DNA of 35,097 nt from Halanaerobiales bacterium (GTDB taxonomy: Bacteria; Bacillota; Halanaerobiia; B1SED10-174): assembly GCA_003551905.1 (NCBI GenBank), contig PUNT01000253.1, positions 1-35,097 of the forward strand, written 5' to 3'. Every line of letters begins with the position of its first letter. Position 1 is the stretch's first letter. Of the stretch, positions 1 to 35,097 are shown one piece after another. The translations under genes were made by a program, and so were the position numbers. The notes beneath the pieces were generated by a model, which did no database searches, was not told the origin of the DNA, and saw nothing but the letters and a program-made list of their open reading frames with translations.

Positions 1-1
1 A

Positions 2-760
2 GGTTTCTTTTACTCAATGTCTCACTGGGGACGAGCTTTTTCCCCGGGAATGCTGAATTTTTTTAAAGTGCTTCAGGGCATAACTCCTGTCTGGTATGCA
101 GTATTTTTGTTATTTGTAACTGTAGTTCTAATGGCCATAATATCTTATACCAGGGCGGATTATCGGGGTGCATTTACTTATTCCCTTTTCACTACTGGAG
201 CTGCCGGCATGGCCTTTGATTTACTGATTTTATTTGTTCTTCAGTGTCTTTTTGGATTTGTTTATCAGATGGCAGGCTTGATAGTTGCCCTCTTCATGGG
301 GGGGATATTCTTAGGAGCCAGGTGGTCCTTGCGTTACTCCAGCAGTAAAAATGTGTTTTCCCTATTTGTGGGCATAGAAGTAGCAGTAATCCTTCTTCTA
401 TTCGGTCTTTACGGCCTGGCTGTATATTTTCAATCTTTTCTGGCAGTACATTCTCATTTTATAATATTTTTGCCTCTGGCAGTATTTGCTGTTATCAGTG
501 GTTTTGCTGTTGGTGGTCAGTTCCCCCTGGCTGCTGCTGTCTGGGATAGGGGGAATAAGGGGACCTCCAGAATAGCAGCCAATATCTATGCTGCGGACCT
601 CTTTGGTGGTTGGTTAGGCGGCCTTTTTATATCAATAGTTTTGTTTCCTGTACTGGGTCTTCTCAGCACTGTTTTGCTTCTAGTTTTATTGAAGCTCAGC
701 AGTCTCATGGTTTTGGTGATTGCCGGTGGTGGCAAGGGGGAAAGGGGTGAGGTGTTCTGA
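2..760 (+). CDS. Spermidine-synthase-like integral membrane protein, 5' partial
   Basis: This polytopic membrane protein has about six hydrophobic segments in the visible ~250 residues. The late motif with GGQFPLA, followed by YAADLFGG and a Gly/Leu-rich helix containing a Pro, resembles the membrane part of the fused MFS/spermidine-synthase-like family. No aminopropyltransferase (Rossmann) domain follows: the frame ends at TGA 758-760. The frame is open to the left edge (codons from base 2) and the first ATG, at 17, has no Shine-Dalgarno site, so the true start and any N-terminal helices or domain probably lie outside the window. The stop overlaps the probable CTG start of the next gene, which suggests translational coupling. 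Substrate and role are unknown; this could be a small transporter-like relative rather than an enzyme. Confidence 0.6.
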   Translation, partial: GFFYSMSHWGRAFSPGMLNFFKVLQGITPVWYAVFLLFVTVVLMAIISYTRADYRGAFTYSLFTTGAAGMAFDLLILFVLQCLFGFVYQMAGLIVALFMGGIFLGARWSLRYSSSKNVFSLFVGIEVAVILLLFGLYGLAVYFQSFLAVHSHFIIFLPLAVFAVISGFAVGGQFPLAAAVWDRGNKGTSRIAANIYAADLFGGWLGGLFISIVLFPVLGLLSTVLLLVLLKLSSLMVLVIAGGGKGERGEVF

Positions 761-1413
761 GTGAATTTATATATCTAAGTTCCTGGGGCTGGTTCCTGGT
801 TGGCATTTCCATGGGGATAGGACCATGTTTCAGTCATCAGTTACTCATAGCAGTACCTTATATAGGTTTGATGAGAGGAAATTATCGACAGGGTTTATGG
901 GAGATCATCTATTTTTCTCTGTCCCGGATGGCTGCTTATGGGCTTTTAGGCACTGGTGCAGGTATAGTTGGATCTATTTTTTACAGTGCATTCTCCTCCC
1001 ATGCTATATTGATGATTTCCCGGGGAGTTCTGGGTCTTTTTCTTCTGATAATGGCTGTTCTGGTACTGGTTTTTGATCAGAATATATTCTGCAGATGGAT
1101 GGAGAAGGTTTTGATGAAGCCGGTAGGGCGTGCCATGGCCCTTGCTGGATTTCTAACAGCCCTGACGCCATGCCCTGTGTTGCTGGGACTTCTGGCTTAT
1201 GCTGCTGCTGCAAACAATGTGTTTTATGGGACAGTTAATGGGCTTCTGTTTGCCCTGGGAACAGCAATTTCTCCTCTGCTCTTCCTCGGTCCTTTTTTTG
1301 GTTTTCTAAAAGGCTATCTGACAGCAGGATGGTTTCAGACAGGCATCCGGTATATTTCAGGTGTTGTATTGTTTGCTTACGGTTTTCATCTTGTTATAAA
1401 TGTTTTCCTATAA
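757..1413 (+). CDS. TauE/SafE- or DsbD_2-like (UreH-type) membrane transporter, probable CTG start
   Basis: The protein has about six transmembrane helices in two half-repeats, each with a conserved Cys next to Pro: a GPC motif in the first helix and a TPCP motif near residue 145. This pattern is typical of the DsbD_2/CcdA-like group, whose better-known members pass electrons across the membrane or export small molecules. An ATG at 811 would cut off most of helix 1. The frame is open back to 751, and CTG 757 sits just after a purine-rich SD (GGGGTGAGG) and overlaps the upstream stop, giving a full first helix and about 218 aa. The start choice is inference; the family call is by motif. It probably belongs to an operon with the upstream membrane protein and the downstream metallophosphatase. 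Confidence 0.65.
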   Translation: MSEFIYLSSWGWFLVGISMGIGPCFSHQLLIAVPYIGLMRGNYRQGLWEIIYFSLSRMAAYGLLGTGAGIVGSIFYSAFSSHAILMISRGVLGLFLLIMAVLVLVFDQNIFCRWMEKVLMKPVGRAMALAGFLTALTPCPVLLGLLAYAAAANNVFYGTVNGLLFALGTAISPLLFLGPFFGFLKGYLTAGWFQTGIRYISGVVLFAYGFHLVINVFL

Positions 1414-1434
1414 CAATAAGAAAGGAAGAGATTT

Positions 1435-3381
1435 ATGCGAGTTTTACAGGTTTTTAGTATTCTGGTCCTGGTAGTCTGTTTTTATTTTTTAACAAGTTCA
1501 GGAGCTGTTTTAGCTGAAGAAGAGCTGTACTTTACAATATTGCATACCAATGATGAGCATTCGTCTCTATTTCCCCGCAATCCAGCAGCGGATTATCATC
1601 CCATTGAAAGAGATCCTACCACTGGAGGAATGGCCAGGCTGGCAGGTTTAATAGGTGAAATTCGAGAGGAAAAGGACGAGCCGGTTCTTTTGTTGTCCGG
1701 TGGAGATTTTTTAGGAGGAGCTCCCTATGCCTGGTTATCATTGCGGGAAATGAGCCCGGAGATAAAGTTAATGCAAAGAATAGGTTATGATGCTGTTGTT
1801 ATTGGAAACCATGAGTTCGATTACGGGCCGGAAAGCCTGGCTGAATATCTTAAAAGAGCAGACTATCCTCAGGCTCACAGCCGGACCGTTCTCCTGGGGA
1901 CGAATATTGAGCCGCCAGCAGATCACCCCTTAAAAGATATTGACATAAAGAATTATCACATAATAGAGCTGGAGAATGGATTGAAAGTGGGTTTATTCGG
2001 TTTAATTGGAAAAGATGCCATCTCAGTCGCCATTAGAACAGATCCAATAAATTTCCTGGACCAGCATGAAGCAGCCCGAGAGGCAGTAGCCCGACTGAAG
2101 GAGAAGGGAGCCCAGGTTATTGTCGCAGTAACTCATTCAGGTGTAGGAGAGGATAGGGACCTGGCTAAAGATGTTGAAGGCATTGATGTTATTGTAGGTG
2201 GGCACTGCCATACAGCTCTTCATGAACCGATTATAGAAGGGGATACAATTATTGTTCAGGCCGGATCACTTCTGCGGCATCTGGGTGTTTTAGAGCTGGC
2301 GTATGATACCCAGGAGCAGGTGGTGAGGGTGGTTAATAAATATCCTTCCCTGATCCCCATAGATGATAGTATTGATGAATGTCCCTTCATAAAAAGGGAA
2401 GTTGATGGATACACCGATACTTTAAATCTGATGATGGAGTATTTGACGGGAGGCGAGTTTGATAATATTTTGAATGTGGTTGTTGTTTCTGATTTTATTG
2501 TTTCCCGGACTCCGCCTCTGGAAGAAACGCCTTTTGGAAATTTCATTACAGATGCCATGAGATTGGTGGCCCAGGAACAACTGGGAGAGCCGGTTGATTT
2601 TGCTTTCCAGGCTAATGGTCAGATTCGGGGCAGTATTATACCCGGCAGCATGGAATATTCCAAAGGTCATGTTACCCTGTATGATCTGGCAGAGCTGTGC
2701 AGTCTGGGAGAGGGCTATGATGGAAATCCCGGTTACCCCCTGGTTTCTATATATTTAACTGGGGAAGAAGTGAGAAGGGTTTTGGAAGTTTCAGCATTTC
2801 TTTCTCAGTACATGGGCAATACCTATTTCCTGCAGGTCTCAGGTTTAAGATATGAATATGATCCTGACCGGGCAATACTTCTAAATGTGCCCATTATGAA
2901 TGTTCCTGTGCCCACTGCCCGGGCAGTTACTGCTGCCTGGAAATATACTGGTGAGGGTTATCAGGATTTTGACGGAGCTTATCAGCCTCTGGATAGGGGG
3001 GATGAGGAGCTCTACCATGTGGTCACTGATTATTATCTTCTGGGTTTCCTGCCCCTGGTAGGAGAGCTTGTGCCTCAGCTGACCCTGGTTCCTAAAGACA
3101 AGGAGGGCCAACCTCTAAAAAAATTAAAAGACGCTATAATATATGATGAACAGGGGGAATTAAAGGTATGGCAGGCCTTGATCAAATATGCGGCTGCCCA
3201 GCCTGAGGGATCAGATGGGTTGCCGGTCATACCTCAATACTATGAGGATACTTCCCGGAGAATTGAGGAAGTGTGGACCTTTCCTTTTCTGCTGTATCCG
3301 GTGCTTCTGATTGTGTTATTAATTCTAATCATTAATTTCTTCGTCAACAGGAGAAGAAGAGTAAATAAATCAGCCAGTTAG
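1435..3381 (+). CDS. 5'-nucleotidase/UshA-family metallophosphatase, exported and C-terminally anchored
   Basis: This 648-aa protein starts at an ATG preceded by AAAGGAAGAG. It has a signal peptide (hydrophobic residues about 4-25, then VLAEE), followed by the metallophosphoesterase domain with HTNDEHSS (about 37-44), GGDFLGG (about 85), GNHEFDYG (about 123), THSG and GGHCHT. These supply the dinuclear metal ligands of the UshA/YfkN family. A 5'-nucleotidase C-terminal substrate domain follows (about 345-570, with FQANGQIRG). The C-terminus has a hydrophobic helix (about 617-638) and an Arg-rich tail, so the enzyme is probably held on the outer face of the membrane. It likely hydrolyses nucleotides or related phosphoesters outside the cell; the exact substrate cannot be read from sequence. 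It is the third gene of the first cluster and is followed by a hairpin. Confidence 0.85.
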   Translation: MRVLQVFSILVLVVCFYFLTSSGAVLAEEELYFTILHTNDEHSSLFPRNPAADYHPIERDPTTGGMARLAGLIGEIREEKDEPVLLLSGGDFLGGAPYAWLSLREMSPEIKLMQRIGYDAVVIGNHEFDYGPESLAEYLKRADYPQAHSRTVLLGTNIEPPADHPLKDIDIKNYHIIELENGLKVGLFGLIGKDAISVAIRTDPINFLDQHEAAREAVARLKEKGAQVIVAVTHSGVGEDRDLAKDVEGIDVIVGGHCHTALHEPIIEGDTIIVQAGSLLRHLGVLELAYDTQEQVVRVVNKYPSLIPIDDSIDECPFIKREVDGYTDTLNLMMEYLTGGEFDNILNVVVVSDFIVSRTPPLEETPFGNFITDAMRLVAQEQLGEPVDFAFQANGQIRGSIIPGSMEYSKGHVTLYDLAELCSLGEGYDGNPGYPLVSIYLTGEEVRRVLEVSAFLSQYMGNTYFLQVSGLRYEYDPDRAILLNVPIMNVPVPTARAVTAAWKYTGEGYQDFDGAYQPLDRGDEELYHVVTDYYLLGFLPLVGELVPQLTLVPKDKEGQPLKKLKDAIIYDEQGELKVWQALIKYAAAQPEGSDGLPVIPQYYEDTSRRIEEVWTFPFLLYPVLLIVLLILIINFFVNRRRRVNKSAS

Positions 3382-3393
3382 AGGAAATATAAG

Positions 3394-3415
3394 GGAGCAG
3401 GTGAATACCTGCTCC
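3394..3415 (+). terminator. Hairpin after the metallophosphatase gene
   Basis: A perfect 9-bp stem (3394-3402 with 3407-3415, GGAGCAGGT/ACCTGCTCC) with a GAAT loop lies 12 bases past the stop codon. No T-run follows, so it may be an imperfect terminator or a 3'-end stabilising structure. It marks the end of the first gene cluster. Confidence 0.5.
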
Positions 3416-3488
3416 TGATACCATAATATCCAAACTGCTTTAATTGAGACAGACTTTTGTCAAGAAAATCTTGAATATCAGGTGTTTT

Positions 3489-3518
3489 TTGCCAGTTTGA
3501 TGGGTTTTAACTTATAAA
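3489..3518 (+). promoter_or_regulatory. Candidate promoter of the CODH/ACS operon
   Basis: A sigma-A-like pair lies in the ~310-base gap before the acs cluster: -35 TTGCCA (3489-3494) and -10 TATAAA (3513-3518), separated by 18 bases. A start near 3525 would leave a 5'UTR of about 170 bases before the first ORF. A 15-base perfect palindrome (TCAAGAAAATCTTGA, 3460-3474) lies just upstream and could be an operator. The rest of 3419-3650 is AT-rich, and no known riboswitch was recognised in it. This is a prediction from consensus only. Confidence 0.4.
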
Positions 3519-3668
3519 GCTTCATTTGTGCTTAAAAGAAGTGTCTATACAGCTAAAAGTATCTAGCTAAAAAGCAGGATTCTATCCCTTTGCGGCGAAC
3601 TAATGGAGTGGTAGAAATTTAAAAATTATTAAGTGTCAGTCCTTTGCATAGAAAGGAGGGAAGATAAG

Positions 3669-3687
3669 AGCTTTCCTGGGGAAAGCT
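3669..3687 (+). promoter_or_regulatory. Hairpin between a strong SD and the first ATG of the acs operon
   Basis: An 8-bp perfect stem (AGCTTTCC 3669-3676 with GGAAAGCT 3680-3687, loop TGG) separates a very strong SD (AAAGGAGG, about 3652-3659) from the ATG at 3695. The linear SD-ATG distance, about 35 bases, is too long for normal initiation. With the hairpin folded, about 16 unpaired bases remain. It may control translation of the leading small ORF. Structure seen; function inferred. Confidence 0.4.
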
Positions 3688-3694
3688 GCCAACT

Positions 3695-3892
3695 ATGAGT
3701 GATAATTTTGAAAAAAAAGAGAATTATGCTGGAGAACACGTCGACGTATTAGGAGCAACTTATGAAGAAGGTAAGCCAACAGGAAAAGGCATTGGAAGGT
3801 GGGCACATAAGCTAGAAGATAAAGATGATATTCTCTATTATTTGCGGACAGCAGAAAGATACTGGTACGGACAGGAAGGGGAAAAAAGTTAG
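3695..3892 (+). CDS. Small hypothetical protein leading the CODH/ACS operon
   Basis: This 65-aa acidic, hydrophilic protein has no membrane segment, signal peptide or cysteine. I do not recognise the family. Visible traits are a Gly/Lys-rich middle (GKPTGKGIGRW) and an aromatic C-terminal part (ILYYLRTAERYWYG). The ATG at 3695 is the only in-frame start after the stop at 3665. The purine stretch GGGGAAAG (3678-3685) is a weak SD at fair spacing but lies in a hairpin, and a stronger SD lies farther upstream. It stands 68 bases before the CODH gene on the same strand, so co-transcription is likely. It could be a regulator, assembly factor or interaction partner of CODH/ACS, or a translated leader; nothing in the sequence decides. 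The codon use looks like a real gene, but a homologue search is needed to be sure. Confidence 0.55.
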   Translation: MSDNFEKKENYAGEHVDVLGATYEEGKPTGKGIGRWAHKLEDKDDILYYLRTAERYWYGQEGEKS

Positions 3893-3960
3893 ATCCCCTG
3901 TTATCCTGTCCATTTTTGAGACAGCGTGTGAATCCTAATATTAGAATAGGAGGTTGAATA

Positions 3961-5910
3961 GTGGGACCTGAGCAGAAAAGTATATGCCCTGCAACAATTG
4001 AAATGTTGAAAAAAGCTGGCACCGATGGTATTCAGACAGCTTTTGAACGATCTGGCGACCTTCGTCCCTGTCCCATTGGCAGCCAGGGTACGTGTTGTAA
4101 GATATGTGCCATGGGGCCCTGTCGCATTACTGCTAAGAAAAAGGATGAGCAAGAAGAGCCTTTGGGTGTTTGCGGTGCAAACACAAGCACAATTGCTGCC
4201 CGCAACTTTTTACGTATGATTGCCAGTGGTGCAGCTTCCCATTCGGATCATGGCAGGGTAGTAGCAGAAGTTTTCAATGAAGTTGCCCAGGGCCATGGTA
4301 ACGGATATGAGATTAAGGATGAGAAAAAGCTTTATCAGGTAGCCATGGATTTTGGGCTGGATATTGAAAACAAGTCTGCTGCCGAACTGGCTAAAGAGGT
4401 GGGCAAATTGGCCCTTCAGGAGTTTGGCAAACAGGATGGGCAACTCACTTTCATTCAAAGAGCTCCAGAAAAAAGGCAAGCTCTCTGGAAGGACTTTGGT
4501 GTAATTCCTCGAGGCGTTGATCGAGAGATCGTGGAATCTTTGCACAGAACACACATGGGAGTGGATCAGGATTATAAGAACATAATCAAACATGGCACCC
4601 GCACCTCCCTGGCAGACGGTTGGGGTGGTTCCATGATTGCAACAGAGCTTCAGGATATTATGTTCGGTACTCCTTATCCAATTCTGAGCAAAGTTAACCT
4701 GGGGGTAATCAAGTCCAACATGGTTAATGTAATTGTCCATGGTCATGAGCCTGTTCTTTCAGAGATGATAGTGCAGGCCTGTCAGGATCCAGAAATAAAA
4801 GCCCTGGCTGAGGAAAAAGGTGCTGATGGCATCAATGTAGCCGGCATTTGCTGTACAGCTAATGAAATTTTAATGCGTCATGGAATTCCTCTGGCAGGAA
4901 ACTTCCTGCAGCAGGAACTGGCTATAATCACTGGCGCTGTGGATGCTATGGTTGTTGATGTGCAGTGTATAATGCAATCACTCTCTTCGGTTGCTGCCTG
5001 TTATCACACCAAGCTGATCACCACCTCTCCCCGAGCCAAGATTGCTGGTGCTCAACACATGGAATTTATAGAGCATGAACCTCTGGAATCAGCCAAGGCT
5101 ATATTGAAAGAAGCTATAGAAAATTTCCCCAACCGAAAAGTAAAGCCACATATCCCCAAAGATGAAGTAGACCTGGTTGCTGGTTTCAGTCATGAAACTG
5201 TTAATTATCTCCTGGGTGGTCTTTTCCGTGCTTCATACAAACCCTTGAATGATAACATTATCAATGGACGCATCAGGGGTGTTGCTGGAGTGGTGGGATG
5301 CAATAACCCCCGGGTTGTTCATGATAATGCCCATGTTACCCTGGTCAAGGAACTGATTGCCAATGATGTTTTGGTACTGCAGACCGGATGTTCAGCAATG
5401 GCTACTGCCAAGGCGGGTCTTTTGGTCCCTGAAGCAGCAGCAAAATTTGCTGGACCGGGACTGGCAGAAGTTTGTGAAACCGTGGGAATACCTCCTGTTA
5501 TTCACATGGGCTCATGTGTTGATAACTCCAGAATATTAATGGCAGCCACTGCTTTGGTCAAAGAGGGTGGCCTGGGTGAAGATATTAGTGATCTCCCGGT
5601 TGCCGGTGCTGCTCCGGAGTGGATGAGTGAGAAAGCTGTGGCAATAGGTCATTATTTCGTTAGTTCAGGTGTTTACACCGTATTTGGAGTATCCTGGCCC
5701 ACATTGGGCAGTGAGGAATTGACCAATTATCTCTTTGATTCAATAGGCAAGGATCTTGGTGGAAAGTGGGCTTATGAGCCTGATCCAGAGAAGATGGCTC
5801 AGATGATGATTAACCATATTGATGAGAAGCGAAAAGCCCTGGGTATTGACAAGGCTAGAGAAAGGGTACTTTATGACATGGATATGCGCAGGGAGCTGGA
5901 GACACAATGA
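3961..5910 (+). CDS. acsA: Ni-Fe carbon monoxide dehydrogenase catalytic subunit of the CODH/ACS complex
   Basis: This 649-aa CooS/AcsA-family enzyme reversibly reduces CO2 to CO and passes CO to acetyl-CoA synthase. All metal ligands are visible. C37 and C45 form the intersubunit D-cluster set, and C46, C49, C54 and C71 the B-cluster. His260/262 and C297/C298, C336, C447, C477 and C519 match the Ni-Fe-S C-cluster positions. The ligand spacing is close to that of Carboxydothermus CooS. The start is GTG 3961 with AGGAGG nine bases upstream (about 3948-3953). The adjacent acsB gene indicates the acetyl-CoA-synthesising type rather than an energy-conserving CooS paired with a CO-induced hydrogenase. 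It is the first large gene of the operon; 27 bases separate it from acsB. It is cytoplasmic and expected to be an alpha2-beta2 core with AcsB. Confidence 0.96.
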   Translation: MGPEQKSICPATIEMLKKAGTDGIQTAFERSGDLRPCPIGSQGTCCKICAMGPCRITAKKKDEQEEPLGVCGANTSTIAARNFLRMIASGAASHSDHGRVVAEVFNEVAQGHGNGYEIKDEKKLYQVAMDFGLDIENKSAAELAKEVGKLALQEFGKQDGQLTFIQRAPEKRQALWKDFGVIPRGVDREIVESLHRTHMGVDQDYKNIIKHGTRTSLADGWGGSMIATELQDIMFGTPYPILSKVNLGVIKSNMVNVIVHGHEPVLSEMIVQACQDPEIKALAEEKGADGINVAGICCTANEILMRHGIPLAGNFLQQELAIITGAVDAMVVDVQCIMQSLSSVAACYHTKLITTSPRAKIAGAQHMEFIEHEPLESAKAILKEAIENFPNRKVKPHIPKDEVDLVAGFSHETVNYLLGGLFRASYKPLNDNIINGRIRGVAGVVGCNNPRVVHDNAHVTLVKELIANDVLVLQTGCSAMATAKAGLLVPEAAAKFAGPGLAEVCETVGIPPVIHMGSCVDNSRILMAATALVKEGGLGEDISDLPVAGAAPEWMSEKAVAIGHYFVSSGVYTVFGVSWPTLGSEELTNYLFDSIGKDLGGKWAYEPDPEKMAQMMINHIDEKRKALGIDKARERVLYDMDMRRELETQ

Positions 5911-5937
5911 TGAGCCTACTTGGGAGGGAGGAAAAAA

Positions 5938-8142
5938 ATGTCTAAGATTATCTGTTCTGCTGCCATCAGGGGAGCACATAAGATAGTTGATAGAGCCGAA
6001 GTAAAATGGAAAGAAGCAATGGATAAATGGGGAGCCAAGCAGGAAGTAGGTTTTCCCAATACCGGATATTACCTGCCAATAATCTATGGTATGTTGGGTA
6101 TAGGGGTTAGCAATCTTGGAGACATGGAAAAGGTTCTAAAGAAGTGTCGTTCAATAATGCCGGAACCTGTAAGGGAAGAGGTGCATCTGCCATATTTGGC
6201 TCCAGCTCTTGATGCTGGTATGGCAACCTTATTTGCAGAAGAGCTCCTGGAGGCTATCCGGATGCTGGAAGAACCTGATTTTTATACCAAGCAGGAGGAG
6301 CCAGCAGGAGATAACATCTGGCTTGGTCCTGCTGATGACGTTACCCTGCGGCGCCGGGGTATTGAGTTTGTGGATGGCACCGCCCCAGGTTTTGCTGCTA
6401 TACTGGGGTCAGTGCCTGATGATGAAACAGCAGCTAAAATAGCCCGGGAACTGCAGGAGAAAAGCCTTTATATATTTATGGGTGGGCAGCACAATGGGAA
6501 GTGTTTTGCCCAGCAGCTGGTAAATTCAAATATCCAGATAGGTTGGCCTACCCGACTGGTTTCCTTTGGGCCGGATACTTCTGCTGCAGTCTTTGCTCTT
6601 GGTTTTGCAACCAGGGCTGCCATGGCTTTTGGAGGGGTAGAGCCAGGAAATTATCGACGTATCCTTCTTTACAATAAAGATCGGGTCTTTGCTTTTGTTC
6701 TGGCTTTTGGTACTGTAACTGATGAATGGTACGCAAATGCAGCAGGAGCCATCAATTTTGGTTTCCCGGTTATTGCTGATACTCCAATTCCGGAAGTTCT
6801 GCCTACAGGGATATGTACCTATGAGCATGTAGTCTCTAACGTCCCCTATGATGAAATAGTAAATCGGGCCGCAGAGGTAAGAGGGCTCAAGGTTACAGTT
6901 TCTGATGTGCCTGTCCCAGTTTCTTATGGTCCAGCTTTTGAAGGAGAGCGTATCCGCAAGGAAGATCTGCATGCCGAATTTGGAGGTAGTGTTAGTCAGG
7001 CTTGTGAGCTGGTAACCATGAAAGAACTGGATGATGTTGAGGATGGGAAAGTTGAAGTTATAGGCCCGGACATCGATGAACTAGAAGCAGGCAGCAGCCT
7101 GCCCCTGGGTGTTGTGGTAGAGGTGGCTGGCCGAAAAATGCAAGAAGACTTTGAACCCATCCTGGAGCGTCAGATTCATCACTTTGTCAATTATGCTGAG
7201 GGAGTAATGCATATAGGTCAGCGTGATATAGCCTGGTATAGAATTGGAACTTCAGCATATGAGCGGGGTTTGCGTATCAAGCATATAGGTGAAATACTTC
7301 ATGCCAAGCTCCATCAGGATTTTGGCACCATATTCGACAAGCTTCAGGTTAAGCTTTATACCAGGGAAGAGGATGTGAAAGAAATAGTTGCTCAAGCCAG
7401 GGGCATCTATGCGACCAGGGATGCTCGGATTGAGGGAATGACTGATGAAGATACAGATCCTTTCTATTCCTGCACCTTGTGTCAGTCCTTTGCTCCCAGT
7501 CATGTTTGCATGGTAAGTCCCGAACGAACTGGCCTTTGTGGCGCCTATAACTGGCTGGATTGCAAGGCTGCTAATCAGATCGATCCCAATGGGCCCAATC
7601 AGCCTGTGAAAAAGGGCAGGCTTATTGATGAGAAATATGGTGAATGGGAAGGAATAAACGAATTTGTCAAGAAGGCTTCCCGGGGTAAGATTGAAGGTTT
7701 TACCTTCTACAGCATCTTGGAGCGGCCCATGACAACTTGCGGTTGTTGTGAATGTGTAGCTGCAGTTCTGCCCATGTGCAATGGTTTTATGACAGTTAAT
7801 AGAGAATTTCAGGACATGACACCATGTGGTATGAAATTTACAACCCTGGCCGGCACTGTAGGAGGTGGACAGAGCACACCAGGTTTTGTTGGCCATAGCA
7901 AATATTATATCTGTCAGCGTAAGTTCATGAAGGCAGAAGACGGAATTCTCCGCCTGGTATGGATGCCCACCAGCCTGAAGGAGGAAATTAAGGATAGATT
8001 CAACAAGCGGGCAGAAGAAGTAGGGGTTCCGGACCTCCTGGACCGGATAGCCGATGAAACTGTTGGTTTAACTGAAGAAGAAATTTTACCTTTCCTGGAG
8101 GAAAAAGATCATCCTGCGTTGAAGCTGGATCCCCTGTTTTAA
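5938..8142 (+). CDS. acsB: Acetyl-CoA synthase subunit of CODH/ACS
   Basis: AcsB joins CO, a methyl group from the corrinoid protein and CoA to make acetyl-CoA. The protein is about 734 aa, the full bacterial length, with the N-terminal CODH-binding and CO-tunnel domain, a middle CoA-binding domain and the C-terminal A-cluster domain. The A-cluster ligands are C512, C515, C524 and C534 for the 4Fe-4S part and the CGC motif C601-G602-C603 for the distal nickel, each six residues after the Moorella positions. A TTG at 5920 is in frame, but GGGAGGGAGG (5922-5931) lies downstream of it and points to ATG 5938. The N-terminal domain distinguishes it from archaeal CdhC, which is shorter. CooC-type ATPase genes follow directly. 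Confidence 0.96.
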   Translation: MSKIICSAAIRGAHKIVDRAEVKWKEAMDKWGAKQEVGFPNTGYYLPIIYGMLGIGVSNLGDMEKVLKKCRSIMPEPVREEVHLPYLAPALDAGMATLFAEELLEAIRMLEEPDFYTKQEEPAGDNIWLGPADDVTLRRRGIEFVDGTAPGFAAILGSVPDDETAAKIARELQEKSLYIFMGGQHNGKCFAQQLVNSNIQIGWPTRLVSFGPDTSAAVFALGFATRAAMAFGGVEPGNYRRILLYNKDRVFAFVLAFGTVTDEWYANAAGAINFGFPVIADTPIPEVLPTGICTYEHVVSNVPYDEIVNRAAEVRGLKVTVSDVPVPVSYGPAFEGERIRKEDLHAEFGGSVSQACELVTMKELDDVEDGKVEVIGPDIDELEAGSSLPLGVVVEVAGRKMQEDFEPILERQIHHFVNYAEGVMHIGQRDIAWYRIGTSAYERGLRIKHIGEILHAKLHQDFGTIFDKLQVKLYTREEDVKEIVAQARGIYATRDARIEGMTDEDTDPFYSCTLCQSFAPSHVCMVSPERTGLCGAYNWLDCKAANQIDPNGPNQPVKKGRLIDEKYGEWEGINEFVKKASRGKIEGFTFYSILERPMTTCGCCECVAAVLPMCNGFMTVNREFQDMTPCGMKFTTLAGTVGGGQSTPGFVGHSKYYICQRKFMKAEDGILRLVWMPTSLKEEIKDRFNKRAEEVGVPDLLDRIADETVGLTEEEILPFLEEKDHPALKLDPLF

Positions 8143-8170
8143 GTTTGCAGATGATGGAAAGAAGGTGAGA

Positions 8171-8219
8171 ATATTCTACCGGCAGATAACGGAAATATTC
8201 ATGGCCGGTGGGAGAATAT
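8171..8219 (+). promoter_or_regulatory. Long hairpin masking the cooC ribosome binding site
   Basis: Bases 8171-8183 (ATATTCTACCGGC) pair with 8204-8209 and 8213-8219 to give 13 Watson-Crick pairs, with only a 3-base GGG bulge (8210-8212) and a 20-base loop. The bulge is the core of the GTGGGAG Shine-Dalgarno site, and the stem ends at the base before the cooC ATG (8220). Folding should restrict ribosome access. It may also act as an mRNA processing or stability element between acsB and cooC. The pairing is seen; the role is inferred. Confidence 0.5.
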
Positions 8220-8975
8220 ATGGCAAAAAACATTTCCATAGCTGGTAAAGGGGGCACAGGTAAGACCACATTATCAGCCCTTCTCATTAGATACCTGCTG
8301 GAGAATGGGAAAAGCCCCGTGCTGGCTGTTGATGCTGATCCCAATGCAAATCTTAACGAAGCTCTGGGATTTGCAACCCGGGGTACCGTTAGCGAGATCA
8401 TAAAACAGACTAAAGCCATTGATGGGGTTCCTCAAGGTATGACCAAGGACATCTTTATTGACTATCATTTACAGATGGCTATTAGCGAAGGTGAAGGGTT
8501 GGATCTTTTAGTTCTTGGTGGACCTGAGGGGCCTGGATGTTACTGTTTTCCCAATCAGCTTCTCAGCCATTTCATGGAGGAATTGAGCAAGAATTATCCC
8601 TACATGGTTATTGATAATGAGGCAGGCCTTGAGCACCTGAGCCGCAAGGTTACTCAGAGTGTAGATTACCTGCTAATTGTTAGCGATAGCACAATCCGGG
8701 GTGTCCGCTCAGCAGGGAGAATTGGCAATCTTGTGGAAAGCCTGGATTTAAAGGTGGGCAAAAAAGCTCTAATTCTCAATCGGAGTCATGAAGGAGTAGA
8801 TAAAAAGGCTCTGGATGAAGAGATTGAGAAAACTGGTTTACCGGTACTGGGAGTTATTCCGGAAGATGAGATGGTATTTGATTTTGATGCCAGCGGGAAA
8901 CCCCTATTTGAACTGCCTCAGGCTTCCGGGGCAGTTAAATCTGTGTTTGAAATTGGAGCAAAGCTGGCAATATAG
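8220..8975 (+). CDS. cooC: CooC-type nickel-insertion ATPase (CODH/ACS maturation)
   Basis: This P-loop ATPase of the MinD/CooC group has about 251 aa. A deviant Walker A with the signature lysine (GKGGTGKTT) occupies residues 9-17, switch-like DADPNANL is near residue 40, and the CxC motif that binds Ni or Zn at the dimer interface is C107-Y-C109. CooC proteins use ATP-driven dimerisation to help insert nickel into CODH or ACS. A GTG at 8208 is in frame, but the GTGGGAG SD at 8208-8214 fits ATG 8220. The start lies directly after a strong hairpin that contains this SD. It is the first of two tandem CooC-like genes. Which one serves the CODH C-cluster and which the ACS A-cluster cannot be told here. 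Confidence 0.9.
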   Translation: MAKNISIAGKGGTGKTTLSALLIRYLLENGKSPVLAVDADPNANLNEALGFATRGTVSEIIKQTKAIDGVPQGMTKDIFIDYHLQMAISEGEGLDLLVLGGPEGPGCYCFPNQLLSHFMEELSKNYPYMVIDNEAGLEHLSRKVTQSVDYLLIVSDSTIRGVRSAGRIGNLVESLDLKVGKKALILNRSHEGVDKKALDEEIEKTGLPVLGVIPEDEMVFDFDASGKPLFELPQASGAVKSVFEIGAKLAI

Positions 8976-8995
8976 AATGGAAAGGTGGCTAGAAA

Positions 8996-9751
8996 GTGAA
9001 GCTGGCAATTTCAGGTAAGGGTGGTGTGGGTAAGACAACGGTTGCAGCCGGGCTTGCCCTCCTATATGCCAGCAAGGGTTACCGGGTATGGGCCATAGAT
9101 GCTGACCCGGATGCTAACCTCGGTTGGGCTCTTGGCTATTCAGATGAAGAGCTGGCTAAACAGATTCCACTGGTAAATCTCAAGGAGGAGATTGAGGCCA
9201 GGATTGGCAGAGGGCCTTTTTTTAGCATCAATCCCCGGGTAGATGACCTGCTGGAGAAAAACAGTCTTGAGAAGGAAAATATGAACTACATCAAAATGGG
9301 TGGTGTAAAGGAAGGAGGTTCCTCCTGCTACTGTCCGGAAAATGCCTTGCTCCGGGCGGTTCTTTCCAATCTCCTTTTTGACCGGCAGGACGTTGTTATT
9401 ATGGATATGGCTGCAGGGATTGAACATCTGACAAGGGGAACAGCTAGAGGTGTTGACGCCATGTTCATAGTTGTAGAGCCGGGCAGGACCAGCATTAATA
9501 CTGCTAGAACAATTATTGAGCTGGCAAAGGACCTGGGGCTAGAGAAAGTGGGCATCTTAGGAAATAAAGTTAGATCCCCCCGGGAAAAAGAGCTGATCGA
9601 GAGCTCTTTACAAGAGATTGTATGGGGATATTTACCCTACGCTGAGGAAATCCAGGAGATGGGGTTTAAACCTGTGGCCTGTTATCCCAAAACTTTTTTA
9701 GAAGTTCTTGGGGAAATTTCTCAGGAATGGGATTTAGCTGCAAAGGGGTAA
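8996..9751 (+). CDS. Second CooC/AcsF-type maturation ATPase
   Basis: This 251-aa paralogue of the preceding gene starts at GTG 8996, after AAAGGTGG. It keeps the deviant Walker A (GKGGVGKTT, residues 7-15), DADPDANLGWALG, and a CxC pair at C111-Y-C113 in the sequence SSCYCPEN. The sequence around the CxC and the longer insert before it differ clearly from the upstream copy, so this is an old paralogue, not a recent duplication. The family includes Moorella AcsF and Carboxydothermus CooC proteins that insert nickel into ACS or CODH. A sensible inference is one ATPase per nickel enzyme. It lies 20 bases after cooC and 35 before acsC, inside the operon. Confidence 0.85.
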   Translation: MKLAISGKGGVGKTTVAAGLALLYASKGYRVWAIDADPDANLGWALGYSDEELAKQIPLVNLKEEIEARIGRGPFFSINPRVDDLLEKNSLEKENMNYIKMGGVKEGGSSCYCPENALLRAVLSNLLFDRQDVVIMDMAAGIEHLTRGTARGVDAMFIVVEPGRTSINTARTIIELAKDLGLEKVGILGNKVRSPREKELIESSLQEIVWGYLPYAEEIQEMGFKPVACYPKTFLEVLGEISQEWDLAAKG

Positions 9752-9786
9752 CAAAAATATCTTTTAAACAGAAAGGGGAGTAGTAA

Positions 9787-11127
9787 ATGGGTTTAACCGG
9801 CCTGCAGATATTTAAACTGCTACCAAAAACAAATTGCGGTGAATGTGGACCGCCAACCTGTTTGGCTTTTGCCATGGAGCTGGCCCAGCAGAAAACCAGC
9901 TTGGACAAATGTCCTTATGTTTCGGAAGAGGCAAAGGCTGAGCTGGGGGAAGCATCAGCTCCACCCATCAGGTTGATCACTGTTGGCAAAGGAGAAAAAG
10001 AATTTCAGGTAGGAGATGAAACCGAACTTTTCCGACATGACAAGACATTTTTTAATGAGACTGCAATTGGGTTTGAACTGGAAGATAACCTGGAAGAGAA
10101 GGCCATCAGAGACAAAGCTAAAACCATTGACGGGTTATCTTTTGAGCGGATAGGCCTGGAACTGTCGGTGAATCTTGTGGCAGTGTGCAATACATCTCAG
10201 GATGCTGAAACATTCGCTAAGGCAGTTTCACTGGTCATGGAAGAAACAGACTTACCTTTAATGCTGGTTACAGAAGATCCAACCTGTGCTGCTGCAGCTC
10301 TGGAAAAATGTGCTTCATCAAGACCTTTGCTCTATGCAGCCAACAACGAAAACTATGAAGAGATGACCAAAATTGCTGATGAAAACAGCTGTCCCCTGGT
10401 AGTCCGGGGGGAAAATCTGGAGCAAACTGCTGAAATTACTGACAAAATAGCTAAGTTAGGCTACCGGGAACTTATGATTGATCCCGGCAGCGGAGGCGCT
10501 GGTGAGTACCTAGAGGATCTAACTCAAATCAGGAGACTTGCCCTGCGGAAGAAATTCCGGCCCCTGGGTTATCCAACAGTGGTATTTACAGGTAGTGAAG
10601 ACACATATCAGGAAGTCATAGAGGCAGCTGTTTACACCTGTAAGTATGGTAATGTTGTAATCATGAAAGAACCGGATGATTGGAAAACTTTCCCCCTCTT
10701 GATATTACGGCAGAACATCTATACTGATCCGCAGAAACCCATACAGGTTGAGGCAGGAGTATATGAAATTGGTGAAGTGGATGAAAACTCGCCAGTTTAT
10801 GTGACCACCAATTTCTCCCTCACCTATTTTTCAGTCATGGGGGAGATAGAAGCCAGCAGGGTGCCCGGGTACCTCCTCATCGTAGATACAGAAGGGACTT
10901 CTGTATTGACAGCCTGGGCAGCCGGTAAGTTTGATGGCGATAAAGTTGCAGAAGAGCTGGTTCAGTCAGGCCTTGAAGACCGGGTGAATCACAAAAAAGT
11001 GATAATTCCAGGTCAGGTGGCAGTTCTCCGGGCAAAAATAGAGGACAATTGCGACTGGGAGGTATTGATTGGTCCCGGCGAAGCCACCGGGATTCCCTCA
11101 TTCATAAGGAAGAACTGGCAAGCTTGA
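9787..11127 (+). CDS. acsC: Corrinoid iron-sulfur protein large (gamma) subunit
   Basis: AcsC with AcsD forms the CFeSP that carries the methyl group on cobalt from AcsE to AcsB. The protein is 446 aa, the same length as I recall for the Moorella subunit. The N-terminal 4Fe-4S domain has C17, C20, C25 and C42 (TNCGECGPPTC then DKC). A TIM-barrel domain follows (about 95-320), then a C-terminal corrinoid-binding domain (about 325-446). The start is ATG 9787, after AAAGGGGAG. It lies between the second CooC-like gene and acsD, so it is produced together with its partner. Cytoplasmic. Confidence 0.96.
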   Translation: MGLTGLQIFKLLPKTNCGECGPPTCLAFAMELAQQKTSLDKCPYVSEEAKAELGEASAPPIRLITVGKGEKEFQVGDETELFRHDKTFFNETAIGFELEDNLEEKAIRDKAKTIDGLSFERIGLELSVNLVAVCNTSQDAETFAKAVSLVMEETDLPLMLVTEDPTCAAAALEKCASSRPLLYAANNENYEEMTKIADENSCPLVVRGENLEQTAEITDKIAKLGYRELMIDPGSGGAGEYLEDLTQIRRLALRKKFRPLGYPTVVFTGSEDTYQEVIEAAVYTCKYGNVVIMKEPDDWKTFPLLILRQNIYTDPQKPIQVEAGVYEIGEVDENSPVYVTTNFSLTYFSVMGEIEASRVPGYLLIVDTEGTSVLTAWAAGKFDGDKVAEELVQSGLEDRVNHKKVIIPGQVAVLRAKIEDNCDWEVLIGPGEATGIPSFIRKNWQA

Positions 11128-11177
11128 TGCAATCACCATAAACCGTTATTTTTGTGGTTGAAAGGAGGCAAACTAAA

Positions 11178-12131
11178 TTGGCAATACCTGTAATGAAAGA
11201 AAGCTGGCAGAGCAAAGTACTGGAGGTGGTGCTGGGAGCTACACCTGAAAAAGGTGGAACCCGAGGTAAGACAATTACCATTGGGGGTGAAAGCACCCTG
11301 CCCTATCTCCTTTCTGAAGGAGATATTCCCAATCGCCCCCAGGTAGCTATGGAGGTCTGGGACATTGCTCCTGATAACTGGGAAGAGCAATTAATGGAGC
11401 CCTTTGCAGATGTTATTGAAGATCCGGCTGCCTGGGCTCAGAAATGTGTTGAAGAATTTGGGGCAGATCTGGTGCAGTTAAAACTTATGAGCGGGGATCC
11501 GGAAGGGGAAGATGCCGGCCCAGAAGATGTTGAAGAAACAGTGAAAAAAGTTTTAAAAGCTGTGGATGTGCCTATCATCATAACCGGTCCTGGCAATGAA
11601 GAAAAAGATAATTTGCTTCTCCCTGCTGCAGCAGAGGCGTCACGAGGTGAAAACTGCCTATTGGGTCTGGCCATAGAAGAAAACTATCGCACCCTGGCTG
11701 CTGCCTGTATGGCTAATGGTCACAATATAATAGCCACATCTCCCATAGATATCAACCTTTGCAAGCAGGTCAACATTCTCCTCAGCGAAATGGATGTGCC
11801 CAAAAACAGGATAGTCATCGACCCCACAACAGGGGCTCTGGGTTATGGAATTGAATACACTTATTCCATAATGGAACGTATACGCCTGGGGGCACTGCAG
11901 GCGGACAAGATGATCGCCATGCCATTTTTGAATTTTGTTGGTGAAGAAGCCTGGCGCACCAAGGAAGCCAGGGAGAGCGCCCAAGAGGGAGGCGATATTC
12001 GCCTGGGTATCTCCTGGGAAATCCTCACGGCTGTCAATTTTATCCATGCCGGCAGCGATCTTTTGGTTCTGAGGCATCCGGATTCTGTCAAGCAGATAAA
12101 AGAACATATTGATGTTCTTATGGGAAGCTAA
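11178..12131 (+). CDS. acsD: Corrinoid iron-sulfur protein small (delta) subunit
   Basis: AcsD is the TIM-barrel partner of AcsC; together they hold the corrinoid at the interface. About 317 aa are read from TTG 11178. A GTG at 11154 would add eight residues but has no SD, whereas AAAGGAGG (11161-11168) is well placed for the TTG. Typical features are the N-terminal segment with the GGESTLPYL motif, EVWDIAPDNW near residue 60, and the ITGPGNEEKD and DPTTGALGYG loops at the barrel top. The length agrees with family members of roughly 310-325 aa. Acetogen CFeSP small subunits resemble archaeal CdhD, but the operon context fixes the assignment. Confidence 0.95.
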   Translation: MAIPVMKESWQSKVLEVVLGATPEKGGTRGKTITIGGESTLPYLLSEGDIPNRPQVAMEVWDIAPDNWEEQLMEPFADVIEDPAAWAQKCVEEFGADLVQLKLMSGDPEGEDAGPEDVEETVKKVLKAVDVPIIITGPGNEEKDNLLLPAAAEASRGENCLLGLAIEENYRTLAAACMANGHNIIATSPIDINLCKQVNILLSEMDVPKNRIVIDPTTGALGYGIEYTYSIMERIRLGALQADKMIAMPFLNFVGEEAWRTKEARESAQEGGDIRLGISWEILTAVNFIHAGSDLLVLRHPDSVKQIKEHIDVLMGS

Positions 12132-12163
12132 AAAATACTTAATGAAAGGACGGTAGAACCTAT

Positions 12164-12952
12164 ATGATCCTTATTGGCGAAAGGATTAACGGGCTTTTTA
12201 AGGATGTGCGGAAGGCTATTCAAGAAAAAGACCCCAAACCAATTCAGGAACTGGCAATCAAACAGGCTGAAGCAGGTGCTCACTACCTGGATGTTAACAC
12301 CGGACCAGCTGTTGATAATCCAGCAGAAGTTATGGATTGGCTGGTAGAAGTGGTGCAGGAGGTTGTTGATATTCCGTTATCCATCGATGCTGCTAAAATG
12401 GATGCCATTGAAGCAGGACTTAAAGTTCACAAAAACGGACGCCCCATCATCAATTCTACTACTGCTGAAGCCAAGATGCTGGAGAGGGCTCTCACACTTA
12501 CCAAGGAGTACAATGCCTTATTGATCGGGCTTGCTATGAATGAAAAAGGTGTGCCCAAAGATGCCAATTCACGCTGTGCCATAGCCATGGAAATTATTGC
12601 TGTAGCAGATGAGTTTGGTATTCCTACTTCTGATTTATTCATAGATCCACTTATTTTACCAGTAGGAGTTGCTCAGGATCATGCGCCAGAAGTTTTGGAA
12701 ACCATAAGCCAGATTAAGACCCTGGCTGATCCACCACCCAAAACAGTTATTGGGTTAAGCAATGTTTCTCAGAAAGCAAAACATCGGGAACTTATCAATC
12801 GGATCTTTCTGGTTATGTCCATGGGCGTGGGCCTCGATGCTGCCATAGTGGACGTGAACGACAAGGATCTCATGGATGCCATGGCAACTGCCAAAATTCT
12901 CTTAAATCAAGAAATTTATGCTGAATCATATCTGGAAATGTCTCGTAGGTAA
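12164..12952 (+). CDS. acsE: Methyl-tetrahydrofolate:corrinoid protein methyltransferase (MeTr)
   Basis: AcsE transfers the N5-methyl group of methyl-tetrahydrofolate to Co(I) of AcsCD. The 262-aa protein is a pterin-binding TIM barrel. Visible family motifs are IGERING at the N-terminus, YLDVNTGP (about 44-51), SIDAAK with the pterin-contacting Asp (about residue 75), INSTTAE (about 96), LFIDPLILPVG (Asp about 160) and GLSNVSQ with the catalytic Asn at residue 200. It is co-directional with acsD, 32 bases apart, with AAAGGACGG as SD. No methylene-THF reductase gene is in the window, so the methyl branch of the pathway must be encoded elsewhere. Confidence 0.96.
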   Translation: MILIGERINGLFKDVRKAIQEKDPKPIQELAIKQAEAGAHYLDVNTGPAVDNPAEVMDWLVEVVQEVVDIPLSIDAAKMDAIEAGLKVHKNGRPIINSTTAEAKMLERALTLTKEYNALLIGLAMNEKGVPKDANSRCAIAMEIIAVADEFGIPTSDLFIDPLILPVGVAQDHAPEVLETISQIKTLADPPPKTVIGLSNVSQKAKHRELINRIFLVMSMGVGLDAAIVDVNDKDLMDAMATAKILLNQEIYAESYLEMSRR

Positions 12953-12973
12953 AGAAAGCGGGGAGGGTGGTAA

Positions 12974-13621
12974 TTGCCTAAAGAAGATCCTGTACATTTT
13001 CTGCGGTTGAGCAAGAAAGATCTCAGTGAATCCCTTGATGAATTGCGAGCAGAATTAAAAGACCGTTCGCCGGCAGACATTGCCGGTAAAACTGGTGCAG
13101 AATTTAAAAAAGAGGATGATGGAGAAGAATCTCTTAACCTGTCCTGCTTTTTTCAGGATTATACTGTTTCTCTGCCAGATTTCACAGTAAGGGATAGTAG
13201 AGGACAGGAAGGGGATTTGTTGATCACCGGCTTTATCATCTATTACCTCTATACAGCTGATGGAACGCAGGAAGTAAATCAATGGGTTTCACTCCGGGAA
13301 ATTCCTGGTGGGACTTTTTATGCTGATGCATTCAAAGGCTATACCGGGGATGTCCTGGCAGACTCTTTCAGAGGTGATGTGGAAGGTCTGGAGAAGGCCT
13401 GCCGGGGAATGGGGGGCGTTGAAATGGATCTGGGAGATCTGGGTTTTACATTTCAGTTGCTTCCCCGGGTGAAACTCTGCCTGGTTTACTGGCAAGAGGA
13501 TGAAGAGTTTCCTGCCTCAGCCCGGATTCTATTTGAAGCCAGTGCAGCTAATTACCTTCCCTGTGATGTGCTGGCAGTTTTAGGTGCTCAGCTGGTTCGC
13601 CGGATCTGTAACTATAATTAA
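12974..13621 (+). CDS. DUF3786-like protein in the CODH/ACS operon
   Basis: This 215-aa cytoplasmic protein starts at TTG 12974 with GGGAGG (12961-12966) as SD. The sequence resembles DUF3786 (PF12654) as I remember it: a central GFIIYYLYTADG segment, a Gly-rich YADAFKGYTGD region, and a C-terminal stretch with QEDEEFPASARILF, then LPCDVLAVLGAQL. It has only three or four scattered Cys and no cofactor motif I can name. Members of this family often lie near corrinoid or Wood-Ljungdahl genes, but no biochemical role is known to me. Its place between acsE and acsV suggests work on the corrinoid protein or its activation; that is inference. A terminator-like hairpin follows it. Confidence 0.7.
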   Translation: MPKEDPVHFLRLSKKDLSESLDELRAELKDRSPADIAGKTGAEFKKEDDGEESLNLSCFFQDYTVSLPDFTVRDSRGQEGDLLITGFIIYYLYTADGTQEVNQWVSLREIPGGTFYADAFKGYTGDVLADSFRGDVEGLEKACRGMGGVEMDLGDLGFTFQLLPRVKLCLVYWQEDEEFPASARILFEASAANYLPCDVLAVLGAQLVRRICNYN

Positions 13622-13625
13622 GAAG

Positions 13626-13657
13626 AGGAGGGGTCCTGAATATGGGCCTCTCCTTTT
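13626..13657 (+). terminator. Possible intra-operon terminator or attenuator before acsV
   Basis: An 11-bp stem (13626-13636 with 13644-13654, nine Watson-Crick and two G-U pairs) has a TGAATAT loop and ends in TTTT. The T-run is short, so termination is likely partial. It would lower acsV transcripts relative to the upstream structural genes. Confidence 0.5.
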
Positions 13658-13699
13658 GAGACTTTTCCAGCCGGTATTGTTTGGTTAAGGAGTGATCCT

Positions 13700-15559
13700 A
13701 TGAAAGAATACAAGGTTACCTTTTTACCAGAGGGAATAGAAGTTTACGTAGAGGAAGGAACTACACTCCTGGATGCGGCAGCCCAGGGCGGGATAGCTAT
13801 CAGGGCGGTCTGCGGAGGAGGCGGGGTGTGTAAACGCTGTATAGGGATAATTCACCAGGGGAGTTATGAAACATCCAACCAAGAAGATCTGGGTGAAAGG
13901 GGAGCTGTTCTTTGCTGTGAAACGTTGGTGAATGATAACTTGCAGGTGGAGATTCCCTCCACCAGTAGGGTGGAGGACACCAGTGTTCTTTTAGAAGGGG
14001 AATTTCAGCTGGATGAGCTTGCTCCAGCTTTACAGAGCTTTGAGCTATCCCTTCCTGAGCCGGAATTTGGCCAGAACGACAGTGATCTAACGCGCTTATC
14101 CCGAGGGATAGAAAAGATCCTTAAAAGCAAGGAATTTACCTTTCCCCTGGAAGAAATAAAAAAAATTCCGGATGTCCTCCGCAATAATCAATGGCAGGTA
14201 GAAGTTGATGTTGCTGATCTGGGATCTTATTATCAGGTGAGTAGAGTCAAGAAAGTTGATAATGAAAAAAAATATGGCCTGGCTGTGGATATTGGCACTA
14301 CCACAGTAGTGGTTAGTTTGATTGAGCTCAAATCTGGGGTGGAAGAGTCTCGCCGGGGTCGTTACAATAAACAGGCCAGGTACGGTGATGATATAATCAA
14401 TAGAATTGTCCATGCTGTTGAAAATAAGAATGGTCTCAAAGAATTGCAGGATGCAGTTATTGAAACCATTCAGGAACTTATTGCTGAGGTTACTGATTCT
14501 GCTGGAATTCATCCAGAAGAAATATTGACCTGTGTATGTGCTGGTAACACTACTATGGTTCATCTTTTCCTGGGGCTTAATCCCCGGTATATACGCCTTG
14601 AACCCTATGTTCCTGCTGCCACAGCTCCACCACCGGTGCTGGCAAAGGAAGTGGGACTTACTATCCATCCTGAGGCTTGGATTCATTTTTTGCCTGGTAT
14701 TGGTAGTTATGTGGGAGGAGATATTACTGCCGGTTTGCTGGCTACTGGTGTGGCAGATGGAGAAGGGACTGTGCTTTTTCTGGATATGGGTACCAATGGA
14801 GAGCTGGTCCTGGGGAATAAGGATTGGTTGCTTACCTGTGCCTGTTCAGCAGGGCCCGCTTTTGAAGGCTCTGGGACAAAGAGCGGTATGCGGGCAAAGC
14901 AAGGTGCTGTTGAGAAGTTTATTCTAAAAGAAGATGGCAGAGCTTTTTCCTGCAAGACAATTGGAGGAGGAAAACCTGAAGGAATCTGCGGTACAGGCTT
15001 TATTTCTCTTCTAAGCACACTATCGACGGGTGGTTTTCTTGACCGGCGGGGAGGGTTTACTGTAGAAGCTCCTGCTATTCGCAAAGATGACGGTGAACAG
15101 GAGATGGTGCTCCTGAAAAAAGAAAATGCCCAGGGTAAGAGGGATTTGGTAATTCAGGAGAGGGATATCAAAAATCTCCTCCGGGCCAAGGCAGCCATAT
15201 TTGCAGGTATCAGGATCATGTTGAAAAAACTTGATCTGGACCTTGCAGTTGTGGAGAAGATCCTGGTTGCAGGAGGTTTTGGCAATCATTTGCCAGTAGG
15301 TGAAGCCATAAGTATTGGGCTTCTACCGGATCTTTCCCCTGATAAGTTTTATTTTGTAGGCAATACGTCCCTGGCAGGGGCCCAGCTCTATTTGCTTTCC
15401 CGTCAGGCTAGAAAAAAAGCTGTTGAGCTGGCATCTAGAATGACATACCTGGAGTTAAGTGAAGGTAATGAGTTCACCGAAGAGTTTGTTTCAGCCATGT
15501 TTATACCGCACACTGATTTCTCCCTATTTCCTTCAGTTGCCCAAAAGGAACAGGATTAA
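13700..15559 (+). CDS. acsV: Reductive activator of the corrinoid iron-sulfur protein (RACo/AcsV)
   Basis: This 619-aa ATP-dependent activator reduces inactive Co(II)-CFeSP back to Co(I). An N-terminal plant-type 2Fe-2S ferredoxin domain (about 1-95) carries C38, C44, C47 and C72 or C73 (CGGGGVCKRC, then LCC). A linker and middle domain follow. The C-terminal ASKHA-like ATPase domain contains GLAVDIGTTTVVVSL from residue 193, FLDMGTNGELVL, and GICGTGF with VAGGFGNHLP. This is the RACo architecture known from Carboxydothermus (about 630 aa). The start is ATG 13700 after AAGGAGTGA. A hairpin with a short T-run precedes it, so it may be expressed below acsCD, as expected for a catalyst acting on them. 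Its stop overlaps the stop of the convergent gene by 3 bases. Confidence 0.93.
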   Translation: MKEYKVTFLPEGIEVYVEEGTTLLDAAAQGGIAIRAVCGGGGVCKRCIGIIHQGSYETSNQEDLGERGAVLCCETLVNDNLQVEIPSTSRVEDTSVLLEGEFQLDELAPALQSFELSLPEPEFGQNDSDLTRLSRGIEKILKSKEFTFPLEEIKKIPDVLRNNQWQVEVDVADLGSYYQVSRVKKVDNEKKYGLAVDIGTTTVVVSLIELKSGVEESRRGRYNKQARYGDDIINRIVHAVENKNGLKELQDAVIETIQELIAEVTDSAGIHPEEILTCVCAGNTTMVHLFLGLNPRYIRLEPYVPAATAPPPVLAKEVGLTIHPEAWIHFLPGIGSYVGGDITAGLLATGVADGEGTVLFLDMGTNGELVLGNKDWLLTCACSAGPAFEGSGTKSGMRAKQGAVEKFILKEDGRAFSCKTIGGGKPEGICGTGFISLLSTLSTGGFLDRRGGFTVEAPAIRKDDGEQEMVLLKKENAQGKRDLVIQERDIKNLLRAKAAIFAGIRIMLKKLDLDLAVVEKILVAGGFGNHLPVGEAISIGLLPDLSPDKFYFVGNTSLAGAQLYLLSRQARKKAVELASRMTYLELSEGNEFTEEFVSAMFIPHTDFSLFPSVAQKEQD

Positions 15560-15783
15560 TTACCGGTTAGCTCCTTATATTTATCCTCACCTACACATTC
15601 TATAGCATAACGGCACCACTGTATACAGGATTGAACATTATTGTAGATTATGAAACCACAGCCAGGGCATTTTACCTGAACTTCATCAGAAAATACCTCA
15701 ACTTCATAAGCACATTCAGGACAATCTTTTGTTTTAATAGTAGGCCTTCTTATATTTGCAGCACCCGGGCATTTGCTAAACAT
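15556..15783 (-). CDS. Small Cys-rich zinc-ribbon-like protein, convergent with acsV
   Basis: This 75-aa protein has ten cysteines in a regular pattern: an N-terminal KCPGAANI, CPEC, CPGC, and a C-terminal CIQWC then EC set. CPEC and CPGC would make a zinc ribbon. The last group with the N-terminal Cys could bind a second metal or Fe-S cluster. I recall similar short hypothetical proteins from anaerobes but no function. An ATG at 15804 is in frame, but GGAGGGGG on the minus strand (about 15792-15799) fits ATG 15783. The coding region ends inside the acsV stop codon on the other strand, so the two transcripts converge. It may be a metal or redox accessory protein; this is inference. Confidence 0.75.
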   Translation of the reverse strand: MFSKCPGAANIRRPTIKTKDCPECAYEVEVFSDEVQVKCPGCGFIIYNNVQSCIQWCRYAIECVGEDKYKELTGN

Positions 15784-15865
15784 AAATAGAACCCCCTCCA
15801 ACATAAAATCCTTGTATTTTATATATTGGAAAAAAATATTTATTTTCCTTCCTGCAAATATTAAG

Positions 15866-15894
15866 TTGTTCTTTAGCCAGAATTGTAGTAAAAT
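15866..15894 (+). promoter_or_regulatory. Promoter of the desulforedoxin-lemA unit
   Basis: The pair is -35 TTGTTC (15866-15871) and -10 TAAAAT (15889-15894) with a 17-base spacer. It sits 45 bases before the ATG of the desulforedoxin gene, in the divergent gap shared with the Cys-rich gene. Consensus match only. Confidence 0.5.
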
Positions 15895-15938
15895 AATTCC
15901 ATCAGGTTAGCCAATGTTAGGGTGAGAGGAGGAGAATT

Positions 15939-16061
15939 ATGGCAGCAAAAGTTGACGAAATATATTATTGTGAATTATGTGGCAATAAAGTGAAGGTGCT
16001 GGAAGGGGGAGCTGGAACGCTGGTATGTTGTGGTGAACCCATGAAGCTGGTTTCCCAGTAA
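15939..16061 (+). CDS. Desulforedoxin-type protein (40 aa)
   Basis: The ATG at 15939 follows GAGAGGAGGAG, a strong SD. The 40-aa product has C11-x-x-C14 and C30-C31 in the order [16 protein letters not shown], then LVCCGEPM. This is the Fe(Cys)4 desulforedoxin fold, found alone in desulforedoxin and as the N-terminal domain of desulfoferrodoxin. Here the gene stops after the desulforedoxin domain, so there is no superoxide-reductase domain. It is probably a small electron carrier in oxidative-stress defence or another redox chain. It has its own promoter candidate, is 32 bases from lemA, and probably shares its transcript. It could also be called a desulfoferrodoxin N-terminal domain protein. 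Confidence 0.85.
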
Positions 16062-16093
16062 GGGAGTATACTGTTCTTGAGGAGTGAATTAAG

Positions 16094-16636
16094 ATGGTAT
16101 TCTTTATTATCCTGATCATTATCATTGCCTGGGCCTGGATAGGTTATAACTCCCTGGTAAGAGCAAAAAACTATGTTGAAGGTTCCTGGGCTCAAATTGA
16201 TGTGGAGCTGAAGAGGCGAGCCGACCTTATACCTAATCTGGTGGAAGTCGTTAAAGGGTATGCTCAGCATGAACGGGAGGTCCTGGAGAAGGTAACTGAA
16301 GCTCGGAATATGGCTGCTTCTGCCCGGACACAGCAGGAAAGAATTGAGGCAGAAAATAAAATATCCGGCTTTCTCGGTCGACTCATCGCTGTAGCAGAAG
16401 CATATCCAGACCTGAAAGCCAATGAAAATTTTCTCAGTTTGCAGAAACAACTGCAGGAAACTGAAGATAAAATCGAAAAGAGCAGGCGAGAATATAACAG
16501 CAGGGTAATGAGTTACCATGCAGCTATTCGCCAGGTTCCCCGCAATATACTGGCAGCAATTTTTGCTTTTACTCCCTTCCCTTATTTTACCGCTACAGAT
16601 GAAGATAGGGAGAATGTTAAAGTAAAATTTGACTAG
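16094..16636 (+). CDS. lemA: LemA family protein
   Basis: This 180-aa protein has one N-terminal transmembrane helix (residues about 2-16) and an Ile-rich start, followed by the alpha-helical LemA domain. Typical motifs are SLVRAKNYVEGSWAQIDVEL (about 20-39), RRADLIPNLVEVVKGYA, and YPDLKANENFLSLQKQL. The last part, with FFxFxxFPYF-like residues and a short acidic tail, matches family ends. LemA proteins are widespread membrane-anchored helical-bundle proteins of unclear function. The usual TPM-domain neighbours are absent. The start is ATG 16094 with GAGGAG upstream. The thrS promoter begins a few bases past the stop. Confidence 0.9.
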   Translation: MVFFIILIIIIAWAWIGYNSLVRAKNYVEGSWAQIDVELKRRADLIPNLVEVVKGYAQHEREVLEKVTEARNMAASARTQQERIEAENKISGFLGRLIAVAEAYPDLKANENFLSLQKQLQETEDKIEKSRREYNSRVMSYHAAIRQVPRNILAAIFAFTPFPYFTATDEDRENVKVKFD

Positions 16637-16641
16637 TTTTC

Positions 16642-16670
16642 TTGACAAAACAACCTGTTAGGAGTAAAAT
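16642..16670 (+). promoter_or_regulatory. Strong sigma-A promoter of the thrS T-box
   Basis: A perfect -35 TTGACA (16642-16647) and -10 TAAAAT (16665-16670) are separated by 17 bases. Transcription should start near 16677, just ahead of the T-box leader. It is the best consensus promoter in the window. Confidence 0.75.
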
Positions 16671-16689
16671 AATATAAAATTGGATAATC

Positions 16690-16932
16690 TAAAGGCAATG
16701 AAAGGGAAGAGTAGGATTTTGGAACTGGCAGAGAAAAAAGGCCTAAGGCTGGAAGCCTTTTTCAGAGAAAAAATCTGAAAACCCCCCTGGAGCTCTTTGC
16801 TGAAAGCTGACATAGTGTGTAAGCAAAGTCGGAACCCTACCGTTATTTGCATAAGGGAGTCAGTTTAAAGCTGGCTAAGTAGAGTGGAACCGCGGAAGAA
16901 CCTTTCGTCTCTATGGACGAAGGGTTTTTTTA
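16690..16932 (+). promoter_or_regulatory. Threonine T-box riboswitch in front of thrS
   Basis: The leader carries the T-box sequence AGAGTGGAACCGCGG (16881-16895), which pairs with the uncharged tRNA acceptor end. It ends in an intrinsic terminator: stem 16901-16909 with 16916-16924, then T7. The base of Stem I appears to pair GTAGG (16711-16715) with CCTAC (16836-16840). The threonine codon ACC (16834-16836) lies at this boundary and is the likely specifier. The downstream gene is thrS. Uncharged tRNA-Thr should stabilise the antiterminator and switch on transcription. The boundaries are approximate. Confidence 0.9.
16901..16931 (+). terminator. Intrinsic terminator of the T-box
   Basis: A 9-bp stem (CCTTTCGTC with GACGAAGGG, one G-U pair), six-base loop TCTATG and run of seven T. 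Its 5' arm lies just after the T-box sequence, so it competes with the antiterminator. Confidence 0.9.
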
Positions 16933-16964
16933 TTTGTAAGTAAAATGTTAGGGGGGTTTTTGAT

Positions 16965-18695
16965 ATGGAAAATGAAGAGCTCAAAAGATACTGGCATACT
17001 GCTGCCCATGTTATGGCTCATGCGGTGAAAAGGCTATTTCCAGAGGCACGTCTGGGGATAGGACCGGCAACGGAGGAAGGTTTTTATTACGATTTTGATA
17101 TGCAGGAGAGTTTTTCACCAGAAGACCTGGAAAGAATTGAAAAAGAGATGGAAAAAATTATAGCTGAAGATTTAAAGTTGGAGAAGGTGGAAGCTGACAG
17201 GGAACAGGCTCTTAATATTCTGAGAGAGCAACAGGAAGATTATAAAATTGAGCTGGTAGAAGAGATGGCAGATGCTGAAGAGATAACTTTTTACCGGCAG
17301 GGAGAGTTTATTGATTTATGCCGGGGTCCGCACATGAACTCAACAGGTCAGATTAAGGCGTTTAAACTCCTGAATATTGCCGGTGCTTACTGGCGGGGTG
17401 ATGAGAAAAATAAGATGCTACAGCGTATCTATGGCATAGCTTTTCCCAAAAAAAAGGATTTGCAAGAGTTCCTACATCGCCGGGAAGAAGCAAAAAAGCG
17501 TGATCACAGGAAATTGGGAAAAGAACTGGATCTTTTCAGCATGCACGAGGAAGGTCCTGGCTTTCCTTTCCTGCATGCAAAGGGAGTTATTGTGTGGAAT
17601 GAGCTGGTTGATTACTGGCGGCAACTCCACAGGGAGAGGGGCTATGAAGAAATCAGCACCCCAATAGTTTTAAATGAAGCACTGTGGCATCGGTCCGGAC
17701 ACTGGGAAAATTACCGGGAAAACATGTACTTCACTGAAATTGATGGAAATAAATATGCTATAAGGCCTATGAACTGTCCTGGTGGCCTTCTAATATATAA
17801 ATCCAACCAGCACAGTTACCGGGAATTCCCTATCCGGGTGGCAGAAATGGGGTTGGTGCACAGACATGAACTGTCGGGAGTGCTGCACGGGCTTCTTCGG
17901 GTCCGCTCTTTCCACATAGACGATGCTCATATCTACATGCTTCCTGAGCAAATTGCCCAGGAAGTCCTGGGAGTAATATCTATGGCAGAAGAAATTTATG
18001 ACACCTTTGGTTTGAAGTACAGAATGGAATTAAGTACCCGGCCAGAAAAATATATGGGTTCCATTGAGGACTGGGATAGGGCGGAAAAAGCTTTGGCGGA
18101 TGCTCTAAATAAAAAAGGAGCAGATTATCAGATAAATGAAGGTGATGGAGCATTTTATGGTCCTAAGATAGACTTTCACGTTCAAGATTGTCTGGGGCGC
18201 AGCTGGCAGCTGGGGACCATTCAGCTAGATTTTCAGATGCCTCAGCGTTTTGAACTCACCTATGTGGGTCCAGATGGTGAAGAACACAGACCGGTAATGC
18301 TGCATAGGGCACTTTTTGGTGCGTTAGAAAGATTCCTGGGAATCATTATTGAGCATTTTGCTGGAGCGTTTCCCACCTGGCTGGCACCTGTACAGGTTTG
18401 CTTTATTCCCATAGGTGAAAATCATATTCAATATGCCCGAAAGCTTTCAGGAGAACTGGAAGCTCTTGGTGTAAGATCAGAAGTAGATGATCGAGATGAA
18501 AAAGTAGGGTACAAAATCCGACAGGCCCAGAATCAAAAAATTCCTTATATGATAGCCATAGGCGATAGAGAAATTGAAAGTGGCAAGATAGCTTTACGCC
18601 ACCGCAAAGAAGGAGAACTTGGGGCCTGGGAATTCCAGGACTTTAAACAACGTATCCTGGAGGAAATAAGGAGCAGAAAATGTGAGGATGTTTAA
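16965..18695 (+). CDS. thrS: Threonyl-tRNA synthetase lacking the TGS domain
   Basis: This 576-aa class II synthetase charges tRNA-Thr. The protein starts directly in the editing domain: HxxxH is H11 and H15, and the second editing pair is C119 and H123. The catalytic core follows with zinc ligands C271, H322 and H447 and motif-2/3 segments (RPMNCPGG, HIDDAHIY, VMLHRALFG). The anticodon-binding domain is about 475-576. Compared with E. coli ThrRS the offset is 62 residues, so the whole N-terminal TGS (N1) domain is missing. The upstream bases are the T-box terminator, so no hidden extension exists; ATG 16965 has a GGGGGG SD. All catalytic and editing residues are kept, so the enzyme should be active. 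It is regulated by the T-box. Confidence 0.95.
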   Translation: MENEELKRYWHTAAHVMAHAVKRLFPEARLGIGPATEEGFYYDFDMQESFSPEDLERIEKEMEKIIAEDLKLEKVEADREQALNILREQQEDYKIELVEEMADAEEITFYRQGEFIDLCRGPHMNSTGQIKAFKLLNIAGAYWRGDEKNKMLQRIYGIAFPKKKDLQEFLHRREEAKKRDHRKLGKELDLFSMHEEGPGFPFLHAKGVIVWNELVDYWRQLHRERGYEEISTPIVLNEALWHRSGHWENYRENMYFTEIDGNKYAIRPMNCPGGLLIYKSNQHSYREFPIRVAEMGLVHRHELSGVLHGLLRVRSFHIDDAHIYMLPEQIAQEVLGVISMAEEIYDTFGLKYRMELSTRPEKYMGSIEDWDRAEKALADALNKKGADYQINEGDGAFYGPKIDFHVQDCLGRSWQLGTIQLDFQMPQRFELTYVGPDGEEHRPVMLHRALFGALERFLGIIIEHFAGAFPTWLAPVQVCFIPIGENHIQYARKLSGELEALGVRSEVDDRDEKVGYKIRQAQNQKIPYMIAIGDREIESGKIALRHRKEGELGAWEFQDFKQRILEEIRSRKCEDV

Positions 18696-18721
18696 GAATA
18701 GCTCAGAAGGGTAGAATATCT

Positions 18722-18743
18722 AAGACCAATCAGGTCTTTTCTC
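18722..18743 (+). terminator. Weak terminator after thrS
   Basis: A 6-bp stem (AAGACC 18722-18727 with GGTCTT 18733-18738) with AATCA loop is followed by a T/C-rich tail. It lies 27 bases after the thrS stop. Confidence 0.5.
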
Positions 18744-18813
18744 TTTCCCTCAAAAAATGGCAATAGAGGAATAAAAACGGCACTGGAGAAACATTAGTTA
18801 AGAGGTGGTGTTA

Positions 18814-20334
18814 GTGGAACCCAGGTTGAACTGGTCAGGTAAAGAATCGCTGACTTTGGATGAAGAATATTTGATATGGGAATGGGAAAGTGGTGATAAT
18901 AATCCAGTAGCAGCTCCTAATATGCTTCTGCATGGTGACAACTATAAATATCTGTTATGGTTGCAGGAAAGCAAATTGCAGTTTGACCTTATATATCTAG
19001 ATCCACCTTTTTTGACCGGCAATACTTTTAAATGTCAGTTACAAATTGATGGAGATACAGTGAAAATAGAAATCCCGGCTTTTTCTGACCGCTGGGATAA
19101 TAGTATTAACGGTTACCTTAACATGATGTATCCCCGGCTGAAATTGTTGAGAGATCTTTTAAAAGATACTGGCTCTATTTTTGTTCACCTTGACTGGCGG
19201 GCAACCCATTATATTAAAATAATAATGGATGAGTTGTTTGGTAGAGATAACTTTCGCAATGAAATTATCTGGTGGTATCATGATCCATCGGGAAGACCTG
19301 GTGATTATTATCTACGTAAACACGATGTTATTCTTTTTTATTCCAAGACAGATAAATATAAATTTAACCTGGATGCAGTGAGGGTGTCTTATGCTGCAAG
19401 CACCCAAAGGCAGGCCCAGCGAAAAGATGTATCCTTTGGACGCCCCACCGTGCTGCATTCTCTGGGAAAACCACCTGAGGATGTTTGGGAAATCCCAATA
19501 ATTAATTCGCAAGCCCGGGAAAGATTGGGATATCCTACACAAAAGCCACTTGAGCTCCTCAGCCGTATTATCAAAGGCAGTTCTGAGCAGGGGGACTTAA
19601 TATTGGATCCTTTCTGTGGTTCAGGAACAACTCTGGAAGCGGCTGCCAGACTTAAGCGTAAGTGGGTAGGCATTGAGCAGTGTAGTTTGGGCATCAATTT
19701 GGCCCGACAGCGTCTGAAAGATTTTTCTCCAGCAATTTCCTTGCGAGAACACCGGGAAGAATTGAGTTTAAAAAAAGATTGTCAGGCTTTCCTGAAAGAA
19801 TTGTATTCAGTTGAGATAGAACCTGGCAGTTCCTTGCAAGTTGCTGACAAGCTGGTGGTTTTTGCCTTACCTCTGGAGAAACTGCAAGCTGTGATAGGAG
19901 AAGTAAGGGGAATTAGGGCAGTCCACCTGTGGGGGGGCAAATACCCCTGGGGACAGATGGAAATTATTGAAAATGAAATGAAGAGCAAGGGTATTGAAAT
20001 ATTGTTCTTCCAGATAGGTGATAGAAGTGGGTTGCCATTACCCCGAGCTGATTTGGGTATTATAACAGAAGGGGATAAAAAGTTTTTAATTTTAAAGGAT
20101 TATGAACAGCCAGAGCAGGAAAAAGGTGAATTTTATAAAATTATGCCCATAATGATGATAAGAGAAATAGCAATAATTAATTCAAGGGGAGAAAAAATCT
20201 CCTGGAATACGACCAACATGCAAAGCTTACCCTGGAAAAGGCAAATTCCCCTTCCCGGGTTGGAAGAGGAAATAATCCTGATAAGGTTCAGGGACATTCT
20301 TGGCAGATATAGGTGCTGGGAAAGATATGGGTAA
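18814..20334 (+). CDS. Orphan site-specific DNA methyltransferase (beta class, N4/N6)
   Basis: This SAM-dependent methyltransferase has about 506 aa. Catalytic motif IV (DPPF, residues 63-66) precedes the SAM-binding motif I (DPFCGSGTTLEAA, from residue 265); this order defines the beta class of amino-methyltransferases (N6-adenine or N4-cytosine). A helix with YPTQKPLELLSRII comes just before motif I, as usual. About 200 C-terminal residues (about 307-506) form an extra domain I do not recognise. Three GTG codons lie near the start; AGAGGTGG (18801-18808) best fits GTG 18814. No restriction endonuclease or specificity gene is adjacent, so it is an orphan MTase or part of a split system. It sits between thrS and rpmB, with codon use like its neighbours. 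Confidence 0.85.
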   Translation: MEPRLNWSGKESLTLDEEYLIWEWESGDNNPVAAPNMLLHGDNYKYLLWLQESKLQFDLIYLDPPFLTGNTFKCQLQIDGDTVKIEIPAFSDRWDNSINGYLNMMYPRLKLLRDLLKDTGSIFVHLDWRATHYIKIIMDELFGRDNFRNEIIWWYHDPSGRPGDYYLRKHDVILFYSKTDKYKFNLDAVRVSYAASTQRQAQRKDVSFGRPTVLHSLGKPPEDVWEIPIINSQARERLGYPTQKPLELLSRIIKGSSEQGDLILDPFCGSGTTLEAAARLKRKWVGIEQCSLGINLARQRLKDFSPAISLREHREELSLKKDCQAFLKELYSVEIEPGSSLQVADKLVVFALPLEKLQAVIGEVRGIRAVHLWGGKYPWGQMEIIENEMKSKGIEILFFQIGDRSGLPLPRADLGIITEGDKKFLILKDYEQPEQEKGEFYKIMPIMMIREIAIINSRGEKISWNTTNMQSLPWKRQIPLPGLEEEIILIRFRDILGRYRCWERYG

Positions 20335-20500
20335 AATATTTTGCTAGTGCTTGAATTAATGAGCTAGAGTGATTTTCAAAAGGTTTTTTATAAAAGTTTA
20401 TTGAATAGAGTCATAAGCATCTCAAGGAAAGGGAACAGGGAGTTCGATTTTTTTTGAATTTTATCTTCTTCTCTGGTAAAATAGGTTCATGCGCAAATAA

Positions 20501-20521
20501 AAAGAGGGTTCAACCCTCTTT
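20501..20521 (-). terminator. rpmB terminator
   Basis: An 8-bp stem (AAAGAGGG 20501-20508 with CCCTCTTT 20514-20521) with five-base loop. Read on the minus strand it is followed by TTATTTG. It begins at the rpmB stop codon. The rest of 20335-20500 is AT-rich and shows no gene. Confidence 0.65.
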
Positions 20522-20750
20522 AAAGTGCCCGCTTTACTCTTCCCGACTTTATACATGTGGTGCAAACCTTAACTCTTTTGGGGCTTCCATCAATAATTGC
20601 TTTAACTTTTTGTAGATTTGGATTTTGAAATTTGCGGGAAATGCCGGTTGTTTTCTTGCCTACACCGCCAAGGCGCTTGGCTTTACCCCGGCGGACAATG
20701 GTATTTGCTGTGTTGCTTCCTTTACCACAGATCTCGCATATTTTGCTCAT
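20520..20750 (-). CDS. rpmB: 50S ribosomal protein L28, Thermus-like zinc-binding form
   Basis: The protein has 76 aa. The N-terminal CEICGKG and C-terminal VCTTCIKSG give a four-Cys set (C5, C8, C63, C66) able to bind zinc. The middle NPNLQKVKA is the L28 hallmark. In place of the usual VSHSNRRTKRR stretch it has RRGKAKRLGGVGKKTTGIS, very like the Thermus-type L28 I remember, which makes it about 12-14 aa longer than the Bacillus form. L28 is a late-assembly protein of the large subunit. ATG 20750 has AAGGAGGT upstream. It is a single gene transcribed against its neighbours, with its own promoter and terminator. Confidence 0.93.
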   Translation of the reverse strand: MSKICEICGKGSNTANTIVRRGKAKRLGGVGKKTTGISRKFQNPNLQKVKAIIDGSPKRVKVCTTCIKSGRVKRAL

Positions 20751-20774
20751 ATAAATACCTCCTTGCCAGAAACT

Positions 20775-20804
20775 ATTCTACCATAAAGGGATAACCTAGT
20801 GCAA
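20775..20804 (-). promoter_or_regulatory. rpmB promoter
   Basis: On the minus strand the pair is -35 TTGCAC (complement of 20799-20804) and -10 TAGAAT (complement of 20775-20780), 18 bases apart. It lies 25 bases before the rpmB ATG. Consensus match only. Confidence 0.55.
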
Positions 20805-20873
20805 GGGGAATAGGCAGGAATAGAAGAATGATACGGAGAATAATATAAAGTGTTAACAGAAAGGGGGATCAGG

Positions 20874-21236
20874 ATGTCCCAAGAAATAGCAACTCAACAG
20901 GGAAAAGTTTATTTTTCCAAGGAGGTTATCAGCAATATAGCTGGCATAGCTGCAATGGAGTGCTACGGCCTTGTGGGCATGGCATCTCAAAAAGTACAGG
21001 ATGGCCTGGCAGAGCTCTTGGGACGTGAGAATCTGAGCAAAGGTGTTGTTATCAGCAGTGATGAAGATCGGCTGGTGATAGACCTGTATGTAATAGTTGA
21101 ATACGGAACAAATATCGGTGAGGTTGCTAACAATATTATCGATAAAGTCTCCTATACCATAAAAAATATGCTGGGCCTAAAAGTGAAGAAAGTGAATGTC
21201 CATGTTCAGGGGGTGAGAATTGGTGAGGCAAACTAA
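20874..21236 (+). CDS. Asp23/Gls24 family envelope stress response protein (YloU-like)
   Basis: The 120-aa protein reads from ATG 20874; an in-frame GTG at 20850 lies before the AAGGGGG SD and is rejected. Family traits are the start GKVYFSKEVISNIAGIAA, VGMASQ, a central VDLYVIVEYG-like strand (here IDLYVIVEYG), and the C-terminal VKKVNVHVQGV. The family is linked to cell-envelope stress and alkaline shock in Gram-positives. It is cytoplasmic or membrane-associated through partners. The gene is translationally coupled to the fakA-like gene by a 14-base overlap. The rpmB-yloU-yloV order is as in Bacillus, although rpmB faces away. Confidence 0.9.
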   Translation: MSQEIATQQGKVYFSKEVISNIAGIAAMECYGLVGMASQKVQDGLAELLGRENLSKGVVISSDEDRLVIDLYVIVEYGTNIGEVANNIIDKVSYTIKNMLGLKVKKVNVHVQGVRIGEAN

Positions 21237-22875
21237 TGAAAAGCCCCAGAAAAATCAGGAAAAGATTGATGCAGAAACACTAAAACAGATGGTCATTGCT
21301 GCTGCTTGCTGGCTCAATGAGCATCAAGCTGCAATAGATGCTCTCAATGTTTTCCCTGTTCCCGATGGTGATACAGGTACCAACATGTACCTAACTCTTC
21401 TGGATGCAGCAAAAGAAGTGCAGAAAATAGAAGAGGATGACCTGACAAAGGTCATGGAAGCTCTGGCAACGGGATCGCTTATGGGTGCCAGAGGCAATTC
21501 AGGAGTAATCCTTTCACAGCTTTTCCGAGGTTTTGCCACAAGTGCTAAGGGGAAAACAGAAATGGGGCCTGTTGAACTGGCGAAAGCACTTAAAGAAGCT
21601 GCTGCAAAAGCATATAAAGCGGTAATGAAGCCAGTAGAAGGTACTATCCTTACTGTTGCCCGAGAAGCAGGGGATGCAGCCGAAAAAGCTGCCATTTCCG
21701 GCAGCAGTGTTGTTGGTGTACTAGAAACAGCCCTGGCCCAGGCAAAGTTAACCCTGGCTCAGACACCGGAGATGTTATCGGTTTTAAAAGAAGCCAATGT
21801 GGTTGATGCTGGTGGAAAAGGGCTATGTTATATAATGGAGGGTTATCTGCGGGTATTAAAGGGAGAGAGTGTGGAGGATAGTGATTTTCAGCCAATGGAA
21901 ACTGATCTGGTAACAGTGGTGGAAGAAGAGCCCCTGGAGTTTCAGTACTGCACTGAATTCTTAATAAAGGGAAAGGACATAAAGCTGGATGAGATTAGAG
22001 ATGAGCTTGAGAATTATGGTGATTCCCTTCTGGTTGTTGGTTCAACTGATGTGACCAAGGTTCATTTGCATACTAACAATCCAGGTCTGGTCCTGGAATA
22101 TGCAATAAAATTTGGCAGACTCAGTAAAATAAAGATTGACAATATGCAGGAACAAAGAGAAGAAAAAAGACATTCAACAGTAGAAGATGATATAGTAGTT
22201 GAGAAAGCCGAGACCAAAAAAGAATTTGGTGTTGTAGCAGTTGTGGCTGGTGAAGGGTTGGGAGAAATTTTTACCAGCCTGGGTACTGACCGCTTGGTTA
22301 CAGGTGGACAAACCATGAACCCCAGCACTCAAGACCTGGCAGAAGCCTGTGAGGAGATTGATTCTGACCGGATAATTATTCTGCCCAATAACAAAAACGT
22401 TATAGGAGCAGCTGAGCAGGTCAAAGAGGTTTCTTCCAAAGAAATTTTTATTGTTCCCTCGCAGTCCATCCCTCAAGGAGTTGGAGCTTTGATGAGGATA
22501 AGCGTGGAAGAAGATTTTCAACAGATGTATGATAACATGAAAGAAGGTATCGAAGAGATCAAAACTGGTGAAGTGACGTTTGCTGTTAGGGATTCTAAAA
22601 TTAATTCGCTGGAAATTAATGAGGGGGACATAATTGGCCTTTTCGATGGTGAGATAAAGGTGGTGGACAATGATATTAATAAAGTAGCTGTTGAAATCTT
22701 AGAACTCATGGTTCAAGAAGAAGATTTTCTTATTACTATCTACCGAGGACAGGATGTATCTGAAGAAAAAGGTGATGAATTGAGGGAAACAATAGCCGAT
22801 AAGTTTACCAGTTGTGATGTGGAGATGTACCCTGGTGATCAACCATTATATTACTATATATTTTCTGTGGAATAA
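21223..22875 (+). CDS. fakA: DAK2/DhaL-domain kinase, fatty acid kinase FakA-like (YloV)
   Basis: The 550-aa protein starts with a DhaL-type nucleotide-binding domain (about 1-200), where VPDGDTGTNM (about 44-53) holds the Mg/ADP-binding Asp residues, and MGARGNSGVILSQ follows. The middle and C-terminal DegV-like domains (about 210-550) contain TKVHLHTNNPG and TGGQTMNPST. FakA phosphorylates fatty acids held by FakB (DegV) proteins, allowing exogenous fatty acids to enter phospholipid synthesis through PlsX. GGGGGTGAG (about 21210-21217) points to GTG 21223. The next gene is a DegV protein, a probable FakB partner, and plsX is about 10 kb downstream. Overlap with the upstream gene implies coupling. 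Confidence 0.9.
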   Translation: MRQTNEKPQKNQEKIDAETLKQMVIAAACWLNEHQAAIDALNVFPVPDGDTGTNMYLTLLDAAKEVQKIEEDDLTKVMEALATGSLMGARGNSGVILSQLFRGFATSAKGKTEMGPVELAKALKEAAAKAYKAVMKPVEGTILTVAREAGDAAEKAAISGSSVVGVLETALAQAKLTLAQTPEMLSVLKEANVVDAGGKGLCYIMEGYLRVLKGESVEDSDFQPMETDLVTVVEEEPLEFQYCTEFLIKGKDIKLDEIRDELENYGDSLLVVGSTDVTKVHLHTNNPGLVLEYAIKFGRLSKIKIDNMQEQREEKRHSTVEDDIVVEKAETKKEFGVVAVVAGEGLGEIFTSLGTDRLVTGGQTMNPSTQDLAEACEEIDSDRIIILPNNKNVIGAAEQVKEVSSKEIFIVPSQSIPQGVGALMRISVEEDFQQMYDNMKEGIEEIKTGEVTFAVRDSKINSLEINEGDIIGLFDGEIKVVDNDINKVAVEILELMVQEEDFLITIYRGQDVSEEKGDELRETIADKFTSCDVEMYPGDQPLYYYIFSVE

Positions 22876-22896
22876 TAATGAAGGAGGTGTATTTTA

Positions 22897-23751
22897 TTGA
22901 GTATTGCGATAGTGACAGACAGTACTGCTGACCTGGACCTAAAATATGCTGAGGAAAATGATGTTACTGTGGTGCCTCTAACAGTGAATTTTGGTGACAA
23001 AAGTTATCTGGATGGGGTAGACCTGACCACCGATGAGTTTTTTAGAAAACTCACAGAATCAGAAAAACTACCAACTACCTCACAGGTTTCGGTAGGCGCT
23101 TTTGAAAAAACCTATAAGGAACTGGCAGAAAAATATGACACAATTATCTCCATACATATATCTGCAGAATTGAGTGGAACGTATCAGGCAGCAGTCATTG
23201 CATCAGAAGAGATTGAAGGGGCGGATATTACTCCTGTTAATTCCTGTAGTGTTAGTTTTGGATTAGGCTTTCTGGTAAAAATTGCTGTTGAAGCATTGAA
23301 AAAAGGAGCTAATAAGGATCAGATACTAGCTCGCCTGGAGCAAGCTAAGAACAGACAAAAAATTTATTTTTCTGTTGGCACCCTGGAATACCTGGAAAAA
23401 GGTGGACGGATAGGTAAAGCCCAGGCCCTACTGGGAACTCTTCTCAGTGTGAAGCCAGTTTTAACCCTGTCCCTGGAAGGCATAGTAACACCATTTGAGA
23501 AGATCAGGGGTAAACACAAGGTTAAAAAGAGACTGGAAGAACTCCTTTCTAGTTATATAGCTGATGAAGGAGCTGACTGCTACAAATGTATAGTTCATTC
23601 TGTAAACGAAGAAGAAGCTTTGGAATTTAAAGATATGCTGGAGAAAAAGTATGGGTTTAATGACATGGAGGTTGGTCAACTGGGTCCTGTTGTGGGGACT
23701 CATGTGGGACCAGGTGTTCTGGGGTTAGCATTAACGCCCAGGCCATCCTGA
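22897..23751 (+). CDS. DegV family fatty-acid-binding protein (FakB-like)
   Basis: The 284-aa protein has the two-domain DegV fold. Its start, IAIVTDSTADL, and VTVVPLTVNFGDKSYLDG, then PTTSQVS (about 62-68), are family hallmarks for the lipid pocket. The C-terminal GTLEYLEKGGRIGKA and the final GTHVGPGVLGL also fit. It would present a bound fatty acid to the FakA-like kinase encoded just upstream, 21 bases away. TTG 22897 has AAGGAGGTG eight bases before it. A strong terminator lies right after the stop and closes this unit. Confidence 0.92.
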   Translation: MSIAIVTDSTADLDLKYAEENDVTVVPLTVNFGDKSYLDGVDLTTDEFFRKLTESEKLPTTSQVSVGAFEKTYKELAEKYDTIISIHISAELSGTYQAAVIASEEIEGADITPVNSCSVSFGLGFLVKIAVEALKKGANKDQILARLEQAKNRQKIYFSVGTLEYLEKGGRIGKAQALLGTLLSVKPVLTLSLEGIVTPFEKIRGKHKVKKRLEELLSSYIADEGADCYKCIVHSVNEEEALEFKDMLEKKYGFNDMEVGQLGPVVGTHVGPGVLGLALTPRPS

Positions 23752-23759
23752 CTATGGCA

Positions 23760-23800
23760 AATCCTAATGCGTTCTTTTAGAATGTGTTAGGATTTTTCTT
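23760..23800 (+). terminator. Intrinsic terminator after degV
   Basis: A stem of 15 pairs (23760-23774 with 23780-23794, including three G-U pairs) has a TTTTA loop and runs into TTTTTCTT. It separates degV from recG. Confidence 0.85.
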
Positions 23801-23824
23801 TGTGGGAAGGAGGCAAAAAAGAAG

Positions 23825-25870
23825 GTGCTGGGGAAGCCGGTTACCGTCTTAAAGGGTGTGGGGCCTAAAAGAAAAAAGATACTGGCCACACTCGGTGTAC
23901 ATTTAATTGAAGATTTACTATATTACATTCCCAGAAGCTATCGAGATCGCAGCAAAATTGTTTCTATTGCCCATGTTAAGCCGGAAGGAGAGGTAACAGT
24001 ACAGGGTATTGTTAAAGGGATAAAAAAACAGCGATCCCGGCGGGGGCGTTCACTGGTAAAAATTGCTTTTAAGGATGAAAGTGGCATAGCTTATGCAACC
24101 TGGTTTAATCAGCCTTACCTTTATCAGCAGCTCAAACAGGGAGAGGAAGTGCTCATCAGTGGGAGGCTGAATGTGGATTTGTGGGAGAAACAAAAACGTC
24201 GGGAATTTGTTCATCCAGTACTGGAAAAAACGTCAGATGCTGAAGGATTGGAAGCCGGCAGGATAGTTCCTCAGTATAGCATGACTGAAGGATTAAATCA
24301 GAAGCAGTTTCGACGTTGGGTCAAAGAGGCTCTGGATAAATTCACCCGTGGACTGGTGGAATTCCTTCCCCAGATTACCCTAGAAAAAAACAAGCTATGT
24401 TCCCGGCAGGAGGCCCTCTGGAATATACATTTACCGCAGGATCAGGCTGCTATAGATATTGCTTACAGGCGTTTAGTGTTTGAGGAATTTTTTTTGTTAC
24501 AGTTGAAACTGCTAAAAAACCAGCAGTACTGGCAAAGGAAAAAAGGTATTTCCCACATGAGAAAAGGGGATATTATTTCCCGTTATCTTAAAAGGTTACC
24601 TTTTAAATTGACCGGTTGTCAGCAAAGAGCCTGGTATGAGATCAATGAAGATATGGAAGCACCAAATCCCATGAACAGACTTCTACAGGGAGATGTAGGG
24701 TCTGGTAAGACTGTTCTGGCAGTTCTCAGCTTGTTGAAATCGTGTGAAAATGGATGTCAAGGAGCTCTTATGGCCCCTACAGAAATACTGGCTGAACAAC
24801 ATTACAATAGACTGGCAGGTATTTTTAGCTTCCTGGATCTCAGCTGCACGCTCCTGACAGGTCGGCAGAGTCCCCGGGAAAAACAAAATATTTACAGGCA
24901 TATAGAAGAGGGTACAGTAAGTATAGTAATAGGTACTCATGCTCTAATACAGGAATCAGTGACTTTTCAGCGCCTTGGAATGGTTGTAATCGATGAACAG
25001 CACCGGTTTGGTGTAGAGCAAAGAGAAAAATTGATAAAAAAAGGTGTGGTTCCCGACGTTCTGGTTATGACAGCTACACCGATCCCCCGGTCACTGGCAG
25101 TAACACTTTACGGGGATCTGGACGTTTCTGTCCTCAAGGAAAAACCGCCGGGTAGAAAGCCAGTTGTTACCAGAATCAGGACCACAGGCAGTCGACAAAA
25201 AATCTATTCTTTTGTGGATGAGCAAGTGGAGGGGGGAAAGCAGGTATATGTGGTCTGCCCTCTTGTAAATGAGTCAGAGAAGCTGGCAGTAGAAGCGGCA
25301 GAAAATATGTTTAAAAAGCTTTCTGCAGATATCTTCCCCCATCGACAGATAGGTCTTATTCATGGTCAGCTTACTGCTGCAGAGAAGTACAAAGTTATGG
25401 AAAGGTTCCAAAATGGAGAAATTCAAATTCTGGTGGCAACAAGCGTAATTGAGGTGGGGGTGGATGTGCCTCAGGCTACTGTAATGCTTATAGAGGATGC
25501 TCATCGTTTTGGTATTGCTCAGCTTCATCAACTGCGAGGCAGGGTAGGGCGGGGAAGTCAGCAATCTTACTGTGTTCTCCTCTCAGATGCCACTGAATCT
25601 ATTGCCAGGCAGCGACTGAAAGCTCTGGAGAAAACCAATGATGGTTTTAAGCTGGCAGAGGAGGATCTGCGATTACGAGGTCCTGGTGAGCTGTTTGGTT
25701 TAAAACAGCATGGTCTCATGGGATTACGGGTAGGAGATCTTTATCAGGACAGGGAAATATTATTCATGGCCAGGCAGTCTGCCAGGGAGGTTCTGCAATT
25801 GGCTGTGGCAGGATCAGATATTCTGGAAAATGAGATGGGAAAGCGGTTCCCCGGACATGTTGCCAGATAG
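23825..25870 (+). CDS. recG: ATP-dependent DNA helicase RecG
   Basis: The 681-aa superfamily 2 helicase remodels stalled forks and branched DNA. Order: N-terminal wedge with OB fold (about 50-150, beginning LKGVGPKR), helicase domain 1 with Walker A GDVGSGKT (about 289-296), DEQH box at 390-393 followed by RFG, and MTATPIPRSLA (motif III); helicase domain 2 with VATSVIEVGVDVP and HQLRGRVGRG; then the C-terminal TRG-like segment. The length matches Bacillus RecG. The start GTG 23825 follows AAGGAGG at 11 bases. It is followed by a GC-rich hairpin and rsmD. Confidence 0.96.
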   Translation: MLGKPVTVLKGVGPKRKKILATLGVHLIEDLLYYIPRSYRDRSKIVSIAHVKPEGEVTVQGIVKGIKKQRSRRGRSLVKIAFKDESGIAYATWFNQPYLYQQLKQGEEVLISGRLNVDLWEKQKRREFVHPVLEKTSDAEGLEAGRIVPQYSMTEGLNQKQFRRWVKEALDKFTRGLVEFLPQITLEKNKLCSRQEALWNIHLPQDQAAIDIAYRRLVFEEFFLLQLKLLKNQQYWQRKKGISHMRKGDIISRYLKRLPFKLTGCQQRAWYEINEDMEAPNPMNRLLQGDVGSGKTVLAVLSLLKSCENGCQGALMAPTEILAEQHYNRLAGIFSFLDLSCTLLTGRQSPREKQNIYRHIEEGTVSIVIGTHALIQESVTFQRLGMVVIDEQHRFGVEQREKLIKKGVVPDVLVMTATPIPRSLAVTLYGDLDVSVLKEKPPGRKPVVTRIRTTGSRQKIYSFVDEQVEGGKQVYVVCPLVNESEKLAVEAAENMFKKLSADIFPHRQIGLIHGQLTAAEKYKVMERFQNGEIQILVATSVIEVGVDVPQATVMLIEDAHRFGIAQLHQLRGRVGRGSQQSYCVLLSDATESIARQRLKALEKTNDGFKLAEEDLRLRGPGELFGLKQHGLMGLRVGDLYQDREILFMARQSAREVLQLAVAGSDILENEMGKRFPGHVAR

Positions 25871-25875
25871 AAAAA

Positions 25876-25895
25876 GCCGGCGGAAGACCGCCGGC
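25876..25895 (+). terminator. GC-rich hairpin after recG
   Basis: A perfect 8-bp stem GCCGGCGG/CCGCCGGC with AAGA loop starts five bases after the recG stop. No T-run follows, so transcription may continue into rsmD; it could be a 3'-end stabiliser. Confidence 0.45.
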
Positions 25896-25981
25896 CCTCT
25901 GGGAGAGGAGAAATGGGATTTCAAATTTAGTATATGACCTGGATCTCATTCTATACTGGAAGCTTATGGAGGTGGGGGTGC

Positions 25982-26521
25982 ATGCGGGTAATAGGTGGTA
26001 AAGCCCGGGGAATTAAGCTGCTCACTCCTGATAATAAATATCTGCGCCCATCGTTAGATCGGGTTAAAGAGGCTCTTTTCAATATAATTCAGGACATTGT
26101 TCCCGCCAGTATTGTTCTGGATGGTTTTGCTGGTACAGGTAGCCTGGGCATAGAAGCTTTAAGCCGGGGAGCTGATTTCTGTTGTTTTGTGGAGAAAAAC
26201 CGGCAGGCTACTGTTATTATTAACAATAATTTAAAGAAAACAGGATTGGAAGAGCAGGCTAGAGTTTATTGCTGCGATTTTTTCCTGGCAGTGAAAAGAG
26301 AGCTTAAGGGAAAAATGTTTGATATCATATTGCTGGATCCCCCCTATGCACTCATGCATACTAATATACTGCATGCTGTCAAGGAGAATGAACTCTTAGC
26401 CCCTGATGGTATTATTGTTGTGGAAAGAAGCAGTCGGGATGAAGAACTTCCCTGTCCAGAAGGAATATATCTTGAAGACAGGCGGAAGTATGGGGACACA
26501 GCGCTATTTTTCTACAAATAA
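25982..26521 (+). CDS. rsmD: 16S rRNA (guanine966-N2)-methyltransferase RsmD
   Basis: The 179-aa protein reads from ATG 25982, with MRVIGGKARG as the family N-terminus and GGAGGTGGGGG as SD. An ATG at 25934 in frame would add 16 residues unlike the family. Motif I is LDGFAGTGSLGIEALSRGA (about 46-64) and the catalytic LLDPPY motif lies near residue 120. RPSLDRVKEALFNII near residue 20 is the RsmD signature. It lies 18 bases before coaD, the conserved rsmD-coaD pair of many bacteria. Confidence 0.95.
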   Translation: MRVIGGKARGIKLLTPDNKYLRPSLDRVKEALFNIIQDIVPASIVLDGFAGTGSLGIEALSRGADFCCFVEKNRQATVIINNNLKKTGLEEQARVYCCDFFLAVKRELKGKMFDIILLDPPYALMHTNILHAVKENELLAPDGIIVVERSSRDEELPCPEGIYLEDRRKYGDTALFFYK

Positions 26522-26539
26522 ATAGAGAGGATGTTTACT

Positions 26540-27019
26540 ATGGAGAAGATTGCTGTATATCCAGGCAGTTTTGACCCGGTCACCAACGGTCACGTGGATA
26601 TTATAAAAAGATCTGCCTTTATATTTAGTGAAGTTATTGTGGCTGTTTTCATCAATCCGGGCAAAAACCCCACTTTTTCTATCAAAGACCGGGTGAAAAT
26701 GCTGCAGGAGGCCACCAAGGATATTCCCAATGTAAGGGTGGATTCTTTTTCCGGTCTTCTCACTGAATATGCCAGGGCCAAAGGTGCCCACGTTATTATC
26801 AGAGGTTTGCGAGCTCTTGCAGATTTTGAAAAAGAGTTTCAGCAGGCCCTGATGTACAAAAAATTAAACGAGGATGTGGAAATTCTTTTCCTCATGACCA
26901 GCCAGGAGTATAGTTTTTTAAGTTCCAGTCTGGTGAAAGAGGTGGCCTCCTTTGGAGGTTCTATAGAAAATTTGGTGCCGGAATTTGTAGATAAATACTT
27001 AAAAGACTATTTTTCCTAG
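26540..27019 (+). CDS. coaD: Phosphopantetheine adenylyltransferase
   Basis: The 159-aa protein catalyses the fourth step of CoA synthesis, making dephospho-CoA. The nucleotidyltransferase motif is YPGSFDPVTNGH (residues 6-17). RGLRALADFEKE (about 88-99) and the late SQEYSFLSSSLVKE with the ISSS-like motif are typical. ATG 26531 abuts AGAGG with no spacing, so ATG 26540 is preferred. CoA supply links it to the acetyl-CoA metabolism encoded elsewhere in the window. Its stop overlaps that of the convergent ylbJ by 3 bases in the tetranucleotide CTAG. Confidence 0.96.
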   Translation: MEKIAVYPGSFDPVTNGHVDIIKRSAFIFSEVIVAVFINPGKNPTFSIKDRVKMLQEATKDIPNVRVDSFSGLLTEYARAKGAHVIIRGLRALADFEKEFQQALMYKKLNEDVEILFLMTSQEYSFLSSSLVKEVASFGGSIENLVPEFVDKYLKDYFS

Positions 27020-28218
27020 ATCCTTTTCAGGCTTAATATGAAGAGGCTCAAAAATATCAATAATGATGTCAGTAACAGGAAAATGACTGCAGATATGGTT
27101 GTTTTACTCCAAAAAGAAATACTCATAAAAGGGGGGAGCCATACAGTTGAGGTGAGGATTGAAATAGGTTGCCACCATAAATATGTTAGGGCTCCTGCTA
27201 GCAGGGCATGAACTAGTCGAGCCAGTATATATGGTTTTATGCTTAGATCTGTTCCCTGTATCATTGTTGACACTTGCGCATGGACTGAAAGGCCACTCCA
27301 GGCAATAAGAGCATTGGTGATGACTACCTTAATAAAGACAGGTCCTTCTTCAGCACTGGTAAGAGCTGTTCCATTGGTGATTTCAAAAATTCCGCTCAGG
27401 ATAGGAAGAAAAAGTGATTCAGGGATACCAAGGGGATAGAGAAATAAAAAATACATTGACTCCAGAATGTTGCTCAACTTTATCTGTTGAATTATTTCTG
27501 TTACCACTGAAAACAGGACGATGAAACCACCTATAAGCAATAGAATATTGACAGAATCCCTGATGGCATCTCCCAGGATTTGTCCGAAGGGGCGATTGTC
27601 CTCCTGCCGAGCCTGAATGAGCTGGGAAACTGCGTAGGGAACCAACCTGGCAACAGAGTATTTGTTTTCTGTGCTTTTTTTATGTTCAGAAGATCCATGG
27701 AAGCGGAAAATTAGACCTACAGCCAGGACGGAGATGTAATGGCAGGCACAAATAATAAATGATAATTCGGGGAGCTTAAACATGCCAATACTGACAGCCC
27801 CAATCATAAAGAGGGGGTCAGCAGTATTGGCCAGACAAAGAAGCCTTTCTCCTTCCTCTTTTGAGCATAATTTGTCCTTTCTTAGATCGCCGGCAATTTT
27901 TGCTCCAATTGGATAACCGGAAGCGAGACCCATGGCAAATGCGAAAGCCCCTACACCAGGGATGCGAAAAAGTGGCTGCATTAACGGTTCCAGCAAAACA
28001 CCAAGAAAGCGGACGACACCAAGGCCCATGAGTATTTCAGCCAGAATAAAAAAAGCAAGCAGGGCTGGTACTACAATTTGCCACCAGATTAGAAGCCCCT
28101 GATATGCAGCATTAAAGGCAGCCTCAGAATAAATTACTACCAGCACAGTAAAGGTTGTGATTCCCAGGGCCAGAAAAAGGTCTTTTATATTTTTGGGTTC
28201 CTGCAGGTTTGATTTCAT
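27016..28218 (-). CDS. ylbJ: Sporulation integral membrane protein YlbJ
   Basis: The 400-aa protein has about eight hydrophobic helices. Motifs GLASGYPIGAKIAGDL (about 100-115) and LCLANTADPLFMIGAV with nearby repeats identify the nucleoside-recognition (Gate-like) fold of YlbJ. In Bacillus it is a sigma-E-controlled mother-cell membrane protein needed for spore cortex formation. A TTG at 28233 is in frame; TGTGGGGA upstream fits ATG 28218 better. It is strong evidence that the host lineage sporulates. I could not identify a convincing sigma-E promoter in the 28234-28324 upstream region, only AT-rich sequence. Confidence 0.92.
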   Translation of the reverse strand: MKSNLQEPKNIKDLFLALGITTFTVLVVIYSEAAFNAAYQGLLIWWQIVVPALLAFFILAEILMGLGVVRFLGVLLEPLMQPLFRIPGVGAFAFAMGLASGYPIGAKIAGDLRKDKLCSKEEGERLLCLANTADPLFMIGAVSIGMFKLPELSFIICACHYISVLAVGLIFRFHGSSEHKKSTENKYSVARLVPYAVSQLIQARQEDNRPFGQILGDAIRDSVNILLLIGGFIVLFSVVTEIIQQIKLSNILESMYFLFLYPLGIPESLFLPILSGIFEITNGTALTSAEEGPVFIKVVITNALIAWSGLSVHAQVSTMIQGTDLSIKPYILARLVHALLAGALTYLWWQPISILTSTVWLPPFMSISFWSKTTISAVIFLLLTSLLIFLSLFILSLKRI

Positions 28219-28324
28219 ATTCTGTCCCCACAATCTATTGTTTTATACAAACTTATTCTGAACTGAAAGATTTATAACCAGATAATATTATCCAATATTT
28301 CACTAATAGCAGAAAGTAAATCAC

Positions 28325-28349
28325 AAAAAAAACTGCCCTAAGAAGGGCA
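28325..28349 (-). terminator. Intrinsic terminator of tmcAL (minus strand)
   Basis: Read on the minus strand: stem TGCCCT/AGGGCA (28344-28349 with 28334-28339), TCTT loop, then a run of eight T (the A-run 28325-28332). It lies about 100 bases past the tmcAL stop and separates it from ylbJ. The rest of 28234-28450 shows no gene. Confidence 0.8.
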
Positions 28350-28450
28350 AAATCAGGTTTAGTTGTGATATAATAATGCATATCCATAAGTATAACAGGC
28401 AAAATACTGGTCCCGAAAAATGGAAAAGTGTAGTTTACTACCTTGAGAAT

Positions 28451-29716
28451 TTAGTTCCGATGTAGTACAATAGGGTGTTGACGATAATCCCTGCGTCCTT
28501 TGCGATACTTTGTTTCTGGTGTCAGTACTGCCAGCAATTCTGAAGCTCTCACCTCATATTTTAGAGCTGTATGGAGTGCTTCATTGCTTCTTGGTATTTT
28601 CCTGTGAGCAATTCTGGTAATCAGAGGTATAGGAGGGTCTTCTTTGAACTTATTCAGAAGTTTTTTGCCTTGCAGGTTAAATCCAAGTGGGCGGATATGG
28701 GTGGGACAATTATAGAAGTTCATTACCCGGCGGGCTTTTTCGGTAAGACCGGTTAAAAGGTAGATAAGAGTACGCTGCAGGCGAGTCCTGACAAATCTTT
28801 TGGTCTGTATTTTCTGCAGGAAGTCTTCATAGCTGATTGCTCTTTTGCTACAACTTATGAGACGGTTTTCCAGTCCAGGTTCCATATCAGGCAAATATGC
28901 CAGTTCTTCTGGATCTGAACAGCGGAGGCGGGCCAGGATTATCTGTGCCAGGGAAGAAGCCAGTATAGGTCCTGCACCTTTTTGAATCCCTTCTGCAAAA
29001 ATGGAAAAGGCTTTTTCTGGCATTACTTTTGCCAGAGCACTGATTTCTTCCTTCCCTTCTTTTAGCAATTCCCGGATTGCTGTAGCACTGGCCAGGTTTT
29101 TATCCACATGGGTGTCATGATAACCTGGGCCCAATCGCTGGACAGGAAAAGGAGTTATTTCAGCTCCGCTGCTGTTTATTGCATTTAAGTATTCAAGAGC
29201 CAGAATGTTATTAGGGGAGGACATTATATGGCCTACCTGCTGAGGGCTTAAACCAGTTATAGGTGGCAGGATTTTTTTGCAGGTTTCCACCCGGGCTTTT
29301 GGATAAGAAAAACCTTTTTTAAGGTGCTGATTTATGATCCTGGAGTACTCATCTGTTTCTGCAATAAGCTGACGGCTTATATTCTGCAGGTCAGACAGAT
29401 CTGAATGTTCAGCACCGAAGGAAAGGTAATTACACCCCAGAATATTTAAGATGGCTATGCCACCCCTGGCAAAATGCTGGGCGCTGCTGCAGGCGAAGGG
29501 AAAAGGCAATTCAATAATCAGGTCAATGCCTGATTCTAATGCCATCTGAGTCCGATACCATTTATCAATTACTGCGGGTTCACCCCTCTGTGTGAATGAT
29601 GAGCTTATAACTGCTACAGTTATGTCCGGGTTTAGTTCTCTTTTGCTGGTATGTAGGTGGTAGTAATGGCCATTGTGAAATGGGTTGTACTCAGCAATTA
29701 TGCCCATAACGTTCAT
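28451..29716 (-). CDS. tmcAL: tRNA(Met) cytidine acetate ligase TmcAL (YlbM)
   Basis: The 421-aa protein activates acetate with ATP to acetylate C34 of elongator tRNA-Met. The N-terminal nucleotidyltransferase domain has MGIIAEYNPFHNGH (HxGH-type motif, residues about 4-17), VAVISSSFTQRGEPA near 50, and LPFPFACSSAQHFARGG near 90. The C-terminal part is helical. The open frame runs back to 29818, but AAGGAGGAAAAATT directly before ATG 29716 fixes the start. It is divergent from pta with a 101-base gap. The enzyme uses free acetate, which the neighbouring Pta-AckA pair interconverts with acetyl-CoA. Confidence 0.94.
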   Translation of the reverse strand: MNVMGIIAEYNPFHNGHYYHLHTSKRELNPDITVAVISSSFTQRGEPAVIDKWYRTQMALESGIDLIIELPFPFACSSAQHFARGGIAILNILGCNYLSFGAEHSDLSDLQNISRQLIAETDEYSRIINQHLKKGFSYPKARVETCKKILPPITGLSPQQVGHIMSSPNNILALEYLNAINSSGAEITPFPVQRLGPGYHDTHVDKNLASATAIRELLKEGKEEISALAKVMPEKAFSIFAEGIQKGAGPILASSLAQIILARLRCSDPEELAYLPDMEPGLENRLISCSKRAISYEDFLQKIQTKRFVRTRLQRTLIYLLTGLTEKARRVMNFYNCPTHIRPLGFNLQGKKLLNKFKEDPPIPLITRIAHRKIPRSNEALHTALKYEVRASELLAVLTPETKYRKGRRDYRQHPIVLHRN

Positions 29717-29817
29717 AATTTTTCCTCCTTGAGAAGTTAGTTCGCTATACAGACCATAAATCCTTGTATTCATAGTTCTAAAGAGTGCTAAAACATATAT
29801 GGAGGTATCCTCTGTCA

Positions 29818-30873
29818 ATGAGTTTCATTCAAGAGCTGAAAGAAAGAAGTCAAACTACCAATAGAAAAATTGTTTTTCCTGAAGGAAATGATCCTCGCAT
29901 ACTGCGAGCTGCCAGGATAGTAAAGGATCAGGAAATTGCTACGCCTATTATTTTGGGGAAGGAGAAAGAGCTCTGGGCAATTAATGTTGATCCTATAAAG
30001 GGCATTTCTGATTTTCTTATTGTAGATCCTGCTGAGTCAGAAGAATATGAAGAGTTTTACCATAAATACTACGAAATGAGAAAAGATAAGGGTGTTTCCC
30101 TGGAGAAAGCCAAAGATCTCTTGAAAGACCCTTTATATTTTAGCGCTATGATGGTCAAAAACGGTTTTGCAGATGGTTCTGTTGCTGGAGCTGCCAACAC
30201 TACTGCCAATGTTTTACGGCCGGCCCTGCAAATAATTGGAACAGCTTCCGGAGTGTCAGTTGTTTCCGGTACCTTTATAATGCTGATTGATACCCCCCAT
30301 GTTCCCAGGGATATGTTGATATTCGCTGATTGTGCTGTCAATCCTCAACCGGATGCCCAGCAATTGGCAGAGATCGCAGTGAGTTCAGCCCGAACAGCTC
30401 GCTCAATTACTGGTTTGAATCCCAGTGTAGCTTTATTATCTTTTTCAACCAAGGGAAGTGCTCAACACCCTTTGATAGACAAAGTTGTAGAGGCCTGCCG
30501 GATTGCCAGAAAAATGGAGCCAGACATTGGAATAGATGGTGAGCTTCAGGCAGATGCAGCAATTGTTCCGAATATTGGTGAACGTAAGGCTCCTAATAGC
30601 AAGGTTGCAGGAAAGGCGAATGTTCTCATTTTTCCTGACCTGCAATCAGCCAATATAAGTTACAAGCTGGTAGAAAGACTGGCCAATATAACTGTTATTG
30701 GCCCCATACTGCAAGGGATGGAGAAACCGGTTAATGATTTGTCTCGAGGATGTTCTGTTGAAGACATTGTAAATTTAACAGCAATTACTGTACTGCAGGC
30801 AGATCAGGTATCTCAGTCTTCCAGTGGAAAAACTAAAGAAGAAAGTGAAGTTCAGGTTGAGAGTAAAAGTTGA
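29818..30873 (+). CDS. pta: Phosphate acetyltransferase
   Basis: The 351-aa enzyme interconverts acetyl-CoA and acetyl phosphate. FPEGNDPRILRAA (about 20-32), AANTTANVLRPALQIIG (about 125-141), SGTFIMLIDT and GELQADAAIVP (about 241-251) are PTA_PTB-family motifs. It has about 25 more residues than the Bacillus enzyme, mostly a polar C-terminal tail. The open frame starts at GTG 29785, but GGAGG (29801-29805) favours ATG 29818. A CTG at 29812 in frame is closer to the SD and cannot be excluded. It is co-directional with ackA, 29 bases apart; together they make ATP during acetogenesis. Confidence 0.95.
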   Translation: MSFIQELKERSQTTNRKIVFPEGNDPRILRAARIVKDQEIATPIILGKEKELWAINVDPIKGISDFLIVDPAESEEYEEFYHKYYEMRKDKGVSLEKAKDLLKDPLYFSAMMVKNGFADGSVAGAANTTANVLRPALQIIGTASGVSVVSGTFIMLIDTPHVPRDMLIFADCAVNPQPDAQQLAEIAVSSARTARSITGLNPSVALLSFSTKGSAQHPLIDKVVEACRIARKMEPDIGIDGELQADAAIVPNIGERKAPNSKVAGKANVLIFPDLQSANISYKLVERLANITVIGPILQGMEKPVNDLSRGCSVEDIVNLTAITVLQADQVSQSSSGKTKEESEVQVESKS

Positions 30874-30902
30874 AGGAAGGAATGGTGTAAGGAGGGTGTT
30901 TT

Positions 30903-32114
30903 ATGAAAATACTGGTTTTGAATTGCGGTAGTTCTTCCATCAAATATCAGGTATTTGATATGGGAGACGAATCGGTTTTGGCCAAAGGAATAGTGGAGAG
31001 AATTGGTATAGAAGGTTCTTTCTTGGATCATAAAGTTTTGCAGGGGGAACAGGAATTCAAACAGGAAGAAGATATTCCTGATCATTCCCGGGGTATAAAA
31101 GTGGTATTCGGTATTCTTGTAGATGAAAAATTTGGTGTGATTAAAAGTTTGGATGAAATAAAGGCTGTTGGGCACAGAGTTGCCCATGGAGGGGAGTATT
31201 TCCCCAGGTCAACCATGGTAGGAGACGAGGAACTAAGAAAAATTGAGGAATTATCACGACTGGCTCCCCTGCACAATCCCCACAATGCCAATGGTATAAA
31301 AACTGTTAAAGAAATTTTACCCGGGGTACCCCAGGTAGCAGTTTTTGATACTTCTTTCCATCAGAGTATGGAAAAAGCAGCCTATGTTTATCCTCTTCCT
31401 TATAAATTTTATGAAGAAATGGGAGTTAGACGTTATGGTTTTCATGGGACATCACATAAATATGTTGCCCAAAAAGCAGCTGAGATACTGCAGAAAAGGG
31501 TTGAAGATTTGAAAATAATCACACTGCATCTGGGTAATGGTGCAAGTGTTACTGCCATTAAAAATGGCAAATCAATTGATACCAGCATGGGCTTTACGCC
31601 TCTGGAAGGTCTGGTTATGGGGACCAGGTGTGGTGATATTGACCCGGCAATCATAACATTTTTGCAAAAGAATAAAGAGTGGGATGCTGAAAAGATAGAC
31701 AATCTCCTTAACAAGGAAAGTGGGTTGCTGGGAATTTCCGGCATAAGCAGTGATTCCCGGGATATAGAGGAGGCAGCAGCAAAAGGAGAAAAAAGAGCAC
31801 AGCTGGCCATTGATATTACATGTTTCCGCATAAAGAAATATATTGGTGCTTATGCTGCAGCTATGGGTGGTGTTGATTTACTGGTATTTACTGCTGGAAT
31901 TGGAGAGAATTCAAGCATTGTCAGGGAGAAAGCTGTAGAAGGTCTGGAGTTTTTGGGGATAAAAATTGATAAGGAGAAGAACTCTGTAAGAGGGCAGCTG
32001 GCAGAGGTTTCCATAAAGGAGTCACCGGTGAAGATAATGGTGGTTCCAACCGATGAGGAACTGGTTATTGCCAGGGATACAGCTAAAATTATTAACGGGT
32101 TTTCTGGTTCTTGA
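30903..32114 (+). CDS. ackA: Acetate kinase
   Basis: The 403-aa ASKHA-fold kinase makes acetate and ATP from acetyl phosphate. Motifs are VLNCGSSSIKYQ at the N-terminus (Asn7), AVGHRVAHGGEYF (about 87-99), FDTSFHQSM (catalytic Asp about 149), RRYGFHGTSH (His about 181), THLGNGAS-like LHLGNGASVTAI, FTAGIGENS and the C-terminal TDEELVIARDT. AAGGAGGGTG is the SD for ATG 30903. It forms a unit with pta and is followed 48 bases later by yceD. In this organism it gives the only substrate-level ATP directly tied to the CODH/ACS pathway. Confidence 0.97.
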   Translation: MKILVLNCGSSSIKYQVFDMGDESVLAKGIVERIGIEGSFLDHKVLQGEQEFKQEEDIPDHSRGIKVVFGILVDEKFGVIKSLDEIKAVGHRVAHGGEYFPRSTMVGDEELRKIEELSRLAPLHNPHNANGIKTVKEILPGVPQVAVFDTSFHQSMEKAAYVYPLPYKFYEEMGVRRYGFHGTSHKYVAQKAAEILQKRVEDLKIITLHLGNGASVTAIKNGKSIDTSMGFTPLEGLVMGTRCGDIDPAIITFLQKNKEWDAEKIDNLLNKESGLLGISGISSDSRDIEEAAAKGEKRAQLAIDITCFRIKKYIGAYAAAMGGVDLLVFTAGIGENSSIVREKAVEGLEFLGIKIDKEKNSVRGQLAEVSIKESPVKIMVVPTDEELVIARDTAKIINGFSGS

Positions 32115-32162
32115 CAACAGTAAGTGTAATATATATAATGGGGAGGTCGAGGAGGAATCCCT

Positions 32163-32645
32163 ATGAAAATAAGAATAAAGGAAATTTTGGAGCAGACCGG
32201 TGCAAGTTGTCCCACAACTGAGCAGTTTGATATAGAAGAGATAACTGTACAGGAAAGAACAATCATTTTTCCTGTGCAACCAACTATAGAAGTGGTAACA
32301 ACAAACACTCAAGATGAGATACTGGTTCAGGGGGAAATAAGGGGCCGGGCAATTATTCCATGCAGCAGGTGTCTTGAGCTTTTTTCCTGGTTATTTAATT
32401 TCGAATTCACCGAGATTTACGATAAAAAAGGCCCGGAGAGTATTGATCTCACCAAGGATCTTGATATCTCTGAAGAAGTTTATCAGTATCTTGTGGTGAA
32501 TATTCCTATCAAAGCTATTTGTAGTGAAAACTGTCAGGGGTTATGTCCGGAATGCGGGATAAATAAGAATTACGAGAGCTGCGAATGTAGATTAGCAGGA
32601 GTAGACCCCCGCTGGGAAAAGCTAAAACGATTGCTGGAACAATAA
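32163..32645 (+). CDS. yceD: YceD/DUF177 family protein
   Basis: The 160-aa protein belongs to the DUF177 family, linked to 23S rRNA accumulation and almost always placed before rpmF, as here. C67 and C70 (CSRC) and the later CSENCQGLCPECG plus CEC are the conserved cysteines, some of which may bind zinc. VNIPIKAICSENC is the strongest signature. AGGAGG precedes ATG 32163. The rpmF gene starts 19 bases after its stop. Confidence 0.92.
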   Translation: MKIRIKEILEQTGASCPTTEQFDIEEITVQERTIIFPVQPTIEVVTTNTQDEILVQGEIRGRAIIPCSRCLELFSWLFNFEFTEIYDKKGPESIDLTKDLDISEEVYQYLVVNIPIKAICSENCQGLCPECGINKNYESCECRLAGVDPRWEKLKRLLEQ

Positions 32646-32664
32646 ATTTTGGAGGTGCCAAGAC

Positions 32665-32841
32665 ATGGCTGTACCGAAGCGTAAATCCTCAAAAACAAGG
32701 AAGAGAAAAAGACAGACTCACTGGAAAACAGATGCTCCTTCACTGGTAAAGTGCCCAAAGTGCCGAAAGGATAAACTACCACACCGGGTATGCCCGGAGT
32801 GTGGTTTTTATAGAGATAAAGAAATAATTGAAGTAGAGTAA
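32665..32841 (+). CDS. rpmF: 50S ribosomal protein L32
   Basis: The 58-aa product starts MAVPKRKSSKTRKRKRQTHW, the L32 signature, and has a zinc ribbon of CPKC and CPEC, 13 residues between the pairs. So it is the zinc-binding form. ATG 32665 has GGAGGTG upstream. It sits between yceD and plsX in the usual order, with a terminator after it. Confidence 0.97.
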   Translation: MAVPKRKSSKTRKRKRQTHWKTDAPSLVKCPKCRKDKLPHRVCPECGFYRDKEIIEVE

Positions 32842-32861
32842 AACTTATCAAAGCCTTTTAC

Positions 32862-32893
32862 ACAAGATAAAGGTCCTCTTTATCTTGTTTTTT
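32862..32893 (+). terminator. Intrinsic terminator after rpmF
   Basis: A perfect 11-bp stem (32862-32872 with 32878-32888), loop GTCCT, followed by TTTTTT. It ends the pta-to-rpmF transcript or attenuates entry into plsX; only 49 bases separate it from the plsX start. Confidence 0.9.
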
Positions 32894-32942
32894 AATACAG
32901 TTTTTTAGAAAGGAAGCTAAATCTGGAAAGGGGAGACCTCTA

Positions 32943-33923
32943 TTGAAAGTGGTCATAGATGGTTTGGGAGGTGATTTTGCTCCTGAGGAAATAGTAAGAG
33001 GAGTTATTGAAGCCAGGAAAACAGGTGGTCCAGAAATAATTATAACCGGTCCGGAAAATATTCTGGAAAAAGAATTTTCAGAAGCAGGAGGAATGCCTGC
33101 AGGTGTGGAGATACATAATACCTCTCAGAAAGTTGAAATGGACGAACCTCCCAGCAAAGTGATCAAAGAAAAAAAGGATTCATCCCTTGTAGTTGGTGCC
33201 AGACTTGTTAAAGAAGGAAAAGGCCAGGCCTTTATTTCAGCTGGCAACACAGGAGCAGTAATGGCTTCAGGTATTTTTATAATTGGCAGGCTCAAAGGAA
33301 TTGACCGACCTGGTATTGCTACCCCTATTCCTGGTGAAAAGAAAATGAGTCTTCTCATTGATGCAGGAGCTAATGCAGATTGCAAAGCAAACCATATGCT
33401 ACATTTTGCCTATATGGGCAAACTATATATGGAAAAGGTTCTGGCAAGGAAGGATCCTAAAATTGCTCTTCTCAATGTGGGGCATGAGGCCCAAAAGGGA
33501 AGCAAACTCTATCAGGAAGCTTACTCACTTCTCAAGACAGGTGATTTAAACTTTGTAGGCAACCTGGAAGGGAGAGAACTTTTTTCCGAACAGTGTGATG
33601 TTTTGGTCTGTGATGGTTTCGTGGGGAACATAACCTTGAAAGTTACTGAAGGTGTTGCCCAAACCATTATCACTATGTTGAAAAATGAGGTTGGAAGAAG
33701 TGTGAAAGCAAAAGCAGGTGCCCTGCTTATGAAAGGGGCCCTGAAGTCCATGAAGAACAGGATGGATTATGAAGAGTTTGGTGGAGCCCCTCTTCTGGGT
33801 TTGCAGTCACCGGTAGTTATCTGTCATGGGAGCTCTAAAGCTAAGGCTATAAAAAATGCAATATTTGTTGGTGCTGAGATAGTAGAAAAAAAAGTAATTG
33901 AAGGTCTGGGTCAGCTTTTGTAG
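32943..33923 (+). CDS. plsX: Phosphate acyltransferase PlsX
   Basis: The 326-aa protein makes acyl phosphate from acyl-ACP, the entry to phosphatidic acid synthesis. It begins KVVIDGLGGDFAPEEIV. SAGNTGAVMASG (about 99-110), RPGIATPIP, DAGANADCKANHM, and FVGNLEGRE and CDGFVGNITLK complete the family set. TTG 32943 has AAAGGGGAG upstream. PlsX also links to the fakA/degV genes in this window, as FakA products feed the same acyl-phosphate pool. Its usual regulator fapR is not present next to it. The fabH ATG follows the stop by 16 bases. Confidence 0.96.
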   Translation: MKVVIDGLGGDFAPEEIVRGVIEARKTGGPEIIITGPENILEKEFSEAGGMPAGVEIHNTSQKVEMDEPPSKVIKEKKDSSLVVGARLVKEGKGQAFISAGNTGAVMASGIFIIGRLKGIDRPGIATPIPGEKKMSLLIDAGANADCKANHMLHFAYMGKLYMEKVLARKDPKIALLNVGHEAQKGSKLYQEAYSLLKTGDLNFVGNLEGRELFSEQCDVLVCDGFVGNITLKVTEGVAQTIITMLKNEVGRSVKAKAGALLMKGALKSMKNRMDYEEFGGAPLLGLQSPVVICHGSSKAKAIKNAIFVGAEIVEKKVIEGLGQLL

Positions 33924-33939
33924 AATAGGGGATGAGAGA

Positions 33940-34935
33940 ATGATAACAAGATCGGGAATTCTCGGTATGGGGAAAGCAGTACCAAAAAATATCTTGACCA
34001 ATAGCGACCTGGAAAAGATGGTGGATACCACTGATGAATGGATAAAAACCAGGACAGGTATTGTAGAAAGAAGGATAGCCAGGGATGATGAAACTACCCT
34101 GGATCTGGCTTATGAAGCATCCTTAGAAGCTCTTTCAGCTGCAGGAGTGAGTGCAGAAGATTTAGACTTGATAATAGTGGCAACTGTTACTCCGGATATG
34201 GTTTTTCCTGCAACAGCCTGCATGCTTCAAGAAAAGATAGGAGCTAGAAAAGCCGGGGCTTTTGATTTGGAAGCAGGTTGTTCTGGATTTGTTTATGGCA
34301 TGATAGTTGCGGATCAGTTCATTAGAACCGGCGTTTACGAAAAAATACTGGTTGTCGGGGCAGAAACCCTTTCCAAGATAACAGATTGGCAGGACAGAAA
34401 TACCTGTGTTTTATTTGGTGATGGAGCTGGAGCGGCAGTCATGGGACCTGTAAAGAAAGGAGGAATGCTTTCTTTCGATATGGGGTCAGATGGTTCAGGA
34501 GGGAAATGCCTGGACATGCCGGCAGGTGGCTCCCTTATGCCAGCCACTCACGAAACAGTTGAAAAAAGACTTCATTATGTTAGAATGGATGGAAATCAGG
34601 TTTTCAAATTTGCAGTCAAGGTTATGGGGAAAACAGCACTTGAGGCTTTAAAAAAAGCTGAGCTTGGCACTGAAGATATAGATTTACTAATACCTCATCA
34701 GGCCAATATAAGGATTATTGAGTCGTCAGCAAAGCGTCTCAAATTACCAGATGAAAAAGTTTTCGTCAATCTGGAGAAATATGGTAATACTTCCAGCGCT
34801 TCAATTCCCATTGCCCTTTATGAGGCTAAAGAGCAGAATTTGCTCAAAAATGATCAAATAATTGTCCTGGTAGGGTTTGGAGCCGGCCTGACGTGGGGCG
34901 CAGCAGTTTTGCACTGGATAGAAGGGGAGAGTTAA
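33940..34935 (+). CDS. fabH: 3-oxoacyl-ACP synthase III (KAS III)
   Basis: The 331-aa condensing enzyme starts fatty acid synthesis from acetyl-CoA (or a branched primer) and malonyl-ACP. The catalytic triad is visible: C114 in EAGCSGF, His in LIPHQAN (about 253) and Asn in YGNTSSAS (about 283). FVLVGFGAGLTWG-like end matches. An in-frame TTG at 33898 lies inside plsX without SD, while AGGGGATGAGAG precedes ATG 33940. It is the last gene in view. The next 160 bases hold an inverted repeat and no clear gene start. Confidence 0.96.
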   Translation: MITRSGILGMGKAVPKNILTNSDLEKMVDTTDEWIKTRTGIVERRIARDDETTLDLAYEASLEALSAAGVSAEDLDLIIVATVTPDMVFPATACMLQEKIGARKAGAFDLEAGCSGFVYGMIVADQFIRTGVYEKILVVGAETLSKITDWQDRNTCVLFGDGAGAAVMGPVKKGGMLSFDMGSDGSGGKCLDMPAGGSLMPATHETVEKRLHYVRMDGNQVFKFAVKVMGKTALEALKKAELGTEDIDLLIPHQANIRIIESSAKRLKLPDEKVFVNLEKYGNTSSASIPIALYEAKEQNLLKNDQIIVLVGFGAGLTWGAAVLHWIEGES

Positions 34936-34970
34936 TACAATTTAAAAAATGCCTCTGGAGATTGTATTAA
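34932..34970 (+). repeat. 10-bp inverted repeat at the fabH stop
   Basis: TTAATACAAT (34932-34941) and ATTGTATTAA (34961-34970) are perfect inverted copies around a 19-base spacer; the first arm contains the fabH stop codon. There is no T-run, so it may be an operator or an mRNA-end structure rather than a terminator. From 34971 to the window end I see no gene. Confidence 0.5.
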
Positions 34971-35097
34971 TTAGGTATGGCCTGGACTGCAGATGGTGAA
35001 CTGGCAGTTTCTGCATTATAATCTGGTAGCCTGGGAATCATAGGCAGTGGAAATACCCTTCCTTCAGCAGGGAAGAGGAAATCCATAATAAAAACTG

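Follow-up and report, generated by a model that had tools for sequence, protein, structure and literature searches.

An apparently lineage-specific stem-loop at the acsB-cooC junction of a Halanaerobiales bacterium, possibly part of a split ribosome-binding site

The window, as we call the whole 35,097-nucleotide stretch analysed here, carries a CODH/ACS cluster in which acsB is followed by a cooC-type gene (Table 1). The longest acsB frame begins at TTG 5920, with the ATG at 5938 as the called start and the stop codon at 8140-8142. This frame (5920-8142) scores 1096.9 bits against NCBIfam NF040764, where the cut-off is 800. Translation of cooC from ATG 8220 starts MAKNISIAGKGGTGKTT, and the CooC of a relative, G004, reads MAKHISIAGKGGTGKTT by eye, which supports the start at 8220. 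The gene is called cooC on the strength of its operon and of the label given in the first-pass annotation, since the library matches are only to the wider MinD/ParA/NifH class and lie below NCBIfam cut-offs.

Directly 3' of cooC lies a second MinD/ParA-class ATPase gene (8996-9751, + strand), whose product is about 30% identical to that of cooC, and a similar ATPase frame is likewise found directly 3' of cooC in G004. Also within the cluster, a DUF3786 protein (PF12654, 6.6e-49) is encoded at 12974-13621 (+). This gene stands between a methyltransferase gene and an AcsV-like gene, the latter scoring 602.9 against the AcsV model (cut-off 800).

Table 1. Features of the acsB-cooC junction, in window coordinates.
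Feature	Position	Strand	Basis or remark
acsB (acetyl-CoA synthase, alpha/beta type)	5938..8142	+	ATG 5938 called by script
acsB-cooC spacer, 77 nt	8143..8219	+	one full-length copy in genome
Putative duplication copy 1, partial direct, GCAGATGATGGAAA...GGT..GAGAATAT	8147..8174	+	repeat alignment
Upstream SD-like segment GAAAGAAGGTGA, just 5' of stem	8157..8168	+	duplex energy, 10-mer in common with G004
Perfect 10-nt palindrome AGAATATTCT, likely source of the outer 7 pairs	8168..8177	+	sequence
Alternative hairpin, outer pairs 8169-8175 with 8194-8200	8169..8200	+	predicted, -8.9 kcal/mol
Hairpin 5' arm ATATTCTACCGGC	8171..8183	+	sequence, folding
Putative duplication copy 2, GCAGATAACGGAAA...GGTGGGAGAATAT	8182..8219	+	repeat alignment
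Hairpin loop, 20 nt, with an out-of-frame ATG beginning at 8201	8184..8203	+	sequence
Hairpin 3' arm with local SD GGGAG (8210-8214)	8204..8219	+	folding
cooC-type P-loop ATPase	8220..8975	+	library matches to MinD/ParA/NifH class

The first-pass annotation had described 13 perfect pairs with a GGG bulge and a 20-base loop, and these are present in the letters. Bases 8171-8183 can pair with GCCGGT (8204-8209) and AGAATAT (8213-8219) in 13 Watson-Crick pairs, with GGG 8210-8212 bulged. The gap of one base between stem and ATG is in fact 0 nt, the stem ending at 8219. In terms of predicted folding, the 13-pair form is not the preferred one. ViennaRNA favours a bulge-free register of 10 bp (8174-8183/8204-8213), with two G-U pairs and the GGG paired to 8175-8177, at -15.4 kcal/mol versus -13.0 for the 13-bp form. 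In a 171-nt context, the helix probability is 0.70 for the 10-bp register versus 0.017 for the full 13 bp at 37 °C, and 0.40 versus 0.04 at 55 °C.

Either form is predicted to cover the local Shine-Dalgarno sequence (SD), and the claimed burial of this site is supported by computation. In context at 37 °C the GGG is paired with probabilities of 0.89-0.96 (mean 0.93), the SD bases being paired in the dominant predicted fold. The mean pairing over positions -16 to -4 is 0.76, a value reached by 12 of 181 called genes, cooC included. In the model the cooC ATG falls in a separate, weak hairpin of about -3.1 kcal/mol, where it is paired with probability 0.95. Furthermore, the alternative hairpin of Table 1 is exclusive of the main stem and, in the model, would leave the local SD open.

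These pairing values fit a plain occlusion of the SD, where the stem hides GGGAG and works as a constant damper on CooC, keeping it low in relation to AcsB. Ribosomes would wait on the upstream purine-rich stretch and enter as the stem opens. A smaller need for the maturation ATPase than for the enzyme is plausible and would suit such a damper. An unaided stem of -13 to -15.4 kcal/mol is expected to cut initiation very strongly, which counts against this reading, and an AcsB ribosome terminating at 8142 should stop short of the stem, 28 bases on. We consider plain occlusion somewhat unlikely.

As for the origin of the stem, the direct repeats listed in Table 1 appear to be a duplication that created it. 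The first copy runs into the palindrome AGAATATTCT. When part of a palindrome is copied, the new copy can pair with the old one, and the outer 7 pairs of the hairpin would arise in this way. At the chosen split, a point picked after the repeats had been seen, 1 of 5000 shuffles aligned as well, as did 11 of 5758 random genomic 80-mers; none of 2000 shuffles did so when the best split was allowed. The duplication leaves the inner 6 GC-rich pairs (ACCGGC/GCCGGT) unexplained. The out-of-frame ATG at the loop end (8201) opens a 15-codon frame, 8201-8248 (+), that spans the beginning of cooC. By eye, the ATGGCC at this site looks like the cooC start of G004, and it may be a relic of the duplication.

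In terms of folding energy, which the first-pass annotation had proposed as a check, the outcome is mixed. The 49-nt element has z = -3.5 and was equalled by 1 of 200 shuffles; the 77-nt spacer as a whole reaches only z = -1.9 and was equalled by 11 of 200. When the spacer was shuffled 20,000 times with its dinucleotides kept, a hairpin of the same class appeared once, and shuffles of the whole window (n=60) had a mean of 0.58. In the genome of origin, 232 kb of readable bases hold 15 hairpins of this class, including an overlapping pair, and the class is thus not rare. Four of the 20 sampled genome stretches (L127, L128, L131, L132; 10,107 bases) are all N and were left out of the genomic k-mer controls; the hairpin and gene counts are unaffected, N neither pairing nor making frames.

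Three other sites have a hairpin with a start-like codon 0-6 nt downstream and at least 80 open codons. One is inside an apparent ABC-transporter gene (read by eye), another precedes a possible 95-codon frame, and the last, with two overlapping hairpins, is 6 nt before an 82-codon frame. Strong stems of 9-13 pairs and -17 to -22 kcal/mol also stand just before starts called by a simple script in the same genome, at L124 17636, L124 11325 and L115 4697 (-).

The 181 called genes are ORFs of at least 150 aa whose starts were assigned with a simple score for SD and codons; the score itself favours a strong SD, and some of these starts will be wrong. In this set, 12 genes, cooC included, have at least 9 uninterrupted pairs in a stem whose end lies 0-11 nt upstream of the start, and the 60 nt before cooC rank 29th by folding energy. 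A stem at the start is therefore not exceptional in this genome, and the exact abutment of the hairpin on the supported cooC ATG is unusual but explainable. The first-pass annotation took such precision to suggest a switch; a partial duplication of a perfect palindrome is a plainer source, and stems of this kind recur at the 12 starts just counted.

Next, we looked at relatives. AcsB matches were found in 15 of 61 genomes, the genome of origin included, and further AcsB relatives were taken as named loci (best 80 of 351). Among these, cooC lies directly 3' of acsB only in the window and in G004, which belongs to the same family and another genus (AcsB 84% and CooC 73% identity). The G004 spacer has 36 nt, around half of that in the window, with GAAAGAAGGT 6 nt before the ATG. 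The hairpin is absent from this junction, where 169 of 200 shuffles fold as well as the region itself (z +0.98). The first-pass annotation had named a lack of conserved arms as refuting its proposal, and the arms are indeed not kept in the sole relative found with the junction, which at n=1 is thin evidence.

CooC-like matches were also found 3.1-3.9 kb downstream of acsB in L020, L021, L084, L087 and L094 (34% identity), and near the upstream edge of the locus in L072, L081, L087 and L095. The flanks scanned for CooC were up to 4 kb for the named loci and about 1.5 kb for the 61-genome set, and some contigs end soon after acsB; distant or cut-off cooC copies fall outside these flanks. Starting from CooC, 86 of 398 genomes matched, and loci were taken from 30, of which 28 (L135-L162) were new. 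The upstream regions were folded in 45 rows, where L100 is the window and L005 and L101 are one gene. The window region is 7th of the 45 by folding energy, and no structure common to these upstream regions was seen by eye.

The same data can be read as a neutral by-product, that is, a hairpin made by the duplication that has little or no effect and whose pairing is incidental. The outer 7 pairs would follow from duplicating the palindrome, the stem is missing from G004, and both the comparable stems at other starts and the energy ranks (29/181 and 7th of 45) agree with this. It leaves the inner 6 GC-rich pairs without a source, and the single spacer shuffle in 20,000 with such a hairpin speaks against it. 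On the whole we find this improbable, and place it after plain occlusion.

A number of known element types were considered for the junction and rejected. Of the Rfam families, only a T-box reaches its gathering score in the window, at a distance of 8 kb from the hairpin, and a known cis-regulatory RNA or riboswitch family was rejected on this basis. The T-box leader itself, at 16689-16915 (+), scores 132.6 bits for a gathering score of 93 and lies 5' of a 576-aa frame at 16965. A conserved cis-regulatory RNA was rejected on the absence of the hairpin in G004 (n=1). No intrinsic terminator is present in 7900-8400, the stem being followed by ATGGCAAAAAA, and no sigma-70-like promoter was found in the same range. 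An RNA thermometer was discarded, as the GGG is largely paired even at 55 °C (0.74-0.90).

A REP- or MITE-like repeated element was likewise rejected, with one full-length copy in the genome of origin. Two further weak spacer matches of 20-23 nt (E 0.3 and 0.56) occur there. In the 60 other genomes a single match of 29 nt was found; it covers spacer bases 2-30 and includes just the first two bases of the stem, and the exact hairpin pattern had 0 matches in viral_contigs.

The first-pass annotation had proposed a translational switch, a loop binding a ligand or protein, or an RNA-processing element, and none of these gains support from the searches: there is no Rfam match, promoter, terminator-like site or second full copy at the junction. 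A regulated element of this kind, responding to ligand, protein, temperature or processing, would be in line with the two mutually exclusive hairpins (-8.9 and -15.4 kcal/mol). The gap of 6.5 kcal/mol between them is large, the GGG stays paired at 55 °C as given above, and the stem is not conserved in G004.

Leaders of cooC1 in Acetobacterium can matter, according to two papers (PMC8407422, PMC6239172). In A. woodii, ribosomes build up at the cooC1 start region under autotrophic growth (PMC8407422), and the A. bakii cooC1 5'-UTR gave a reporter mRNA level in E. coli that varied with temperature (PMC6239172). As described there, the two species resemble the present case in having a leader before a cooC gene of the CODH/ACS cluster, one examined for its structure or its ribosome occupancy (PMC8407422, PMC6239172). 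Both papers treat 5'-UTRs and not an acsB-cooC junction (PMC8407422, PMC6239172). The A. bakii cluster begins with cooC1, whose 5'-UTR has 120 nt (PMC6239172), whereas the leader here is the acsB-cooC spacer. We regard regulation of this type as very unlikely.

A variant with two states is the least probable reading, and one we hold to be highly doubtful. Here the duplicated ribosome-binding region would have turned into a leader whose part transcribed first folds into the hairpin 8169-8175/8194-8200. This hairpin would leave the local SD open and then rearrange to the stable stem, which closes that SD, initiation passing to the upstream SD, so that the leader would act as a kinetic, ligand-free timer of CooC output per transcript.

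A further SD-like segment stands just 5' of the stem. Its anti-SD duplex energy (8155-8170) is -10.9 kcal/mol versus -7.4 for the local SD, both values assuming a canonical 16S 3' end. The 16S rRNA gene was not found in the genome's own assembly, listed as 93.64% complete, with RF00177; the same search was positive in 9 of 14 control genomes, and the absence is not firm. An SD of -10.9 or stronger is usual in this genome, being present in 93 of 181 called genes, and one as weak as the local SD of cooC, or weaker, is found in 25 of 181. The value of -10.9 was reached by 165 of 5000 random genomic 28-mers, and equally strong segments at -77 to -50, which occur in 13 of 178 genes, are not very rare.

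Furthermore, the 10-mer GAAAGAAGGT, at 8157-8166 in the window, is common to the window and the G004 spacer; no other sampled gene with 80 nt or more of upstream sequence has a 10-mer in common with that spacer. An older SD thus appears to survive here, just 5' of the stem, which separates it from the ATG. In the model, part of the upstream SD is paired as well (mean probability 0.59 over 8159-8168).

We therefore propose, with a probability of roughly 0.36, that a lineage-specific stem lies between an older SD and the cooC ATG and acts as a constitutive split ribosome-binding site. A partial duplication of the ribosome-binding region would have produced the lineage-specific stem-loop, which would now separate the older and stronger SD (8157-8168) from the ATG and cover the weaker GGGAG. 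Subunits (30S) bound at the upstream SD would reach the ATG past the folded stem, in a constitutive and not a switched manner, and cooC would be translated at a fixed, probably modest rate. Use of the upstream SD, and any effect on the level of CooC, is what we infer from the layout and the energies.

In line with a split site, the strong SD immediately precedes a stem whose end lies close to the start, directly at ATG 8220 for the 13-bp form (8171-8219) and 6 nt before it for the preferred 10-bp form. With the stem looped out, the distance from AAGG to the ATG is 5 nt in the 13-bp register and a long 14 nt in the preferred 10-bp register, for an expectation near 5-11 nt. A crude energy balance, which leaves out steric cost, gives -0.8 to +0.2 kcal/mol for using the upstream SD with the stem kept, versus +4.4 for melting the stem to reach the local SD. 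Several points speak against a split site: the size of the stem-loop, whose steric cost the balance omits, the long spacing in the preferred register, the partial pairing of the upstream SD, the weak hairpin at the ATG, the equally strong segments upstream of other genes, the assumed 16S 3' end and the comparison with a single relative. The strength of the upstream SD, this balance and the precedent in phage T4 together rank the split site first, then plain occlusion, the neutral by-product and the regulated element.

Should the junction not be a split site, the case is one for caution, as duplication of a short palindrome can yield a perfect-looking hairpin next to a start codon, and stems ending at or close to the start are frequent enough in this genome (12 of 181 called starts) that no switch is implied.

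Lastly, in terms of known systems, the closest arrangement to the proposed split site is that of T4 genes 25 and 38, where a review describes a stem between SD and AUG that can help initiation (PMC3014915). As in cooC, a strong SD is parted from the AUG by a stem-loop (PMC3014915); the SD-AUG spacing is 22-27 nt, of which the stem removes 16-17 nt (PMC3014915). Gene 25 also resembles cooC in lying at an intercistronic junction and in an arrangement limited to close relatives (PMC3014915). The cooC stem-loop differs in being far larger (49 nt) than the 16-17 nt removed in genes 25 and 38 and in having a usable SD in its 3' arm as well. Split-site function was tested in genes 25 and 38 (PMC3014915), whereas for cooC it is deduced.

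In other T4 genes, namely e, soc, 49 and I-TevI, an RNA helix takes up the SD, the start codon or both, according to the same review (PMC3014915); at cooC the SD is in the 3' arm. For gene e, a late promoter within the leader yields an open transcript (PMC3014915), unlike the cooC region, where no sigma-70-like site was found. If the split-site reading is right, cooC would be a cellular instance of an arrangement described in that review for phage T4 genes (PMC3014915), with its origin by duplication still visible.
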